NCBI RefSeq assembly: GCF_003605635.1
Contig: NZ_QMDW01000006.1
Coordinates: forward strand, 1 to 64,000
Source: Halonotius pteroides
GTDB lineage: Archaea > Halobacteriota > Halobacteria > Halobacteriales > Haloferacaceae
Length of the DNA stretch: 64,000 nt
Direction: 5' to 3'
The notes below the pieces were generated by a model. The model had not been told where the DNA came from. It saw only the letters and a list, made by a program, of their open reading frames with translations, and searched no databases. Below are positions 1 through 64,000 of this stretch, in pieces; the stretch's first letter is position 1; every line of letters begins with the position of its first letter. The position numbers and the translations under genes are program-made.

Positions 1-130
1 CTCGCTGATTACAACCTCTCAACCTCTGCATCGGTCACTCCAAATATTCTAATATCAAATCTCAGGCATTTTTTCACCAGATTAGGCAAGAGCCTCTTCA
101 AATTCCGCTTGAATATCTCCTTACTCCCCT

Positions 131-150
131 CCCCCGGGTGTGTAGTGAAC
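131..150 (-). repeat. Origin-recognition-like repeat, class C, copy 1
   Basis: Read on the minus strand this begins GTTCACTACACACCCGGGGG. The same layout, GTTC, about nine variable bases, then a C/G run with five Gs, occurs at 188-211 and 2322-2348. The G-rich half resembles the G-string of the repeats around the intact orc1 gene. Assignment as an Orc1 binding site is inference. Confidence 0.5.
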
Positions 151-187
151 TCTACCAAAGAACATTCTGGGTGCGATCTTCTATATG

Positions 188-211
188 ACACCCCCGGGGG
201 GTGTCGCGAAC
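188..211 (-). repeat. Origin-recognition-like repeat, class C, copy 2
   Basis: On the minus strand it starts GTTCGCGACACCCC and continues into GGGGGTGT, so that ACACCCCC/GGGGGTGT forms a near-perfect palindrome. It matches copy 1 in the GTTC start and the G-run. Its position upstream of the orc1 remnant suggests a relic origin. Confidence 0.5.
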
Positions 212-504
212 TATCAACATTCAGGCCCAACAGAAAGATCGAGGATCAATAACTTCACTATACACCCGTAGGTTCACGATGATAACTATACACAAGTTAT
301 AGATTGGCAAGGTGAATACACCCACCTTACTGAGAGGAACGAGCGTTACGACCGCCTCGGTCGGAACCGAGTGACGAACAGGCGGGTAATGAAACCGACA
401 TGAGCGAGTCACTAACCACACCACAATAGCATGGCCGGATATTCCACGTCTAACCACACCTTTTATAATAAAAACAATTATAAACGATTATACAGGCATT
501 CAGA

Positions 505-1821
505 ATGCTGGAAGTCCACCGCACCCACCGAGCGAAAATCTGTAACCGTCCACAGGTTGCAGAGTCGCTTGACCGTCATGGGTGGAGTGCCAGCAAACTC
601 TGGAACGTCGCCAACTACCACTCCCGCGAAGTCTGGGAGGAGACGGGCGAGATTCCTGATCACGAGAAGTTGAAAGACGAGTTGAAGACCCATCCAACCT
701 ACAAGGGACTGCACTCACAGTCCAGTCAGCGGGTTCTGGAGGAACTCGCTGAAAGCTTCAACTCGTGGTACTCCTCGGACGACGACCGAGACAATCCGCC
801 CGGCTACCGCAAAGAAAACCACTACGACGACCAAGGCCGCCGCGTCCACGAAGAACACCCGCGTTCGACGGTGACGTGGAAGCAAAACGGCATCAAACAC
901 GACACGAAGAACAACCGTGTTCGACTGTCAAAAGGTGCGAATCACAAAGAACACCCGAAAGCATGGGAGTACATCCTTGTCGAATACGAGACACGCCCCG
1001 GCGTTGAGGTTGATAACCTGCAACAAGTCAGAGCCGTCCACGACCAGCAGAAAGAGCGATGGGAACTCCATCTCGTCTGCAAAAACAAGATCGAGACCCC
1101 CAACCCTCCTGGCGACGAAGCAGCGGGTATCGACCTCGGAATCAACAACTTCGCGGCGGTCGCCTACAGCACCGAAGACGCCGACCTGTACCCCGGCAAC
1201 CGCCTGAAACAAGACGGCTACTACTTCCCGAAAGAGATTGCTACGTGCGACAACAGCAATGGCGAAAGAGCCTCGGGACTCCACCACAAGTGGTCGGAAC
1301 GCCGCACTCACTTTTTCCACAGTCTTGCGAAACACATCGTTGAACGCTGTGTTGAGAAAGGTGTTGGTCGCATCAACATCGGTGATTTGGCGGGTGTCCG
1401 AGAGGATGAAGACGGTAGCTCGAAAAACTGGGGCAAACATGGCAACCTCGACCTGCATGGGTGGGCGTTCGACCGCTTCACGAAGATTCTCACATACAAG
1501 GCGAAGGGTGAGGGAATCGAGGTCGTGGAAATATCAGAGCGTGACACGAGCAAGACGTGTTGCGTGTGCGGGAGAGAGGATGATAGTCAGCGCGTCGCCC
1601 GTGGATTGTACGTCTGTGAGTCGTGCGATGCAGCGTTCAACGCTGACGTGAGTGGAGCGGAGAACATCCGTCTCAACACCAACGATCAAAGTAACTCCGA
1701 GTCTTCGGCCAGTTTGGGCCAGGATAGGAGTACCGGCTGGTTGGCACAGCCAGCAGTCTATCTACATGACTTGTCCCACGGATTCTCACCGCGGGAACAA
1801 GTGGTAGACTGCAAACCCTAA
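505..1821 (+). CDS. tnpB: RNA-guided nuclease TnpB (IS1341-type), 438 aa
   Basis: TnpB is the RuvC-like nuclease of IS200/IS605 elements, guided by an RNA from the element's right end. RuvC-I is GIDLGINNF (D210). The zinc finger has C352/C355 and C371/C374 (CCVCG, CESC). RuvC-III is NADVSGAENI (D381). At RuvC-II, where most family members have an E before DL, the sequence reads INIGDLAGV, so position 293 is G and the nearest acid is D294. This may be a subfamily variant or an inactivated site. The N-terminal half has the family's beta-barrel/helical length. The start is the first ATG after an AT-rich stretch with TATA-like sequence at about 465-485. The C-terminal tail runs into the right end, as usual for this family. 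It shares little sequence with the second TnpB in this window (31392-32699). Confidence 0.9.
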   Translation: MLEVHRTHRAKICNRPQVAESLDRHGWSASKLWNVANYHSREVWEETGEIPDHEKLKDELKTHPTYKGLHSQSSQRVLEELAESFNSWYSSDDDRDNPPGYRKENHYDDQGRRVHEEHPRSTVTWKQNGIKHDTKNNRVRLSKGANHKEHPKAWEYILVEYETRPGVEVDNLQQVRAVHDQQKERWELHLVCKNKIETPNPPGDEAAGIDLGINNFAAVAYSTEDADLYPGNRLKQDGYYFPKEIATCDNSNGERASGLHHKWSERRTHFFHSLAKHIVERCVEKGVGRINIGDLAGVREDEDGSSKNWGKHGNLDLHGWAFDRFTKILTYKAKGEGIEVVEISERDTSKTCCVCGREDDSQRVARGLYVCESCDAAFNADVSGAENIRLNTNDQSNSESSASLGQDRSTGWLAQPAVYLHDLSHGFSPREQVVDCKP

Positions 1822-1885
1822 TATCCCAATCCAGCGGTGCGGAACCGTGGGATTCCTCCGCATTCAGGCGGATGGAGGATGTCAA
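1690..1885 (+). ncRNA. Candidate omega/reRNA of the TnpB element
   Basis: TnpB guide RNAs are known to come from the 3' end of tnpB and the right end. Here that interval contains an inverted repeat around 1833-1853 (CCCA...TGGG type) and the terminal hairpin at 1854-1877. The sequence just after 1885 would be the guide, i.e. orc1 sequence. The extent is inferred from the family and not from a transcript. Confidence 0.35.
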
Positions 1886-2395
1886 TTGTATGAAACTGGT
1901 GAGATCGCACTGAACCAAAGCGATGATCGCGTGACAGATAAGCATGCTCAGCAAGCTGAGGCAAAAGTCGACCGTCGTTCAGTAATGCGAAGTATCGAAG
2001 GGCTCACCCTATAGGATCATTTGGGACTTCTCGCACTCGTTCTGTTGGAATCCCAAGGAGAGACACCGGCTCGAACGAGGCAAGTGTATGCGACGTATCG
2101 GGATGTTTGTACGGAACTTGGGACGAACGACATCTCGTTGGATCGTGTCCGTGACCATCTCAAAGAGTTGGATTTACTGAGCGTAACGCAGTACTCAACG
2201 CGAACGGCGGGCTCCGAAGGTGGTCGCAAATACTTCTGGGAGCTGAATACCGATTTTGAGGCAACGATTGAGATGCTTGATTCGATCGATCGGCTCGATG
2301 GGGTGTTCGGCTTGGTGGATTGGTTCACGACGCACCCGGGGGTGGGAGGAGTGTATTTATTAAATAAGCATAACATCACTGCACTGAGGCTGTAG
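1886..2395 (+). pseudogene. orc1/cdc6 remnant: C-terminal winged-helix part only
   Basis: The reading frame starting at 1886 gives YETGEIALNQSDDRVTDKH, then a lid/winged-helix region ending in LLESQGETPARTRQVYATYR. This aligns over its length with the C-terminal third of the intact Orc1 at 5882-7066, which has LLHERGETPARTREVVDAYR at the equivalent place. The AAA+ domain with Walker A and B is absent. An in-frame TAG at 2012-2014 interrupts the linker. Similarity fades after about 2310, where an origin-like repeat begins. The fragment starts at the first base after the TnpB element's right end, so the element appears to have inserted into orc1 and the 5' half was later lost. A short product from the TTG at 2021 is possible but could not be a loader. 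Confidence 0.85.
2322..2348 (+). repeat. Origin-recognition-like repeat, class C, copy 3
   Basis: Plus-strand GTTCACGACGCACCCGGGGG followed by TGGGAG. It matches the two copies at 131-150 and 188-211, which lie in the opposite orientation. The three copies bracket the TnpB element and the orc1 remnant, as expected for a disrupted origin. It overlaps the tail of the orc1 remnant frame. Confidence 0.5.
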
Positions 2396-2910
2396 TGAAC
2401 GTGTGGTATCTATGACGATCGTTGCCCGCCGTCGGTATATCAGAGCTTACCTGATTTGCTCCTGCCATCCAACGATCGAATATTTCTGGTGTGAGAACGA
2501 GTTGATTGACGTTTGTAAGATCTTTATGAGTCGTCGGTTCCGATTGAGTGTCAGAACGCCCATTCCTTGCGGGAAGAGAAGAAGTCTCTCGATGAACAAA
2601 AATAGCTATTTCTCGTGAACTGCCTTGGGGCAGTCGCCTTGACCGCCCGTACATCTGATCGCTCTCTGATTTGAGTGAGATTTTGGACTGTTTGTCGCCT
2701 TCCCCCACACTGCTATCACATGTACCTATCCTTCTTGTTATTATTATAAGTCGGTCTCTCGAACCCATTATCCGTTGTTGTCCTGCAATTATTTACATAT
2801 CCACCGGTAAGTGGTAGAATAAAATACCAGGTGCACTATTAGGTACACATTATACTACTACTGACCGGTGTTCACAGCGAAAACTGTGGGTGTGACCCGA
2901 AAATTATCCA
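2396..2910. other. Gene-free stretch with an inverted repeat at 2803-2869
   Basis: I see no supported gene. Open frames in this stretch lack recognisable motifs and haloarchaeal amino-acid bias. The stretch is AT-rich, with several TATA-like runs around 2740-2760 and 2820-2855. An inverted repeat has 15-bp arms at 2803-2817 (ACCGGTAAGTGGTAG) and 2855-2869, matching at 13 of 15 positions with a 37-bp loop, just beyond the stop codon of the HEPN gene. It could be a transcription terminator or a mobile-element relic. Confidence 0.45.
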
Positions 2911-3405
2911 CTAAGAACAGACACATTCGTACTGCAGTGACGCGTAGTCCAGAATGTATCGGTGGACTGCATCAGCAAGCGACAGCATTGCGTCGGCCTG
3001 TTCAGCACTGGCGACCGTTTCCCGATAGTACACTTTAGCTCGGTTTTGCTTCCACAGCTGTGCGAGGCAATCGGCAAACGCTTTGCTAAACAGATTTGCC
3101 GCTCTACCCTGTTGGTAGACCTCTGTATGTTCATATCGCAAGTCTTCCCCAGATGCGTGTCCACGGTATAAGAGATAGAACTGGATACTATGCTCGACAG
3201 CTACGAATGACGCCTCGATAACGACGGTATAATACCCATTCTGCTCACGAAGGGTTCGTGCGGCTTCGAGCAGCCGGCAGGCCTTCCGCAACTGAACGAG
3301 GGCAGCAGTAGAGACATCCAAGTCGGATTCGGCTGTTTGCCCACGAGTCTGTCTGAAGGCTGTTTCAGCATCAGTCAGTGCCTCATCCACGTAACTATTG
3401 TCCAT
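2911..3405 (-). CDS. HEPN-domain protein, toxin-like partner of MNT, 164 aa
   Basis: It is an all-helical protein of HEPN type. HEPN toxins of MNT/HEPN modules are RNases kept inactive by the nucleotidyltransferase partner. The usual RNase motif is R-x4-6-H; here the corresponding place reads NRAKVYYR (R122, Y126/Y127), so the histidine appears to be a tyrosine. That may mean a different chemistry, a non-catalytic form, or a motif I have misplaced. The gene is second in the operon and overlaps the MNT gene by 11 bp, so the two are translated together. The family assignment rests on length, helix pattern and the MNT neighbour. Toxicity is inferred. Confidence 0.75.
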   Translation of the reverse strand: MDNSYVDEALTDAETAFRQTRGQTAESDLDVSTAALVQLRKACRLLEAARTLREQNGYYTVVIEASFVAVEHSIQFYLLYRGHASGEDLRYEHTEVYQQGRAANLFSKAFADCLAQLWKQNRAKVYYRETVASAEQADAMLSLADAVHRYILDYASLQYECVCS

Positions 3406-4072
3406 CTGTCAATACCTCCGATTTGAGCTGTTTGAGGATATCAGAGTCATACAGCGTGATCCCAGTGGCAAAGATTTCGCGTAGTCGATCCCCGTACTCG
3501 TGGGCACTCTTGACGGATTCGACGAGGACATGGAATTTGTATCGGTCACCATGAAAATTCTCTTCGTTCAAATCAGATGTCAACTCGTCAGCGGTTTGCT
3601 GGGCTCTTGCCTGCATTCCCTCAACGAGAACGAAACAATCGATATCACTTCGCCGGTCAGCATTTCCACGGGCGACACTACCAAACAGGACGACACCGTG
3701 AATATGGGCAATCTTGTCAGTCAGCCCCGTGAGAAGTTCTCGTACTGGTGAATGAAATTCGTCCTGTGGAATCCGAATAACTGGATCGTCAGGCTTGTTG
3801 AGTCGACTTCGATTAATCCGAACGAGCTTTTTTCGCCCGGTGTACTCAATGTCGACGAAGCCAACCGTCTCAAGATCATCGACAGCCGACGAAATACTTC
3901 GGTGAGGATGATCCGTTGCCCGACTTAGATCCCGAATTCCAAACCCCGTGAAGGGATTGTCGACAAGTAAGCCAAGAACTTCCCCAGTACAAGCGTGACT
4001 GAAGATATCTGTCGACGGGACAGGAACCGGTAGCTCAAGTGATGCGCTATTCTGGATATTTTTTCTGCCCAT
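3395..4072 (-). CDS. Winged-helix/minimal nucleotidyltransferase (MNT) antitoxin, 225 aa
   Basis: The N-terminal part (about residues 30-95) is a winged helix-turn-helix (GIRDLSRATDHPHRSISSAV), and the C-terminal part is a polymerase-beta-type nucleotidyltransferase. The signature GSVARG at 131-136, followed by RSDID with D143 and D145, is the metal-binding GS...DxD motif. In characterised MNT/HEPN pairs the MNT partner adds AMP to the HEPN toxin and silences it. The DNA-binding domain suggests autoregulation as well. It is the first gene of the pair. A second, frameshifted protein of the same architecture lies at 41253-42057. Confidence 0.85.
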   Translation of the reverse strand: MGRKNIQNSASLELPVPVPSTDIFSHACTGEVLGLLVDNPFTGFGIRDLSRATDHPHRSISSAVDDLETVGFVDIEYTGRKKLVRINRSRLNKPDDPVIRIPQDEFHSPVRELLTGLTDKIAHIHGVVLFGSVARGNADRRSDIDCFVLVEGMQARAQQTADELTSDLNEENFHGDRYKFHVLVESVKSAHEYGDRLREIFATGITLYDSDILKQLKSEVLTDGQ

Positions 4073-4724
4073 AGATAGTTTATCTCCCCAATATCAAAGT
4101 AACTTGTGGAGGTTCCTATCGACTGTTTTGCATACGTCCAGGAGCTGACTCACATAGTGGCTGAGTACGAGTCAGAGATGATTTTTGAATCCCGGTCGTA
4201 GGTGGAGTCGTGTTTGGATATTCTCGGTCGGATCGAACAACGAGTTAACCAAAGTCGTAGTCGCAGGCTGGTGCACTAACATAGTCGTCACGACCAGTTC
4301 GATCCGGCACATAACAGGGTGGGTCGGACGGACGCTCGAATGCCGGGCCGCTCAGGAAGTCCCGATAAAACCACTGCGTCTAATGCGTCAAATGATCCCA
4401 AAATTGGCAAGTGTATTCGTAACAACACTCGACAGGGTAGGATGTGAGAGAACTCGTGGATCGAGTTTGCCCACTGCCGTCGATACAGAACACTCGACAC
4501 GGTGGGGTGTGAGACAACTCATGCGATTGATTTTAATCACCGCCATTGATACAAGAACACTCGACATGGTGGGGTGTGAGAGAAGGAGGTTGATGCATGG
4601 CTTCTAATCAGCAGGAGAGCAGCTGTCAAAAGACATATTTGCAGTAGAAACAATATATTAACTACGAGTCGCAAACGCGCGGCCGACCAGCAACGCAACA
4701 ACCACAAACCAACGGAGGTTACAG
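4073..4724. other. Gene-free stretch with class A origin-like repeats and promoter of the first TumE-like module
   Basis: No gene is supported; the one longer open frame here is built from the repeats themselves. The stretch contains three repeats at 4424-4580 (separate entry), a TATA-like CAATATATTAAC at about 4650-4661, and the ribosome-binding site GGAGGT at about 4713 for the gene starting at 4725. Confidence 0.6.
4424..4580 (+). repeat. Three class A origin-like repeats, 65-67 bp apart
   Basis: Copies lie at 4424-4448, 4489-4513 and 4556-4580. Copies 2 and 3 have the layout AACA, CTCGACA(C/T)G, GTGGGGTGTGAG (4+9+12 bp). Copy 1 has drifted in the last block. The DNA between copies is also similar (a GAT...ACxGCC...GATACA pattern), so the unit is about 66 bp. 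The final 12 bp equals that of the class B repeat at 7346-7370 exactly, but the 9-bp core is different. No orc1 gene carries this class here. Function as Orc1 or Rep binding sites is inference. Confidence 0.7.
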
Positions 4725-5246
4725 ATGAAAATAGACCCACCACCAGACTACGAGGATGTGAACCAGGCGGCGATTGAGGACTGGAAAGCAGAGACAACGA
4801 CACGAGAACGAATTCGCACTGTTGTCCAGCGGATCCAAGAGCCAACGTCAGCGGCTGCCATTGCTGAACAGGCATATGCGAGTGAACCTGTAGTTCGTGA
4901 TGCACTCGCGGATCTGGCTGATCTCGGAGTCGTTGAGACACTTGAGACTACCCAGGGGACGCTGTACAAGCGCAATGATCACATGTACATCTATCGGCAG
5001 GTAGTCAAACTCCACGAAGCATACGACGAAGATGAACTCGTGACAGAACTCCAGACCATCAAGGAGACGGTTAATACGTGGAGAGACAAGCACAATGTCG
5101 AATCTCCTACCGAACTCGCCCAGAAACTAGAACCGGATGATACAGAGGGTTGGGAGGATCACACCGCTTGGCAAACCGCAGAACAGAACCTGTATCTCAC
5201 GAAGGTAGCGATCAGCTTCTATGATGCCAATAGGGTTCTTGCTTGA
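4725..5246 (+). CDS. Winged-helix DUF7342-like regulator, antitoxin candidate, module copy 1
   Basis: This 173-aa protein has an N-terminal winged helix preceded by the WKAETTTRERIRTVV segment, with recognition-helix region AEQAYASEPVVRDALADLADLGVVE. A C-terminal helical part follows (EDELVTELQTIKETVNTWRDKHNVESPTEL), ending in a W-x-TAE-x-NL segment. The same order of blocks is found in the first genes of the modules at 13385, 14740, 17432 and 23013. The gene is preceded by GGAGGT at a good distance and ends 2 bp before the TumE-like gene. I infer an antitoxin and autorepressor from the pairing. The DUF number is from memory. Confidence 0.7.
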   Translation: MKIDPPPDYEDVNQAAIEDWKAETTTRERIRTVVQRIQEPTSAAAIAEQAYASEPVVRDALADLADLGVVETLETTQGTLYKRNDHMYIYRQVVKLHEAYDEDELVTELQTIKETVNTWRDKHNVESPTELAQKLEPDDTEGWEDHTAWQTAEQNLYLTKVAISFYDANRVLA

Positions 5247-5248
5247 CG

Positions 5249-5692
5249 ATGGCTGATCTGAGAGGTGATACCGGCCCAATCGACTACGACGCGCTCGTAA
5301 ACATTCGAGACATCTTCCTTGACACTGAACCACTCGTCAGTCATCACAGTCTCGACGGTCGGCTTGATCCACAGCCTGAGTTGACCGTTACAGTCGATGC
5401 TGGATTCGGTTCGAGTCCGTGTGGGCGTTTTGATGTCGTCTGGACAGAAAACGAGTGTTACAATTTCCATTACCGCGGAGATACTGGGATGGAGTTTCGA
5501 TTCGATCGGCATCCCGAACCAAATGCCCCACCAAAGCATTTCCATACACCTCCGGATGCAACATCGCGGGTTCCATCATGTATCGATGTTGAACCGCCAG
5601 AGCTGGTCACGAGGGCCATACTAAAATGCTGGCGCACAGCGTTGAGTGTGGACAATCCCTCAAAACTCAACTCCGTCTCAAACCCACCCTGA
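5249..5692 (+). CDS. TumE-like (DUF6516-like) protein, toxin candidate, module copy 1
   Basis: This is a 147-aa protein with the block order WTENECYNFHY, FRFDRHP, KHFHTPP, then a short helix (ELVTRAILKCW). The same blocks recur in four other second genes in this window. They resemble the family of TumE toxins (aromatic strand, RWD-like motif, histidine-rich HFHPP), but I could not run a profile search. The ATG at 5249 was chosen over the TTG at 5243. Its start is 2 bp from the stop of the winged-helix gene, so translation is probably coupled. Confidence 0.65.
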   Translation: MADLRGDTGPIDYDALVNIRDIFLDTEPLVSHHSLDGRLDPQPELTVTVDAGFGSSPCGRFDVVWTENECYNFHYRGDTGMEFRFDRHPEPNAPPKHFHTPPDATSRVPSCIDVEPPELVTRAILKCWRTALSVDNPSKLNSVSNPP

Positions 5693-5806
5693 ACTGTCTT
5701 GAGGATAAGATCTACTCAAGTTGACGGACTGTCTGTGAGGAGAACAATTTCAGAATCGACAACACCAGTATTTCCAATGGCATCCCCACTTTGGCGAACA
5801 GCCACA

Positions 5807-5831
5807 CCCCCACCCCACCGCTTCCGCTGTT
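5807..5831 (-). repeat. Class B origin repeat downstream of orc1
   Basis: On the minus strand it reads AACA, GCGGAAGCG, GTGGGGTGGGGG. It lies 51 bp beyond the stop codon of orc1 and matches the repeats at 7141-7370. The 188-bp gap between the TumE-like gene and orc1 holds nothing else I can support. Confidence 0.75.
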
Positions 5832-5881
5832 AGACCACAACAAGAGCTGGTCTCAACAACAGACTCACCGAAGTCATCGAT

Positions 5882-7066
5882 TTAATTGGAGTCTAACAAC
5901 GTCGACAATCCACTTCGGATCGCAGCAATAGACTGCTCCAGCCGATGTTCTTTGTACTTTCCACCGCCTTTCCCGCGATTGTGCTCAGCTGAACTGGCGA
6001 TCCCCAGTTGCGCTAATTCGCCAATATAGTCACGTACCGACCGTTCCGAAACGGGACTCATTCCTTCTGAATGAGCTACATTTCGATACGCATCCACAAC
6101 CTCCCGTGTCCGTGCTGGCGTCTCACCGCGTTCGTGGAGTAGCGTCAGTGCGTACAATACGAGCTTCCCGTGCTGGGAATAGTTCTGTATGCCCTCTACC
6201 ACCTGGTCTGTCTGGACACGTTCACGAGCGTCCTCGACGTGTTGTTCAGTCACCGTCTCTGCCCCATTTTCCCGAGCGACATCACCAGCCTCCAACAGTA
6301 GATCCAGTGCCTTCCGTGCGTCACCGGAATCCTTGGCTCCGTAGGCTGCGCACATTGAGACGACCCCGTCTTCAAGAACATCATCCTGAAACGCGACACG
6401 TTCGCGTTGTTCAAGCACAAGCCGAAGTTCATCGGCATCGTAAGCACTGAACGAAACCTCCTTCTCACAAAGTGACGACCGAACCTTCGATGACAGTTGA
6501 TTTCGGAAATCAAGGTCATTCGAGATACCGATTACGCCGAGTCTCGCATCGGTGATATCCGCATTTGAACGCGCACGCGGCAGTTTGTAGAGAAGTGAAT
6601 CATCCTCAATGTGGTCGACTTCATCGAGAACAATGAGCACTGTTCCCTCACAGGCATCGAGTTCATCGAAAAGGAATTCATAGACACTTGCCTGAGGATA
6701 TCCCGTGTTCGAAATCTGTCGGCCAGGTTCCCGAAGTTCGTTGACGAGTTTCACCGCCACCTGGTAGGATGTGTTCAGCCCATCACAGTTGACTTCGATC
6801 ATCGTAAGCGCAAGTCCTGGGACGTTTGTAGCATCTGTTTGAAGCGTACGGAGAAGGTAGCGAGTAGCTGCTGTCTTTCCTACCCCGCTTTTTCCGTAGA
6901 GAAAGATGTTCGAAGGGGTCTCTTTATTAATAACCGGTTGAAGCGCGGCGTGATACTGACTGAGTTCTTCATCGCGGCCGACCAGATCATCCGGCGTCCA
7001 CTCCTCAAGAAGTGCTTCGCGATTCTTAAAGATGGAGTTGTTTGGCACGAACGAGAAATCGCCCAT
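5882..7066 (-). CDS. orc1/cdc6: Orc1/Cdc6 replication initiator, 394 aa
   Basis: The protein binds origin repeats and loads the MCM helicase. It has a full AAA+ domain with Walker A GKSGVGKT (58-65) and Walker B VLIVLDEVD (143-151), a sensor-2/lid region around LDLLLEAGDVARENG, and a C-terminal winged helix (about 300-394). Length is normal for the archaeal family. A TATA-like TTTATAAATA element lies 22-32 bp upstream of the ATG, implying a leaderless or very short leader. Class B repeats lie on both sides of the gene, the usual arrangement for an origin linked to its own initiator. It is probably a secondary or plasmid-type initiator, because the surroundings are accessory genes and not conserved chromosomal oriC neighbours. 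Confidence 0.95.
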   Translation of the reverse strand: MGDFSFVPNNSIFKNREALLEEWTPDDLVGRDEELSQYHAALQPVINKETPSNIFLYGKSGVGKTAATRYLLRTLQTDATNVPGLALTMIEVNCDGLNTSYQVAVKLVNELREPGRQISNTGYPQASVYEFLFDELDACEGTVLIVLDEVDHIEDDSLLYKLPRARSNADITDARLGVIGISNDLDFRNQLSSKVRSSLCEKEVSFSAYDADELRLVLEQRERVAFQDDVLEDGVVSMCAAYGAKDSGDARKALDLLLEAGDVARENGAETVTEQHVEDARERVQTDQVVEGIQNYSQHGKLVLYALTLLHERGETPARTREVVDAYRNVAHSEGMSPVSERSVRDYIGELAQLGIASSAEHNRGKGGGKYKEHRLEQSIAAIRSGLSTLLDSN

Positions 7067-7477
7067 GATACCGACAACTCCTACGATATTTATAAAACCA
7101 ATGGTTCCGTTGTTTCTGTTGTTAGCGTTTCTTTATATAATTTTGACCCCACCGCTTCCGCTGTTAATCGAAAATAGCCCCCTCAATAATATGAGTGAGT
7201 GATTTGAGCAAGTGTAAAACAGTATTCACGATGCTATAACAGCGGAAGCAGTGGGGTGGGTGTACCCGCGTCACGGAAAGTTGTCACGCTAACAGCGGAA
7301 CCACTGGGGTGTGAAAGTTCACCAGGCCACGAGCCCTGGTGCGCTAACAGCGGAAGCAGTGGGGTGTGAGTGTTCCTTACACCGCATGGATTCGCGTTCT
7401 GTGAGCGGTATCACAAAATTCACTTCTTCATTATATACCAGCAAGGAGCAGATCAGCTGATTTCGAAGATCGCCGTG
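7067..7477. other. Candidate replication origin next to orc1
   Basis: The stretch contains one class B repeat on the minus strand (7141-7165) and three on the plus strand (7238-7262, 7291-7315, 7346-7370). The inverted sets flank an AT-rich stretch at 7166-7237, a plausible unwinding element. The orc1 promoter lies at about 7087-7100. No protein gene is supported. Origin function is inference from repeat layout and the adjacent initiator. Confidence 0.8.
7141..7370. repeat. Four class B origin recognition repeats
   Basis: Consensus is AACA, GCGGAAGCA, GTGGGGTGTGAG. Copy 7141-7165 is inverted and has lost the last few bases. Copy 7238-7262 ends GGGTG. Copy 7291-7315 has a core change (GCGGAACCA followed by CTGGGGTGTGAA). 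Copy 7346-7370 is the best match. Spacing between the three plus-strand copies is 53 and 55 bp, about five helical turns, which places them on the same DNA face. Confidence 0.85.
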
Positions 7478-7717
7478 TCAGACAGACTCCACAGCAAGCT
7501 CCCACAGCAACACATTTCCAATCTTTTTACTTTCTACTTTATTCTCTTCTTCAAGAATATTGAGTTTAAGATAGGCCGTACGGCGGTCACAACCAACGGA
7601 TTCAGCTATATCGGTCGTACCAGTTGATTCGAGTTCTTTCAGGGCCTTGATAAAATCTTCTTTTGGGTATTCCTCGGTAAATTTCCCACTTTCTTCGTCT
7701 CGCCCTCTCTCGGCCAT
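7478..7717 (-). CDS. Small helix-turn-helix regulator, 79 aa
   Basis: It starts MAERGRDEESGKFTEEYP, a common N-terminus of small haloarchaeal HTH proteins, and has the HTH segment TTDIAESVGCDRRTAYLKL followed by a wing. An upstream ATG at 7744 would add nine residues; the inner start is preferred for its family-like N-terminus. The gene diverges from the zinc-protein/nuclease operon, and a 13-bp perfect inverted repeat lies in the shared intergenic region, so it is a good candidate to control both. Confidence 0.7.
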   Translation of the reverse strand: MAERGRDEESGKFTEEYPKEDFIKALKELESTGTTDIAESVGCDRRTAYLKLNILEEENKVESKKIGNVLLWELAVESV

Positions 7718-7762
7718 GTATTCTCTATTATCATTGCGCCACATATGGTTGCTGGACTAAAC

Positions 7763-7812
7763 CCATTAGTCGATTAGCCAAAGGTATTTACCAATAGACA
7801 ATCGACTAATGG
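7763..7812. promoter_or_regulatory. Perfect 13-bp inverted repeat around a TATA-like box (operator candidate)
   Basis: Arms CCATTAGTCGATT (7763-7775) and AATCGACTAATGG (7800-7812) are exact inverse complements with a 24-bp spacer. The spacer contains GGTATTTACC, a palindromic TATA-like sequence that could serve the divergent promoters. The arrangement suggests cooperative binding of a regulator dimer or tetramer, most simply the HTH protein at 7478-7717. Confidence 0.65.
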
Positions 7813-7831
7813 ATGGAAGCTGAGTCCGCTC

Positions 7832-7900
7832 GGGCACTAACCACGAAGAAGTGCCCTAGTGCTGAGACACTAGGACTCGGTTCCCGTTCCAACGAGAACC
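7832..7900 (+). promoter_or_regulatory. Structured 5' leader with three consecutive stem-loops
   Basis: Stems are GGGCAC/GTGCCC (7832-7837 with 7851-7856), CCTAGTG/CACTAGG (7855-7861 with 7868-7874, 6-nt loop), and GGTTC/GAACC (7879-7883 with 7896-7900). The last one ends directly against the ATG at 7901. The first two overlap by two bases, so they may be alternatives. Many haloarchaeal mRNAs lack leaders, so a folded leader that blocks the start codon may be regulatory. Confidence 0.45.
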
Positions 7901-8875
7901 ATGAGAACATCTACCTCAAGACTGGAAGATAGTATCGAATTCCAACTAAAACAGAGCTTATTATACCTTGATCTGCAGTCGGTCGTTGGAGAGGAAGCGG
8001 GCTGTCAGGTCTGCAAGAAGACACTGAACGAAGACGATCATATCACGTTGTACCTCTACCGTCCAGCTGATCAAGGAAGGTACGCCATCGGCCAGTGTCG
8101 CTGCAGTGATCACAACGAAGACCTGACGACTCTCTTCACACTTGGTGTCGACGAACTCATCATTGACGGACAGGTCGGCCGCGGCAGTAACCACACCAGC
8201 CAACAGATATGGCCAGTCCTGTTGGCACCCCAACTCCGTCTCGTCTCTACGGCAGCAACGACGACTGCACAAAAAATCACAGTCAACTGTGACGATTCGA
8301 CAGATCCACTGCCAGTACTTATACCACAACCCAACAAAATACCCACCCAACACATCACACCCACTGCTGAGAGTCCTTCGGTCGGCCAAGAAGCTCCACT
8401 ACAAGCCACATCCAACGCACCATCAACAGTCACCGCATCCCTCCCAGCAGTTCTCGATGGGCAACTGCTTCCGGCCAACACACCAGTCACCTGCCAAGCG
8501 TGTGGCGACCCGCTACGGGAAGGCAGTCAGGTCATCGCTGAGCAGACACCCCCACAACACACCACCTGGCAACCCACAGCATGGTACTGTCTGGACTGCC
8601 GATTAAAAGCACCTCACCAACCACACCCACTACTCTATCGAGTCCTTGCGACCGTTGGCATGCGTTCCTTCAGTTCCCGCCAACAGCACCAGCCCTGTCT
8701 CAACGATCCAGTGGTGCTTTCGATCGACGATGCGGTGACTGATTCCACTGATTGCTCCCCCGAGATCACTCCATCCGTGCGTAAGGCAGGCATCAATCTC
8801 CACACCCAGTGCCATTCTATGAGTAACCATCCGAACAACCCGACCACTCCCACCGCCAACCCAACCAATGACTGA
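7901..8875 (+). CDS. Zinc-binding protein of unknown function, 324 aa
   Basis: I do not recognise a characterised family. Two cysteine clusters are visible: CQVC (about 35-38) with a later CRC, and CQACG (about 199-203) with YCLDC (about 230-234). These suggest two zinc-ribbon-like units joined by a proline/threonine-rich linker (about 120-190). The C-terminal 40 residues are low-complexity (N, P, T). The start follows the stem-loop leader. The 3' end overlaps the nuclease-like gene by 8 bp, so the two form an operon. Confidence 0.7.
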   Translation: MRTSTSRLEDSIEFQLKQSLLYLDLQSVVGEEAGCQVCKKTLNEDDHITLYLYRPADQGRYAIGQCRCSDHNEDLTTLFTLGVDELIIDGQVGRGSNHTSQQIWPVLLAPQLRLVSTAATTTAQKITVNCDDSTDPLPVLIPQPNKIPTQHITPTAESPSVGQEAPLQATSNAPSTVTASLPAVLDGQLLPANTPVTCQACGDPLREGSQVIAEQTPPQHTTWQPTAWYCLDCRLKAPHQPHPLLYRVLATVGMRSFSSRQQHQPCLNDPVVLSIDDAVTDSTDCSPEITPSVRKAGINLHTQCHSMSNHPNNPTTPTANPTND

Positions 8876-9518
8876 CGCTACTGACCCCGACAACAAAACG
8901 GAGCCACCCAGAGAAACGACTCCCGGCCGTGGGCAAGGCAACGGCGAGTGGCTCGAAAACCGTCTCGCTGAAACGCTTGAATCGTGGGGGTATCTAACAG
9001 CCCAACGACAACAGTTGCTCGAACTGACCGCCGATGTAGTCGCCAAACGAGACTCTCATCGTGGCGAGCCGAGCGATTACCTCGTTTGTGAATGCAAAGA
9101 CTGGGCGAATAAGCCAATTGGTGAGGAAACGATTATCAGGCTCTGTTTGTTGGCACACATCGGCAGTGCAATGCCTCTACTTTGTCACACCACGTATCTC
9201 ACCGACCGCGCCTGGAAGCTGGCACAGGTCTACGATGTCAGATTACTCACCCATGATGATCTGCTTAAAGATCGACTGCCACCACTAACAAAACTCCGAC
9301 CACCGCGTGGAACCCTCAGTCACAGACATGAACGCGATCTGCTCTCATTTCGATCGTCACTGACGACGATGCTTCGCCGCCACGCAGTCGACGACTATCC
9401 AGACCACCTCAGGGGGCCTGCCTTCGAGCATCCGTCCGACCCACCCTGTTATGTCCCGGATCGAACTGGCCGCGACGACTACGTGAGTGCCTTGGTCTGT
9501 GACTACGATTTCAGCTGA
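8868..9518 (+). CDS. PD-(D/E)XK (Mrr/Holliday-nuclease-like) nuclease candidate, 216 aa
   Basis: The N-terminal half has the order E30 (GEWLENRLAETLESWGY), D56 (LTADVVAK) and E75-x-K77 (LVCECKDW), matching the E...D...ExK active site of restriction-endonuclease-fold proteins such as Mrr and Hjc. A following helical region (GEETIIRLCLLAHIG) fits the fold. The C-terminal 80 residues have no motif I recognise. It overlaps the zinc-binding protein gene and probably acts with it, in DNA cleavage or plasmid maintenance or defence. This role is inference. Confidence 0.65.
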   Translation: MTDATDPDNKTEPPRETTPGRGQGNGEWLENRLAETLESWGYLTAQRQQLLELTADVVAKRDSHRGEPSDYLVCECKDWANKPIGEETIIRLCLLAHIGSAMPLLCHTTYLTDRAWKLAQVYDVRLLTHDDLLKDRLPPLTKLRPPRGTLSHRHERDLLSFRSSLTTMLRRHAVDDYPDHLRGPAFEHPSDPPCYVPDRTGRDDYVSALVCDYDFS

Positions 9519-9573
9519 ACCCTGAACCCACTGGAATCAGCTCTTGAATTAAGCGCACACTCGACGTTCTGGC

Positions 9574-9606
9574 TTGACATCCTCCCCGCGCTGAAGCGCG
9601 AGGCTT
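9574..9606 (-). mobile_element. Orphan right end of an IS200/IS605-type element
   Basis: On the minus strand a perfect stem CGCGCT/AGCGCG is followed by GGGGAGGATGTCAA, the same terminal sequence as the TnpB element ending at 1885. The minus-strand frame entering it reads SLALQRGEDVKP, a tail of the type that tnpB genes encode across the right end. No tnpB body remains, so this is a relic. Confidence 0.6.
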
Positions 9607-9851
9607 GCGCTCGAAATCCAGTCATCATCTTCGAGATTCTTTTGATTGCTCTTGAGCGACTCTGGAGGGAATGGGTATCGGTGCTCACAGCTCACCCGGA
9701 AGCAACACAGATTTCTATTCCCATTGTTCTCCCGTGACACGGTTATGTATGGATCAACCTCCTCGATCTATATCGTTGCTCTCGTGACTCATGGAAAGCT
9801 ACTATACGCGCAAAGTGTATATACAACAGTTTCGTATACTAAAAAAGAAAG

Positions 9852-10328
9852 ATGAGCACAACCGAGCACACATCACTCTCCCGGAAGCAACTCCAAGCAA
9901 TCGGAGCGCAGTTAGCGAATGACCGGAAGCTAAACATTTTGACCTACGCGGCGGCGCATGAAGAGCTTACAGTCAGCGAATTGAAACAGGATCTCGATTT
10001 ACCGCACTCGACAGCACACGAATACTGTCGTGAACTACACGAAGCAGGATTACTCGACCGACTTCAGGAGAAGCCAGCCACATATGCAGCGGTGGATTTC
10101 AGTATCGAACTCTCCCTCGACGAGGTCGTATCTGCTGTCGAGGAGGAAACCCAGACACTGGAGTATGCATCCCAACGGTATGGTGACGAGATTCTCGACG
10201 AGATTATGGCCCGCTGGGACGAGATCGAAGCTGGTGAGTTGACTTATCGAGAAGCTAGTGCGTCTCTCAAGATGGATCATGCGGACTTTCTGCGTGTTGC
10301 ATCCGAACTTGATCTTCTCAATCGATGA
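9852..10328 (+). CDS. Winged-helix antitoxin candidate paired with PIN, 158 aa
   Basis: A winged helix lies at residues 25-85 (LTVSELKQDLDLPHSTAHEYCRELHEAGLL). The C-terminal segment (GELTYREASASLKMDHADFLRVASELDLL) resembles the DNA- or toxin-binding tail of UPF0175-type antitoxins. The stop codon overlaps the PIN gene start by ATGA. A TATA-like GTGTATATAC lies about 30 bp upstream. A TA role is inferred from this pairing. Confidence 0.75.
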   Translation: MSTTEHTSLSRKQLQAIGAQLANDRKLNILTYAAAHEELTVSELKQDLDLPHSTAHEYCRELHEAGLLDRLQEKPATYAAVDFSIELSLDEVVSAVEEETQTLEYASQRYGDEILDEIMARWDEIEAGELTYREASASLKMDHADFLRVASELDLLNR

Positions 10329-10798
10329 GGAGGATTGTCCTTGACACGAACGCCGTCATCATGCACGGCCGCTCGTTCCCTACTCAAGCTCGGACTGCCG
10401 CAAGACAAGGAGAAAGGATCATTCTCCCTCGTGCAGTAAAACAAGAACTTGTGGATGATGTCCTATCGAGAGAGGACTCACCAGCAAACCACAAAAATTC
10501 TGCACAGACGATTCAAGAACTCATTGATCAAGGAATACTCAAAGTCCAGGTGCCTGATTTCGAGGCGTACAGCGATGTCATCGATGAAGCGAGGCGACGA
10601 ATTGCCGACGAATCGTTACCAGAACACGCTGTGCAGGCCGACCAATATATTCCCGCGTTGATCTGTGAACTCGCCACCGATGGAACCGTTTGTCTGGTCA
10701 CTGCTGATTCCAAGCTTCGAAATATTGTCGACGATATCACCACACGGCGTGGCGTAAACGAGCGAGTCGATCTTGAGAACCCGACGACAGTGTTGTAA
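10325..10798 (+). CDS. PIN-domain RNase, toxin candidate, 157 aa
   Basis: The start IVLDTNAVI gives the first PIN acid. An E lies in AVKQELVDD, and VCLVTADSKLRNI carries the last acidic positions. PIN domains of VapC type cut RNA, often tRNA or rRNA. The gene overlaps the winged-helix gene by 4 bp. It is not closely similar to the PIN proteins at 11664 and 12255, so the neighbouring pairs are probably independent acquisitions. Confidence 0.8.
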   Translation: MRRIVLDTNAVIMHGRSFPTQARTAARQGERIILPRAVKQELVDDVLSREDSPANHKNSAQTIQELIDQGILKVQVPDFEAYSDVIDEARRRIADESLPEHAVQADQYIPALICELATDGTVCLVTADSKLRNIVDDITTRRGVNERVDLENPTTVL

Positions 10799-10946
10799 CT
10801 GTTTGATAGAGATACGAGCGCACACCTCTCCCTCTTCGCGGGTGGCAAATACCCCGACGATCTGTATTTCTTCTTGACATGTGGTCGACCCATCCCTCCT
10901 GAGAAACCACCGCTAGTATAAAGTACACAGACTTCGAACTAAGCAT

Positions 10947-11654
10947 ATGCCACCTGCTCGCGATCATGTTCGTCCGGATGGTGGAATCGACACCTCAGAT
11001 CCACCACCGATCGATACAATGGACAAAGAAACACTTGAACCGGAGACATTGGCCCAGAATGCCTCCCAACTCGAAACAGTCGTCGAACTACTCAACCGCC
11101 CTGCACTCGCCCGCGTCTACATCTATGTTTGCTACTGGGCCCCAGTCACTCCGCCGCAAGTCATGGACGCACTGGATCTCTCGAAATCGACGACATACGA
11201 GTACATTGATCAACTGGTCGAGTTGGGCCTCATCAAACGTGACGACTCTACGCGTCCCCAACAATTGAGTGCCGAGCCAGTCCTCCTCGTCGAACAGTAC
11301 GCCCCAATCGTCATCACGCCGACCGTTCTTCATGCCCTCTCACTCCAAGAGATCGACGAGGACGTCGAGTACTTCATAGACCGATACGGTCTCGGGAAGC
11401 TTATTGCTGCCCTGCGCGGTGCCGGACTCCATTTCGCAGGAAAAACAACCCAGCGGATGGTCGCCACTGATATCGACGTTCGTGCGACAGAAGCGATGAT
11501 GATCATCTACGCACTCAAACCGGCACTGGCCGTTGGCCGAGACCATGATCCATTTTTTGAATATCTGTTTCCAGACGTGGATGACGAAATGGATCTCCCG
11601 ACTCTCGATACCGGCCAAAACGGCCCACCACGATCGTCGGACACTGAAAGGTGA
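10947..11654 (+). CDS. Winged-helix regulator paired with a PIN-like gene, 235 aa
   Basis: A winged helix spans about residues 55-110 (PPQVMDALDLSKSTTYEYIDQLVELGLI). A longer helical C-terminal part follows (YFIDRYGLGKLIAALRGAG), of a type common in haloarchaeal regulators next to PIN genes (DUF7437-like, from memory). A TATA-like AGTATAAAG centred about 27 bp before the ATG suggests a leaderless transcript, which supports the start at 10947. It ends 9 bp before the PIN-like gene. Confidence 0.7.
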   Translation: MPPARDHVRPDGGIDTSDPPPIDTMDKETLEPETLAQNASQLETVVELLNRPALARVYIYVCYWAPVTPPQVMDALDLSKSTTYEYIDQLVELGLIKRDDSTRPQQLSAEPVLLVEQYAPIVITPTVLHALSLQEIDEDVEYFIDRYGLGKLIAALRGAGLHFAGKTTQRMVATDIDVRATEAMMIIYALKPALAVGRDHDPFFEYLFPDVDDEMDLPTLDTGQNGPPRSSDTER

Positions 11655-11663
11655 GTCTGCTAG

Positions 11664-12194
11664 ATGGGTACCGACAGTCCATTCTCTGCTGAGGAGGATG
11701 TCCTTGTCGACGCGAATATCTTCTTCGCGATTGGGCGTCCATCGAATCCACAGTATCGGCAATTCCGAAATGCAGTGCGGAATGCCGACGTCGTCTGCAA
11801 ACTCCCTCGGCGCGTGATCGGTGAGCTCGGTGGCCCAGAGATGGATCGCGTCCAGACGGCACTTGAGGAGGGCTGGGCCGAAATCATCGATACACCCTCT
11901 CCAGCTGATGGGGATGCTGTCACAGCGAGCGATATTGCCAGACGAACCATCGCGAGTGAAACCAACCAAGCCGAACACGAGGTCGAAAAAACAGATGGAA
12001 TATTGGCAGGGTTGGCCATTCAGTACGTTAGAGACCGCTCAACCATGGGTGTCATCGTGCTTACCGACGATCAGCCAGCAAAGAAAGGAATCGAAAATGC
12101 AGTTCGAGCGCAGGGATACACAGACTCGATTACGATATATGGCTTGACAGATATCATTGGAGACGATCCCGGTGACTCACTGGAAATAATCTAA
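11664..12194 (+). CDS. PIN-like RNase, toxin candidate, 176 aa
   Basis: Acidic residues are in the expected PIN order: VLVDANIFF (D), RVIGELGGP (E), EKTDGILAG (D), and VIVLTDDQPAKKG (D). The length is a little above VapC. It directly follows the winged-helix gene, so the two probably form a toxin-antitoxin operon. RNase activity is inferred from the fold. Confidence 0.75.
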   Translation: MGTDSPFSAEEDVLVDANIFFAIGRPSNPQYRQFRNAVRNADVVCKLPRRVIGELGGPEMDRVQTALEEGWAEIIDTPSPADGDAVTASDIARRTIASETNQAEHEVEKTDGILAGLAIQYVRDRSTMGVIVLTDDQPAKKGIENAVRAQGYTDSITIYGLTDIIGDDPGDSLEII

Positions 12195-12254
12195 CGTTTC
12201 AGCATTGTTATTCAGCTGCTGGCTGTACGCTGTCGGCGGTGAATGGAGGGACTG

Positions 12255-12764
12255 CTAGGCTACTTCTTCCAGCTTCGAAAGCAGCTTTGAATAGAGGCTT
12301 GGTGAGCAGTGCCACCCCGCCTCAAGCATCGCCTCAAGTGTCTCCCGTGCGTCATCCGCTTCGAGTTCTCCGTCCCGAACCAGTGAGAGAACAAGATAGG
12401 CGGTTCCTCGTGTTTCGATGCCTTCCACATCGGCGATATCCCGACCGTACGCGTCGTCCATCACGGCTGTCGCTCCGTGGTCAGCTGCGAGTGCCAGTAC
12501 TGCAACGTCGGCATCACTGACGTTTGGGCTTTCCCTGAGTCGTTTGGAGAGCGCATTTGCAGGTGCTGAAACCACATCGAACACACCTTCCGCTACTGAT
12601 TGTTCGATATGACGGGCATCCGGATAGCCGGCGTCGAGACCGACCGTCACAACCTCCTTGTATACACGCTGTGGAATCAGTCGAGATGCATCGAGACGAC
12701 TGAGCAAAGAGAGTCGCTCTGTTTTGGCGAGGTATATGAGCGGCGTCGCATCGAAGACATACAT
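12255..12764 (-). CDS. DUF3368-type PIN-domain toxin candidate, 169 aa
   Basis: It starts MYVFDATPLIYLAK (first acid D5), has E38 in RVYKEVV, and has SDADVAVLALAA and VMDDAYGRDIA for the later acids. The C-terminal extension (ETLEAMLEAGWHCSPSLYSKLL) is typical of DUF3368 PIN proteins. It is the second gene of an operon: its ATG overlaps the stop of the UPF0175 gene. Target RNA is unknown. Confidence 0.85.
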   Translation of the reverse strand: MYVFDATPLIYLAKTERLSLLSRLDASRLIPQRVYKEVVTVGLDAGYPDARHIEQSVAEGVFDVVSAPANALSKRLRESPNVSDADVAVLALAADHGATAVMDDAYGRDIADVEGIETRGTAYLVLSLVRDGELEADDARETLEAMLEAGWHCSPSLYSKLLSKLEEVA

Positions 12765-13054
12765 TAGATATCGTCGAGGTCGGATTCAAGGTGGTCGCCG
12801 CCGACCCACGTGATGTCCCGTTCGTGGGCGAGGCGGGCGAGTTCCCACGTGTCCACGCCCACAAGTTCAGCCGCTTTATTGAAACTCACCTCACCGCGCT
12901 GCAGCCGTTCGAGTGTCTGTTCCGTTCGCCACTCGTCTAATCCTTCTGAGAGCAGTTTTCGGATCGCCGTGCTCGTATCCAGGCGTTCCTCGTCGATGAA
13001 CGTCTTCAACTCCTCTTCTAAGTCATCAGGAACGCGTGCGGAGATCGATCCCAT
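12764..13054 (-). CDS. UPF0175-family antitoxin with RHH-like N-terminus, 96 aa
   Basis: The N-terminal segment MGSISARVPDDLEEELKTFIDEE is a ribbon-helix-helix-like DNA-binding unit. The rest (GEVSFNKAAELVGVDTWELARLAHERDI) is the UPF0175 signature. It precedes and overlaps the PIN gene, the standard order for this TA type. The intergenic region upstream (13055-13384) holds a 15-bp tandem repeat and the promoter of the next module. Confidence 0.85.
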   Translation of the reverse strand: MGSISARVPDDLEEELKTFIDEERLDTSTAIRKLLSEGLDEWRTEQTLERLQRGEVSFNKAAELVGVDTWELARLAHERDITWVGGDHLESDLDDI

Positions 13055-13240
13055 ATGTATACTGTGTTTTCAATGTATACAAGTACTTCGGTGCATCCGC
13101 CTTGGAATTCTCTATGCTTCCCCACGATGTGGTCTAGTGGAGCTTCTGTCGGCGGAAATAGTGGCTCTGTCGTCGCCTTTGACAAGCGTAATGACTGCGC
13201 TGGCATCACTTTGATAAATTGATAGCTATTCCGACGGCTG

Positions 13241-13270
13241 AATGCGATATGTCTGAATGCGATATGTCTG
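13241..13270 (+). repeat. Two exact tandem copies of a 15-bp unit
   Basis: The unit AATGCGATATGTCTG occurs twice head to tail and is followed by a further AAT. It lies between two divergent TA operons. It may be slippage, or a regulator site for either operon. I see no longer array. Confidence 0.6.
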
Positions 13271-13384
13271 AATATAACTTGTAGAGTCTGAGCTATGGTC
13301 AATCGATTAAAACAGCGGGGAATCCTGAACGTAGTATATATACAAACTATTGGATATATGGTTCTACATCGCATAGGAGGATCT

Positions 13385-13906
13385 ATGACCAAAGACACAG
13401 GTGATCGTCGTGAAAGGCCTTCGAGAACACGAGGAGAACGCGTGCGAACCGCAGCACGAACGCTTCGAGAGCCTCAAACTGCCTCGTGGGTTGCCGAAGA
13501 GACGGACGTGTCAGTGAAAACTGCACAAAAGTACCTCGATCAACTCGTCGAAGACAATGTCCTCCGAAAACTGAAGCAAGGAGAGCAGACTCTCTATCGT
13601 ATCGACCAACTCATGGCAACCTATCGGGAGGTTGCCACCCTCCAGCGGGAACATGATCGCGAAGAGCTTACCTCAACACTGGAGTCAATGCGAACGCAAG
13701 TCATCGATTGGCGGGACACATATGACGTCGACACGCCGAGTCAGTTGCGTGCGAGTATCGCAGATCTTGATGAAAGAGACGAGATTGATCAGCGACGAGA
13801 AGTTGCCAGTGAGTGGGAACACATTGCAGATCGACTGTCGGTGGTTCGAGCAGCACTCAACGAATACGATTGGGCGACCGAACGAGACGCCCTTGCTACC
13901 AGATAG
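13385..13906 (+). CDS. Winged-helix DUF7342-like regulator, antitoxin candidate, module copy 2
   Basis: This 173-aa protein follows the family order: RGERVRTAARTLREPQTASWVAEETDVSVKTAQKYL (winged helix), then EELTSTLESMRTQVIDWRDTYDVDTPSQL, then a W-x-HIADRL helix. The ATG at 13385 was chosen because GGAGGATCT sits at ideal distance; an upstream frame to 13295 is open but has no ribosome site. The promoter contains a perfect GTATATATAC palindrome at 13334-13343. It ends 10 bp before the partner gene. Confidence 0.7.
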   Translation: MTKDTGDRRERPSRTRGERVRTAARTLREPQTASWVAEETDVSVKTAQKYLDQLVEDNVLRKLKQGEQTLYRIDQLMATYREVATLQREHDREELTSTLESMRTQVIDWRDTYDVDTPSQLRASIADLDERDEIDQRREVASEWEHIADRLSVVRAALNEYDWATERDALATR

Positions 13907-13916
13907 GAGTTACTCA

Positions 13917-14360
13917 ATGGGGCTCTCAGGCGTTATCGACAGCACAGTATACGAAGGGCTAAAAGACGTTCTCCAACGACAACCCGAAGTGAGAACGGTC
14001 AATTACGAACCTAACAGTATCAGTAAGAAATTTTTGCGAGCACAGATCGACCCCTCGCGAATCAATCCACCTACTGGCCCCGAGCAGCCGAAACTCGATG
14101 TCGAATGGCGGTTCGATACCGAAGAACAGTACTACCAGATCCACTATGCTGATCCGAATACGGGGCTCAGTTGCGGCTGGTACCAAGACGATGACCATCC
14201 AGACCTCGGCCCCGTTCATTTCCAATACACTCAACCGGAAACCCGAGGTAGTAGCCATGAACAGGCCTACTTTTCGAAGACTATCCCGTCAGAAATTCTC
14301 TGGACTGCTGTTGAACGACTTTTTGAGGAACGGATACCAGCACTCACAGAAGACCCGTGA
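13917..14360 (+). CDS. Divergent TumE-like protein, module copy 2
   Basis: The position, 147-aa length and order of blocks match the other second genes (VEWRFDTEEQYYQIHY, CGWYQDDDHPDLGPVHFQYTQ). However, the RWDRHP-type motif is GWYQDDDHP and HFHPP has become HFQYT, so the second histidine and the prolines are lost. If the histidine motif is catalytic, this copy would be altered or inactive. Start ATG 13917 has a GGAG upstream. The family assignment rests on context plus weak similarity. Confidence 0.55.
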   Translation: MGLSGVIDSTVYEGLKDVLQRQPEVRTVNYEPNSISKKFLRAQIDPSRINPPTGPEQPKLDVEWRFDTEEQYYQIHYADPNTGLSCGWYQDDDHPDLGPVHFQYTQPETRGSSHEQAYFSKTIPSEILWTAVERLFEERIPALTEDP

Positions 14361-14418
14361 AACACGTCCAACAATACGACTGGGATGCAATTGCCGAGCA
14401 AGCGGAGGCCGTCTGTCA

Positions 14419-14625
14419 ATGAAGCGTCGACAACGGGTGATCACATCGAACCGTTCGGATATTTTCCACGAGAGCATTGTAGAAGTGGATCGTATCGCTG
14501 CTTACCAGTGGTTTCACCGCAGGACAGAGAACTATCCGGCAGCCGCTGTGAGATTCATCGACTCAGATGGATTCAACATGGCTGCTGAGATTTCGGTTGG
14601 GAAGTACCGATTATGTATAGGATAA
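14419..14625 (+). CDS. Small unrecognised open frame, 68 aa
   Basis: It begins MKRRQRVITSNRSDIFHE and ends VGKYRLCIG. I recognise no family and see no ribosome-binding site. Just before it, in another frame (14357-14422), is a peptide YDWDAIAEQAEAVC that looks like the end of a glycosyltransferase. The interval 14361-14640 may therefore be decayed DNA between two TA modules. Confidence 0.25.
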   Translation: MKRRQRVITSNRSDIFHESIVEVDRIAAYQWFHRRTENYPAAAVRFIDSDGFNMAAEISVGKYRLCIG

Positions 14626-14739
14626 TATTATCATCTGTATAACAACTGTTGGGTCGTCTTCGACAGGGAAGTCTAATTTGATATGTCGATATTTCTATTT
14701 TGGTAAAGATATATATCGATATAGCTCAAAGGAGGATAC

Positions 14740-15300
14740 ATGTCTGAAGAAACATCAACGAAGCAGTCACCACCGAGCGACACGGAGACAGCACAACAAC
14801 AGTGGCGTGAAGATCGAACGACATTCCAGCGGGTATATGACGTGCTTACCGGCGTTACTGAGTACGAACGGGCAAATACAATTGCAGAGCGTGCGCAATG
14901 TTCGGTGGATGGGGCTCGAAATGCACTCACACAACTAGTCGAAATGGAAATCGCTACAAAGCGTGGAAGCCGTCCGGCAGAATTCCGGCGGAACGGTTCA
15001 TACTTCCGGTGGAAACAAATCGAAACGCTCGCCGATGAGCATCCACCGGCGGAACTCCGAGAGCGGCTCACGGAATTAATTGACGAAGACACACAGTTTC
15101 AAGAACAATTCGAGGTTCCAGATCCGAATGCTGTCCCCTCCACACGGCTGGCCGACACTAATCATGAACAGGTACACGAACAGCTTGCGTCGCTGTCCCG
15201 CTGGCGAACCGTTCGATACGATATCGAACTGCTCCAAGATGCCATCACACGAGCTGAGCGTTCCCAACACGATGACGGCCAAACTGAGGCTTCTGCGTAA
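14740..15300 (+). CDS. Winged-helix DUF7342-like regulator, antitoxin candidate, module copy 3
   Basis: This 186-aa protein has WREDRTTFQRVYDVLTGV, then a winged helix (ANTIAERAQCSVDGARNALTQLVEM), a PAELRERLTELIDED helix and a SLSRWRTVRYDIELLQDAI helix, the family order. The AAAGGAGGATACATG start region gives a clear ribosome site. The promoter has a 12-bp palindrome TATATCGATATA at 14712-14723 with a related half upstream. It ends 15 bp before the TumE-like gene. Confidence 0.7.
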   Translation: MSEETSTKQSPPSDTETAQQQWREDRTTFQRVYDVLTGVTEYERANTIAERAQCSVDGARNALTQLVEMEIATKRGSRPAEFRRNGSYFRWKQIETLADEHPPAELRERLTELIDEDTQFQEQFEVPDPNAVPSTRLADTNHEQVHEQLASLSRWRTVRYDIELLQDAITRAERSQHDDGQTEASA

Positions 15301-15315
15301 ATAGATGCTCGATAG

Positions 15316-15750
15316 ATGACCGATGAACATGACGGCACACAAGGTGGTGGTCGGCTTGACAGAACAACGATGGAGACACTTGCCCGCCGTTCCGAAACAC
15401 ACCCATTAGTCACATCGTGGGCGTTTCGCCCGGATCGGTTGTCACCACGAGTGCTGGAGATCACACTCGATTCATCAGCATATCCTGCATCCGTTGATGC
15501 CGCACGTCTCGATATCCACTGGTTTGTGACCGGTGACTACTACGTTCACTATCTGGAAACCCACGACGAGACACAGTACCAGTGCCGATGGGATCGACAT
15601 CCGAAAACAGACCTCCCACGAACACATTTTCATCCACCACCGGATGCTGGCGATGCGGAGCCCGCGTCCGCCGGAACCCACCATCTCGACGTACTGTTTA
15701 CGGTACTCGATTGGGTTGCTGAACGGGTGTCGACACTTCACGATTCTTGA
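15316..15750 (+). CDS. TumE-like (DUF6516-like) protein, toxin candidate, module copy 3
   Basis: This 144-aa protein has the clearest version of the motif set: IHWFVTGDYYVHYLETH, QCRWDRHP, RTHFHPPPD, then a C-terminal helix LFTVLDWVAERVSTL. It is closest to copy 5 (22031-22474) in the N-terminal ARRSETHPLV segment and throughout. It follows its winged-helix partner in the same operon. Toxicity is inferred. Confidence 0.7.
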   Translation: MTDEHDGTQGGGRLDRTTMETLARRSETHPLVTSWAFRPDRLSPRVLEITLDSSAYPASVDAARLDIHWFVTGDYYVHYLETHDETQYQCRWDRHPKTDLPRTHFHPPPDAGDAEPASAGTHHLDVLFTVLDWVAERVSTLHDS

Positions 15751-15881
15751 GGCAGGAGCAGGTAGCCTTACCACCCGGATGAGTGGAATCAGAAGTGCGA
15801 TCACCTCGACGGCGTCGACATTCCACAGAAAGCATTTACTGTCATCGCTGGTACAGACTAACATGATCTCTCCGAGCACAG

Positions 15882-16151
15882 ATGAACCTCACTGAACACA
15901 CGGTATACCGACACGAAGAACTCGGAGAGGTACTGGTACTTGGCGTTCACCACATCTTCGAAACGTACGACACAGAGTCGGCAGACGGCCGTCTTCGATC
16001 GAGAGTCGTCCGGTATGCCACTGAGTGGGACGACTACGGGCCCATGCCCACAAATGTCCGTACCACTCCTGTCGAAGAGTTTCAGACTGTTATCGGAGAC
16101 GCCGTCCGAACTTGGGATGAGGCTAAATCCAGGACTGATAGTGATGTCTGA
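15882..16151 (+). CDS. Small conserved-looking protein upstream of RNA ligase, 89 aa
   Basis: It starts MNLTEHTVYRHEELGEVLVLGVHHIF and contains VVRYATEWDDYGPMPTNVRTTPVEEF. I recognise no characterised domain; the strand-rich start suggests a small beta-barrel. It lies 27 bp before the RNA ligase gene on the same strand, so it is probably co-transcribed and may be an accessory to it. The 131 bp before it hold nothing I can support. Confidence 0.55.
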   Translation: MNLTEHTVYRHEELGEVLVLGVHHIFETYDTESADGRLRSRVVRYATEWDDYGPMPTNVRTTPVEEFQTVIGDAVRTWDEAKSRTDSDV

Positions 16152-16178
16152 TCGATTGCGACACTCCTCCGCCAACCG

Positions 16179-17252
16179 ATGAAAGTATATCCGAAGATTC
16201 CACGATACGACCACCCTGTCGTTCCGGAATCGTTCTTCGACAGCGAGGACTTGGTGATTCTTGAGAAATTCGATGGGAGTTCGTTCCGCTTCACGCTCTA
16301 CGACGAGCGGTACACAACTTCGTATCCCGATCCCGTTGTGAGTGCCGCTGATGGAGATGGAAGTCTCGTCTTCGGCACACGCCGCTCGATCAGGGGCTGT
16401 CATCGCGACACGCTTGCGAATATTGATGGGGCACTCCACCGGGCCGTTCGGTGTCTCCGCGATGGGATCGAGACGGACGCCCTCCGTCAAGTCCACGACG
16501 AACACGGCAGCCCCCTCATCGTGTACGCAGAGAACTTGGTGTACTCCACGTTGGACTACGGATACACTGAACAGAACCTTCCCGCACTGGTCGGCTTCGA
16601 TATTCTTCCGTACGGAGCCATCGACTCGATGACGCCACCAGGGAATCCATACGCCGAGACGTTCGAGGGCTTCCTCTCGACCAGGGAGGCTTGGGATGTC
16701 TTTGACCGAATTCAAGTCGGGAGTACACCCCCTGATCGCTCGTTCGTTCCCGCGACAATCATCACCGAGCCAACCGAATTTGATCCCGAAAGCTACGACG
16801 TTCCGAACTCATCGCTTACAAACGATATTCGTGCTGAAGGTGTCGTCATTCGTAGTGACAGCCACAATCGCCGTGTCAAAGTGGTTCGTGACGACTTTGA
16901 GGAGTTGAACCGTGAGCAGTTCGGGCGCGATCCGGCTGACGCAGAAACGGGGGCTGAACAGTTCGTTGCAACGTACTGTACATCTGCCCGAATCCGGAAG
17001 ACGGTTCGGTCACTCGTTATCGAGGAGAACCGAGAGTTCGGGCTTCATCTCGTGGAGGATCTGTATCCGCGGGTGGTTGAGGATATGTGGGCCGAACACT
17101 GGCAAGAGATCATGGAGCTTGAGTTTGCGTTTACGCCCGCAGAGGTCTACCCGCTTGTCGCCAAGCGATGTGTCACGGAACTCCGGAAGATGGAGACAAA
17201 CGCCGAACTGAACGACGCCGATCCAACGACTGTCTGGCAACACCTTTCATGA
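16179..17252 (+). CDS. RNA ligase, nucleotidyltransferase superfamily, 357 aa
   Basis: The protein has the five nucleotidyltransferase motifs in order: I, EKFDGSSF with the nucleophile K30; a LVFGTRRS segment at about 63-70; III, LIVYAENLV with E118; IV, AEGVVIRSD around E220; and V, RRVKVVRDD with K234. This fits ATP-dependent RNA ligases of the Rnl2/DRB0094 type, which seal nicks in RNA or act on tRNA. A helical C-terminal domain of about 110 residues follows. It sits between two winged-helix/TumE-like modules in an island rich in predicted RNases, so RNA repair after toxin damage is a possible role. That link is inference. Confidence 0.8.
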   Translation: MKVYPKIPRYDHPVVPESFFDSEDLVILEKFDGSSFRFTLYDERYTTSYPDPVVSAADGDGSLVFGTRRSIRGCHRDTLANIDGALHRAVRCLRDGIETDALRQVHDEHGSPLIVYAENLVYSTLDYGYTEQNLPALVGFDILPYGAIDSMTPPGNPYAETFEGFLSTREAWDVFDRIQVGSTPPDRSFVPATIITEPTEFDPESYDVPNSSLTNDIRAEGVVIRSDSHNRRVKVVRDDFEELNREQFGRDPADAETGAEQFVATYCTSARIRKTVRSLVIEENREFGLHLVEDLYPRVVEDMWAEHWQEIMELEFAFTPAEVYPLVAKRCVTELRKMETNAELNDADPTTVWQHLS

Positions 17253-17393
17253 GGTTCACCGTCAGCTACCAACGAGTAAACTCGTTGTCTTGTCGGTGGA
17301 CTCCCGTTCTGCCGACCAATTGTGGTCGGACGCCACGTGAGCGGGGAGTACAACCGATATGCCACGTAGGTATTGGAACCACATATTTTCGTC

Positions 17394-17413
17394 TGAAACA
17401 TATATATGTTTCA
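17394..17413. promoter_or_regulatory. Perfect 20-bp palindrome containing the TATA box of module copy 4
   Basis: TGAAACATATATATGTTTCA is an exact palindrome. Its TATATAT core lies about 28 bp before the ATG at 17432, the right distance for a leaderless transcript. A protein bound here would block TBP, so autorepression by the winged-helix product is a simple model. Confidence 0.65.
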
Positions 17414-17431
17414 ATCTTCTACGCTATCGTA

Positions 17432-18097
17432 ATGATGGATGATTCGATACCAGAGGACGAATCAAACGGGCCGGACGTGTATCCAACCGGTAACGAACTC
17501 CCGGACGAGGAATTCTCGCCGGACGACATTGCTCCATTCGTCGGCAAAACGAGTGGAATCAGCGACATCAACGAACTCGCTACCGCAGAGTGGAAAGAAT
17601 CAACAACAGCAGACGAACGAATCCGAGCCGTTCTCAAGCGGACTGTCTCAGCGAAAACAGCACATGAGATCGCCGACACTGCTGCCGTCTCGGAGACCAA
17701 AGCTCGAAACGCACTCAATTCACTCGCTGAGGAGGGGCTTGCCTGTATCGAGCGAACTGAGTCTGGAACCACATACCGGCGTGACCCGGATCGGTACCTG
17801 ATCGAACAAATCCACCGCTTATCGATGGCCGATGACCTCGTCGATCGAATACAGGCTGCGAAAGGCGAGATCGCCGACTATCGCGAGCGATACGACACGG
17901 ACGCTCCCAACGAACTGCTCGTCTCTGACCGGACGCTTACAGCCGAGGAACTGACTGATATCTCCCACTGGCGGACAGCCGTCAGGGATTTGGAGTACCT
18001 TCGCGCCGCGTATCGAATCCAGCAGGCGAAACGCCGAACATCCACATCGAGTTTGGAGACGTTAGGAGAGAATTCCGATCCTGCGTCCGCAGGATAA
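17432..18097 (+). CDS. Winged-helix DUF7342-like regulator, antitoxin candidate, module copy 4
   Basis: This protein of about 221 aa has a longer acidic N-terminus than the other copies, then the family blocks: WKESTTADERIRAVLKR, winged helix (AHEIADTAAVSETKARNALNSLAEEGL), DDLVDRIQAAKGEIADYRERYDTDAPNEL, and HWRTAVRDLEYL. Start ATG 17432 (or 17435) is set by the TATA-palindrome spacing; the open frame extends upstream but would include the promoter. Its stop overlaps the next start by one base (TAATG). Confidence 0.7.
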   Translation: MMDDSIPEDESNGPDVYPTGNELPDEEFSPDDIAPFVGKTSGISDINELATAEWKESTTADERIRAVLKRTVSAKTAHEIADTAAVSETKARNALNSLAEEGLACIERTESGTTYRRDPDRYLIEQIHRLSMADDLVDRIQAAKGEIADYRERYDTDAPNELLVSDRTLTAEELTDISHWRTAVRDLEYLRAAYRIQQAKRRTSTSSLETLGENSDPASAG

Positions 18098-18567
18098 TGG
18101 TACTCGGAAACGGAACAACCCTCGACCCGGATGCAACTCTCGTGAGCGTGAACACGGCGGCGGATCAACTCGGACGAGGGTTGCTCCGAGCTCGGTACAA
18201 GAATACGCGCCACGGGGCCTACGAGGATGCCCCATCCAGGCCACGAGAGGCGAGAATTACGGTTCAACCGGGTATCCATCAGGAGGCGGGGTACTTCGAC
18301 ATCCAATGGTGGACAAACGAGGATTACAAATACCACTATCGAGAGCAAGGGCTGGAATTCCGGTTTGGATGCGAAAGCACAAACGAGAGCACTGCATACC
18401 CAGTCTATCACTTTCATCCTCCGAATAATATAGACACGCATGAGCAGTCGTGTATTGGGGCAAATCACCCACCTGAACGGGTGACGCGTGCTGTCCTTGC
18501 GACGTGGTGGGCTGCTGTTCGGAGCGGCGACGAATCAGTACTAAACACACAGGATGAGATCCCCTGA
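18097..18567 (+). CDS. TumE-like (DUF6516-like) protein, toxin candidate, module copy 4
   Basis: This 156-aa protein has FDIQWWTNEDYKYHY, EFRFGCE, YHFHPPNN and a helix ERVTRAVLATWW. It is closest to copy 1 (5249-5692): both keep an SCI element and an L/R-VTRA-x-L helix. The RFDRHP motif is reduced to RFGCES while HFHPP is kept. It is translationally coupled to the upstream gene through TAATG. Confidence 0.65.
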   Translation: MVLGNGTTLDPDATLVSVNTAADQLGRGLLRARYKNTRHGAYEDAPSRPREARITVQPGIHQEAGYFDIQWWTNEDYKYHYREQGLEFRFGCESTNESTAYPVYHFHPPNNIDTHEQSCIGANHPPERVTRAVLATWWAAVRSGDESVLNTQDEIP

Positions 18568-18710
18568 GTTACCGTCAGCAGTGTTCGCTCGAGAGTATTG
18601 GAACGCCGACACTGGAGACAAGTGGTACCAACTCTCAGCAGAGACCTATACTCGTTACCCACACTGGATGCACCGTAGGGTTTTCTACACTATTACGCTA
18701 GTGTGCTCGT

Positions 18711-19061
18711 ATGGATCAGAACCGCGACGAGGACAGGCGGTTCACCGAACAAGTTGGACTCACCGACGTGCTTGACGTATTTGATACAGTCAGTGGTCCG
18801 GTTGTCACCTCTGATGACGTCGCCAACGTTACCGGCTGTTCACGAGACTCCGCCCGGCGAAAACTGAACCGACTACACGATCAAGGTCGACTCGGGCGTC
18901 GAAAAACAACCGGGCGCGTCGTCTACTGGCGTCGTGAGAACGCCGCTCCAAATCGGGTCAACACAGATGATACGATATTCACCGATCGACCGTCATTTTC
19001 CTCGGGTCACGAAGCCCTGTCCGAACAAGTTGATGAACTCCTCTATCAACCAGGTTCGTGA
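18711..19061 (+). CDS. Winged-helix regulator without an obvious partner, 116 aa
   Basis: The protein has a winged helix at about residues 15-75 (VTSDDVANVTGCSRDSARRKLNRLHDQGRLGRR) and an acidic tail. It follows the fourth TumE-like module by 143 bp on the same strand but is much shorter than the module regulators and has no TumE-like gene behind it. It may be a solitary regulator or a relic. Confidence 0.6.
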   Translation: MDQNRDEDRRFTEQVGLTDVLDVFDTVSGPVVTSDDVANVTGCSRDSARRKLNRLHDQGRLGRRKTTGRVVYWRRENAAPNRVNTDDTIFTDRPSFSSGHEALSEQVDELLYQPGS

Positions 19062-19209
19062 GCGACCCGAAAACGGCGTTCGTCGATACTATCCCGTTCG
19101 TCGCACTATTCTGTCAAGAGGGCAGATATCATGACTGTTCCATGTCGTGAGGGCGTGCTACAGACAAGATTCCGCGGCCTTTTCACTCGTTGTCAGATAA
19201 CCCGGAGCA

Positions 19210-21012
19210 ATGACCGAGAACACTGTACCCGCTGACCTCACGTGGGGTGAGAAGCTGTCCGCCCTCCTTCGGGTCGCCCGCTATCGCCCAACGTTCACCG
19301 CCGGGCTCATCCTCCTCGGCGGGTTCGTCGCCGGCCTCGAAGGCGTTGGCCTCGGCTTTATCCACCCGATCATCGAGGTCGCACAGGCCGAGGGCCCCGT
19401 CGACGGCGGCGGACCGGTGTTGGAAACCTTCCTTGCAATCTATGAGTTTCTCGGGGTTCCCTTCGAACTCGGCTACCTCCTCGTCGGTGTCACCGCGGTG
19501 ATGACCATCCGGTATACGCTCTCGTTTCTCGTCGCGTGGCTGAAGGCGTGGCTCGCAACCCAGTACGAAACAGCCCTTCGAACCCATGCGTTCGACGGCG
19601 CGCTTGCGGCGAGCGTCGGCTACTTCGATGCGGAAGGCTCCGATGACATCCTCAACGCGATCATCACCGAAACACGGTTTTCCGGCCAAGTGATCGAAAA
19701 GGGCGTGATGACCATGGAGCGGCTGTTTCTGGTCGGCATGTATCTCGCCATCATGTTGTACATCACGCCGGTGATGACCGCTCTTGCGGTTGGCATTCTC
19801 GGGACGATCACGGTTGTTCTCCGGGTTGGCATCGAGCCCGCTGTCACCGTCGGGACGCGCGTCGCCGAGGCTAACGAGCGCGTCCAGACCGCTGTTCAGG
19901 CCGGCACACAGGGGATCCGTGACGTGAAACTATTCAGGATGTCCGGGGAGTTGTTCGAAAGCTTTCGTGGCGCGATCGACCAGTACGCCGACGCCGAGGT
20001 CGCCATCTCCCGCAACGAGGCGGCGATCACGAACTTCTACCAGCTCGCCGCGGCGGTCACGATCTTCGTGTTGATCTACGTCGGCTTCGTCTTTTCGGGG
20101 CTCGAACTTGGCGAACTCGGGATCTTCCTGATCGCCATGTTTCAGCTCGCTCCACGGGTGAGCACCCTTAACAGCCAACTCTACAGCCTCGAAGGCGCGC
20201 TCTCACATCTTGTTCGTACCCACGAGTTCCTCGATCAACTCGACGAACGACGAGAGTCCGACGGCGATCAGCCTGTGTCGTCGGTCGGAGAGATCACCTT
20301 CGACGATGTCGCCTTCAGCTACACCGACGACGAGCAGGTGCTCGATGGCATCTCCTTCGACGTTGCTCGCGGCGAGTTTGTCGCTTTCGTCGGCCAATCC
20401 GGGGCAGGCAAATCGACGATCGTCTCGCTGCTGGCTCGCTTCTACGAGCCCGATACCGGCGAGATCCGCGCCGACGGCACGCCGATCGAGGCGTTCGATC
20501 TCCAGGAGTGGCGCAAGCGGATCGCCGTCGTCCGCCAACGACCGTTCATCTTCGACGACACACTCGAAGGCAACCTGACGGTGGGCAACCGTGAAGCGAC
20601 CCGAAGAGAGGTCGAACGGGTCTGTGAGATCGCCATGGTCGATGAGTTTCTTGAAGAGCTCCCAAACGGCTATGACTCACAGCTCGGCGACGATGGCGTC
20701 CGGCTCTCCGGTGGCCAACGCCAGCGGATCGCCGTCGCCCGCGCCCTGCTGACCGACGCTGACTTTCTCGTCCTCGATGAGGCGACCAGCGATCTCGACT
20801 CAGGGATCGAAGCCGACCTCCAAGCGTCGATCGAGTCGATGGATCGGGAGGTTGGCATCATCGCCATCGCCCACCGGCTGTCAACGATCCAGAACGCCGA
20901 TCGAATCTACACGCTTGAAAGCGGTCAGATTGTCGAGTCAGGGACACACAGTGAGTTGATCGAGGCATCGGGAACGTACGCCGCACTAAATGACATGCAG
21001 TCGAGACGCTGA
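19210..21012 (+). CDS. ABC exporter of MsbA/PglK type, 600 aa
   Basis: One polypeptide carries a six-helix membrane domain (about 1-320) and an ATPase domain with Walker A GQSGAGKS, signature LSGGQRQR, Walker B FLVLDEATSDLD and H-loop AHRLST. It acts as a homodimer in the cell membrane. Half-transporters of this type flip lipid-linked sugars or lipids. The nucleotide-sugar epimerase 73 bp downstream and the sugar nucleotidyltransferase beyond it suggest export of a glycan intermediate for S-layer glycosylation. The substrate is inferred from neighbours. Confidence 0.85.
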   Translation: MTENTVPADLTWGEKLSALLRVARYRPTFTAGLILLGGFVAGLEGVGLGFIHPIIEVAQAEGPVDGGGPVLETFLAIYEFLGVPFELGYLLVGVTAVMTIRYTLSFLVAWLKAWLATQYETALRTHAFDGALAASVGYFDAEGSDDILNAIITETRFSGQVIEKGVMTMERLFLVGMYLAIMLYITPVMTALAVGILGTITVVLRVGIEPAVTVGTRVAEANERVQTAVQAGTQGIRDVKLFRMSGELFESFRGAIDQYADAEVAISRNEAAITNFYQLAAAVTIFVLIYVGFVFSGLELGELGIFLIAMFQLAPRVSTLNSQLYSLEGALSHLVRTHEFLDQLDERRESDGDQPVSSVGEITFDDVAFSYTDDEQVLDGISFDVARGEFVAFVGQSGAGKSTIVSLLARFYEPDTGEIRADGTPIEAFDLQEWRKRIAVVRQRPFIFDDTLEGNLTVGNREATRREVERVCEIAMVDEFLEELPNGYDSQLGDDGVRLSGGQRQRIAVARALLTDADFLVLDEATSDLDSGIEADLQASIESMDREVGIIAIAHRLSTIQNADRIYTLESGQIVESGTHSELIEASGTYAALNDMQSRR

Positions 21013-21084
21013 TCCTCTCAGCAGGAGGTATTTCACCTAACGCAGAATCAACATAGTCATTACTCGCGGTGGTAAGATGCGAGT

Positions 21085-21999
21085 ATGCAGAACCAACGCG
21101 TTCTCGTCACTGGTGGCGCGGGCTTTATTGGCTCGAATCTCGCCAACCATCTTGCTGCGGACAATGAAGTAATCGCCGTCGACGACACGTATCTCGGGAC
21201 ACCGGAAAATCTCGACGACACTGTCGAGTTCGTCGAAGCCTCCGTGCTCGATGACGACTTGCCGGCCGATGTTGATGCCCTGTTCCATCTCGCCGCGCTT
21301 TCCTCGCGGAATATGCACGAGGAAAATCCACAGCGGGGCTGCCGCGTCAACGTTGAAGGCTTCGTCAATACCGTCGAACAGGTCAAAGAGCACGGCTGTG
21401 AGACCGTTGTGTATGCCTCGACCTCCTCAATCTACGGGAGCCGAACTGAACCCTCCCCGGAGAGCATGGCTGTCGAATCCCAGACTGCCTACGAGGCCTC
21501 AAAACTCGCCCGCGAACGGTACGCCGAGTACTACGCGCATCACCACGACATGAACATGGCCGGGCTTCGCTTCTTCTCTGTGTATCAGGGCTTCGGCGGC
21601 AACGAGGAACACAAAGGCGAGTACGCCAACACAGTCGCCCAGTTCGCCGACGCCATCGCCAACGACGAGGCTCCGGAACTGTTCGGCGACGGTAGCCAAA
21701 CCCGGGATTTCACCCACGTCGAGGATGTCGCCCGCGCCTGTGAACTCGCCGCTGACCACAAACTGACGGGCGTTTATAACGTCGGTACCGAGGAAGCCTA
21801 CAGCTTCAACGAGATGGTCGAGATGATCAATGACGCACTCGGCACTGACATCGATCCTGAGTACATCGAGTGTCCCTTCGACGGCTACGTCCACGATACA
21901 ATGGCCGACATCTCGAAGTTCCACGAAGCAACCGGCTGGGAGCCACAGATCAGCTTCGAAGAGGGCGTTGAACGCGTCTGTGAGCCGTATGACGACTAA
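21085..21999 (+). CDS. NAD-dependent nucleotide-sugar epimerase/dehydratase, 304 aa
   Basis: It is an extended short-chain dehydrogenase. GGAGFIGSNL (residues 10-19) binds NAD, YASTSSIYG holds the catalytic serine/threonine region, and YEASK is the catalytic Y-x3-K. Family members interconvert UDP- or GDP-sugars. It follows the ABC exporter on the same strand. The precise sugar cannot be read from sequence. Confidence 0.85.
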   Translation: MQNQRVLVTGGAGFIGSNLANHLAADNEVIAVDDTYLGTPENLDDTVEFVEASVLDDDLPADVDALFHLAALSSRNMHEENPQRGCRVNVEGFVNTVEQVKEHGCETVVYASTSSIYGSRTEPSPESMAVESQTAYEASKLARERYAEYYAHHHDMNMAGLRFFSVYQGFGGNEEHKGEYANTVAQFADAIANDEAPELFGDGSQTRDFTHVEDVARACELAADHKLTGVYNVGTEEAYSFNEMVEMINDALGTDIDPEYIECPFDGYVHDTMADISKFHEATGWEPQISFEEGVERVCEPYDD

Positions 22000-22030
22000 G
22001 CCAAATACGAGCTAGGTGTCATATAAATCA

Positions 22031-22474
22031 TCACGAATTCTGATCGTGTGAGTCCCAGACATCGGCAATCCGTTGACGGATATTTGCGATAGTTCTTGTG
22101 AAGAGGTCATTTGGGTGACAGGCAGATAGCTGGTCAGGGATCGCGTCGGCTGAATTGGCGCTTGGTGGTGGGTGAAAATGAGTTCTCGTTGTGTGGGGGT
22201 TCACGTGTTTATCCCACCGACATTGCCAGATTTCATCGGAGGTGTGTGTTTCAATATAGTGAAAATTATAATCGCCGTTCGTATACCATCGTATTTCGAT
22301 CCGAGCATCCTGAATCCACTCGGGATATCGATCACAATCAAGTTCGACGACAACAAGCGAGAGTATGCCGCCGGTGTATTGTGTACGGACGGTTTGGGCC
22401 AGTGGGTGTGTTCGTGCTCTCTCAGCGAGTAGTTCGAGGATCGAATCATCAATCGGTGCTGCCGACCCATCCAT
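22031..22474 (-). CDS. TumE-like (DUF6516-like) protein, toxin candidate, module copy 5
   Basis: This 147-aa protein has IEIRWYTNGDYNFHYIETH, QCRWDKHV, RTHFHPPPS and a C-terminal helix. It is very close in plan to copy 3 (15316-15750), including the AERARTHPLAQ start. It begins 2 bp after the stop of its regulator. The module lies between the epimerase and the nucleotidyltransferase gene of the glycan block, on the opposite strand, as an apparent insertion. Confidence 0.7.
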   Translation of the reverse strand: MDGSAAPIDDSILELLAERARTHPLAQTVRTQYTGGILSLVVVELDCDRYPEWIQDARIEIRWYTNGDYNFHYIETHTSDEIWQCRWDKHVNPHTTRTHFHPPPSANSADAIPDQLSACHPNDLFTRTIANIRQRIADVWDSHDQNS

Positions 22475-22476
22475 AT

Positions 22477-23013
22477 CTATGCTGTGAGTCGGTCGTCTGT
22501 CCGGCGAGCAATCCGAACAGCTTCCTTATGCCGGTCGATAGAAGTTCGAACTGTTGCCCATTCTGAGAGTGCTTCGAGCCGCTCTTCGAGATCAGTATGG
22601 CTTAGCTCCGCAGATAACTCGACCATTTCAGGGGCTGACTCGTCAAATTGTGCTTGGAATTGTTCGTCTTGATCTTCAAGCTCGGCAAGTGTGGTCAGCA
22701 GCTCTTCAGCTGTGTTGGTTGTCGCCAGTTTGTTGGCTCGTTGCCATCGAATATACGCCTCATTACGGACATAACGCGTTCCAGAGGGGTCATCAACTTG
22801 ATGAACCACTCCAAGAGCAGCGAAGTCTTTCAGATGTTTTCGAGCTGCATTTTCCGAACAGGCTGCCCGATCAGCGATCGCCGTGACGGGTGCTGGCTCT
22901 TGGAGACCAGTAACCACCGACTGAATTCGTCTTCGTGTGTCCTCCGTCTCCGTCCACACCGCTTGTTCCTCGGAGAGTGTGGCCGCCGATGGCTCCGGGT
23001 CAAACTCGCTCAT
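22477..23013 (-). CDS. Winged-helix DUF7342-like regulator, antitoxin candidate, module copy 5
   Basis: This 178-aa protein has WTETEDTRRRIQSVV, winged helix (VTAIADRAACSENAARKHLKDFAALGVV), EELLTTLAELEDQDEQFQAQFDESAPEMV and a SEWATVRTSIDRHKEAV helix. The ATG at 23013 was chosen over upstream frame positions because an inverted repeat (23021-23041) and an upstream TATA-like ATAAGTTATT fit a leaderless start. It is closest to copy 3 in the DEDTQFQEQF / DQDEQFQAQF region. Confidence 0.7.
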   Translation of the reverse strand: MSEFDPEPSAATLSEEQAVWTETEDTRRRIQSVVTGLQEPAPVTAIADRAACSENAARKHLKDFAALGVVHQVDDPSGTRYVRNEAYIRWQRANKLATTNTAEELLTTLAELEDQDEQFQAQFDESAPEMVELSAELSHTDLEERLEALSEWATVRTSIDRHKEAVRIARRTDDRLTA

Positions 23014-23020
23014 AGTATAT

Positions 23021-23041
23021 ATTTGAGTTATGTGCTCAAAT
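23021..23041. promoter_or_regulatory. Inverted repeat at the transcription start of module copy 5
   Basis: ATTTGAG and CTCAAAT arms are exact, with a 7-bp spacer. It sits between a TATA-like sequence (about 23038-23047, minus strand) and the ATG at 23013, so it would cover the start site. It is a likely autoregulatory operator. Confidence 0.55.
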
Positions 23042-23157
23042 AACTTATCCCGCCTCCACAGCCTCAGCAGACTACAACTTGATACGAGAATACCCATGAG
23101 ATACAATTATTTCTGTGAGAGCAGAATAGTTTTGCCGGCTGCACCGAACGATCAGCC

Positions 23158-24357
23158 ATGCAGACAGTCGTCCTCGCAGCCGGTCAAGGAACACGAATGC
23201 GACCGCTGACCGACGCGACACCGAAACCGATGCTGCGGGCCGCCGGCAGGCCCCTGCTCGAACACACCCTCGACCGCGCGGCCGACGCCGGAGCCAGCCG
23301 GTTCGTCGTCGTCGTTGGTTACGAGGCCGACCAAGTCCGCGATCATTTCGGCGACAGCCACCGCGGGCTCGACATCGCCTACGCCGAACAGACCGCCCAG
23401 CGCGGCACCGCTGACGCCGTCCGGGCGGCCGCACCCGAACTCGACGACGCCCCGTTCGTCGTCCTCAACGGCGACGCGCTCTACGATCCCGAGTCGCTGG
23501 CGACACTCTACGACAGCGGCCCCGCCGTCGGCTCCTACCGCGTCGATAATCCCTCGAACTACGGCGTCCTCCAACTTGACAGCGACGACAACACGCGCGT
23601 CACTGGTGTCGTCGAGAAGCCCGCCAACCCCGAGTCGAACCTGATCAACACCGGCTCGTACGTCTTTCCGGCCACCGCCAAGGATCGACTCGACGTCTCA
23701 ACCTCCGAACGCGGCGAGTTGGAGTTGACAGACGTGCTCGAAACCGTCTGCGGGGAGACCACGGTGACGGCCGTCCCCTTCGACCGCTGGCTGGATGTCG
23801 GCCGGCCGTGGGAACTACTGGCCGCCACCGAGTGGCTCTCGGAGTCGCTCTCGCGGCGGCTTGACGGTACCGTCAGCGACGGCGCGACTATCGAGGGCGA
23901 CGTTGTCGTCGAAGCCGGGGCGACGATCAAAGCCGGCGTCACCATCGAGGGGCCAGCCTACATCGGTGAGGACGCGACCATCGGGCCGAACGCCTACATC
24001 CGGGGGGCGACCGCCATCGGCGCGGGCGCGAACGTCGGCCACGCCGTCGAGATCAAAAACAGCGTCCTGCTGAGCGGTGCCACGGTTGGCCATCTCTCGT
24101 ATGTCGGCGACAGCATCCTCGGCCGCGGCGTCAACTTCGGCGCGGGGACGACAGTTGCCAACCTCAGACACGACGACAAACCGGTGGAAGTCACAGTCAA
24201 AGGCGAGCGCGTCTCAACAGGCCGCCGAAAGTTCGGTGTTGTCGTCGGCGACAAGGCGAAAACCGGGATCAACACGAGCCTCAACGCAGGCGTCGTGGTG
24301 GGCACAGAAATGACGACGACACCAGGGGAAGTCTTGACACGAGATCGACGAGAGTGA
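23158..24357 (+). CDS. Bifunctional sugar-1-phosphate nucleotidylyltransferase/acyltransferase (GlmU/AglF-like), 399 aa
   Basis: The N-terminal domain has LAAGQGTRMRPLT (nucleotide binding) and the VLNGDALYD metal site. The C-terminal half is a left-handed beta-helix of hexapeptide repeats (GATIEGDVVVEAGATIKAG), typical of archaeal GlmU-type enzymes that acetylate glucosamine-1-phosphate and make UDP-GlcNAc, or make UDP-glucose in AglF-type members. With the nearby GlmM-like mutase it fits a nucleotide-sugar supply pathway. Exact substrate is uncertain. Confidence 0.85.
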   Translation: MQTVVLAAGQGTRMRPLTDATPKPMLRAAGRPLLEHTLDRAADAGASRFVVVVGYEADQVRDHFGDSHRGLDIAYAEQTAQRGTADAVRAAAPELDDAPFVVLNGDALYDPESLATLYDSGPAVGSYRVDNPSNYGVLQLDSDDNTRVTGVVEKPANPESNLINTGSYVFPATAKDRLDVSTSERGELELTDVLETVCGETTVTAVPFDRWLDVGRPWELLAATEWLSESLSRRLDGTVSDGATIEGDVVVEAGATIKAGVTIEGPAYIGEDATIGPNAYIRGATAIGAGANVGHAVEIKNSVLLSGATVGHLSYVGDSILGRGVNFGAGTTVANLRHDDKPVEVTVKGERVSTGRRKFGVVVGDKAKTGINTSLNAGVVVGTEMTTTPGEVLTRDRRE

Positions 24358-24461
24358 CACGGTGACCAAGTCAGCCCCGTGAAACAATCATCGCCTGCGG
24401 TTACGACAGCCGGCTTCCTGAGGAGTAGAACTTGAACATCCCAGGCATCGGTGGGAGTGGG

Positions 24462-25877
24462 CTACTGGTCAGTTCGCCGCTCGAGCACTGCAACAATATC
24501 GGGAAGATCGAACAGACGGAGATCATCTCGCTCGGCTGCAGCATCTTCAACCGAGGCGGTGAATCCAGACCGGCTGAACAGAGCGAATTCATATGTCGGC
24601 TCACCACCAGTGGGAGGCGTCCAGTCGATGTGTCTTACGTCGTCCTCAAGTTTTGCAAGCACATCATAGCGAAGCGGCGTGGTAGTGAATTTCACCTCGC
24701 CAGCGATAAGTGTCGATTCGTCGGTCGGAGCGACAACGTCTATTTCCCGGCCTTTGTACCACCATTGGCTTGGAAACTGTGTGATCTGGTAGTTGTCATA
24801 CAGTGTTGGCAGTGTCTGCTGACAGAGTGATTCAAACGTCTCACTGGCGAAATCAGCCAGCTCCGGTTCGATGAGATCATCGTAGGCAGACTCACCGTAC
24901 AGTTCATACTGACCACCCCGCCCGTAGAGGAACTGAAAATAAAACCGGAAGACAGGATCTCGGATTCGATACCGGGTTCGCTTGCTACGGGCCGGATCGG
25001 CAAGTGCTGGATGCTGGGTTTCGATAATCCGGAGTGTTTCCAACCGGTCAAAATAGTACGATGTATTTGTGCTCTCAATGCCGGCACCCTGGGCGATTTC
25101 GTTCCGGCTGCGATTCCCGCTGGCCATCGATTCCAACACTGAAAAATATGTGTCTACTTCCGTGAGTTCCATCTGTAGAACAGTTTCCGGTTCGTCGTGC
25201 AGTGGGCCATCAGGAGCATACAACAACTGCGTGATGTTTGCTCCAAGACTTTGTGAAGGGTCAATCGGGTTGAGATATCTGGGCGTGCCGCCAAAGACCC
25301 CATAGACGAAGACTCGTTCTTCGGGATCGTAGGTCGGCACAAACTCCTTGATAGCATGAAATGGCAGTTGGGTGAGCTCAATCCGACCGTTCGGTGTCTG
25401 GGAGACTCGACCGTAGAGTGGTGCACCGCCATCGAGGACGTGGGTATGCATCATCCCGATTGCGGAGCCGGTGAGTACGAGGGTAGCCTCACGTTCGTCG
25501 ACAGCTGTGTCCCACAAATGTTGTATGATTGAAGGAAGGCTTTCATCTGAGGCGATGAGATATGGAAATTCATCGATGACAATGATCGCATCTCTCTCTA
25601 CGAGATGCCCCAAAAGCGGTTCCCACTCTTCTTTGACACTCGTGATGCTCGGGTAAGTTGTGGATGCGGCCTCAACAAACCGTCTGAGTTGGGTCGTTGC
25701 TGTTCCCTGGACTGCTTGGTAGTACACAGCACTATCACGGTCGGCGATTGACTGGCGGACGAGTTCGCTTTTCCCAATTTGTCGGCGTCCATAGACTACT
25801 GCAAGTTCTGCACTAGCACTGTTATAGAGGTTCTGTAGCCGTTGTAGCTCTGTGGCACGATCAACGAACTGATCCAT
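24462..25877 (-). CDS. Archaeal ATPase with C-terminal DUF234 nuclease-like domain, 471 aa
   Basis: Walker A is GRRQIGKS (about 30-37) and Walker B IIVIDEFPYL (about 97-106). The C-terminal DUF234 part has EIDVVAPTDESTLIAGEVKF, a D...ExK pattern of the PD-(D/E)XK fold. These STAND-like ATPases are abundant in archaea and poorly characterised. A mobile-element or defence role has been suggested for some. The gene stands alone between two metabolic genes and has a palindromic operator-like sequence upstream. Confidence 0.85.
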   Translation of the reverse strand: MDQFVDRATELQRLQNLYNSASAELAVVYGRRQIGKSELVRQSIADRDSAVYYQAVQGTATTQLRRFVEAASTTYPSITSVKEEWEPLLGHLVERDAIIVIDEFPYLIASDESLPSIIQHLWDTAVDEREATLVLTGSAIGMMHTHVLDGGAPLYGRVSQTPNGRIELTQLPFHAIKEFVPTYDPEERVFVYGVFGGTPRYLNPIDPSQSLGANITQLLYAPDGPLHDEPETVLQMELTEVDTYFSVLESMASGNRSRNEIAQGAGIESTNTSYYFDRLETLRIIETQHPALADPARSKRTRYRIRDPVFRFYFQFLYGRGGQYELYGESAYDDLIEPELADFASETFESLCQQTLPTLYDNYQITQFPSQWWYKGREIDVVAPTDESTLIAGEVKFTTTPLRYDVLAKLEDDVRHIDWTPPTGGEPTYEFALFSRSGFTASVEDAAAERDDLRLFDLPDIVAVLERRTDQ

Positions 25878-25924
25878 ACCATTAGTTATCCTGTAGATGC
25901 GAAAATGCTTCGATGTTATAGTCC

Positions 25925-25939
25925 AAACTATTATAGTTT
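25925..25939. promoter_or_regulatory. Palindrome AAACTATTATAGTTT upstream of the ATPase gene
   Basis: AAACTAT and ATAGTTT arms flank one central T. A second half-like ATAATAGTTT follows at 25946-25955. It lies about 50-60 bp upstream of the ATPase start, near its TATA region. A regulator cannot be named. Confidence 0.45.
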
Positions 25940-26062
25940 CAGCAATAATAGTTTAACCAGTAAAAAATAACCTTTGACCAGCCACATGACAAAAATACGC
26001 TGCTTGTGGACTGTCTTAGCCTCGAGGCACTCGCCTTGCCTATATATAGATTAAAAGACACT

Positions 26063-27394
26063 TCACTTACGAGCGGCTTCAACACGCTCGACGGTCGCAG
26101 CAAGCAGGTCATCAGCCACGTCTTCGGTCTCGGCTTCGGCCGTAATCCGGATCAACGGTTGGGTACCGCTTGGCCGCACCAACACCCACCCGTCAGCCGT
26201 TGAAACGCGAACCCCATCGATCGTCGTGACACCGTCGTAGGCATCTCTGAGCTTTGCGGCAACCCGTTCCATGACGGCTGTCTTGTCGTCGACCTCGATG
26301 CTTCGGCGTTGGATCGGGTAGGTCGTCACCGAGGCAACTTGCTCGGCGAGTGACCCCTCAGCGGCGACAAGTGCGGTCAACTTCGCGGCTGCCAGCGAAC
26401 CGTCTGGACAGAGGGTTTCATCGGGCCAAATCCACGCCCCGGAGGGTTCACCGCCGAAGACAACCTCCTCGCGTGTCGCGGCCTCGGCGACAAACACATC
26501 CCCGACCTTCGTTCGCGTGACGCGGCCCCCAAAGGAGTCGATGGCGTCGTCGACACAGCGGCTGGTGTCGACCGGTGCGGCGACGACACCGCCACCGGCA
26601 CGGGCGACAGCGCGGCGGGCAAACAGCGCGAGCAGCACATCCTTCGGCACGAACGTCCCGGTTTCATCGACAGCGACCATCCGGTCAGCGTCGCCGTCGT
26701 GGGCGATCCCGAGGTCGGCATCGCCGTGTTCGACCTGCCGACAGAGCGTCGTCAGCGTCTTGGCGGTCGGTTCGCTGGGTCGGCCGGGGAAAGAGCCGTC
26801 AGGTTGGGCGTTGAGCGTCGTTACGTCGACGCCGAGTTCACCGAGTGCGGCGGCGGTCACACTGCCAACACCGTTGCCGACATCGACAACCACAGAGAGA
26901 TTATCGATCGGTGCGTCGGTCTCGACCGCCTCAACGACGGCAGCGGTGTGGGCTGCGGTCGCTCGGTCGTCGCTGCGGCGTGTTCCGGACTCGTCCCACG
27001 CCGCGAACGTGTAGGACTCATCCTCGACGATCCCGGCGATCCGGTCGCGGCGGTCGGTGTCGAAGGCCTGCCCTGACGGCGTCCAAAGCTTGAGCCCATT
27101 GTCTTCCGGGGGGTTATGCGAGGCCGTCACGACGATCCCGGCGTCGGCATCGAGTCGTGCGATACTCCGGGCGACTGTCGGCGTCGCTACCATTCCGAGA
27201 TCGATCACGTCCGCGCCACATTCCCGACAGCCGGCGGCGACGGCGTCACGCAGAAAGCCACCACTCTCTCTGGCATCGCGACCGAGGACAACTGTTTCGG
27301 CTCCATCCGTGGCAACTGCCCGGCCGATCGACAGCGCGAGGGCGGCTGTGACAGCGTCGCCAACCGGCCCGCGAATCCCGCTGGTTCCGAACAT
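26063..27394 (-). CDS. glmM: Phosphoglucosamine/phosphohexomutase (GlmM-like), 443 aa
   Basis: The active-site phosphoserine loop is TASHNPPEDNG, the metal loop is DGDADRM, the sugar-binding loop is GGEPSGAWIWPD, and the C-terminal phosphate-binding motif is RPSGTQPLIR. Length is normal. It converts hexosamine-6-phosphate to the 1-phosphate, feeding the nucleotidylyltransferase type encoded at 23158. Specificity for glucosamine over mannose or glucose is inferred. Confidence 0.85.
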   Translation of the reverse strand: MFGTSGIRGPVGDAVTAALALSIGRAVATDGAETVVLGRDARESGGFLRDAVAAGCRECGADVIDLGMVATPTVARSIARLDADAGIVVTASHNPPEDNGLKLWTPSGQAFDTDRRDRIAGIVEDESYTFAAWDESGTRRSDDRATAAHTAAVVEAVETDAPIDNLSVVVDVGNGVGSVTAAALGELGVDVTTLNAQPDGSFPGRPSEPTAKTLTTLCRQVEHGDADLGIAHDGDADRMVAVDETGTFVPKDVLLALFARRAVARAGGGVVAAPVDTSRCVDDAIDSFGGRVTRTKVGDVFVAEAATREEVVFGGEPSGAWIWPDETLCPDGSLAAAKLTALVAAEGSLAEQVASVTTYPIQRRSIEVDDKTAVMERVAAKLRDAYDGVTTIDGVRVSTADGWVLVRPSGTQPLIRITAEAETEDVADDLLAATVERVEAARK

Positions 27395-27442
27395 ATGGCG
27401 TGGGTACCGCTACACGGATAGAAAACTACCGAAGGGGGTCGC

Positions 27443-28852
27443 TTAGTCGTCGGTGCCGAGAATAACGCGGTGGGTCATCGATTCGGGATCAAGCACCTCA
27501 TCGGCTTCGTCCTCGGTGAGATACCCCTCGTCGACGGCGACCTGCTTCACCGTCTTGCCCTCAGCGAGTGCCTGCTTTGCCACCTTGCTAGCCTTGTCGT
27601 AGCCGATGGCGGGGTTGAGCGCGGTTGCCAGTGCCATGCTCTGTTCGACCTGTTCGGAGCAGTGCTCTTCGTTCGCCTCCAGTTTCGCAACAAACCGCTC
27701 GGCGAAGACCTCCGAGCCGTTGGCGATGAGCTCGGCCGACTGCAGGAAGTTGTGCGCCAAGACGGGTTTGTAGAGATTCAGATCGATCTGGCCCTCAGCC
27801 GCGCCCGCAGAAACGGCGGCGTCGTTGCCGACGATCTGTTTGTGGAGTTGGTTCACGGATTCGGCGACGACGGGGTTGATCTTCCCCGGCATGATTGAGG
27901 AGCCCGGTTGATTCTCTGGCTGTTCGATCTCCCCGAGGCCGTTGCGCGGCCCCGAGGCCAGCAGCCGCAGGTCGTTGGCGATCTTGTTCAGCGAGCCGGC
28001 GACCGTCCGGAGCGCGCCGTGGGCCTCGCTCATCGCGTCGTGGGCGGCCTGGGCTTCAAAGTGGTTGTCAGCCTCGCGGAACGGGAGGCCGGTTTCTTCG
28101 GCGATGTAATCGGCCGCGCGCTCGGGGAACTCGGGGTGGGTGTTGAGCCCGGTGCCGGTCGCGGTACCGCCCAGCGCGAGTTCGGCAAGGTGATCCTGCA
28201 CGCTCTCGACGCGGTCGACGCCTTTCTCGATCTGGGTGCGGTAGCCGCTGAACTCCTGGCCGAGTCGAACGGGCGTCGCGTCCTGGAGGTGGGTACGGCC
28301 GGTTTTGACCACGCTATCGAACTCATCTTCGTTTGCTGTGAGCTCATCAGCCAGCGTTTCGAGGGCTGGCACAACGTCGTTGGCAACGGCTTCGAGACCC
28401 GCGACGTGCATCGCCGTCGGGATCACGTCGTTGCTTGATTGGCCGTAGTTGACGTGATCGTTCGGGTGAACGACGCGGTCGCCGATCTCGTGGCCAAGCA
28501 GTTCGGCGGCGCGGTTGGCGATCACCTCGTTGGCGTTCATATTCGAGGAGGTGCCGGAGCCGGTCTGAAAGATGTCGACCGGGAACTGGTCGTCGTGATC
28601 GCCGGCGATGACCCCGTTCGCGGCGTCGATGATCGCTTGGGCGATCTCGTCGTCGACGAGGCCGAGATCACGGTTGGCCTGCGCGGCGGCCTTCTTCACA
28701 ATGCCGAGCGCGCGGACAAACCGGCGGCTGAAGGAAATGTCAGAGATCGGAAAGTTCTCGACGGCGCGTTGGGTCTGAGCTCCCCAGTAGGCGTCGGCCG
28801 GGACATCCATCTCACCGAGACTATCGGATTCCGTGCGGTAGTCGTCTGCCAT
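27443..28852 (-). CDS. fumC: Class II fumarate hydratase, 469 aa
   Basis: It starts MADDYRTESDSLGEMDVP and contains the superfamily signature GSSIMPGKINPV and the TGSGTSSNMNANEV block that binds substrate. It catalyses reversible hydration of fumarate to malate in the citrate cycle. The start at 28852 fits family length; a longer upstream frame lacks similarity. The gene lies 48 bp downstream of glmM's start on the same strand. Confidence 0.95.
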   Translation of the reverse strand: MADDYRTESDSLGEMDVPADAYWGAQTQRAVENFPISDISFSRRFVRALGIVKKAAAQANRDLGLVDDEIAQAIIDAANGVIAGDHDDQFPVDIFQTGSGTSSNMNANEVIANRAAELLGHEIGDRVVHPNDHVNYGQSSNDVIPTAMHVAGLEAVANDVVPALETLADELTANEDEFDSVVKTGRTHLQDATPVRLGQEFSGYRTQIEKGVDRVESVQDHLAELALGGTATGTGLNTHPEFPERAADYIAEETGLPFREADNHFEAQAAHDAMSEAHGALRTVAGSLNKIANDLRLLASGPRNGLGEIEQPENQPGSSIMPGKINPVVAESVNQLHKQIVGNDAAVSAGAAEGQIDLNLYKPVLAHNFLQSAELIANGSEVFAERFVAKLEANEEHCSEQVEQSMALATALNPAIGYDKASKVAKQALAEGKTVKQVAVDEGYLTEDEADEVLDPESMTHRVILGTDD

Positions 28853-28939
28853 ACCCGAGCCAACGGTCGAATCCGGGGTAAAAGCTACTGATCGGTTGTG
28901 CGGTCGGCCGTGCAACTGTTTATTACCGATGGCGCGTGT

Positions 28940-29230
28940 ATGAACGCTATGGGCGAGATCGTCTCTACAGAGGGCGTCCTCGGCGGCCAACCTCGGATCG
29001 CGGATCGGCGGATCAGCGTTGTGCAGATCGTCGAGTGGATACAGGAGGAGGAGATGGAGCCGGAGACGGTCGCCGCGGAGTTCGATCTCAACCTGTCGTC
29101 GATCTATCGAGCACTCGCCTACTACTACGAGCACGTCGAGAAGTTATCGGACTACCGCGAGCAACGGGAGACTCGTCGCCGCGAGAGTCGAGCCGAACAG
29201 CCCACCCCGGAAACTGTCGAACGGTCATGA
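28940..29230 (+). CDS. DUF433 antitoxin (VapB45-like), about 96 aa
   Basis: The sequence STEGVLGGQPRIADRRISVVQIVEWIQE, followed by ETVAAEFDLNLSSIYRALAYYYEH, is the DUF433 pattern, an HTH fold used by antitoxins of DUF5615 PIN-like toxins. Start is M at 28940 or 28949. Its stop overlaps the toxin start by ATGA. The toxin gene is frameshifted, so this antitoxin may now be solitary. Confidence 0.8.
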   Translation: MNAMGEIVSTEGVLGGQPRIADRRISVVQIVEWIQEEEMEPETVAAEFDLNLSSIYRALAYYYEHVEKLSDYREQRETRRRESRAEQPTPETVERS

Positions 29231-29546
29231 GGTGCTGTTGTGACGAGAATATCAAGCGGTCGATCAGCGTGCTGTTGGGACAGGAAGGCCACGATGTCGT
29301 TCGTGTCCAAGACGAATTGGGACTGAGCACCCTGACAGTGAGATTATCGCCTACTGCAACGAAACGAACCGCGTGCTCCTGACCAATGACGACGATTTCT
29401 TTCGGTTTGATTCACACCCGGGAGTCTGTTTTCTCGAAGCACAGCGAACCCCGCCACGGGATGTTACGACCGTGCTCCGCCGACTCGAACGGCACGTTGG
29501 CGACCTCTCCGATACGGTGTGGCATATTCCGAACGGATGGATCTAA
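29227..29546 (+). pseudogene. DUF5615 PIN-like toxin broken by a one-base deletion
   Basis: Frame 1 from ATG 29227 reads CCDENIKRSISVLLGQEGHDVVRVQDELGLST. The family then expects PDSEIIAYC, which is found in a different frame from about 29330, and continues through RVLLTNDDDFFRF to IPNGWI and TAA at 29544-29546. One missing C in the run at about 29329-29332 explains the shift. The catalytic acids are present on both sides, so decay is recent or it is a sequencing error. Confidence 0.8.
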
Positions 29547-29573
29547 GCCCGCCCTTCCCTGCGTTTCGCTCTG

Positions 29574-29837
29574 TCACTCGCCGTGTTCGTCGTACTCTTC
29601 GGGCGTGTACGTCGTCAGTTCGATGGCGTGGATGTCGGTCGTCATATGCTCGCCCAACGCGTCGTAGACCTGCTGGTGTTGATCGACCAGCGACTGGCCC
29701 TCAAAGGCCGGCGAGACAACAGTTGCAGCGAAATGTGAGTCCTCATAATTCTCGTCGACGACGCGTGGGCGGCTGACAGTTGCCTCACAGTCCTCGATTC
29801 CGGCTTCGATCGCGGTCTGGATGTCGGTGGTGTCCAT
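29574..29837 (-). CDS. bolA: BolA-family protein, 87 aa
   Basis: The protein has the BolA fold pattern: an N-terminal helix (DIQTAIEAGIEDCEATV), a DSHFAATVVSPAFEGQSLVDQHQQVYDAL segment that contains the family FEGxxxxxRHxxV-like region, and a C-terminal IHAIELTTYTPEEY strand. Start M at 29837 (MDTTDIQ) gives the usual length. BolA proteins act with monothiol glutaredoxins in iron-sulfur handling in bacteria and eukaryotes. The archaeal role is less clear. Confidence 0.8.
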   Translation of the reverse strand: MDTTDIQTAIEAGIEDCEATVSRPRVVDENYEDSHFAATVVSPAFEGQSLVDQHQQVYDALGEHMTTDIHAIELTTYTPEEYDEHGE

Positions 29838-29898
29838 ACCGGCTAACACACGGGGATCGACAAAAACGCGCGGACTTCGGGAGCGGCTATCCCGGGGC

Positions 29899-30879
29899 TC
29901 AACGCCAGCGATCAAGGCCGGTCTGGACGACCGACGACTCGATCCGCTCGAAGCCGCGTTCGACCTCGTCGGCGTCGACTTCCCACCGGTCGGTCACGTA
30001 GGTTTGGGCCGCGTCGAGATCGGGGTTGATTGCGGCGTCGATCTCGTAGTCATCGGTAACCGGCGGATCGAAAAACAGCTCCCGGATGCGGTCGGCGAAC
30101 TCGATGTGTGCGTCGCGGGCCTCAAGCACGCCGAAGAGATCACCGTGCTCTGTGACGAGTTTCACGCCGGTTTTCGGGCCGATCCCGTTGATCCCATCGT
30201 TGAAATCGGTGCCACAGAGTAGTGCCACGTCGACCAACTGCTCGTAGGTGAGGCCATGATCGGCAAGCGTCGGTTGAAGTTCCATCAGTTCGGGATGGCC
30301 CTTGCTCGTCAGCCCTCTGAGCGTCCGCGGCGCGCCGAACAACAGCGTGTCGTAATCCTCGCTGCCGACAAAGTCGGCGTCGCCGACGCGGTTCATGTAG
30401 GCCGCTTGGGCCTCGCCCTCGGCGGGGGCGTCGATGTATGGAACGTCGAGCAGATCGAAGATATTGCGGGTCGTCTCCTGGATCGTTTCCGTGAGTCGCA
30501 CCGTTCGGGCCGACAGACGGGCGGCTTCAAGCTGGTCGCCAGCTTCTTCAGCCTCAGCTAGCCGTTCTTCGGCTTGCTCACGTTGCTTGCGGCGTTTTTC
30601 GACCTCGTCGTCCTTCAGGTCGGTGACGCCGCCGTCAAACACGAAGATCGGCGTCAGATCGTGTTCGAAGAATTTTGGCAGACCCTGCACGACACCGATC
30701 AGATTGGCGACCTCAGTGCCGTCGGCGGTGGTGTAGATCGCGTCGTCAGTCCATTTGACGGTCGTCGTCAGATACCGATACAGCCAGTTGTGGGCGTCGA
30801 CAGCGACGGTGCTGCCCTCGATATCCGCGAAGGGACACTCCGAGAGGGCCGCCAGCGAGCGAAGATCCGAATTTCCCAT
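29899..30879 (-). CDS. fen: Flap endonuclease FEN1, 326 aa
   Basis: It starts [12 protein letters not shown] and has the N region [12 protein letters not shown] and FVFDGG, the I region [28 protein letters not shown], and the helix-hairpin-helix [20 protein letters not shown]. The C-terminus QTGLDRWR resembles the PCNA-interacting peptide, with R in place of the final aromatic. It removes 5' flaps in replication and repair. Confidence 0.95.
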
Positions 30880-30942
30880 ACAGAGCAAACGGCTGCCGGC
30901 GGCTTGAAACTCCCGAGTCGATATCGCCTGAACAATAGAGAG

Positions 30943-31316
30943 TTAGTACGACCGGACTTCGAGGCTGTCGATTCGGTCGAAATGCGCCGTGTTTCGCGTG
31001 ATGACTGGCTCATCGATCAGGAGTGCGGTCGCCGCAATGATACAGTCCTCGCGGTCGATCCGTGCACCCTCACTGATCAACTCGCCGGACAGCGTTCCTG
31101 CCTTCTGCATGATCGTCTCGTCGGCAGCAACGACTGATTTCGAGTCGAGAACCGCAAGAATCCGATCTCGTTTGTCATGTGGCGTCTCGGCTCTGCCTAC
31201 ACCCTCATACAGTTCGAGGACAGTGACAGAGGAGACCTTTTGTGGCTTGCTGTCGCGTTCGATCACATCGAGGAACGTCGCCGCGAGGCAGATCAACGAT
31301 GAACGAGGTATCCTGA
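30943..31316 (-). pseudogene. vapC: vapC PIN toxin, 5' end cut off by the TnpB element and frameshifted
   Basis: From 31316 on the minus strand a frame gives DTSFIVDLPRGD (the PIN start with its first acid). The rest, FLDVIERDSKPQKVSSVTVLELYEGVGRAE through IDREDCIIAATALL and VITRNTAHFDRI, lies in another frame, so bases were lost near 31275. The start codon is missing, because sequence upstream of 31316 is the right end of the TnpB element. The matching VapB is on the far side of that element (32908-33168). Confidence 0.85.
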
Positions 31317-32885
31317 TTGACCTCCTCCTCCGCGTGAACGCCGAAGAATCCCGCCACGGGATTTCAGACCAAGCGAAGCGGCCTGTGGGTTTCAAGACGC
31401 ATGCGTTCCGCGCGTCGTCTGCTGGGTTTCAGCATCGGCGTGGCTGTCTTGTGGCCCGGTCAAAGAGGCCCCATCCGTAGCCGAGTCATCGGCACCAGCC
31501 TTCTGACCGGAGGTTCGGCCACTTCGGCGGTGACTCTCTCCACTACGGTAGCGGTCTGCAATGTTTATCGCCCCGTTCACGTCGGCTTGATATTTACTAA
31601 CCCAACAGCTGTCGTTTGAGCAGCTGAACGTCGCCTGTCGTGGTCTGGAGCCATGTTCACCGCAAGCATGACACGCCTTCGACGTGTTCCGGGGATTCAC
31701 TGTCTCGACTGGAATCCCCTGCTCGGCGGCTTTGTAGCGAATCTGGGCATGGAGTTTGCCAAAGCTCCATCCGTGCAACCGCCGGTTCATGTACTCGCCG
31801 TAGTCCATGTTCTCGCGGATGTGCGTCAGGTCTTCCAGCACCAGCACCGGGTTCTCAACAGACTCGGCGTATTCCACGACCTCGCGGGTCACGCGGTGGA
31901 ATACATCATCTATTTGTTTCCACAGCGACTCGCCGTAGGACGCTGCGATTCGGTCACTACCACGCTTCTGAAGCCGTCGCTTCGCGGTGAAGTAGGTTTT
32001 GCGGAGCCGACGAACGGTTTTGCCTTCGTCGGCCCACAGCCGGGGGCGAACCGGAGAACCCGAGTTGTCACGGTGACACACCGTGACGAGGCTCGCTTCT
32101 CCAATGTCCACGCCTATCGGCGTCCTGTCGAGTCCAGCGAGACAGGGCTCGCCAGACTCGTCTGGCGGCGTCCGCTCGTCGGCGGACACCGCAGATTGAT
32201 CCTCCACGTCGCGGGTAACGGTGATATGGAGATACCACGTCCCGTCACGCTCGAACAGCCGACTTTCACCCATCTCGGCGTCGGCTGCGTACACCGCTTC
32301 GAGCCACTCCCGCTGTTCTGGGTTGGCGCGTGCCGGAATCCAGAGGTGGTAATCCTCGTGGTGCGGGACTTTGACGTACCACTCGGTGGCGTTCTGTGGC
32401 TTGTGATCGAGTTGTAGGCCTTCGTTGGTGAACCGTACCGGGTGATCGTCATGCAGCTCGTCGGCATCGTAGCTGTTCCCACAGAGTTGTGGGACGTACT
32501 TCTTGAGGGCGTTTTTCGCGTAGCCACTCAGGTCGTACTCAACAACCACGTCGTTGGCCGCTGCCTGTGTGTCACAGCCAGCGGCGAAGGCGTCCTGCAG
32601 TGCCTGCTGGTAGGCGTCCCGCGTCTCACGAAGCTTCTGTCGCTTGTGGGTATTTGGGCTCACAAGCTTCAGTTCGAGCGTTTTCGTGAATTCAGCCATC
32701 GGTGGCGTACTACATTGTATGAGTATATTGGGTAAATATCTCAGCCATCCAAAGTGAAAGTGAAACGGCGGGAAATCCAGCAGTGCAATAGAACGGTGGC
32801 CTGTTACACCCTGCTGTCCGCTCAACCTCCGCCTGTTCGCTCCTCGGTTCCGACTGCAGTCGTGACACTCGTCGCTCACAGGAAA
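31317..32885 (-). mobile_element. Second TnpB-only IS200/IS605-type element, inserted in a vapBC operon
   Basis: The right end on the minus strand is GCGGAGGAGGAGGTCAA, ending at 31317, directly followed by vapC sequence. The left part (about 32830-32885) shares a TCGGAACCGAG / GCGAACAGGCGG block with the left part of the element at 330-1885. The overall length of about 1.57 kb is also similar. The exact left boundary is uncertain and may reach 32907, next to the vapB stop. Confidence 0.75.
31392..32699 (-). CDS. tnpB: RNA-guided nuclease TnpB, 435 aa
   Basis: The RuvC-like active site looks complete: D198 (IGVDIGEASL), E289 (LVLEDLTHI) and D373 (YQADVNGAINIA). The zinc finger has C343/C346 (CHAC) and C360/C365. 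The helical N-terminus MAEFTKTLELKL is typical of haloarchaeal TnpB. ATG 32699 was chosen; a frame runs far upstream but has no family similarity. No tnpA is present. Confidence 0.92.
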   Translation of the reverse strand: MAEFTKTLELKLVSPNTHKRQKLRETRDAYQQALQDAFAAGCDTQAAANDVVVEYDLSGYAKNALKKYVPQLCGNSYDADELHDDHPVRFTNEGLQLDHKPQNATEWYVKVPHHEDYHLWIPARANPEQREWLEAVYAADAEMGESRLFERDGTWYLHITVTRDVEDQSAVSADERTPPDESGEPCLAGLDRTPIGVDIGEASLVTVCHRDNSGSPVRPRLWADEGKTVRRLRKTYFTAKRRLQKRGSDRIAASYGESLWKQIDDVFHRVTREVVEYAESVENPVLVLEDLTHIRENMDYGEYMNRRLHGWSFGKLHAQIRYKAAEQGIPVETVNPRNTSKACHACGEHGSRPRQATFSCSNDSCWVSKYQADVNGAINIADRYRSGESHRRSGRTSGQKAGADDSATDGASLTGPQDSHADAETQQTTRGTHAS

Positions 32886-32907
32886 ACAGCGATATGCACT
32901 CGTATCT

Positions 32908-33168
32908 CTAGCATTCCGTGGCCTTATCCGTCGCGTCCGCCAGTTCGTTTGCCAGCTGATCACGTCGACGATTTGAGGCTGAGCGGCCGCCCGTGATCGA
33001 TGCTTCGAGCGCATCCGCCTCCGTGTCGGTAAGGATGCCAGTGACCTCGCTCCACGACTGTTCGCCGGCCAGTCGCTTGACGACATCGCTGAAGCTCTCG
33101 CCCGCCTTTTTTCGGGTTTTCAGCTGTTCGTAGGCCTCCTCGTCGAGTGAGACCGTTTTCGAGGACAT
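32908..33168 (-). CDS. vapB: VapB-family antitoxin separated from its toxin, 86 aa
   Basis: MSSKTVSLDEEAYEQLKTRKKAGESFSDVVKRL is the start of haloarchaeal VapB (DUF217-like) antitoxins. The stop codon TAG lies at 32908-32910, immediately next to the left end of the TnpB element. The vapC remnant resumes 1.59 kb downstream, so the operon was split. A TATA-like ATATTATATAAAC lies upstream at about 33190-33202. Confidence 0.8.
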   Translation of the reverse strand: MSSKTVSLDEEAYEQLKTRKKAGESFSDVVKRLAGEQSWSEVTGILTDTEADALEASITGGRSASNRRRDQLANELADATDKATEC

Positions 33169-33207
33169 ACGTACACAGTTGTCTGTGTATGTTTATATAA
33201 TATAGGG

Positions 33208-33834
33208 TCAGGACTGCCGCAGAGCCGGGAGCAACCGCGGTGGCACAGCGTCAGTATGAGCTGCGAGAAACTCGGTTTCCGCCGCCGACAACCCCTCACG
33301 TTCCCGAAACACGTCGAGACCGCGCTGGTAGCCCGATTGCGACGCGACGGCTGGCTCGCTGATTGGGCGAGCAAGCACGAGTTCGGCCAGCCCGGTCTCC
33401 CGATCAGTGTAGGTGAAGCCGGCCTTGTAGAGTGCGTGATACGAGAAGGCGTTGTTGACCGCGATGGCGATCCGGTCGTAGCCCGCCGCGGCCGCCCGCG
33501 AGGTCAGAAACGTGACCAACTTCGGGCCGAGTTGCTGGCCGTCACCGCGGAGATCGTCACGGACTGTGAGATACCGAATTTTTAGCGTCGACGGCTCGGT
33601 TCGATCCGGGCTGAACGTGATAGCGGCGAGGATATCGTCGGCGAAATCGCTCTCGGCGACGCCGTCCGGCAGCGACGCCAGCGACTCGGATTCGGCCGCA
33701 CTGTCGTCGCTCTCGCCACGGATCACCGCGACGCCAGTCCCGCCGGTGACGAACTTCCCGGCGTAGCTGAATCGCCGGTAATCGAGCCGCACGGTGGGAT
33801 CGGCCTCGGCCCACCCCAGCAGCGCGAACTCCAT
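33208..33834 (-). CDS. GNAT-family N-acetyltransferase, 208 aa
   Basis: The core has STLKIRYLTVRDDLRGDGQQLGPKLVTFL, with the R/Q-x-x-G-x-G/A acetyl-CoA loop partly visible, then AAAAGYDRIAIAVNNAFSYHALYKAGFTY, typical of GNAT motif B. Start ATG 33834 gives a family-like length. The substrate is unknown. It is divergent from the methyltransferase gene 61 bp away. Confidence 0.75.
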   Translation of the reverse strand: MEFALLGWAEADPTVRLDYRRFSYAGKFVTGGTGVAVIRGESDDSAAESESLASLPDGVAESDFADDILAAITFSPDRTEPSTLKIRYLTVRDDLRGDGQQLGPKLVTFLTSRAAAAGYDRIAIAVNNAFSYHALYKAGFTYTDRETGLAELVLARPISEPAVASQSGYQRGLDVFREREGLSAAETEFLAAHTDAVPPRLLPALRQS

Positions 33835-33895
33835 ACACTGCGGTAGCGGCGGCACCGACAAGAGTGCTTTTGCCGACGGCCGCCGAGGACAACGT

Positions 33896-34507
33896 ATGCA
33901 CGGCATCGGCGATGTTCGCTTCTTCGACCGGTTCGCCCGCATCTACGACTGGGTGATGCCGGCAGCCGACCGGGACTCGCTGGCGGCAGCCCTGTCTCGG
34001 GCCGACGGCGAGATCGACCGCCTGCTCGACCTCGGCGGCGGCACAGGCCGTGCGAGCATCGCGGTCGACGCGGGCGAGCGAACTGTCGTCGACGTTTCCC
34101 GCCCCATGCTGGCGCGTGCCCGAACCCGGACAGCGAGCGGGCCGGGTCGACCGGCCGATCCGCCCGGCCCGCTGAGCGCGATGCAGGGCGACGCGGGGCG
34201 ACTGTCAGTCGGCGACAACGCGGTCGACGCGGCGATCATCGTCGACGCGTTCCACCACATGCCACAGCAGGCGGCGGTCGTCGCCGAAGCCAATCGCGTG
34301 ATTCGTCCGGGCGGCGTCCTCGTCGTTCGGGAGTTCGATCCAAGCCATCCGCTCGGCTGGCTGCTGGTTCGCGCCGAACACGCTATCGGGATGCAATCGA
34401 CGTTTTATACGCCGGATGATCTCGCCGACCTGCTTGCCGACGCCGGGTTTTCAGTCAAGGTGCTCGATTCGGGCTTCGAGTATACCGTGGTCGGAACGAC
34501 TCGCTGA
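33896..34507 (+). CDS. SAM-dependent methyltransferase, class I, 203 aa
   Basis: Motif I is LLDLGGGTGRAS (SAM binding), with VVDVSRPMLARAR as the acidic-loop region and AIIVDAFHHMPQ and RVIRPGGVLVV as later motifs, as in UbiE/MenG-like enzymes. The start at ATG 33896 follows a divergent promoter region. The substrate cannot be told from sequence. Confidence 0.85.
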   Translation: MHGIGDVRFFDRFARIYDWVMPAADRDSLAAALSRADGEIDRLLDLGGGTGRASIAVDAGERTVVDVSRPMLARARTRTASGPGRPADPPGPLSAMQGDAGRLSVGDNAVDAAIIVDAFHHMPQQAAVVAEANRVIRPGGVLVVREFDPSHPLGWLLVRAEHAIGMQSTFYTPDDLADLLADAGFSVKVLDSGFEYTVVGTTR

Positions 34508-34558
34508 GCCGTTGGGCCGAATCGCTGAAGGTTTTACCCCACAGTCGAAGGGGTGGGT

Positions 34559-34945
34559 ATGCGCAACGACCGCGTCGATACGGCCGGCCTCCCGCTGGCC
34601 GTCGGCGATCTGCTGGCGATCCTCGGCGTGTTGACAATCGGGATGATACAGCACAGTACGCTGACGCCAACGCGGGCACCCGGCGTCTACGCGCCGTTCG
34701 TGATCGGCTGGCTCGTGGGTGCCGTCGTGATCGGAGCGTACTCCGCGGGTGCCGGCGAATCGGCAAAGGCGGCGATCCCGCTGGGGCTTCGGGCGTGGGT
34801 GGTCGCCGCGCTGATCGGCTTCGGCCTGCGGGCGACACCGGTGTTTCCGGGTGGTCTCGCCCCCGCGTTCGTCGGTATCGCACTCGTTCTCACCGGCGGG
34901 CTGATCGCCGGCTTCCGCTGGCTGTTTTTCAAAGTCGTCGGCTGA
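34559..34945 (+). CDS. DUF3054 membrane protein, 128 aa
   Basis: Four hydrophobic segments are visible (AVGDLLAILGVLTIG, FVIGWLVGAVVIGAY, AWVVAALIGFGLRA, FVGIALVLTGGLIAG), matching DUF3054. ATG 34559 was chosen over GTG 34553. Function is unknown. It converges on the ABC permease gene. Confidence 0.75.
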   Translation: MRNDRVDTAGLPLAVGDLLAILGVLTIGMIQHSTLTPTRAPGVYAPFVIGWLVGAVVIGAYSAGAGESAKAAIPLGLRAWVVAALIGFGLRATPVFPGGLAPAFVGIALVLTGGLIAGFRWLFFKVVG

Positions 34946-34961
34946 CGAACCGCGGCCGTTT

Positions 34962-36569
34962 TTATTCCATTCGGTAGTTCTCGACCGTACGGCGCGCATA
35001 GAGGAACGAAAACAGGCCGAACGCGACGCCAAGCACCGCCGTTACCGCGATCCCAACGCCGCCGAAAACGACCCGCGAGATGCCGAGGGTGTCGGCAACG
35101 AGGTGGGCGATGAAACCGGTGTGTGTGAGCAACAGCGGGAGGGCGACGATAGAAACGATCAGCGAGTAGACGACAAACGCGACCGTACTCGGGATGATCG
35201 CCTTCCGGCTTCGGGAGACGCTGACGGCCTCGTGTCGCGGGAACGCCGCGCCGATCCCCGTCGCTATCGGGCCGGCACAACCCCCGGCAACGACGGTTCC
35301 GACGGTCAGCGTGGCAACTGTCGTGAGCGACTGCGGGCCGGCGATCCCGAGTACGGTGACCGCCAGCACCGTCGCGGGGAGGCCGGCAAGCGCGCCTGCG
35401 GCGATGTGACCGCCGACAAGTGCGCGCTCCGGGGCGGGGCTCAACACCGTCGCCGGCAACACCGCCCCCTCGTTACCGACGACGTTGAGCGTGAACAGCG
35501 CGCCCGTGATCCACGCGCCACAAAATGCTACCAACACCGGGAACGAGCCAGCAACGCTGCCGGTCTGAACCGTCTCCATGATCGGCGTCACCAACACGAA
35601 CACCGGGTAGATCGCATACGACAGTGAGATCGGCGCGCGGCGGGCTCGCGTCCAGTCGACGGCGACCACACCGGCGATTGGCGGGGGGAGCCAGCTGAGA
35701 AGCCGCCCGCCGGTCGCGTCGGTCGGTGTCGCCGTCGATTTCGTCGTTTCGAGCCCATCGGCATACCAGAGCCAGCCCGCCAGCCGCGTCAGAACGGGCG
35801 CGCCAACGACAAGCCCACCGGCAACGACGACCAGTCCGACGGCGGCGCGGGCGAGCGAAGCCGCAGCACCGGCTGCGAGCAGTGCGACCTCGCCAACCCA
35901 GCCGATGGGCGTCGGCGTCAGAACCCCGATCAGCGGGCCGAGCACGTCCGACGTCGAGTTCGAAAACAGCACCGCAAAGTACGCCAGAAAGCCGGCGACG
36001 AAGACGACCGTTCGAAGCCGGTAGAGCAGCCGTGAGCGAACACCGCCGTTTTTGACCAGTAAGGCGACACCGACACCGGTAGCAAAGCCGGTCGCCGCCA
36101 GCAGCGTGGCCGCCACAAAGACAACCGGTGCGGCGATAAGCGAGCCGGAACCGACGGCAAAGGCGAGAGCCGCGAAGGCGAGCACGACGACCGCTGGAAC
36201 GCCGAGTACCGTCGCCTCGGCGACGAACAACCCAGCCAACAGCTGGCCGTGAGAGATCGTCGTCAGCAGCCCGTCGCGGTTGTCGGGATCAAGCAGCGAC
36301 GTGTAGCCCCGAATCCCGCCGAAGACGGCGGTCAGGAGCCAGATGCCGACGGCGGCCTGTCTGGCAAGAGGGATCGGCGTCGACACATCGCCGGTGAGCG
36401 CGCTGCCAGCGAAGTAGGCACCACCGACGAGGACACCGACAGCAGGGAGGAGAAACAACACCATCAGCGCGATTCCGAGCAGTTGGCTCGGATTGTCCCG
36501 GAGCGTCCGCCAGCGACGACGAAGTTCTGTGCGACCGACCGTTCGGGTTCGCTGCCAAGAGACCGCCAT
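34962..36569 (-). CDS. ABC transporter permease with about 12-14 membrane helices, 535 aa
   Basis: The protein starts with a basic cytoplasmic stretch (VGRTELRRRWRTLRDNP) and then alternates hydrophobic segments to the end. It directly follows its ATPase gene with no spacer (36569/36570), so the two form one export-type ABC system in the membrane. The substrate is unknown. Similar haloarchaeal pairs are annotated as ABC-2-like exporters. Confidence 0.8.
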   Translation of the reverse strand: MAVSWQRTRTVGRTELRRRWRTLRDNPSQLLGIALMVLFLLPAVGVLVGGAYFAGSALTGDVSTPIPLARQAAVGIWLLTAVFGGIRGYTSLLDPDNRDGLLTTISHGQLLAGLFVAEATVLGVPAVVVLAFAALAFAVGSGSLIAAPVVFVAATLLAATGFATGVGVALLVKNGGVRSRLLYRLRTVVFVAGFLAYFAVLFSNSTSDVLGPLIGVLTPTPIGWVGEVALLAAGAAASLARAAVGLVVVAGGLVVGAPVLTRLAGWLWYADGLETTKSTATPTDATGGRLLSWLPPPIAGVVAVDWTRARRAPISLSYAIYPVFVLVTPIMETVQTGSVAGSFPVLVAFCGAWITGALFTLNVVGNEGAVLPATVLSPAPERALVGGHIAAGALAGLPATVLAVTVLGIAGPQSLTTVATLTVGTVVAGGCAGPIATGIGAAFPRHEAVSVSRSRKAIIPSTVAFVVYSLIVSIVALPLLLTHTGFIAHLVADTLGISRVVFGGVGIAVTAVLGVAFGLFSFLYARRTVENYRME

Positions 36570-37391
36570 CTATCGCTCCGTCGCCGCCGCGTCGGGCTCG
36601 CCAGCGACCTCGCCGTCGTTGCTGTCGGCGACAGCTGTTGTCGCTGTCGATGACTCGGTTGTTACCGACAGGAACACATCCTCTAACGTCGAATCCGCGC
36701 CGGCTTCGGCGGCCGCCGTCAGCTCATCTGGCGCGCCCTCGGCGACGAGTTCGCCCTCGTAGAGCACCCCAACGCTATCGGCGAGTTCCTCGACAACTGA
36801 GAGGATATGCGTCGAGAGAAAGACCGTTTGGCCGTTGTCAGTAAGGGCGTTGATGGCGTTGATCACGGTGCGGGCGGCACGGGGATCAAGGCCGCTGGTC
36901 GGCTCATCGAGAAAGACGACTTCGGGTTCGTGCAGCAGGGCTTGGATCAGGCCGATCTTCTGGCGCATTCCCTTTGAGTAGTCGTCGAGCCGGCGGTCGG
37001 CGTCGTCGGTGAGATCGAAGCGGTCAAGCCACGTCTCGATCCGGTCGGCGGTCGGCTCCGGCGGGAGGTCACGGAGTTGGGCGAAGTACCGAAGCTGTTC
37101 GCGGCCGGTAAGTTCATCAAAAACCGGTGGTTCCTCGGGGAGATAGCCGACATGGCTGCGGACGCCGTCGCGGTCGGTGATCGATGTATCGAGAATCGCG
37201 GCGTCGCCGCTGGTCGGCGCGGTCAGCGTTGTCAACATTCGCATCGTGGTCGTCTTGCCCGCGCCATTTGGGCCGAGAAACCCATAAACCGAGCCCTGCT
37301 CGACGGTAAGGTCGATCCCGTCGACGACCGGCTCGCCGTCGAAGGCCTTGGTCAATTCGCGGGCGGTGATCGCCGGCGGCTCGTCGGTCAT
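36570..37391 (-). CDS. ABC transporter ATP-binding protein, 273 aa
   Basis: Walker A is GPNGAGKTTT, the Q-loop region is LPEEPPVFDELTG, the signature is DDYSKGMRQKIG, Walker B is VVFLDEPTSGLD, and the H-loop is STHIL. It powers the permease encoded immediately downstream. The C-terminal tail is acidic and serine/threonine-rich. Confidence 0.9.
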   Translation of the reverse strand: MTDEPPAITARELTKAFDGEPVVDGIDLTVEQGSVYGFLGPNGAGKTTTMRMLTTLTAPTSGDAAILDTSITDRDGVRSHVGYLPEEPPVFDELTGREQLRYFAQLRDLPPEPTADRIETWLDRFDLTDDADRRLDDYSKGMRQKIGLIQALLHEPEVVFLDEPTSGLDPRAARTVINAINALTDNGQTVFLSTHILSVVEELADSVGVLYEGELVAEGAPDELTAAAEAGADSTLEDVFLSVTTESSTATTAVADSNDGEVAGEPDAAATER

Positions 37392-37651
37392 TGGTGACCT
37401 GTCGACACGAGGGTAGTTGCCAGCAACGGCGGCGATACTGGACGCTCGGAGGTGGGAGGGCCGAACATGCTAGTAGGTGTCTGTTTCGGAAAGAATCGCA
37501 TAAACGCTGTGGTGTGAGCGATCGAAGCTTCCGCACGGTCGTGAGCCGTAGGATCAACATAAGTTATGTTGAAGTTCGGTGTGGCCACGTAGAAGTCACG
37601 AACAAACCACGGGAAAATTTATTAGTGATTTCGCCGTAGTATAAGGTAGCT

Positions 37652-37867
37652 ATGGTACAGTACTACGACTACGTACTCGGCGTGATTCCGCTGGTGTTGG
37701 TCGGCCTCACCGCCCTCCTCACGCTCGCCGGGCTTGAGCTCACCGCCGCGATCCCGGCCGGAGCTGGCGTTGCCGCGCTCATCATCGGCCACGCACTGTT
37801 CATCAACGTGCCGACTCACCCGACAGCGGAGTCCGCCGACACGTCCCAGCGAGTTAACACAGAATAG
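37652..37867 (+). CDS. Small two-helix membrane protein, 71 aa
   Basis: Two hydrophobic segments (YVLGVIPLVLVGLTALLTLAGLEL and AAIPAGAGVAALIIGHALFI) are followed by a short hydrophilic tail. A TATA-like AAATTTATTA lies about 30 bp upstream. I do not recognise a family. The 260 bp before it contain only this promoter. Confidence 0.6.
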   Translation: MVQYYDYVLGVIPLVLVGLTALLTLAGLELTAAIPAGAGVAALIIGHALFINVPTHPTAESADTSQRVNTE

Positions 37868-37919
37868 CCCCACAACTAGCCCGTGACTCTTTTTGACCGG
37901 GCAGTGCTGAGATGAGCGC

Positions 37920-38918
37920 GTGACGGAAACGCTGTTTCTCACCAGTGACGATATTTCGGGATTGGCAACACCGGCCGACTACGTTGACCGCGTTGCTGAC
38001 GGGTATCGCCAACGCGGCGACGGCGCGCCGGCTGACCCTCGTACCGCGCTATTTGCCGACGACCCGACAGGCATGTTGACGAGCTACACCGCGATCCTTC
38101 CTGAGGACGGCTACATGGGTGGCTACACCTACAGTGCCGGCTTCGGTGCGGGCGACGCATGGTTCATGACGCCGCTGTTTGATGCTGACAGCGGCGAACC
38201 ACTGGCCCTGTTGGACGGCGCGAGCATGAACCCGTTCAAAACCGGCGCGATCGGTGCCGTTGGTATCGATGTGCTTGCCAGAGAGAACGCAACAAGGGTA
38301 GGCGTTATCGGTTCCGGGGCACAGGCCCGCGGACAACTTCGCGCAACAGCGACAGTGCAGGAGCTGACTGCTGTTGAGGTGTACTCGCCGACAGCGGCAA
38401 ACCGTGAGGCGTTTGCCGAGGGAATGACCGAAACACTCGGCGTCGATGTCACCGCTGTTGAGTCAAGTATGGCCGCTGTTGCCGATGCCGATATCGTGAT
38501 CACGGCGACGAGTGCCAGCGATCCAGTTTTCGATGGCGACCAACTGGCCCCTGGGACACACGTCACCGCGATGGGCCAATACAACCCAGACAAACGTGAA
38601 CTCGATACCACAACCATCGAGCGGAGCACCTACGTACCAGATCTCCGTGATCGCGCCACACAGGACGCTGGCTCGTTTCTCCACGCAGTCGACGGAGGCG
38701 TCGTCGACGAGAGCCATATCCACGCCGAACTCGGCGATGTTGTCGCCGACAACGCGGCGGGTCGGACGAGCGACGACGAAATCACCGTCTTCGACAGCGG
38801 CGGGACGGCCATCGAGACGGTGGCCGCGGCGGGCATGCTCTACGAACGTGCCCGCGAGCAGGGCCTCGGCTCGACGATCGAGTTCGCGCCGGCCAGCGAC
38901 GCGCTGACAGGAAAATAA
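37920..38918 (+). CDS. Ornithine cyclodeaminase/mu-crystallin family protein, 332 aa
   Basis: The Rossmann core GVIGSGAQARGQLRAT binds NAD(P), and NPFKTGAIGAVG and YNPDKRELD are family segments. Members include ornithine cyclodeaminase, alanine dehydrogenase and imine reductases, so the reaction is not certain. It starts with GTG at 37920. Confidence 0.85.
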   Translation: MTETLFLTSDDISGLATPADYVDRVADGYRQRGDGAPADPRTALFADDPTGMLTSYTAILPEDGYMGGYTYSAGFGAGDAWFMTPLFDADSGEPLALLDGASMNPFKTGAIGAVGIDVLARENATRVGVIGSGAQARGQLRATATVQELTAVEVYSPTAANREAFAEGMTETLGVDVTAVESSMAAVADADIVITATSASDPVFDGDQLAPGTHVTAMGQYNPDKRELDTTTIERSTYVPDLRDRATQDAGSFLHAVDGGVVDESHIHAELGDVVADNAAGRTSDDEITVFDSGGTAIETVAAAGMLYERAREQGLGSTIEFAPASDALTGK

Positions 38919-38936
38919 ATCGCGGGAACAGGGTCG

Positions 38937-40004
38937 TTACTGCAATCGATACCGCAATAGGGCAGCAATCCCACCGAAACTATCGAGCTGTTGGCCGGGC
39001 TGGAAATCCGACGAGAAAACGGTGATCTCACCACCCTGCTGTTCGACGGTTTCGATCACGTCGTTGATGTCGAGGGCCCAGTCGCCGTCGCCCTGTCGTT
39101 CGTCCCGCAGGCGGTCGTCGAGGATCAGCAGTTCTGCGACCGCGCCGAAGTCGGCGGCCTTCTGGACTTCGTCGATCCCGTAGGCCGCCTTCGCGCCGTC
39201 GGCGATCCGCTCCATCAACTCGTCGATGGTCTCGGCCTCGCGGGCGATCCGGGTCTCGTCCTGTACCTCCTCGACCGCGCCGCGTTTCAGGACTTCGTGG
39301 ACGCCCCGGCCGCCCGCGCTGGAGGTGTCGACGACGGTGATCAGATCGGCGAGGTTGCGGTACTCCTCCTCGATGTAGTCGCGGGCATCCTGCTTCGTGA
39401 AGCCGGGGCCGGCGAGGATGATCGCGTCGGTATCGAGGTGGCTGAGGGCGTCGCCCAACTCGGCGAAGAGTTCGTCGCGCGGCCGGGAGTATTCGCCCTT
39501 GCCAGTGGGTTTGGTGAATGAGGCGTACTCGTCGACGCCGTACTCCTTGACGAGGTGGATGTAGGCCTCGCCCTCCTTGACGGTGGCGATGGCGACATCC
39601 GGGCTGTCGGCGGCCGCTTCGGCCTCCTCGATGCGCTCGATCTGGTCGGGTTTGAACTGCTTTTCGATGGTGAGTTCGTCGTGGGCCTCAACGTTGAGCG
39701 TGTGGTGGTGGCCGAGCTGGTCTTCGCGTGAGCAGCCCGTGATCTCGCCGCCGACGCGCAGGCGGTTGGCGAAGCGGGCGAACTCCACGTCCGAGATCTC
39801 GATGGTCACCGAGAGGTGTTCGCGCTGGCCGCCGGTGTCGCGCATCTGGTCGTCGTCCCGCTGGATGCGCCGGGTGGTGTCGCCGGAGACGAGATCGCCC
39901 GGTTCGAGGACGTAGGAAAGATGCCAGAGATCGTCGACGGTTTCGGGCGTGAGCGTCAGCCGCTCGCGGCCGGCCTCGCCCTGTCCGCGACTCGAAATTC
40001 GCAT
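38937..40004 (-). CDS. pelA: Pelota homologue, mRNA surveillance and ribosome rescue, 355 aa
   Basis: The N-terminal domain starts [29 protein letters not shown], followed by the central and C-terminal eRF1-like domains ([42 protein letters not shown]). Pelota, with aIF-containing partners and ABCE1, splits stalled ribosomes. The length is normal. It is a core archaeal gene. Confidence 0.95.
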
Positions 40005-40113
40005 AGCGAGTGTTCAGGGGGCGCGGTAACAACGCTTGTGTTCTGGAGTTCAATATTAACAGTGGGAAAATATTTTGATTTATTTTGAAAATGCACTATT
40101 ATTCATAAATAAT

Positions 40114-40479
40114 TTATATAAAACCATATGCAAGTGGATAATCCCATCTTTCACCCCCATATGACTTTATTGTAGCTAATACACAGAAAATAATACTGAT
40201 AAGACCAAATAAAATCATACCACCACCTCCAAGCAATATAAATGTCAGAACAATTAGGTCGTTTGAAGAATTAAAAATATAAACTGGAAAAAACACAAGA
40301 GATGCAAATAAATTCCATATAATAAAAAAAGATAGTTGCCAATTGAACGATTTTTTCGAGTTCTCTTTGTTGAATTCGTTATCAGATAGAATATATATAA
40401 TACCAGAGCATATAAAAGAAAAAAAGAACCCAATCAAATGAACAATAATTCCTAACGTATGCTTTTTGTCGAACAACAT
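40114..40479 (-). CDS. DUF4870-like membrane protein in an AT-rich patch, 121 aa
   Basis: Four hydrophobic segments and the loop LSDNEFNKENSKKSFNWQLSFFIIWN match the DUF4870 pattern. Codon use is strikingly AT-rich and the protein is rich in I, K, N and F, unlike its neighbours. It follows the secreted cysteine-rich protein gene by 30 bp and probably shares its transcript. It could protect the producer from that product, but this is speculation. Confidence 0.6.
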   Translation of the reverse strand: MLFDKKHTLGIIVHLIGFFFSFICSGIIYILSDNEFNKENSKKSFNWQLSFFIIWNLFASLVFFPVYIFNSSNDLIVLTFILLGGGGMILFGLISIIFCVLATIKSYGGERWDYPLAYGFI

Positions 40480-40509
40480 ATTTATTTCTATGGTCGGATA
40501 TGTTAAAAA

Positions 40510-41070
40510 TTATCTAAGTTCAGGAGGAAAATCGAGATATGTTTCCACATTTTTACATTCTTTCCCTTTAGAAGGGTCATACCAGCATATCTCTCCTTCA
40601 ATTATAAAAACTAACCGATCTTGATTAAATATATAACCCTCGAATGTGGCATCAATTGGAATGGTGGAGTCACCAACTGATATTTGAATTTTTTCTTCAC
40701 AATCATATAGCACACCGCTGGCACAAGCAAGGTAGCACCCTTCGAGTTCAAAATTACAACCTCCATAGTGACAAACATTTATGCCAATTGAATATCCAAA
40801 AGCAGAATATTGTGTTCCTAAACAAACGCCTTCTTGTTGTTGTGTTGATATTTGATCCGACTCCTTTCTAATTATGGAGGATTGGGGATTATGTTTTACT
40901 TCGTCTTCCGATCCGATTTTGTACCAGTCAGGAGTCTTGTTATTATCAGTCGTGAATTCATCTGTTCCAGTTGATCCTGATTCCTGTGTTGCTGCAACAT
41001 TATTAATTGCGAGAGTTCCAGCACCAACACCGCTTAGGACTCTTAACAGGTGACGGCGTGATTTCACCAT
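40510..41070 (-). CDS. Secreted eight-cysteine protein, halocin-like candidate, 186 aa
   Basis: The N-terminus VKSRRHLLRVLSGVGAGTLA has twin arginines before a hydrophobic stretch and an AxA-like site (Tat signal). A hydrophilic spacer (about 30-85) follows. The rest holds eight cysteines (GVCLG, NVCHYGGC, EGCYLAC, YDC, EIC, KEC). A Tat leader, spacer and cysteine-rich C-terminus is also the plan of halocin C8-type precursors, but I see no clear sequence match. DNA composition is AT-rich, suggesting recent arrival. Confidence 0.6.
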   Translation of the reverse strand: MVKSRRHLLRVLSGVGAGTLAINNVAATQESGSTGTDEFTTDNNKTPDWYKIGSEDEVKHNPQSSIIRKESDQISTQQQEGVCLGTQYSAFGYSIGINVCHYGGCNFELEGCYLACASGVLYDCEEKIQISVGDSTIPIDATFEGYIFNQDRLVFIIEGEICWYDPSKGKECKNVETYLDFPPELR

Positions 41071-41252
41071 GTCAGTACATTATATTTTTCTAACATTTAA
41101 GTGTTTCTAAATATTAATTATATTTAAAACATATTGTTTTTATATGGCTATTTGTTGCACCGTCCAAGGTTGGTACTGTCGCGTAACGACCAACACAATT
41201 CACCTATGTTAAATTGATCAGCGTCATTCAACCCTTAGCGGCATCCACAACA

Positions 41253-42057
41253 TCATTGAGCCCCATCGCTACCGACCCGCTGCCTAATCGCCTTTAGAAT
41301 CTCGGCCTCGTTGAGCGTAATCCCACTCATCGAATACCTGCTCGATTCGATCATGTGACACCGCTGAGTCTCGCGTTTCGACGACGATATGCGGTTCGTA
41401 GCGGTCGCCGTCGAACCGCTCGTCGGCCATTTCGTCCTCGATAGCGTGGGCGGCGCGCTGGGCGGCCATGCGCTCGTCGTCAACGACAACGAAGATATCG
41501 AGATCGCTGGCACGGTCGGCCTCGCCGCGGGCAACGCTGCCGAACAGCACAATACCTGCGTCGTCGCCGATGGCGTCGATGAGTCGGTCGCGGACAGCCT
41601 GGACTGGCGAGCGGTATTCCGACTGTGGAATTCTCGCAATCGGATCAGTAGGCGAACCGGATTTTCGCGGATCGACATCGGAATCGGCCCAGCCGGTGAA
41701 ATCGTCCTCGGCGTATCCATCCTCGAACGCTTCCATGCTGAGCATTGTGGCACCAACAGCGGCGACGCGGTCGTCGTCGCCGACAGACCAGTATGGTGGC
41801 TCGTGTTCGACGAGCCCCTGTTCCTCCAGTCGTGAGAGTGTCGGATTGAGGCTCCCACGCGGCACCTCGGTTTCCGCGCCGATTTCCGCTGGCTTGAATC
41901 CGAGTTCAGGGTGTTGGGCGAGAAACGAGAGGATCCTGTAGGCGTTCGACCCCGGATCGATTGGCAGTGCTTCGACTGCCTCCCGAGCCTGTTTGTACTC
42001 GTCGAACTCTACCGGCATATTCGAATATATCTGTTGTATGCGTTTGTATGCTTCCAC
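41253..42057 (-). pseudogene. Winged-helix/MNT antitoxin gene with a one-base frameshift, HEPN partner missing
   Basis: The main frame has a winged helix (GFKPAEIGAETEVPRGSLNPTLSRLEEQGLV) and the MNT site GSVARGEADRASDLDIF, the same architecture as 3395-4072. It ends early as WDYAQRGRDSKGD. The adjacent frame from about 41327 gives SGITLNEAEILKAIRQRV, the normal tail of this family (compare ATGITLYDSDILKQLK in the other copy). One extra G at 41326-41330 explains the shift. No HEPN gene follows; the AT-rich patch begins instead. A protein truncated in the tail could still be made. Confidence 0.8.
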
Positions 42058-42117
42058 GCGAGTAGCAGGAGAACATCACTGCATCGAATCTGCCAGTGGC
42101 GGTCGAATCAGTCGTTG

Positions 42118-42145
42118 GTTCGACTCAACGACCTGCTCGCCGAGC
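42118..42145 (-). repeat. Short remnant matching the guaB 3' end
   Basis: The minus strand reads GEQVVES in frame, against EQVAESD at the ends of the guaB-like gene (44254) and of the degenerate copy (42833). Similarity covers only about 28 bp, so it could be chance, but it lies 0.7 kb from the larger remnant in the same orientation. Confidence 0.3.
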
Positions 42146-42232
42146 AAAATAGCAGTCTGAACTGCCCGATGTCGCGTAGCGTCGCTCGCGCTGGCGACAC
42201 ATCTAATAGTACCACCTGAGTACCACGAAGAT

Positions 42233-42499
42233 ATGAACACGGAGACGCCCGAAGACAACGAGATGGTGAAACTCAACGTCAAAGTTCCAGAGCCGCTGCT
42301 TGAGGAGATCGACGAACTGGCCGGCGAACTGAACTACACGAATCGCTCGGAGTTCGTACGCGAGGTACTGCGCGATACGACCGAGCCGATCCTGACACCT
42401 GGCGCAAAAGAGGGGATCGCCCAGGGGTATGCCGACGTGGCAGCCGGCCGCACGATGACCCACGAGGAAATGAAAGAGAAGTACGACGTAGACGATTGA
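42233..42499 (+). CDS. Ribbon-helix-helix antitoxin, 88 aa
   Basis: MVKLNVKVPEPLLEEIDELAGELNYTNRSEFVREVLRD is a classical RHH unit (strand, then two helices). The tail (AAGRTMTHEEMKEKYDVDD) resembles the toxin-wrapping part of ParD/RelB-type antitoxins. It lies 12 bp before a RelE-like gene on the same strand. Confidence 0.85.
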   Translation: MNTETPEDNEMVKLNVKVPEPLLEEIDELAGELNYTNRSEFVREVLRDTTEPILTPGAKEGIAQGYADVAAGRTMTHEEMKEKYDVDD

Positions 42500-42511
42500 G
42501 AGGGCCGACAG

Positions 42512-42811
42512 GTGGCTCACGATATCGTCTACGCTGAGACGCTCGATGAAACTCTCGAGGATCTAGAAAAAGAAGACGCCCAGCGCGTCATCAGAAAACT
42601 CGGTGACATCGCTGATTTTCCCGATCATTTCCTCGACGGTCTGAAGAATCATCCGGGCTACAAGCTGCGTGTCGGCGACTTCCAGATGCTGGTCGACTGG
42701 GACAAAGACAACGAAACGCTGTACGGTATCGATGTGTTCGAGCGAAAACACGAGTACCGCGAACTCGGAAACTATCGGGAAGTGTGGGGTTCGTGGCGCG
42801 ACGATAGCTAA
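42512..42811 (+). CDS. RelE/ParE-family toxin candidate, 99 aa
   Basis: The order TLEDLEKEDAQRVIRKLGDI, HPGYKLRVGDFQMLVDWDKDNETLYGIDVFERKHEYR matches the RelE fold, with the R-x-GDxR/Q-like strand and a C-terminal H/Y/R set. RelE cuts mRNA on the ribosome, while ParE hits gyrase; haloarchaeal members are usually called RelE. It starts with GTG at 42512. Confidence 0.85.
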   Translation: MAHDIVYAETLDETLEDLEKEDAQRVIRKLGDIADFPDHFLDGLKNHPGYKLRVGDFQMLVDWDKDNETLYGIDVFERKHEYRELGNYREVWGSWRDDS

Positions 42812-42832
42812 CCCACACGACCACCCAGTATC

Positions 42833-43290
42833 TTAGTCCGACTCGGCGACCTGCTCGATACCCGACTGCGACACACCAGACTCCACGAGCACGCCGTGAG
42901 CACTCTCGCGATCCTTCGCGCCGTCGGAGAGTTTCACGAACACCGCGTTCTCGCGGGCCTCAGAGATCGTCTGCCCGCTGCAGTAGCTCAGCCCCGAGCG
43001 AATCCCAGCGCAGAACTCCTCGGTCAGCGGCGCGAGCGGGCATTTATACGGCGTCAACGCCTCAACGCCATCGCCGGAGTCGACATCGATCTCCTTGTCT
43101 TCGCGGTCGTCGTTGGCCGCGGTCGAGGCCATCCCGTGGGAGCGTTTGAACCGCTTGCCGTTGTGTGTGACGACGCGGCCCGGCGTCTCCTCAGTATCAA
43201 AAAAGCCGCCTATCATCACTGCCTCCGTGTCGGTCATGACCGCAACCCCCGGTTCGTCGGCGCGGCCGACCCCGCTCTGCTCGCAGCTCG
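42833..43290 (-). pseudogene. Degenerate copy of the guaB 3' end
   Basis: The frame from 43237 reads MIGGFFDTEETPGRVVTHNGKRFKRSHGMASTAANDDRED and ends EQVAESD, closely matching the C-terminal third of the guaB-like protein at 44254-45327. Upstream, RADEPGVAVMTD matches RADELGITVMAD, but the segment that should follow (GGIQNSGDAAKALMAGA) is deleted. The catalytic cysteine region is absent, so this cannot be an active enzyme. Confidence 0.85.
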
Positions 43291-43605
43291 TGTATCGGTC
43301 GTTCAGGTAGGTAGTGACAACGCTTGCGTTCTCTCTGCACTGTTGACCGACTCCGTGCGGCAGCGAGAGGACGATCTATCTCATCAGATATCATATAAGA
43401 ACGACTTTGCATCGCCATAGTGAAAACTGATCACATCCCGGATAGTCGGTTAAGATGGCTTATTAATTGGTTTATAATGAGTAATCGTATATATTCAGTC
43501 GCTGGGTACCAACCATAATTAGGCTGGTGATTTGTAGAATCACACCAGATAGTTCATACAGCAAACGCACGTATAATCTGCTACAGTACGACGACCGCTT
43601 AGACC
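43291..43605. other. Gene-free stretch with AT-rich promoter region
   Basis: I see no gene. The right part is AT-rich, with TTATTAATTGGTTTATAAT at about 43460-43480 and a run CGTATATATTC at about 43488-43498. These could be promoter elements for the membrane protein at 43606. The left part is decayed DNA next to the guaB remnant. Confidence 0.5.
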
Positions 43606-44073
43606 ATGACCGAAGAAACTCAATCTACCGCGTTGACGACATACAGAGAGCAGTTTGCGGCTATTGACACACGGGCCACGGAGCTAATGGATCGATGGAG
43701 CATCCCCATGTTGCGTGGTTCTGTTGCGATCATCTTTATCTGGTTTGGCGCGCTCAAACCACTGGGTATCAGCCCCGCGGCTGAGCTCGTTGCCAACACC
43801 GTCTACTGGATGCCACCGGAGATCTTTGTACCGATTCTTGGTGTGTGGGAGGTTGCAATCGGGATCTGTCTTCTCTATCGGCCGCTGATTCGAATCGGCC
43901 TCCTGTTGTTGTTCCTCCAGATGGTGGGCACGTTTCTCCCGGTTGTGCTGCTGCCGGATGTTGTCTTCGCCACGTTCCCGTACGGTCTCACCCTTGAGGG
44001 ACAGTATATCGCAAAGAATCTCGTTGTCATCGGAGCCGCCCTTGTCGTTGGCGGGACACTCAGAGAACAGTAG
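43606..44073 (+). CDS. DUF417/DoxX-like four-helix membrane protein, 155 aa
   Basis: Four hydrophobic segments are visible: GSVAIIFIWFGALKPLGI, IFVPILGVWEVAIGICLL, IGLLLLFLQMVGTFLPVVLL and NLVVIGAALVVGG. The pattern with an early W-F-G-x-x-K-P matches the DUF417/YkgB-type branch of DoxX-like proteins. Function is unknown. Confidence 0.7.
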   Translation: MTEETQSTALTTYREQFAAIDTRATELMDRWSIPMLRGSVAIIFIWFGALKPLGISPAAELVANTVYWMPPEIFVPILGVWEVAIGICLLYRPLIRIGLLLLFLQMVGTFLPVVLLPDVVFATFPYGLTLEGQYIAKNLVVIGAALVVGGTLREQ

Positions 44074-44122
44074 CCGGTCACCACGGAAGGCGTTGATATC
44101 GATGTGTTTGCAATACCGTTGA

Positions 44123-44198
44123 CGGGCTGGGAGGAATTTGAATCCTCGATCTTCTGGTTAAGAGCCAGACGCTTTAAACCTGCCTAAGCTACCAGCCC
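44123..44198 (-). tRNA. tRNA-Lys (anticodon CUU), copy 1
   Basis: Folded on the minus strand: acceptor GGGCTGG/CCAGCCC, D stem GCTT/AAGC, anticodon stem TCTGG/CCAGA with loop CTCTTAA (anticodon CUU), T stem GAGGA/TCCTC with loop TTCAAAT. The T arm and D arm are more AT-rich than in copy 2 (57961-58034). No CCA is encoded. It lies between the DoxX-like gene and guaB. Confidence 0.9.
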
Positions 44199-44253
44199 AA
44201 CACTGAATCGAAACAGTTGCACACTATTCAAGCTGGCTGTTTCGGCCGGCGGA

Positions 44254-45327
44254 TCAGTCCGACTCAGCGACCTGCTCAGCGCGTCCCTGCTCAACACCGG
44301 ACTCCACGAGCACGCCGTGGGCACTCTCACGTTCCTTCGCGCCGTCGGAAACCTTCACAAACACCGCCTTCTCACGGGCCGCCGGGATCGTGTGCCCGCC
44401 ACAGTAGCTCAGCCCCGAGCGAATCCCGGCGATGAACTCTTCGGTCAGCGGCGCGAGCGGGCCTTTGTACGGCGTCAACGCCTCGACGCCCTCACCGGAA
44501 TCAACGTCGATCTCCTTGTCCTCGCGGTCGTCGTTGGCCGCGGTCGAGGCCATCCCGCGGGAGCGTTTGAACCGCTCGCCGTTGTGTGTGACGACGCGGC
44601 CCGGTGCCTCGTCGGTGCCGGCGAAAAATCCACCCATCATCACCGTCTCCGCGCCGGCCATCAGGGCCTTGGCGGCGTCCCCGGAGTTTTGAATCCCGCC
44701 GTCGGCCATGACCGTGATCCCGAGTTCGTCGGCACGGTCGGCACACTCGTCGACCGCCGACAGTTGTGGGTAGCCCGCGCCAGCGACCTCGCGGGTCGTG
44801 CAATGGGAGCCCGGCCCGACGCCGACTTTCACGCAGTCCGCGCCCGCATCATAGAGATCCTCGACGGCATCAGGCGTGACGACGTTGCCGGCGATCAGTT
44901 CCGGATCGTACTCCGCGCGGATTTCCGCGACCGCGTCGAGTGCGCGTTCCATGTGGCCGTGGGCGACATCAAGCACGACCGCGTCGCCGCCAGCGTTCAG
45001 AATCGCCTCGGTGCGGTCGAGATAGTCCTCGTCGATGCCGACCGCCGCGGCGACGGGGCCACCCTGCTCGACGACCTCGTAGACCGCCGCGGCCTGTTCC
45101 TCTATCGAGAGGAAGCGGTGGATAACACCCAGTCCGCCGAGGTCGGCCAGTGCGGTCGCCGTCTCGGCTTCAGTGACGGTGTCCATCGCCGCGCTGACGA
45201 TGGGGATGTCCAGCGAGAGCGACGGCGTCAACTGTGCGGTGAGGTCGATGTCGCTTCGACTATCCACAGCTGATCGCTGTGGAACCAGCAATGCGTCTCC
45301 GTACGAGAGTCCGGTGCGGAACTCCAT
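44254..45327 (-). CDS. guaB: IMP dehydrogenase/GMP reductase-type protein, 357 aa
   Basis: It is a TIM-barrel enzyme with the catalytic cysteine loop GVGPGSHCTTREVAG (C176), IVSAAMDTVTE at the start of the barrel, and DGGIQNSGDAAKALMAGA for phosphate binding. The flap region GMASTAANDDREDKE is present. CBS domains, usual in full-length IMP dehydrogenases, are absent, so both a CBS-less GuaB and a GMP reductase are possible. Partial copies lie nearby at 42833-43290. Confidence 0.85.
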   Translation of the reverse strand: MEFRTGLSYGDALLVPQRSAVDSRSDIDLTAQLTPSLSLDIPIVSAAMDTVTEAETATALADLGGLGVIHRFLSIEEQAAAVYEVVEQGGPVAAAVGIDEDYLDRTEAILNAGGDAVVLDVAHGHMERALDAVAEIRAEYDPELIAGNVVTPDAVEDLYDAGADCVKVGVGPGSHCTTREVAGAGYPQLSAVDECADRADELGITVMADGGIQNSGDAAKALMAGAETVMMGGFFAGTDEAPGRVVTHNGERFKRSRGMASTAANDDREDKEIDVDSGEGVEALTPYKGPLAPLTEEFIAGIRSGLSYCGGHTIPAAREKAVFVKVSDGAKERESAHGVLVESGVEQGRAEQVAESD

Positions 45328-45468
45328 GTGTAACCTTCGTCAAACAGGAGCGACACGGTATTAACCCTGTTTGTCTCGGATGCTACTACCGCAGCGCAAA
45401 CGATTTAATCGCTGGCGCGTTTATCTTGAGGGAACACACGTCACGCTTGCGGGACTCCATGTGTAACC
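45321..45468 (-). repeat. 15-bp repeat of the guaB start region, copies at 45321-45335 and 45454-45468
   Basis: GGTTACACATGGAGT occurs twice on the minus strand, 133 bp apart. The proximal copy spans the guaB start codon; the distal copy also reads ATGGAG in a short dead-end frame. It may be a relic of duplication of the gene's 5' end, or a paired regulatory site. Confidence 0.5.
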
Positions 45469-45572
45469 ACCCCCGTTTTGTGACGTGTGTCTCCAGTTCG
45501 TGAGCAACAGGTCTCCTTTAGCCGCCAGCAACACAGTCCTCAGCCTGTGAGTGACGCGCTGGCGGTCGATTT

Positions 45573-46568
45573 CTAAAGGTTGAGGCCGCGAATCGAGACA
45601 CCAGCCCCGGCGTCGTGGTCACCGCTCGCTTCGACGTGACCGATCACGCGGCCATCGGTCGCGGCTGCGAGATCAGCGGCGGTCTCGTCGGCGGCGACGG
45701 CCGCGACAAAGCCGGTACCCATGTTGAACGTCGTGTGCATCTCGGCGTCGGAGACGTTGCCCTGCTCTTGGACAAAGTCAAAGACCGGCTGCGCATCGAA
45801 GGGGTCGTCAACGACGTAGCGATGCTCGCCGAGCCGCTGGAGGTTCCCCCAGCCGCCGCCGGTGATATGGGCCGCGTCGCGAACGCCGTGGGCGCGCATC
45901 GGTGTCAACAGTTCGGTATAAATACGGGTCGGCTCCAGCAAGGCCTCGCCGATGGTCTCGTAGCCGTCGAACGGACAGGGGTCGGTGTACTCGTGATCGC
46001 GGGTCGTCGCCGTCCGCGCGAGTGTGAGTCCGTTGGAGTGAATCCCGGAGGATTCCCAGCCGACGAGCGTGTCGCCCGGCTCGGCCGCGCCGTCGAAGAG
46101 GCCGTCCTTGTCGGCGAGGCCGACACAGGCACCCGCGAGATCGAGGCCCTTGACGACCTCCGGCATCACGGCGGTTTCGCCGCCAACGAGCTCGATATCG
46201 GCCTGGTCGGCACCGGCGGCCAGCCCCTCGCCGATCTGTTCGGCGAAGTCGTCGTCGGGCTCATCGACAGCGAGATAGTCGACGAAGGCGACTGGCCGGA
46301 CGCCAGCAGCAACGAGGTCGTTGACGTTCATCGCAATGCAGTCGATCCCGACCGTCGAGTAGTCGCCGAGGGCGTCGGCGACCAGTAGTTTCGTGCCGAC
46401 GCCATCAGTAGCTAAGGCGAGATATCGGTCGCCGATGTCGAGTAAGCCGGCGTAGTCGCCGTCGCTGTCGCCGACCGCGTCGATCAGCGCGGCCGTCGCC
46501 GACTCGCTGGCTGCGATATCGACGCCCGTATCGGCGTAGGTGAGTTCGTCGTCCGCGTCGTCAGTCAT
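45573..46568 (-). CDS. purM: Phosphoribosylformylglycinamidine cyclo-ligase, 331 aa
   Basis: The protein has YADTGVDIAA at the start, LATDGVGTKL, IDCIAMNVNDLVAAG, VGGETAVMPEVV and ITGGGWGNLQRL, all typical of PurM (AIR synthase). It performs the fifth step of purine synthesis, closing the imidazole ring with ATP. It lies next to the guaB-like gene in the same direction, a purine-related pairing. Confidence 0.95.
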   Translation of the reverse strand: MTDDADDELTYADTGVDIAASESATAALIDAVGDSDGDYAGLLDIGDRYLALATDGVGTKLLVADALGDYSTVGIDCIAMNVNDLVAAGVRPVAFVDYLAVDEPDDDFAEQIGEGLAAGADQADIELVGGETAVMPEVVKGLDLAGACVGLADKDGLFDGAAEPGDTLVGWESSGIHSNGLTLARTATTRDHEYTDPCPFDGYETIGEALLEPTRIYTELLTPMRAHGVRDAAHITGGGWGNLQRLGEHRYVVDDPFDAQPVFDFVQEQGNVSDAEMHTTFNMGTGFVAAVAADETAADLAAATDGRVIGHVEASGDHDAGAGVSIRGLNL

Positions 46569-46619
46569 ACCTCACAGCGCGGGCAGCGAACACAAAAGCG
46601 CGGTGATTCGGCGGGTCGC

Positions 46620-47267
46620 TTAGATGATACTGATGTCGAGCGTCGTCCACGCAATGTAGGTCAACACCGCACTCAGCAGGAACGTTCCGCCCCAGACCGG
46701 TTTGCTCCACGCGATGACAGTCTTCCCGTCGAGCGGGCCGAACGGCACAAGATTGAACGCCGCCAGAAACAGGTTGACGATGATCCCGAGTTGGCCAAGC
46801 AGGACAAGCAGCCCCAGATTTAGCCCGATGCCACCGAGATACACCGGGAGGAAGACCGCCGCCAACACGAGGTTCATCACCGGGCCGGCGATGGCGATAT
46901 GGCCGTGTTCACGCTCGTTGAGGTAGCCGCGGTGGTGTACCGCACCGGGTGCGGCGAAAATGAATCCAAGCAGCGCGCTCATGACCGCCAGAAACAACAT
47001 GTTGTAGTCGGCCCGAAACTCCGCGATCTGGCCGTAGTTGACGGCGACGACCTTGTGGGCGAGTTCGTGCAGCAGGAAGGCGACACCGGCGGTCAACAGG
47101 CTCACCCCGAGCAGCACAACGATGCCGGCCCCAAGTGCAAGAACGTTCGGCCCGCCGCCGGGGAAAAAGATCGTGAAGGCCAGCCCCAAGGCGGCCCAGG
47201 CGACCAGCAGATCACGCACCTCACGGCTACTGAACTCGTAGTCGCCGATCCGATAGGCGGTGCTCAC
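46620..47267 (-). CDS. M50-family (site-2-type) membrane metalloprotease, 215 aa
   Basis: The zinc site HELAHK lies in a membrane helix (VAFLLHELAHKVVAV), and the third ligand region is LVPFGPLDGKTV. About six hydrophobic segments are visible. Members cut membrane-bound substrates. It overlaps the TraB gene by 4 bp (ATGA), so the two are co-translated. Confidence 0.9.
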   Translation of the reverse strand: MSTAYRIGDYEFSSREVRDLLVAWAALGLAFTIFFPGGGPNVLALGAGIVVLLGVSLLTAGVAFLLHELAHKVVAVNYGQIAEFRADYNMLFLAVMSALLGFIFAAPGAVHHRGYLNEREHGHIAIAGPVMNLVLAAVFLPVYLGGIGLNLGLLVLLGQLGIIVNLFLAAFNLVPFGPLDGKTVIAWSKPVWGGTFLLSAVLTYIAWTTLDISII

Positions 47268-48958
47268 GTGATCGTCCTCCAGATCAGCTCCGCGCTGTTG
47301 GCCGCGCCATCGAGCATAAGCTGTGAGATCCCATCGACACCACCGAGTTCGGCCCCAAGCAGGGGCAGGATGTAGCTCACAAACAGCGCGCTGGCGACGA
47401 TGCTGCCGACATTCGTCAGGGCAACGACCATGATCAACTTGAACAACGGGACATCAAACATCTCACCGAGGATCTCGCCGATCGGTTTCGTCTCATCGGA
47501 CAGCAGATCGTTGAGCGTCCCGATGTCGCCGACATTGACCGTCAGATGCCGAAGCTCAACGTAGCCGGCGAACCAGCCCGGCGCGAGGGCGGGGTTGATT
47601 GAGGTCATCCACGCAACCGCGCCGCCGACGCCGGCCGACAACCACCGCGCGCCAGCCAGCTTGGCAAAGCCAGCGGCGAAGACGGCGTTGATCAGGAACC
47701 ACGCGCCGAACACACGCAGCAGAAACCCGTTTTGGACGCCCGCCATCGCCAACAACACAAAGAAACTCACAAACGCGACCGAGAGGGCGATCCCGATGAT
47801 CTTCCCCCACGGGATCCCGCGGCCGGTTTCCTCGCCGACCAGCGTGTCCATCGGCGGCAACGAGGCCGGATCGTCGAGATACCCCTCGATCCCCGCACGG
47901 TGACCCGCGCCGACGACCGCCAACACGTCGTAGCCAGCATCCCGAAGCCCGACCAACTGGTGGCCGATGTAGGCGTCGCGCTCGTCGATCAGGGCCTCCG
48001 CGCCGCCAGGGCTGAACTGCCGAAACTCCTCCATCATCACCGTCACCACGTCAGCGTCGGTCAGCTCCTCGATCTCCATCTCGTCGATGCCGCCCTCAGG
48101 AGCTGGGCCACTCGGGCCCAACAGGCCGATCACCACAGCGGCGACCAGCCCAAGGGCAAGCCCGCCGACGAGGCCGAGGGTCAGGCTGCCGATAATCGTG
48201 ACGGCGAATCCGCCGAGCAGCGAGCCGACAGCGGCGTCGGCAACCCCGGCGGCGGCGACAACGGAGGCAACGGCCCAGCCACCGCCAAGCGAGGCAACTA
48301 AACGGCGATCAGCACCAAGCGCGAGGCCGGCGAGTTGATCAATGAGGAGGGCAGCAGCGAGGCCGAGCAGGCCGCTTGCGGCAGCGCGAAGATAGACCGC
48401 CTCGGTGATGCCGACCGCACCACCGAAAAGCGCGAGAGCAGGGCCGGCGACCAAACCAACGATGAGGCCGACCATCACGCCGACGACGCGGCTGTCGGTG
48501 ACGCCGAAGGCGAGGCCGCCGACCATCCGCAGCTTTTCGGTGATCGTCATCCGCGCCCAGAACCGCTGGATCGTCTCTTGGATGTCGCGGTCGACGAGGG
48601 CGACATCGATGCCGTATTCCTCGGCGGTTTCGACGGCGGCCAGCATATCCGCGCCGGGATCGATATCGAACTGCTCGCCAAGGCGGGTTTGGACGTACGA
48701 CAACATCCAGTAGGCGAGAAACTGAAACACGGTGTTGCCCTGCAGCAGGTCACCGGCCTCGAGGTCGTCGGGCTCTTGGCCCTTCAGTTGGCGATATCGG
48801 CCGTCATCGAGTTCGACGGCGACGACATCCGGCTGTTCGTCGGCGATCGCGGCTTCGACCTCCTCGACGCTGGCCTTCGAGACGTGGGCGGTCCCGATGA
48901 CCGATACCGACCCCTCGCCGTCTGTCGGCTCGGGTGGTCGATCCGCGGGCGTGCTCAT
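47264..48958 (-). CDS. TraB-family membrane protein, 564 aa
   Basis: The N-terminal TraB domain has SVIGTAHVSKASVEEV, PDVVAVELDDGRYRQL and a later AYIGHQLVGLRDAGYDVLAVVGAGHRAGI, the GTAH/E/GxGH pattern of this putative protease or erythromycin-esterase-like superfamily. The C-terminal half has many membrane segments. Start ATG 48958 was chosen for similarity; a longer frame lacks it. The tight link with the M50 protease suggests shared membrane protein work. Confidence 0.85.
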   Translation of the reverse strand: MSTPADRPPEPTDGEGSVSVIGTAHVSKASVEEVEAAIADEQPDVVAVELDDGRYRQLKGQEPDDLEAGDLLQGNTVFQFLAYWMLSYVQTRLGEQFDIDPGADMLAAVETAEEYGIDVALVDRDIQETIQRFWARMTITEKLRMVGGLAFGVTDSRVVGVMVGLIVGLVAGPALALFGGAVGITEAVYLRAAASGLLGLAAALLIDQLAGLALGADRRLVASLGGGWAVASVVAAAGVADAAVGSLLGGFAVTIIGSLTLGLVGGLALGLVAAVVIGLLGPSGPAPEGGIDEMEIEELTDADVVTVMMEEFRQFSPGGAEALIDERDAYIGHQLVGLRDAGYDVLAVVGAGHRAGIEGYLDDPASLPPMDTLVGEETGRGIPWGKIIGIALSVAFVSFFVLLAMAGVQNGFLLRVFGAWFLINAVFAAGFAKLAGARWLSAGVGGAVAWMTSINPALAPGWFAGYVELRHLTVNVGDIGTLNDLLSDETKPIGEILGEMFDVPLFKLIMVVALTNVGSIVASALFVSYILPLLGAELGGVDGISQLMLDGAANSAELIWRTIT

Positions 48959-49079
48959 TGGCCGCGTTTGTCCACCGGCGGGTTTATTCGTGTCGGAGTC
49001 AGCGTTTGGCAACCACAACAGTCGGAACGTAGAGCCACCGCGGGAACAGCTATTCATACGTCCCACCCAAAGAGTGGGT

Positions 49080-49580
49080 ATGTCACACGATGCAGCGGTC
49101 GAGGGGATCGGAATGGGCGTCGGTCCCGACGGAACCAACGTCCCCGCCGTCATCCTCACCGCACGCGAGGAGTACCTCCCGATCTTCATCACCAGTGATC
49201 AGGCACAGTCGATCCGCCACTCGCTGTCGGGCGAACCCTTCGAGCGGCCGCTAACCCACGATCTGCTGGTCGAGATGGTCACCGAGTTCGGCGGCGCGAT
49301 CGACGGCGTCCGGATCGACGAGCTGGCCGACGGCACCTTCTACGCCAAGGTTGACGCCGAGCGGTATGTCGACGGCCAACCGGAAACGTTCGCCTTCGAT
49401 GCCCGCCCCAGCGATGCCATCGCCCTCGCCGTCCGCAGCGAGTGTCCGATCACAGTCTCCGATGAGATTCTCGATGCTGCCGGGCGCGATCCAGACGAGA
49501 TCGAGGTCGAAAAGCCGGAACCTGACCGCGACGATGAACTAGTGCCGGATGACCTCTTTTCGGACGACCCAGAGGAGTAG
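49080..49580 (+). CDS. Bifunctional nuclease-domain (BFN, DUF151) protein, 166 aa
   Basis: The core LPIFITSDQAQSIRHSLSGEPFERPLTHDLLVEMV, RIDELADGTFYAKV and FDARPSDAIALAVRSECPI matches DUF151/BFN. The C-terminal tail is very acidic, as often in haloarchaea. Start ATG 49080 excludes an unrelated upstream extension. Biochemical role in archaea is uncertain. Confidence 0.85.
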   Translation: MSHDAAVEGIGMGVGPDGTNVPAVILTAREEYLPIFITSDQAQSIRHSLSGEPFERPLTHDLLVEMVTEFGGAIDGVRIDELADGTFYAKVDAERYVDGQPETFAFDARPSDAIALAVRSECPITVSDEILDAAGRDPDEIEVEKPEPDRDDELVPDDLFSDDPEE

Positions 49581-50723
49581 CTACGCGTCCGGCAATGTTC
49601 CGAGCGTTACGTCAACGACAATCGTTTTGCCATCTCGCAGTACTCGGATCGGGACGGTCTGTCCGGGGCGTGTCTCCAAGGCGAGTACCCGGCTCAACTC
49701 GTCGGTATTGTTGATTTCGCTACCGCCGATGGCCAAAATTACGTCGCCACCGGTCGGAATCGCCGGCGCGCCGGATTGCGGTTGCTCCGGGGCTGGATCA
49801 TCGGGCGAGGGTGGTGTCGGCTCGGTGCCGTTTGCCGGCGGCTCTTCGGTGTCACCGTCGTCAGCATCGGCGTCCGCGTCGCCGCTGTCGGTGATACTCG
49901 GCTGTAAGATCCCGTCGCTGGGGCCGCCGTCAGTTGTTTCGACGACCAACACGCCACGCGGGCGGTCGAGGCCGTTGGCGTCGGCGATCTGCGGTTCGAC
50001 CGTGAGGATCGTCACACCGAGATAGGAGTGATCGTAGCTCCCTGTCGAGCGGAGTTCGGGGATGACACGGGTTGCCAGCTCCGCTGAGACCGCGAAGCCG
50101 ACATTGCCGCCCTGGGAGGCGAAGACGACGCCGGCAACATCGCCCGCGAGATCAACCAGCGGGCCGCCGCTGGAACCGGAGTTGATCTCGGTGTCGGTCT
50201 GGATCGCCGCCGGGATCGAAAACCGGCTAAGCCCTTGGACGGAGCGGCCCCGGGCGCTGACAATCCCCCGCGACAGCGACTCACTGAGGCCGAAGGGCGC
50301 GCCGATGGCGACGACCTCAGCGCCGACCGGCGTCGGCGCAGCCACGAATGACAACGTCTCCGGCACCGACACCGAGGAATCAAGTTCAAGCACCGCCAGA
50401 TCGCTGTGTCGATCCGAGCCGACAACGCTGGCGTCAGCCCACTGACCGTCGGCCAGCCGAACCGTGACCGCAGAGCCGGGGTCGACGACGTGGTGATTCG
50501 TGACGATCGTCCGTGGATCGATCGCAAACCCGGATCCTTGGCCCACCTTGCGGTCGTTTTCGGCGGTATGGACGACGACGATAGCAGGCAGTGCCTCGTT
50601 GTACACTCGGGTGTAGGGGCTCTCGCCGCCCTCGCTGTTAGTCCCTCGCGGCGCGGCACAGCCGGCACCCGCGGCCACGCCCGTCGCAACCGACGCCAAC
50701 AGCGCGCGTCGCGTCTGTTCCAT
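49581..50723 (-). CDS. HtrA/DegP-like serine protease lipoprotein with PDZ domain, 380 aa
   Basis: The N-terminus MEQTRRALLASVATGVAAGAGC has twin arginines and a lipobox ending in C22, so it is probably Tat-exported and lipid-anchored. The trypsin-like triad is H (TNHHVV), D (HSDLAV) and S (GSSGGPLV). The PDZ domain (YLGVTILTVEP to the end) is interrupted by an acidic, proline-rich insert of about 50 residues (DADADADDGDTEEPP). It acts in extracytoplasmic protein quality control. Confidence 0.9.
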   Translation of the reverse strand: MEQTRRALLASVATGVAAGAGCAAPRGTNSEGGESPYTRVYNEALPAIVVVHTAENDRKVGQGSGFAIDPRTIVTNHHVVDPGSAVTVRLADGQWADASVVGSDRHSDLAVLELDSSVSVPETLSFVAAPTPVGAEVVAIGAPFGLSESLSRGIVSARGRSVQGLSRFSIPAAIQTDTEINSGSSGGPLVDLAGDVAGVVFASQGGNVGFAVSAELATRVIPELRSTGSYDHSYLGVTILTVEPQIADANGLDRPRGVLVVETTDGGPSDGILQPSITDSGDADADADDGDTEEPPANGTEPTPPSPDDPAPEQPQSGAPAIPTGGDVILAIGGSEINNTDELSRVLALETRPGQTVPIRVLRDGKTIVVDVTLGTLPDA

Positions 50724-50815
50724 ACATCGGGAGGTGTCGCCGCCGGCAAAAACAGTCCGATCACCGGCGCGGGGCCGACGACCACACTTATTCGTCGCGT
50801 CGGTATAGCTGAGGT

Positions 50816-51277
50816 ATGCCAGTCACCGCCGACCCGCCGGAGCCGCCGACGCTTGAATCGGTCGATCCAAACGAGTACGAGGACGCCGAGGTCGTCGGCG
50901 ACACCGATTACCGACGCGAGGAAATCGAGACGTTTCTGCGGGAAGGCGCGTGGGCCGAGGCCTTCACGCTGTGGGCCACCGACACCGATCTCGACGACGC
51001 AGGCTTCGAGATCGTCGTCGACATCGAGATGCTCCAGGCCTTCGATTTCTTCTGGGACGGGTTTGCCGACCGGGTCGGCTACCATGCCCCCGGTATCCCC
51101 GAAGATTGGAAACAGCGCGATCTCCACCCCGATCTCGACAGCTGGGCGACAGTGTCGGCGATCAACGCCGGCCTGACCGAGCTTGGCCAGCAGGTCTGTG
51201 AGGTGCTGTACGACGAGTATATCGATTGGGAATCGGAGTACGAAGCTCCAGACGATCTGCCGGATTTTGATGACTAA
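50816..51277 (+). CDS. Conserved-looking haloarchaeal protein, 153 aa
   Basis: It is acidic and rich in aromatic residues (FLREGAWAEAFTLWATDTDL, MLQAFDFFWDGFADRVGYHAP). I recognise no characterised domain. Its last codons overlap the start of cobT by 8 bp, so it may be translated together with it. Confidence 0.65.
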   Translation: MPVTADPPEPPTLESVDPNEYEDAEVVGDTDYRREEIETFLREGAWAEAFTLWATDTDLDDAGFEIVVDIEMLQAFDFFWDGFADRVGYHAPGIPEDWKQRDLHPDLDSWATVSAINAGLTELGQQVCEVLYDEYIDWESEYEAPDDLPDFDD

Positions 51278-52334
51278 CGGGTCGACATCGGCTGAGGATG
51301 CCGATCCGATCGCGGTATCGATTCCACCGCTGGACGAATCGGCCCGCGAGACCGCACAAAATCGACAGGCCGAACTGCTCAAGCCGCCCGGCAGTCTCGG
51401 TCGCCTCGAATCGATGGCTGTCGACATCGCCGCCATGCAGGCGACGCCGACCCCAAGTGTCGATCCCGCGGTGATCCTCACGCTGGCGGCCGACCACGGC
51501 GTCACCGCCGAGGGCGTCAGTGCCTACCCGAAATCGGTGACCGCCACGATGGTCGACGCTGTCGCCGGCGGCGACGCCGCGATCAACGCGCTGGCCGGGG
51601 CCACCGATATCACCACCCACATCGTCGATATGGGTGTCGACGGCGACGTGCCGGCGAGTGTCATCGAGCAGCATATCGCCGACGGAACCGCGAACATGGC
51701 AGTCGAGCCTGCAATGACGACCACGCAAGCACGCGAAGCGATCGCTGCCGGGCGGGCACTCGTCGAGGAGCACGCCGCCGAGGCAGGTGTCATCGGCCTC
51801 GGCGATCTCGGGATCGGCAACACGACCGCCAGCGCGGCGATCACCGCCGCGTTGACAGAGACCCCGGTCGAGGAGGTGACGGGGCACGGCACCGGGATCG
51901 ACGAGACAACCCGACAGCAAAAGATCGAAACGATCGAGCGGGCACTGGCGGTGGCCGATCCCACCACCGACGACCCACTCGACGTGCTTCGGTGTGTCGG
52001 CGGCTTCGAGATCGCTGGGCTCGTTGGGGTGACGCTTGCGGCTGCCAGTCGACGGATTCCGGTCGTCGTCGATGGCGTTGTGACAGGCGCAGCCGCCATC
52101 GTAGCCGCCGAAATCAACGAGGGAGTTAACAAGTATCTGCTTGGCTCCCACATGTCGACGGAGCCGGCCCATGCGATCCAGCTTGCTGCCCTCGACGTTT
52201 CGCCCTGTCTCGACTACGAGATGGGGCTCGGTGAGGGCACCGGCGCGGCGGTTGCGATCGGTACCTACCGGGCGGCCTGCCGAGCGCACAGCGAGATGGC
52301 GACGTTTGCTGAGGCCGGCCTCGACAGTGCTTAG
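51270..52334 (+). CDS. cobT: Nicotinate-nucleotide--dimethylbenzimidazole phosphoribosyltransferase (CobT), 354 aa
   Basis: The sequence KPPGSLGRLE near the start, LAADHGVTAEGVSAYP, GLGDLGIGNTTASAAI and the C-terminal LGEGTGAAVAIG with the catalytic glutamate are family hallmarks. It activates the lower ligand base for cobamide assembly. ATG 51270 overlaps the upstream stop. No other cobalamin genes are in the window. Confidence 0.9.
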   Translation: MTNGSTSAEDADPIAVSIPPLDESARETAQNRQAELLKPPGSLGRLESMAVDIAAMQATPTPSVDPAVILTLAADHGVTAEGVSAYPKSVTATMVDAVAGGDAAINALAGATDITTHIVDMGVDGDVPASVIEQHIADGTANMAVEPAMTTTQAREAIAAGRALVEEHAAEAGVIGLGDLGIGNTTASAAITAALTETPVEEVTGHGTGIDETTRQQKIETIERALAVADPTTDDPLDVLRCVGGFEIAGLVGVTLAAASRRIPVVVDGVVTGAAAIVAAEINEGVNKYLLGSHMSTEPAHAIQLAALDVSPCLDYEMGLGEGTGAAVAIGTYRAACRAHSEMATFAEAGLDSA

Positions 52335-52352
52335 GCGTGGTGGTTGAGGTGA

Positions 52353-52763
52353 TCAGCCACCGCCAGTCTGGTAAATCTGTGTCTCGGTGCCGTCCTCGTA
52401 GATCGCATAGACCTCGATCTGATCCTGATCGACGGTTTTCTCCTGGCCGGAGACCTGCAGCGTGTCGAGGAGATTGCCCTCGGTATCACGGATCTCGACG
52501 TAGGCGGCGTCACCGGGGTTTGTCCATGTGACAGTCGTTCCGACCGCAGTCGACTGGGTATCGACCGAGACATCTCTATCAGGAGTGTCATCGTCGGCCT
52601 GATTTTGTTGTAGGCCGCGGTCGTCAAACTCACCGCTAAACACCGCCGCACCGACGACAGCGGCTGTCGAGGAGGTGATAACCAGCAGGATCGCAACGCT
52701 CAGAATGTTGATGATATCGATGACCGCGCGTTCTGACGAACGGTCGGCATGACTGGTACTCAT
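52353..52763 (-). CDS. Type IV pilin-like secreted protein, 136 aa
   Basis: A short basic N-terminus (SSERAVIDI) is followed by a hydrophobic helix INILSVAILLVITSSTAAVVGAAVF, then a hydrophilic, strand-rich acidic part (TWTNPGDAAYVEIRDTEG). This is the plan of archaeal type IV pilin-like proteins processed by PibD. The usual SP-x-IG cleavage motif is weak here, so assignment is tentative. Confidence 0.65.
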   Translation of the reverse strand: MSTSHADRSSERAVIDIINILSVAILLVITSSTAAVVGAAVFSGEFDDRGLQQNQADDDTPDRDVSVDTQSTAVGTTVTWTNPGDAAYVEIRDTEGNLLDTLQVSGQEKTVDQDQIEVYAIYEDGTETQIYQTGGG

Positions 52764-52973
52764 AGACAGGTGTGCTCCCCCGAGCAGCGGCGATTGGTTG
52801 ATGTGAGAAGGCTAGGAGTAAAAACCCACCGGCACGGCTGAACGGGTGGAAAACGGCGAGTCAGCCGTCTTCGGCGTCGATACACGGAACTGCTGGATCA
52901 TTGCGCGAAAACGACAGCCGCCGGCATCGACACAAAGGGAACTGTCATTACCCCGGCGGGCGATCGCCGACAC

Positions 52974-54494
52974 ATGCGAGGCGCGCTCATCGTACTTGAC
53001 GGCTGGGGACTCGGCGATCACGACGGCCGCGATGCGGTGCAGGCGGCCGAGACACCGACATTCGACCGACTGCGCGAGACAGGCGCGTTCGGCACGCTCC
53101 GCACCCACGGCCGACGCGTCGGCCTCCCTGAGGGCCAGATGGGCAACAGCGAGGTTGGCCATCTCAACATCGGCGCAGGCCGAGTCGTCAGACAGGCCTA
53201 CACGCGGATCGTCGACTCGATCGACGACGGCAGCTTCCGCGACAACGATGCCCTCAACGATGCCCTCAGCTACGCCGACGATCACGACGGCGCGGTACAC
53301 CTGCTGGGCTTGGTCAGCGACGGCGGCGTTCACTCGGATATCAGCCACTTCCAAGCACTCATAGAACTCGCCGCCGACCGGGGTGTTGAGGCGGTCACCC
53401 ACGCCTTCACCGACGGCCGGGATACAGCCCCGAAATCCGGCGCGGGCCATCTCGAAACGATCGCCGAAACGGCCGCCGATCACGACACCGGCGGTGTCGC
53501 CACCGTCTCCGGCCGCTACTACGCGATGGATCGCGACGAAAACTGGGAGCGGACGAACCGCGCCTACGATGCGATCGTCAACCGCGAGGCCGACCACGAG
53601 GCCGATACAGCGGTTGCGGCAGTCGAGGACAGCTACGCCCGCGGCGACACCGACGAGTTCATCGAGCCGACGCTGGTGGCCGACCAGCCGGCACTGGCCG
53701 ACGGCGATGCGATCATCTTCGTCAACTTTCGGGCCGACCGCGCCCGCCAACTCGTGCGGACGCTCGCCGACATCGAGCCGGAGTGGTCGGTCGAGACCAG
53801 CCCGCCGGAGACCAAGCTGGTGACGATGACCCAGTACGACAAGACGTTCGGCCTCGATGTCGCCTACCCACCGGAACAGCCCGCGAACACCCTCGGTGAG
53901 GTCGTCGCCGACGCCGGCCTCGATCAGCTGCGACTCGCCGAGTCGGAAAAATACCCCCACGTGACCTACTTCCTCAACGGAGGCCGGGAGATCGAGTTCG
54001 ACGGCGAGCGCCGCGAGATCATCAAAAGCCCCGACGTGCCGACCTACGACCACCAACCCGAGATGCACGCCGAGAGGGTGACCGACACCGCAATCGACAA
54101 CATCGAGCCCGACGACCCCGAGCTGCTCGTTGTCAACTACGCCAACCCGGATATGGTCGGCCACACCGGCAACTACGAGGCCGCCATCACCGCCGTCGAG
54201 ACGGTCGACGAACAGCTTGGCCGGCTTGCCGAGACGATTCAGGCCGCTGGCGGCCATCTCATCGTGACGGCCGACCACGGCAACGCCGACGACATGGGCA
54301 CCGACGCCGACCCCCACACCGCTCACACGTTCAACCCCGCGCCTGTCATCTACATCTCGCCGGATGGCGACGATGGCGGGCAGACGATACGAGACGGCGG
54401 CGCGCTCTGTGACCTCGCGCCGACACTGCTGAAGCTGATGGCACTGCCGACGCCCGAGGAGATGACCGGCGACTCACTGCTTGACGACGCCTGA
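52974..54494 (+). CDS. gpmI: 2,3-bisphosphoglycerate-independent phosphoglycerate mutase, 506 aa
   Basis: The phosphoserine site is EGQMGNSEVGHLNIG. Metal ligands appear in LIVLDGWG and TADHGNADDM, and GRYYAMDRDENWERT is a family signature. It interconverts 3- and 2-phosphoglycerate in glycolysis and gluconeogenesis. Full family length. Confidence 0.95.
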   Translation: MRGALIVLDGWGLGDHDGRDAVQAAETPTFDRLRETGAFGTLRTHGRRVGLPEGQMGNSEVGHLNIGAGRVVRQAYTRIVDSIDDGSFRDNDALNDALSYADDHDGAVHLLGLVSDGGVHSDISHFQALIELAADRGVEAVTHAFTDGRDTAPKSGAGHLETIAETAADHDTGGVATVSGRYYAMDRDENWERTNRAYDAIVNREADHEADTAVAAVEDSYARGDTDEFIEPTLVADQPALADGDAIIFVNFRADRARQLVRTLADIEPEWSVETSPPETKLVTMTQYDKTFGLDVAYPPEQPANTLGEVVADAGLDQLRLAESEKYPHVTYFLNGGREIEFDGERREIIKSPDVPTYDHQPEMHAERVTDTAIDNIEPDDPELLVVNYANPDMVGHTGNYEAAITAVETVDEQLGRLAETIQAAGGHLIVTADHGNADDMGTDADPHTAHTFNPAPVIYISPDGDDGGQTIRDGGALCDLAPTLLKLMALPTPEEMTGDSLLDDA

Positions 54495-54564
54495 GAGCAC
54501 CGCCGGCAGCACAGACTGCCCTGAGAGACGGTACGGTTTTGCCGACCGGCATGCATCCACCTGT

Positions 54565-55293
54565 ATGCCCGATTTTGCGCTCAGTTTTAACGAGTTTGTT
54601 CTCGCCGCCTCGACCGATAGCCTTGCCGACGAGCCGGCGGCCCGCGCACACGCCGACGCCGTTGAGTTCCGACTCGATCTCGCCGACGACCCACTCGATC
54701 AGCTGGCTGGCTACGACGGCGAGCTCCCGATTATCGCCACCAACCGCGCCGCGTGGGAGGCCGGTGGCGCGAGCGATGAGACCGAGCGACTTCGCACACT
54801 GGAGACGGCGCTTGAACACGATGCCGTCGCCGCGATCGACCTCGAATGCCGCGCTCTTGATCGGAGTGTGGCTGCGGCCGATACCGAGACCGCCAAGCAG
54901 GTGCAAACGAGTGCCCGCGAGGCGGGAGTGCCCGTGATCGCCTCGATCCATGACTTTGAGGCAACACCGCCACGCGAAGAGCTGATCGCGCTGTTGGATC
55001 GCGCAGCCGACGCCGGCACAGTCGGCAAACTCGCTGCGACGGCCCACGACCGCGGGGACGCGCTTGCGTTGTTGTCCGCGACCCACGCGGCAACAGCAGC
55101 CGGCAAGACGGTGGCGACGATGGGGATGGGCGCGGCCGGCCAACACACCCGCGCGGTCGCCCCGAGCTACGGCTCAGCGATCGGCTACGCGCCGGTTGAA
55201 GCCGCCGAGGCGACCGCCCCGGGGCAGTACCCGCTTGCGACGCTCCGGGAGTTAGTCGACAGGCTGGCGACGCCGACGAACAACGACGTTTAA
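54565..55293 (+). CDS. aroD: Type I 3-dehydroquinate dehydratase, 242 aa
   Basis: The Schiff-base lysine is in AGTVGKLAATA, the catalytic histidine in ASIHDFEATP, and VEFRLDLADDP and IATNRAAWEAGG form substrate contacts. It removes water from 3-dehydroquinate in the shikimate pathway. ATG 54565 was chosen on similarity. The type II dehydroquinate synthase for the previous step lies 504 bp downstream on the other strand. Confidence 0.92.
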   Translation: MPDFALSFNEFVLAASTDSLADEPAARAHADAVEFRLDLADDPLDQLAGYDGELPIIATNRAAWEAGGASDETERLRTLETALEHDAVAAIDLECRALDRSVAAADTETAKQVQTSAREAGVPVIASIHDFEATPPREELIALLDRAADAGTVGKLAATAHDRGDALALLSATHAATAAGKTVATMGMGAAGQHTRAVAPSYGSAIGYAPVEAAEATAPGQYPLATLRELVDRLATPTNNDV

Positions 55294-55317
55294 CACGGAC
55301 ATGGTCTAATCCGGGGT

Positions 55318-55791
55318 ATGGACAGCGCACGACGACGGGTGTTGGTGACCGCCCTTGTCGCCCTCGCCGGCGCGGTGATCGGCGTCCCGGGGGTCGGCCA
55401 CGCGTATCTCCGTCGCTGGAAACGGTCGCTGCTGTGGCTGACGGTGACGCTTGGGGCGGGAATCTTGCTGCTCAGCTACTACGTGCCGGATCCCTCAACG
55501 CTCGATCCCTTCGATTTCGGAGCTATCCCGATGGAGGTGCGGCTGACCATCTTCGTTATCACAGCCGTCAGCGTTTTCGATGCGACGCTGCTGGCGTATC
55601 TGGACGGCCGATCGACAGCCGGGATCGGCAGCGACGACGAGCCAAGCGAGGATGGAACACGCTCGTGTCCGCACTGCGGCAAGCCGACCGATGCCGATCT
55701 CGACTTCTGTACGTGGTGTACGGAACCGCTCACCACTGAAGCCGAACAGGAACCGCCTGCGGAGCCGACCGCCGACGAACGCGGCCGGTAG
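55318..55791 (+). CDS. Membrane protein with C-terminal zinc ribbon, 157 aa
   Basis: Three hydrophobic segments (VLVTALVALAGAVIGVPG, LLWLTVTLGAGILLLSYYV, LTIFVITAVSVFDATLLAYL) are followed by a zinc ribbon CPHCG...CTWC. The N-terminal helix with GVPGVGHAYLRRW is of a type seen in small haloarchaeal TM2-like proteins. Function is unknown. Confidence 0.75.
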   Translation: MDSARRRVLVTALVALAGAVIGVPGVGHAYLRRWKRSLLWLTVTLGAGILLLSYYVPDPSTLDPFDFGAIPMEVRLTIFVITAVSVFDATLLAYLDGRSTAGIGSDDEPSEDGTRSCPHCGKPTDADLDFCTWCTEPLTTEAEQEPPAEPTADERGR

Positions 55792-55796
55792 CGAAC

Positions 55797-56966
55797 TTAT
55801 TTTTCGATAATGCTCTCTTCGACGGCTTCGCCGAAGTGCCGGGCGACATCCTCGTAGTACAGTAGCATCTCGTCACCGGCTTCGAGATCGGTGACGGCTT
55901 TCCGGCCCTCGCCGGTGGCAACCTTGATCGTCTCGGCGTTCTGCAGCAGCGTCTCGATGCGGTCGCCGTCGATATCCAACTCCACCCGAAACATCGGTCG
56001 CTTCTCGATTTTGACGCGGCCGACAATGGCCTCGCGGGTGTTGCCATCGGTGTCGACGACCTGCACCTTGTCGCCGCTTTTGAGCTCCGAGAGGTATTTT
56101 GTGCCGCCATCAGGCGTCCGCACATAGGCGTGTACCGCGCCGGCGTTGACCCGGAACGGCCGGGAGGCAACATAGGGCGATTCGGCGGTTTCGGCGTGAA
56201 CAAAAAAGAGGCCACGCGACATCGAGCCGATAAGCATCCCCTCGTCGTGATCCATCAGACTGCCCGTGTCGATACAGACCCGATCGGCCATCCCGGCGCG
56301 TTCGACATCAAGCACCTCGCCGTACGTGAGATCGAGCGTTTCACGCTCGGCGGCATCCCGAACCTCGACCGTGTTGTGGATCTCATCGGGGTTGTCGGTG
56401 TCGAGCAGGACGCCATCCGCGCCGAGTTCCAGCGTCTCGAAGGCGGTTTGGGCCTCCTTGGCGGTGGTGACGCCGGCCAGCAGATCGGTCTCCTCGCCGA
56501 TACGGGCGATCAGGTTTTCCAGCGGGATGATCGTCCAATCCTCGCCGATGACGGCGGTGTAGTCGGCGTCTTCGGCGGCGGCCTCGGCGAAGGCCTCGTA
56601 GTTGTCATCGAAGATCCGAACGTACGCGCCCTGCGGGCCGGTGCGACCGCGGCGGAGCGTCGAGAGGTCGGCGGAGCCGGCGAAATCAGCTGGGAGATCA
56701 ACGGTGCCGTCGCCCTCGCCGTCCTTACCGACAAAGTAGGCGTCAGCAGCCGCGCCCTCGCCGGCCGGCTCGGCCTCGTCGAGCATGTCGGCATCCGAGC
56801 GGAAGGCAGCGACGTTGATCGCGCCGAGTTCGCGGACGCGGTTGACATCGGCCTCGTCAACGAGCACCCAGTCGACGCCGGCCTCGATGGCGGTCGTGAT
56901 CCGTTGTTTGCGGGTCTCCCAGTCGCCGACGGTGTCGTCGGCTTTGATCCAGACGGTGCGTGTCAT
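55797..56966 (-). CDS. aroB': 3-dehydroquinate synthase II (archaeal type), 389 aa
   Basis: It starts MTRTVWIKADDTVGDWETRK and has DRVCIDTGSLMDHDEGMLIGS, FRVNAGAVHAYV and YLSELKSGDKVQVVD, matching archaeal DHQ synthase type II, which makes 3-dehydroquinate by oxidative deamination and cyclisation instead of the bacterial AroB route. It pairs functionally with aroD at 54565. Confidence 0.93.
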   Translation of the reverse strand: MTRTVWIKADDTVGDWETRKQRITTAIEAGVDWVLVDEADVNRVRELGAINVAAFRSDADMLDEAEPAGEGAAADAYFVGKDGEGDGTVDLPADFAGSADLSTLRRGRTGPQGAYVRIFDDNYEAFAEAAAEDADYTAVIGEDWTIIPLENLIARIGEETDLLAGVTTAKEAQTAFETLELGADGVLLDTDNPDEIHNTVEVRDAAERETLDLTYGEVLDVERAGMADRVCIDTGSLMDHDEGMLIGSMSRGLFFVHAETAESPYVASRPFRVNAGAVHAYVRTPDGGTKYLSELKSGDKVQVVDTDGNTREAIVGRVKIEKRPMFRVELDIDGDRIETLLQNAETIKVATGEGRKAVTDLEAGDEMLLYYEDVARHFGEAVEESIIEK

Positions 56967-57078
56967 TACCGGGCTGTCGCCGCGCGTCGGCTTGAACATG
57001 GCGGAAGCGGGTGACGTGGGGAGCTACAGATACCGCCTGGTAGCGGAACACAGCCACAGAGGTGATGTGGTGACTGAT

Positions 57079-57507
57079 CTACGAAAACGGATTCTCAGCG
57101 GTATCAAGCCGAGTGATCCCATCGACGCTATCGAAATCATTGTCAAAGGAATAGATGTACTCTATCCCTTCTCGATCCATATATGCTGCAATCGTCGCGT
57201 CACCAAAGGCAAGCCCATCGCGCGTTTTGAAGCGGTCGATTGCGTTGATGAAATCCTTCTGTGCAGCGTGAACGAGTTCGAAACCGGCGGATTGGTTGAG
57301 GCGTGAATACGTATCAACCGCCTTTTGATGGCGTTTCCGGGTATGAATCCAGTTGAGCGTTTCGAGGAGCACGTAATTCGTCACGCGACCAGTCGGCAGC
57401 GTTCCGTGGTCGATCTCGCGGACGATCTCCATCGCACCATCGTGGTGTTGATCATCAGTATCGACCATCCCGATGAGGACACCCGTGTCAACGACTGCGA
57501 CTGCCAT
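57079..57507 (-). CDS. PIN-domain toxin candidate, VapC-like, 142 aa
   Basis: Acidic residues follow the PIN order: AVVDTGVLIG (D), YVLLETLNW (E), LAFGDATIAAY (D), SFDNDFDSV (D). It follows the AbrB-type antitoxin gene with a TAATG overlap. RNase activity is inferred. Confidence 0.85.
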   Translation of the reverse strand: MAVAVVDTGVLIGMVDTDDQHHDGAMEIVREIDHGTLPTGRVTNYVLLETLNWIHTRKRHQKAVDTYSRLNQSAGFELVHAAQKDFINAIDRFKTRDGLAFGDATIAAYMDREGIEYIYSFDNDFDSVDGITRLDTAENPFS

Positions 57508-57764
57508 TACTGGGACTCCGTGACCGTCGGATCGTCTTCATGGCCTGCAACGTCATGTGTCTCGGTTCCACCGCCGCCCATCGCTACCGGTTCGAAATCG
57601 TCGAACGCACCGTATCGCTGTTTGACGACCTCGACGGAGAGGTTCCCCTCGTCGTCAGCCTCCCACCGTAGTTTATCGCCAGCCTCAATGTCGAGCCGGC
57701 GGCGAAGTTCGGCGGGGATCGTGACCATCCCCCGATCGCTGACTTTGGTTTCCTCGACGGCCAT
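57507..57764 (-). CDS. SpoVT-AbrB-type antitoxin, 85 aa
   Basis: VEETKVSDRGMVTIPAELRRRLDIEAGDKLRWEADDEGNLSVEVV is the swapped-hairpin AbrB fold. The acidic C-terminal tail likely binds the PIN toxin. ATG 57764 (MAVEETK) was chosen; an upstream frame lacks similarity. It shares a TAATG junction with the toxin gene. Confidence 0.88.
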   Translation of the reverse strand: MAVEETKVSDRGMVTIPAELRRRLDIEAGDKLRWEADDEGNLSVEVVKQRYGAFDDFEPVAMGGGGTETHDVAGHEDDPTVTESQ

Positions 57765-57960
57765 ACGCAGGAATAGTTCCGCAGCTCGTATACATGTTGC
57801 GCCGCATGTGAAGGAACTATAGAGACGAATCAACACATAGAATACGGATACATCTGAACAGCCAGCTGTTGCTACATGCTACAAACAAACGTCTCAGACG
57901 CTAACGACCTAACTCCAAATCGGTAGCCGCTTTGCTCCTCACGTTTGTTCGTCACAAAAG

Positions 57961-58034
57961 CGGGCTGAGCGCGATTCGAACACGCGACCGACGGATTAAG
58001 AGTCCGTCGCTCTGCCAAACTGAGCTACCAGCCC
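57961..58034 (-). tRNA. tRNA-Lys (anticodon CUU), copy 2
   Basis: Folded on the minus strand: acceptor GGGCTGG/TCAGCCC with one G-U pair, D stem GCTC/GAGC, anticodon stem ACGGA/TCCGT with loop CTCTTAA (CUU), T stem GCGTG/CGCGC with loop TTCGAAT. It is GC-rich like the genome, unlike copy 1. No CCA is encoded. Confidence 0.92.
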
Positions 58035-58234
58035 TCGCCGCTCCGTACCCGTGTCGTTCTAAAAGAGGTTTCCTTTCGTGGACGCCTGCCGGCGGGCCAG
58101 ATCGCCAGCAAATCGTTTGACAGTAACAGCCGGTTGCCGGCAGAGCCGCGGCCTCGGTCGCGTTGGCGGCCGCTGTGGCGGTCATAGAGAAACAAACGGC
58201 ATTAAGTGGTCACCGACGCTGTCTCATAGTAATT

Positions 58235-59686
58235 ATGAGCCCTGGTGTGACCGGCTCCTCACGGTCGACCTACGCGATCCTCGGCTGTGGCAGTGTCGGC
58301 CACGCAGTTGCTGAGGATCTCGCCGAGGCGGACAACGACGTGCTCATCCTCGATACGGACGCCGACCGGGTTGAGGCCCTGCGCGATCAGGATCTCAATG
58401 CGACGGTACAGGACATCAGCAAGCCCTCGGTCGCCGAGGCGGTCGCCGACCGCGATATTTTGCTGGTGTTGGCCTCCGATATCGAGGCCAACAAGGCGGC
58501 GGTCGCGGCGATCCGAGAGGCCGGTGGCGATCAGTACATCGTTGTCCGTGCCTCCGATCCCGTCAGCCAAGACGAGCTCAGCGAGCTTGGGGCAGATGTC
58601 GTTGTCAACCCCTCGGAGGTGATCGCCGACTCCGCGCTGCGCAGCCTCGAATCCGGCGAGCTCCAGTATAAGGCCCGCCAGCTCGCCGATATCCTCGAAT
58701 CGACGGAAGGCCGGCTGGCGATTCTCACACAGGATAGCCCCGATCCCGATTCGATCGCCAGTGCGACCGCGCTGCAGGCGATCGCCGCCGAGTTCGGCGT
58801 TGAGGCCGACATCCGCTATGAGGGCGATATCGGCCACCAAGAGAACCGCGCGTTCGTCAACCTGCTTGGGATCGAACTGCTGGCCAGCGACGACGAGCCC
58901 GCAATCGAGGAGTACGACCGGGTTGCTCTCGTCGACAACGTCCAGTCCGGCAGCGACGATCCCACCTTCGAGATCGATATCCTCATCGACCACGCCGAAC
59001 CCGACGAGGAGGTCGACGCCCCCTTCGTCGACGTGCGGACAAACCTCTCTTCGACATCGACGATCCTCACCAAATACCTCCAGGAGTTCGATCTCGGTCC
59101 GGGCGAAACGGTCGCTACCGCGCTGCTGTATGGGATCCGGGCAGAAACACTGGATTTCAAGCGGGATACGACACCCGCGGATCTGACCGCCGCCGCCTAC
59201 CTCCATCCCTTCGCCAACCACGACACGCTTGAACAGGTCGAATCGCCGTCGATGTCGCCGGAGACGCTGGATGTGCTCGCGGAGGCGATTCAGAGCCGCG
59301 AGGTACAGGGGAGTCACCTGTTTTCGACAGCCGGCTTCATCCGCGATCGGGATGCCTTAGAGCAGGCCGCGCAGTATCTGCTGGATCTGGAAGGGATCAC
59401 CACCAGCGCGGTCTTCGGGATCGTCGACGAGCGGATCATCGTCGCCGCTCGCTCGAAGGATATCCGGATCGATATCGGCAGCGTCCTTGAGGGAGCCTTC
59501 GAAAACAGCGGCGACATTGTCGGCCACTCCACACAGGGCAGCGTCGAAGTCCCGCTGGGCATCTTCACCGGTATCGAGACCAGCGAGGACAACCGCGACA
59601 CGCTTCTGCGGTTGACCGAAGAGGCCGTCAGAAAGAAGCTCTTTGCGGCGTTGGGCGTCGAAGGCAGCGATACAAACGGGTCTTAG
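58235..59686 (+). CDS. TrkA-N (Rossmann) plus DHH/DHHA1 phosphoesterase protein, 483 aa
   Basis: Residues about 10-140 form a nucleotide-binding Rossmann domain (YAILGCGSVGHAVAEDL). The DHH part has TQDSPDPDSIASATAL, IGHQENRAFVN, VALVDNVQSG and IDILIDHAEPDE in place of the canonical DHH triad. The C-terminal DHHA1 part includes FIRDRDALEQAAQYLL. This fusion is frequent in haloarchaea; nanoRNase or cyclic-dinucleotide phosphodiesterase activity is possible, gated by a nucleotide. Confidence 0.85.
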   Translation: MSPGVTGSSRSTYAILGCGSVGHAVAEDLAEADNDVLILDTDADRVEALRDQDLNATVQDISKPSVAEAVADRDILLVLASDIEANKAAVAAIREAGGDQYIVVRASDPVSQDELSELGADVVVNPSEVIADSALRSLESGELQYKARQLADILESTEGRLAILTQDSPDPDSIASATALQAIAAEFGVEADIRYEGDIGHQENRAFVNLLGIELLASDDEPAIEEYDRVALVDNVQSGSDDPTFEIDILIDHAEPDEEVDAPFVDVRTNLSSTSTILTKYLQEFDLGPGETVATALLYGIRAETLDFKRDTTPADLTAAAYLHPFANHDTLEQVESPSMSPETLDVLAEAIQSREVQGSHLFSTAGFIRDRDALEQAAQYLLDLEGITTSAVFGIVDERIIVAARSKDIRIDIGSVLEGAFENSGDIVGHSTQGSVEVPLGIFTGIETSEDNRDTLLRLTEEAVRKKLFAALGVEGSDTNGS

Positions 59687-59973
59687 GCAGCGGCTTCGTC
59701 GGTGTCGTCGGTCTCTTGGAGGCGTTCGATCGTACTGTTGACAAGGACGATATCGCCGACGGCTCGCACCCACCGGTAGGGGATCAACACGCCCTTACCT
59801 GGGCCAACGGTGTCAGCAAACAGTTCGTCGTTGAGTTCACCGACCGCCAAGCTCGTGACCGATTCGCCATCCAAGTTCAGCTGTACGTCCTCGATCTCGC
59901 CGACAAACACACCACTGTTCGAGTAGACCTCACGGCCGACGAGCGTCGTGATCTCCTGGGGAGTCCCATCCAT
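59683..59973 (-). CDS. PRC-barrel domain protein, 96 aa
   Basis: ITTLVGREVYSNSGVFVGEIEDVQLNLDGESVTSLAVG is the PRC-barrel pattern, followed by VLIPYRWVRAVGDIVLV. ATG 59973 was chosen. It converges with the DHH gene, overlapping its stop by 4 bp. Archaeal PRC-barrel proteins have been tied to cell division (CdpB) and RNA processing; this one cannot be placed further. Confidence 0.85.
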   Translation of the reverse strand: MDGTPQEITTLVGREVYSNSGVFVGEIEDVQLNLDGESVTSLAVGELNDELFADTVGPGKGVLIPYRWVRAVGDIVLVNSTIERLQETDDTDEAAA

Positions 59974-60090
59974 GCACCTACCGTTGGGGGCACCGATAAT
60001 AAGATTTCGTGGTCGACAGACAGGTGTCAGACAGCGACGCGTCGACGACACCACTACCAACCTGTCACTGCCCCGAACCGAGCACGACGG

Positions 60091-60894
60091 TTATCGTAGC
60101 ATCGACTCCTCGCCATCGAGCTCGGCCAGCGGCAGGGGTGTCGATGCCCCACGCCAGTGATCGAGTCGGCTGGTGGCCCACGAGATGGCGTCGTCGCCAC
60201 AGTTGCGGATCAGCGCGCGGCCACCACTGTCATCGATAACCAGCAAGCCGGCCGTCGATCCCATGGGACGGTCAACGACAACAAGACCATGCGACGGCGT
60301 CGTCTCGAGCAACCGGAGATCGGCACCGGCCTCTTTGAGTGCGGCTAAGGCGTCCGAATAGGTATCGACAAGTGCTGACACGACCGAATCGGTGACGATG
60401 ATCTCAACTGTTTCCGTGTTGTCGGTCGCCAGCGCACAGGCGTCGATCAGCTGTGGAAACACCGCTGGACAGAGAATGCGGATCGACTGGGCCTCGCCTA
60501 ACAGCGCACAGAGCGCGGAGATCGGCTGATGGGGCGTCGCCTGGGTGGCGGTGATGATCGTCGCATCATCAAGCATCGACCGATCGATCTGCTGTGTTGG
60601 CGGCAGCTCGGCAAAGACATCGCCCGCCGAGAGCAGTTCGGCCGTCTGAGCTTTAAATCGGTAATACTCCGAGAGCAACAGTTCGCCGAGGAGCGTCCGT
60701 CGGTAACCCTCCGGCGATCGAGTCACGAGGCCAGCGGCTTCGAGATCACGGATGCTTCGGTCGACAGTCGAGCGTGAGGGTGGAACCGCTTCAACGATAT
60801 CGCGTTTCTCACAGCCGGCGACATCGACGGCGTACAACACCGACTCCCGCTGGATGAGCGTCGACAACACATCGGATGGGTCAGTGGTTACCAT
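60091..60894 (-). CDS. Winged-helix regulator with DUF1724 domain, 267 aa
   Basis: The N-terminal winged helix (KRDIVEAVPPSRSTVDRSIRDLEAAGLVTRSPEGYRRT) is followed by an effector-like domain (VEIIVTDSVVSALVDTYSDAL, THGLVVVDRPMGSTAGLLVIDDSG-like). This is the archaeal DUF1724 regulator plan. A TATA-like TTTAAATATA lies upstream at about 60937-60950. Confidence 0.85.
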   Translation of the reverse strand: MVTTDPSDVLSTLIQRESVLYAVDVAGCEKRDIVEAVPPSRSTVDRSIRDLEAAGLVTRSPEGYRRTLLGELLLSEYYRFKAQTAELLSAGDVFAELPPTQQIDRSMLDDATIITATQATPHQPISALCALLGEAQSIRILCPAVFPQLIDACALATDNTETVEIIVTDSVVSALVDTYSDALAALKEAGADLRLLETTPSHGLVVVDRPMGSTAGLLVIDDSGGRALIRNCGDDAISWATSRLDHWRGASTPLPLAELDGEESMLR

Positions 60895-61249
60895 TGGTGG
60901 ACGTGCGGGAACCTCGTATACTGGTATAAACGACCGTGATATATTTAAACGTTCGTCACACGGCGATACGTTCGTGCAGACGGTGATGTAAAACCATAGC
61001 CTACCATTATGTTAGACGCCGGAGTGCCTCTGATAACCCGGCAATCCTGTCGGTCGCCCTGCCCGGACGACCGTATTATGTTTGTCGACCCTGCCCGGAT
61101 CGACAAGCGATACCGGCCGGCTTGCCCGGGTCGGCTTGGTACCGTCACGCTGGCTGCCAGGTGGCGGCCACACGACACTTTTCAACGCCTGACCACGTGA
61201 CATCCATGTCGCCTGTGTTTATTTACCGCTCCCGCACCCACAGCAGGAT
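60895..61249. other. Gene-free stretch with divergent promoters and three imperfect TGCCCGG repeats
   Basis: The left part has the TATA-like promoter of the DUF1724 gene. At 61045-61135 the motif TGCCCGGA/G plus TCG-type flanks recurs three times (near 61059, 61091, 61124) about 31-33 bp apart. I see no gene and cannot assign a function; the right part leads to the oxidoreductase start at 61250. Confidence 0.45.
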
Positions 61250-61852
61250 ATGAGTCAGACTGACGCTGACGCGACCGTCAGTATCGTTGGTGGCGGCCCC
61301 GCCGGCCTGAGTGCCGCGCTATTCGCCCAGAAAAACGGCCTCCAAGCCCGCGTTTTCGACACCGACGGGACGTGGATGCACAAAGCGCATCTGTTCAACT
61401 ATCTCGGCGTTGGCTCCCAAGACGGCACAGCGTTCATCGAGACCGCTCGCCAGCAGGTCGATAGCTTCGGTGTCGAGCGACACCAAGGCGAGGAGGTCAC
61501 CGACGTGACCGCAACTGACGATGGCTTCAGCCTCGAAACCGCCGAGAGTAGCTACGACGCCAACTACGTCGTGTTGGCGACAGGTGCCAACCGCGACCTT
61601 GCGGAATCGCTTGGCTGTGGCTTCGACGGTGATGTCGTCGATGTTGGCGTCGACATGGAGACCAGCGTCGATGACGCCTACGCTACGGGCGCGATGGTAC
61701 GCGCCGAGGAGTGGCAGGCGGTCATCGCAGCCGGTGACGGCGCGGCGGCCGCGCTCAACATCCTCTCGAAGGAGAAGGGCGAACACTTCCATGACTTCGA
61801 CGTGCCGGCCGACGCCGACGGCGTTTTCGGCGCGATGAGCGACGAGGCGTAA
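61250..61852 (+). CDS. Thioredoxin-reductase-like FAD oxidoreductase, short form, 200 aa
   Basis: The FAD-binding VSIVGGGPAGLSAALFAQ motif is at the N-terminus, and VVLATGANRDLAESLG and DVGVDMETSVDDAYATGAMV near the C-terminus bind FAD. The second nucleotide domain and CxxC of full thioredoxin reductase are absent, so this is the short haloarchaeal variant of unknown partner. Confidence 0.8.
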   Translation: MSQTDADATVSIVGGGPAGLSAALFAQKNGLQARVFDTDGTWMHKAHLFNYLGVGSQDGTAFIETARQQVDSFGVERHQGEEVTDVTATDDGFSLETAESSYDANYVVLATGANRDLAESLGCGFDGDVVDVGVDMETSVDDAYATGAMVRAEEWQAVIAAGDGAAAALNILSKEKGEHFHDFDVPADADGVFGAMSDEA

Positions 61853-61929
61853 CTCGACGGCAAGGCTCGTCGTCACCGCGGCCGCCGAAGACCACAACGT
61901 TTGACACGGATGCCACCGACAGTGCGGAT

Positions 61930-63417
61930 ATGGAGTTCGATCGAACGAGCGGCGTCTTCCTGCATCTCACCTCGCTTCCGGGGCCACACGGCATCGGCGA
62001 TCTCGGCGACGGGGCGCGGGAATTCCTCTCATTTCTCGACACCGCCGAACAAACCTACTGGCAGTTCTGCCCGCTGGGGCCAACCTCGGCGGCCCACGGC
62101 AACTCGCCGTATCAGTCGTTTTCGGCGTTTGCGGGCAACCCGCTGTTGATCAGCCTTGACCGCCTCGTCGACGACGGCTGGCTGACCGACGACGACCTCG
62201 AACCTGTCCCTGATTTCGATCCCCACGCCGTCGAGTACGAGCGGGTCGCCGAGTACAAACGTGACAAGCTCAGAGCCGCCTACGGGCGGTTCGACGAGAC
62301 GGCGACCGAGGACGACCGCGCGGCCCTCGCCGAGTTCCGTGAATCCGAGCCGTGGGTCGAGGAGTACGCCCTGTTTCGGGCGCTCAAACAGAAACACGAC
62401 GGCGTCGCGTGGATCGACTGGCCCGAACCGATCCGTACCCGCGATCCCGGCGCACTCGACGAGGCGCGCGAAGAACGCAGCGAGGAGATCGAGTACCGCG
62501 TGCTCGTCCAATACTGGTTCGACAAACAGTGGAACGCGTTTAAAGCCGACGCCGAAGACGCCGGTATCAAACTCGTCGGCGACGTGCCGATCTACGTCGG
62601 CCTCGACAGCGCGGACGTGTGGGCTAGCCCTGAAACGTTCCAACTCGACGACCAGAACCGGCCGACAGCGGTCGCCGGTGTTCCGCCGAACAGCGGCGAC
62701 GACGGGCAAAAATGGGGGAACCCGCTGTACGACTGGGGAACGCTTGCCGACAACGACTACGACTGGTGGGCCCGCCGGCTTGAGCGGCTGTTCGGCCAGG
62801 TCGATGTGACGCGACTGGATCACTTCCAGGGCTTTCTGGAGTACTGGGCGATCCCAACCCATGCCGACTCAGCAGCGGCGGGCGAGTGGCGCGACGGCCC
62901 GGCCTACGACTTTTTCGAGACGATCCGGGATCGACTCGGCGAACTCCCATTTATCGCTGAGGATCTCGGCTTTCCGGACGCCGAACTCAACGCCCTGATG
63001 GATCAGTTCGGCTTCCCCGGCATGCGCGTCCCGCAGTACGCCGACTGGTGTCAGGACGGCAACGCCCACCAGCCGATGCATTACCCCAAAAATTCGGTCG
63101 GCTACACTGCAACGCACGACACCAACACGTTCCAGGGCTACTACAACGGGCTTGGCGACCGCCAGCGGGAGTGTCTGCACTACAATCTCGGCGTCGATGG
63201 CGAGGAGATCAACTGGTCGATAATCGAGGCGGTCTGGCGATCCGACGCCGTGTTGGCGTTTACAACGATGCAGGACTTGCTTGCCCTCGACAGCCACGCC
63301 CGGTTCAACACGCCCGGCACCGCCGAGGGCAACTGGGCCTGGCGTGTTACCAGCGATGGTCTTGACGAGGATGTTGCCACCAAGCTCGGCACGATGACGA
63401 TGATCGAGCTTCGATAA
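61930..63417 (+). CDS. malQ: 4-alpha-glucanotransferase (amylomaltase), GH77, 495 aa
   Basis: It begins with RTSGVFLHLTSLPGPHGIGDLG, has QFCPLGPTSAAHGNSPYQSFSAFAGNP, the nucleophile region TRLDHFQGF, the acid/base region LPFIAEDLGF and TATHDTNTFQGYY, all GH77 hallmarks. It transfers glucan segments between alpha-1,4-glucans. Length is normal. Confidence 0.95.
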   Translation: MEFDRTSGVFLHLTSLPGPHGIGDLGDGAREFLSFLDTAEQTYWQFCPLGPTSAAHGNSPYQSFSAFAGNPLLISLDRLVDDGWLTDDDLEPVPDFDPHAVEYERVAEYKRDKLRAAYGRFDETATEDDRAALAEFRESEPWVEEYALFRALKQKHDGVAWIDWPEPIRTRDPGALDEAREERSEEIEYRVLVQYWFDKQWNAFKADAEDAGIKLVGDVPIYVGLDSADVWASPETFQLDDQNRPTAVAGVPPNSGDDGQKWGNPLYDWGTLADNDYDWWARRLERLFGQVDVTRLDHFQGFLEYWAIPTHADSAAAGEWRDGPAYDFFETIRDRLGELPFIAEDLGFPDAELNALMDQFGFPGMRVPQYADWCQDGNAHQPMHYPKNSVGYTATHDTNTFQGYYNGLGDRQRECLHYNLGVDGEEINWSIIEAVWRSDAVLAFTTMQDLLALDSHARFNTPGTAEGNWAWRVTSDGLDEDVATKLGTMTMIELR

Positions 63418-63473
63418 CACGGCCAGCCGCGGAACCGAAACCCCGAAGCCCACCGTATCCTACCTACTGTGTA

Positions 63474-64000
63474 ATGGAGACAGGCGTTATTTCGATCGAT
63501 GACCTCGCCGGGCCGTTCGATCTGCAAGCGACGGTCGAAAGCGGTCAGAGTTACCTGTGGAGCCGCCTCGACGGAAAGATGTACACCACCGACGACGCCC
63601 ACGGCGGGCAGGCGTGGTACGAAACGGTCGTCCCGCCGCTCGACGGCGTCAGCGACGAGCAGGCTGTCGTTCGTATCCGGCAGGTCGATGACGGAATCGA
63701 GTGGGAGTCGACGACCGATGCCGTCCCGATTCTCACCCATCTCCTCCGGCTTGACGACGATCTCACCGAGATCACCGCCGGCGCGCCCGATGAGCCGCTG
63801 TTCAACCGCGCCTTCGAGCAGTATCGTGGGCTGCGCCTCGTCCGCGATCCACCGTTTGCCTGCCTCATTTCGTTCATCTGTTCGGCCCAGATGCGCGTCA
63901 GCCGAATACACGGGATGCAGCAGCGACTCGCCGCCGAGTACGGCAAGTCCGTTGAGTTCGACGGCCGCACGTATCAGGCGTTTCCAACGCCGGAGGCGTT
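63474..64000 (+). CDS. 8-oxoguanine/3-methyladenine DNA glycosylase-like protein, 5' part only
   Basis: The visible 175 residues show the OGG N-terminal domain (FDLQATVESGQSYLWSRLDG) and the start of the helix-hairpin-helix domain (GLRLVRDPPFACLISFICSAQMRVSRIHGM). The N/Q-specific QSYLW element is a family marker. The gene runs off the right edge, so the catalytic lysine/aspartate region is not seen. Confidence 0.88.
   Translation, partial: METGVISIDDLAGPFDLQATVESGQSYLWSRLDGKMYTTDDAHGGQAWYETVVPPLDGVSDEQAVVRIRQVDDGIEWESTTDAVPILTHLLRLDDDLTEITAGAPDEPLFNRAFEQYRGLRLVRDPPFACLISFICSAQMRVSRIHGMQQRLAAEYGKSVEFDGRTYQAFPTPEA

Follow-up and report, generated by a model that had tools for sequence, protein, structure and literature searches.

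Background

To our knowledge, very few halocin genes are known, and the immunity studied best is that to halocin C8. Makarova et al. (mBio, 2019) reportedly predicted many archaeal toxin families by reasoning similar to that followed here, and the precursor family described below may already be contained in their lists under a cluster number.

The halocin C8 precursor is Tat-exported and has a spacer and a cysteine-rich C-terminal domain (TIGR04449, halocin_C8_dom); the domain is short, with ten conserved cysteines, and the precursor also has a long N-terminal part, HalI. The halocin C8 gene also encodes its own immunity (PMC3831642). The HalH4 precursor is activated by the extracellular halolysin HlyR4, with the release of a C-terminal fragment (PMC12893001). 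In bacteria, the dedicated immunity proteins of the two-peptide bacteriocins (CbnZ, LagC and LciM) have one to four membrane helices and are structurally diverse (PMC6957408). In Haloferax mediterranei, the inhibition of Halobacterium salinarum persists when halH4 is deleted (PMC6759562), and protease-dependent antagonism persists when hapP is deleted (PMC12893001).

The locus analyzed here lies in a 64,000-nt stretch of DNA, referred to as the window, and encodes a precursor with the same general layout as that of halocin C8: Tat export, a spacer and a C-terminal domain rich in cysteine. It differs in that the domain comprises about 100 residues and is acidic and probably beta, in that only about 55 residues stand where HalC8 has the long HalI part, and in that a separate membrane protein is encoded in the cassette. 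Kinship with halocin C8, the system named for comparison in a preliminary description of the locus, was rejected, since TIGR04449 gave no match at E values up to 10 and none in the window genome, and the profile comparison with hhalign returned a probability of 0.1%. The HalH4/HlyR4 pair, a secreted precursor with a C-terminal part freed by a protease, is proposed here as a model by analogy; HalH4 (HFX_5264) is nevertheless encoded by a separate gene from that of the Haloferax mediterranei member of the present family, WP_137685691.1, which is located on plasmid pHME505. The likeness to CbnZ, LagC and LciM is that of a small membrane protein presumed to confer immunity, and no sequence relation to these bacterial proteins is claimed.

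Results and discussion

The cassette and its insertion site

The features of the locus are collected in Table 1. The 186-aa protein with a twin-arginine leader, a spacer and eight C-terminal cysteines that had been described from the sequence was confirmed, as was the AT-rich patch in which it lies. The GC content of the patch compares with 0.643 in the 5 kb to the left and 0.595 to the right, and no other 1.2-kb stretch in the whole window has a lower GC content. The two cassette genes have GC3 values of 0.26 and 0.25 in a genome region with about 64% GC.

Table 1. Features of the two-gene cassette and the surrounding island (window coordinates)
Feature	Position	Strand	Basis
Acquired AT-rich island with both cassette genes	40046..41240	.	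GC 0.334; boundaries of similarity to congeners
Probable promoter region of a two-gene transcript, TATA-like stretches TTTAAATATAAT and AAAATATAAT	41071..41130	-	inferred by eye
Gene of the precursor, a Tat-exported cysteine protein of 186 aa (P0001)	40510..41070	-	sequence; full-length relatives
Tat signal peptide, residues 1-27 (KSRRHLLRVL...VAA/T)	40990..41070	-	sequence; RR kept in most relatives
Spacer, residues 28-82, with conserved TPDW(Y/F) (residues 46-50) and ISTQ near the first cysteine	40825..40989	-	alignments
C-terminal cysteine domain, residues 83-186, predicted all-beta (low confidence)	40510..40824	-	sequence, alignments, model
121-aa DUF4870 protein (P0002) with three hydrophobic segments, presumed to confer immunity	40114..40479	-	PF09685, E 5.5e-14

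The left-hand gene, which encodes an eRF1-domain protein (38937-40004), is 96-97% identical across four congeners. The DNA similarity to all four (G066, G478, G232 and G477) breaks off at 40045-40049 and, in G232, picks up again at 41241, so that the cassette represents an insert of roughly 1.2 kb in a site of variable content. At this site, G478 has only 19 bp followed by the IMP dehydrogenase gene (IMPDH), G066 an AT-rich gene for a six-helix protein, G232 an unknown 119-aa protein and an ORF resembling a HEPN partner, and G477 a MazF-like protein, the last two labels having been assigned by eye. The absence of the island from the site in four congeners and its sharp boundaries support a recent acquisition, as had been suggested from base composition.

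Alternatively, the pair could be cargo that a mobile element carries as an accessory, serving for instance superinfection or entry exclusion and playing no part in antagonism between cells. In favor of this are the hotspot character of the site, the content of which differs from one congener to the next, and the IS elements around the precursor copies of Hfx. mediterranei and Haloarcula pellucida. The island, however, has neither an integrase nor a replication gene, searches of viral contigs and phage records gave no precursor match, and pHME505 was the only plasmid match for the family, so we regard mobile cargo as very improbable.

The window also has a second, incomplete copy of the IMP dehydrogenase gene, limited to its 3' end and separated by about 1 kb from the complete one (42833-43237 and 44254-44660); the two stretches form direct repeats that flank a DoxX-like gene and a tRNA-Lys, and they look like an integration scar at a hotspot. 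A MarR/nucleotidyltransferase gene of the MNT type (41284-42057) is missing its HEPN-like neighbor in the window; the neighbor exists in G232 (L168 3033-3554) and has apparently been replaced by the island.

The precursor and its family

The N-terminus of P0001 (KSRRHLLRVLSG...NNVAA/TQ) carries the Tat motif KSRRHLLRVL and a candidate AxA cleavage site, VAA/TQ. All eight cysteines (83, 100, 105, 112, 116, 124, 162 and 172) are located from residue 83 onward, and the acidic spacer that separates them from the signal peptide is a possible processing region. The sequence ISTQ (residues 74-77) occurs shortly ahead of the first cysteine, and (I/V/L)(S/T)TQ is found in a like position in several relatives. 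Two halocin C8-like precursors (L106 and L115) also carry a motif of this type, GVSTQGYTC and TVTTQ, which is possibly a processing site common to the family and to C8-like precursors.

A structure prediction made from three sequences was all-beta with a pLDDT of 36.5, which made it unusable for fold comparison. There was no matching model for P0001 in Pfam, NCBIfam (including the halocin C8 domain) or PADLOC, and no credible relative in PHROG or the PDB.

A search for the C-terminal domain in other haloarchaea, as advised in the preliminary description, did yield relatives: full-length ones were present in 10 of 391 sampled Halobacteria genomes (about 3%), the window genome included, and further relatives in additional genomes of two families. 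Members were found in Natrinema altunense AJ2, Haloarcula pellucida JCM 17820 and Haloferax mediterranei ATCC 33500, where WP_137685691.1, annotated as hypothetical, has an intact Tat signal. The phylum sample of 393 genomes gave matches only in the haloarchaea that were already known. Dozens of genomes gave weak profile matches over residues 5-60 that reflected only common Tat signals, and these loci were reused as controls; the matches in G378, G353, G120, G281, G180 and G151 were discarded as weak or as lying within unrelated frames.

The conserved features of the family are the Tat signal, with the RR pair in most relatives, TPDW(Y/F) in many members, and the C-terminal cysteine domain. 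Cysteines that match residues 105 and 124 are invariant or nearly so in the alignments, while the others vary. The mature domains of all 14 members have an even number of cysteines (4, 6, 8 or 10) and a pI of 4.05-4.7; the even counts fit a disulfide-bonded, exported domain whose bonds were gained or lost pairwise. The preliminary description would have been contradicted by homologues that lack the cysteines or are attached to unrelated enzymatic domains. No homologue is attached to an enzymatic domain, and half of them lack four of the eight cysteines of the window protein, a result that goes against it in part: judged from the alignments, the eight cysteines as a fixed set are not a family feature.

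Two other proteins with Tat export, 279 and 263 aa long, were noted in IS-rich surroundings (L009 1746-2585 in Haloarcula pellucida and L082 4261-5052) and may be halocin-like precursors that belong to yet other families. The locus L117 in G124 (4815-6842) has two tandem modules of precursor and DUF5518, the second precursor being truncated at its 5' end. The first module has the native GC content, so that not every copy of the precursor is a recent AT-rich arrival.

The membrane partner

The DUF4870-like protein reported behind the precursor is a true DUF4870 protein by Pfam (52.5 bits against PF09685, with a gathering cut-off of 25), and its gene begins 30 bp past the end of the precursor gene on the same strand. 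We know of no function for DUF4870 (PF09685) or DUF5518 (PF17647), and a literature search found no paper that connects either family with immunity.

Fifteen loci were compared: the window, G004, G299, G144, G407 (two), G398, G400, G025, G059, G132, G376, G124, G147 and Hfx. mediterranei. A protein above the Pfam cut-off for DUF4870 (5 loci) or DUF5518 (9 loci) is encoded near the precursor in 14 of them, 13 of these partners lying 24-878 bp away; in Hfx. mediterranei the partner is 1.5 kb off, across IS debris, and scores barely above the cut-off. At the remaining locus, G400, an unnamed hydrophobic protein of 125 aa is encoded 84 bp downstream. Since the genome background is about 0.7 DUF4870 and 2.8 DUF5518 genes per genome, the chance of finding a partner is about 0.002-0.004 per locus. 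When family and control loci were treated by the same method, a partner was found at 12 of 13 family loci and at 1 of 61 other Tat-signal loci (Fisher P 8e-12), a comparison in which the partner models were built partly from these same partners, the Pfam calls being independent of that. The single control with a partner (L031 in G107) encodes a Tat-exported six-cysteine protein that is weakly aligned by the family profile. The precursor and its membrane partner are thus supported as a cassette that has been kept across haloarchaea, with the conserved adjacency expected of a toxin and its immunity protein.

Among 40 other loci with DUF4870 or DUF5518, only L138 (2765-3859, G044) adjoins a comparable Tat-exported cysteine protein. 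This protein (230 aa, six cysteines) is unrelated in sequence and is followed by DUF4870 after about 58 bp; it represents a second type of precursor that shares this partner family.

Tight linkage would be seen as well if the precursor had a structural or adhesive function, at the surface or as a secreted protein, and the small membrane protein helped to export, fold or anchor it; the linkage expected of a partner for export or anchoring is similar to that of a protective one. An acidic, probably beta-rich domain would also suit this explanation, as many surface proteins are of this kind. P0001, on the other hand, has no anchor helix and no lipobox cysteine, and the family is patchily distributed in about 3% of the genomes. 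In the precursor tree, DUF4870 users fall in two separate clades, and the closest relative of the pair formed by the window and G004 has DUF5518. The swapping of unrelated partners on one precursor family, even between close relatives, is not expected of a dedicated export or folding factor. A structural or adhesive role is considered unlikely.

The exchange of partners also bears on the idea that the precursor is a secreted signal or a factor for recognition, of mates or of self, with the membrane protein as its receptor. The pairing of a secreted protein with a membrane protein and the rapid divergence of the sequences speak for such a system, yet the partner loops are short, with no evident sensor or output domain, the partner families are interchanged, and the cassette has no regulator. 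We consider this explanation quite improbable.

One-sided decay of the precursor

A frameshift interrupts the precursor in G059. It has no usual start codon in G132 or in G407b and no Tat signal in G376, the second copy of G124 is 5'-truncated, and in G034 and G092 an otherwise matching locus has no precursor at all. The partner is intact in G059 and open in the others, which makes seven precursor copies that are absent, defective or without a signal next to an intact partner, two of which (G034 and G092) were found via the partner and are thus a biased sample. Among the loci seen, no intact precursor was without a small hydrophobic partner. A truncated second precursor fragment in Haloarcula pellucida (G299, L083 6298-6765) has no adjacent partner; it lies next to transposase remnants, about 5.6 kb from the intact copy. 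In the genus that contains G034 and G092, the partner is present in 3 of 29 genomes, and in these two cases the DUF4870 partner could have come before the precursor.

An antidote that outlasts its toxin is the pattern expected of toxin-immunity cassettes. The survival of partners after breakage or loss of the precursor counts against a structural or adhesive protein with a helper.

A proposed toxin and its immunity protein

The reading that we favor, with a probability of roughly 0.7, is that the pair comprises an archaeocin of the halocin type and a separate membrane immunity protein. Several observations suggest this interpretation: 1) a DUF4870 or DUF5518 partner is linked to the precursor in 14 of the 15 loci, 2) unrelated partners have been exchanged, 3) decay is one-sided, 4) the cysteine counts are even and the pI acidic, 5) the module has been duplicated in tandem in G124, 6) known halocin precursors are activated by halolysin and 7) a small membrane protein is often encoded directly downstream of C8-like genes from the same clade as well. 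Regarding the last point, a membrane protein, of 125 aa with four helices or of 61 aa with two, is encoded behind the C8-like precursors at L106, L107, L108, L110 and L111-L113, although halocin C8 has been described as self-immune. On the other side, DUF5518 occurs in nearly all haloarchaea and must therefore have other roles as well. Of the original proposal of an antimicrobial with its immunity protein, the pairing gained from the conserved cassette and the decay of the precursor, and a kinship with halocin C8 was rejected.

In the proposed mechanism, the precursor would be exported via the Tat pathway and its signal peptide removed, and an extracellular protease would probably make a second cut in the spacer, by analogy with halocin H4. 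The domain released in this way, acidic, about 100 residues long and probably all-beta, would be held by disulfides (four bonds in the window member) and might attack related haloarchaea at their surface or membrane. The three-helix DUF4870 protein would protect the producer, a part that may be taken in relatives either by DUF4870 or by DUF5518, which is unrelated to it.

Conclusions

A broader proposal, which we consider possible but rather doubtful, is that these cassettes are modular two-gene archaeocins, in which fast-evolving, disulfide-locked precursors of the beta type are combined with interchangeable DUF4870 or DUF5518 immunity proteins, and that WP_137685691.1 is one of them and lies behind part of the halocin activity that Hfx. 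mediterranei retains after the deletion of halH4. If so, DUF4870 and DUF5518, two common families, would receive their first function, and WP_137685691.1 would be a named candidate for the residual activity. Separate, swappable immunity genes would also make archaeal antagonism akin to the biology of bacterial bacteriocins.
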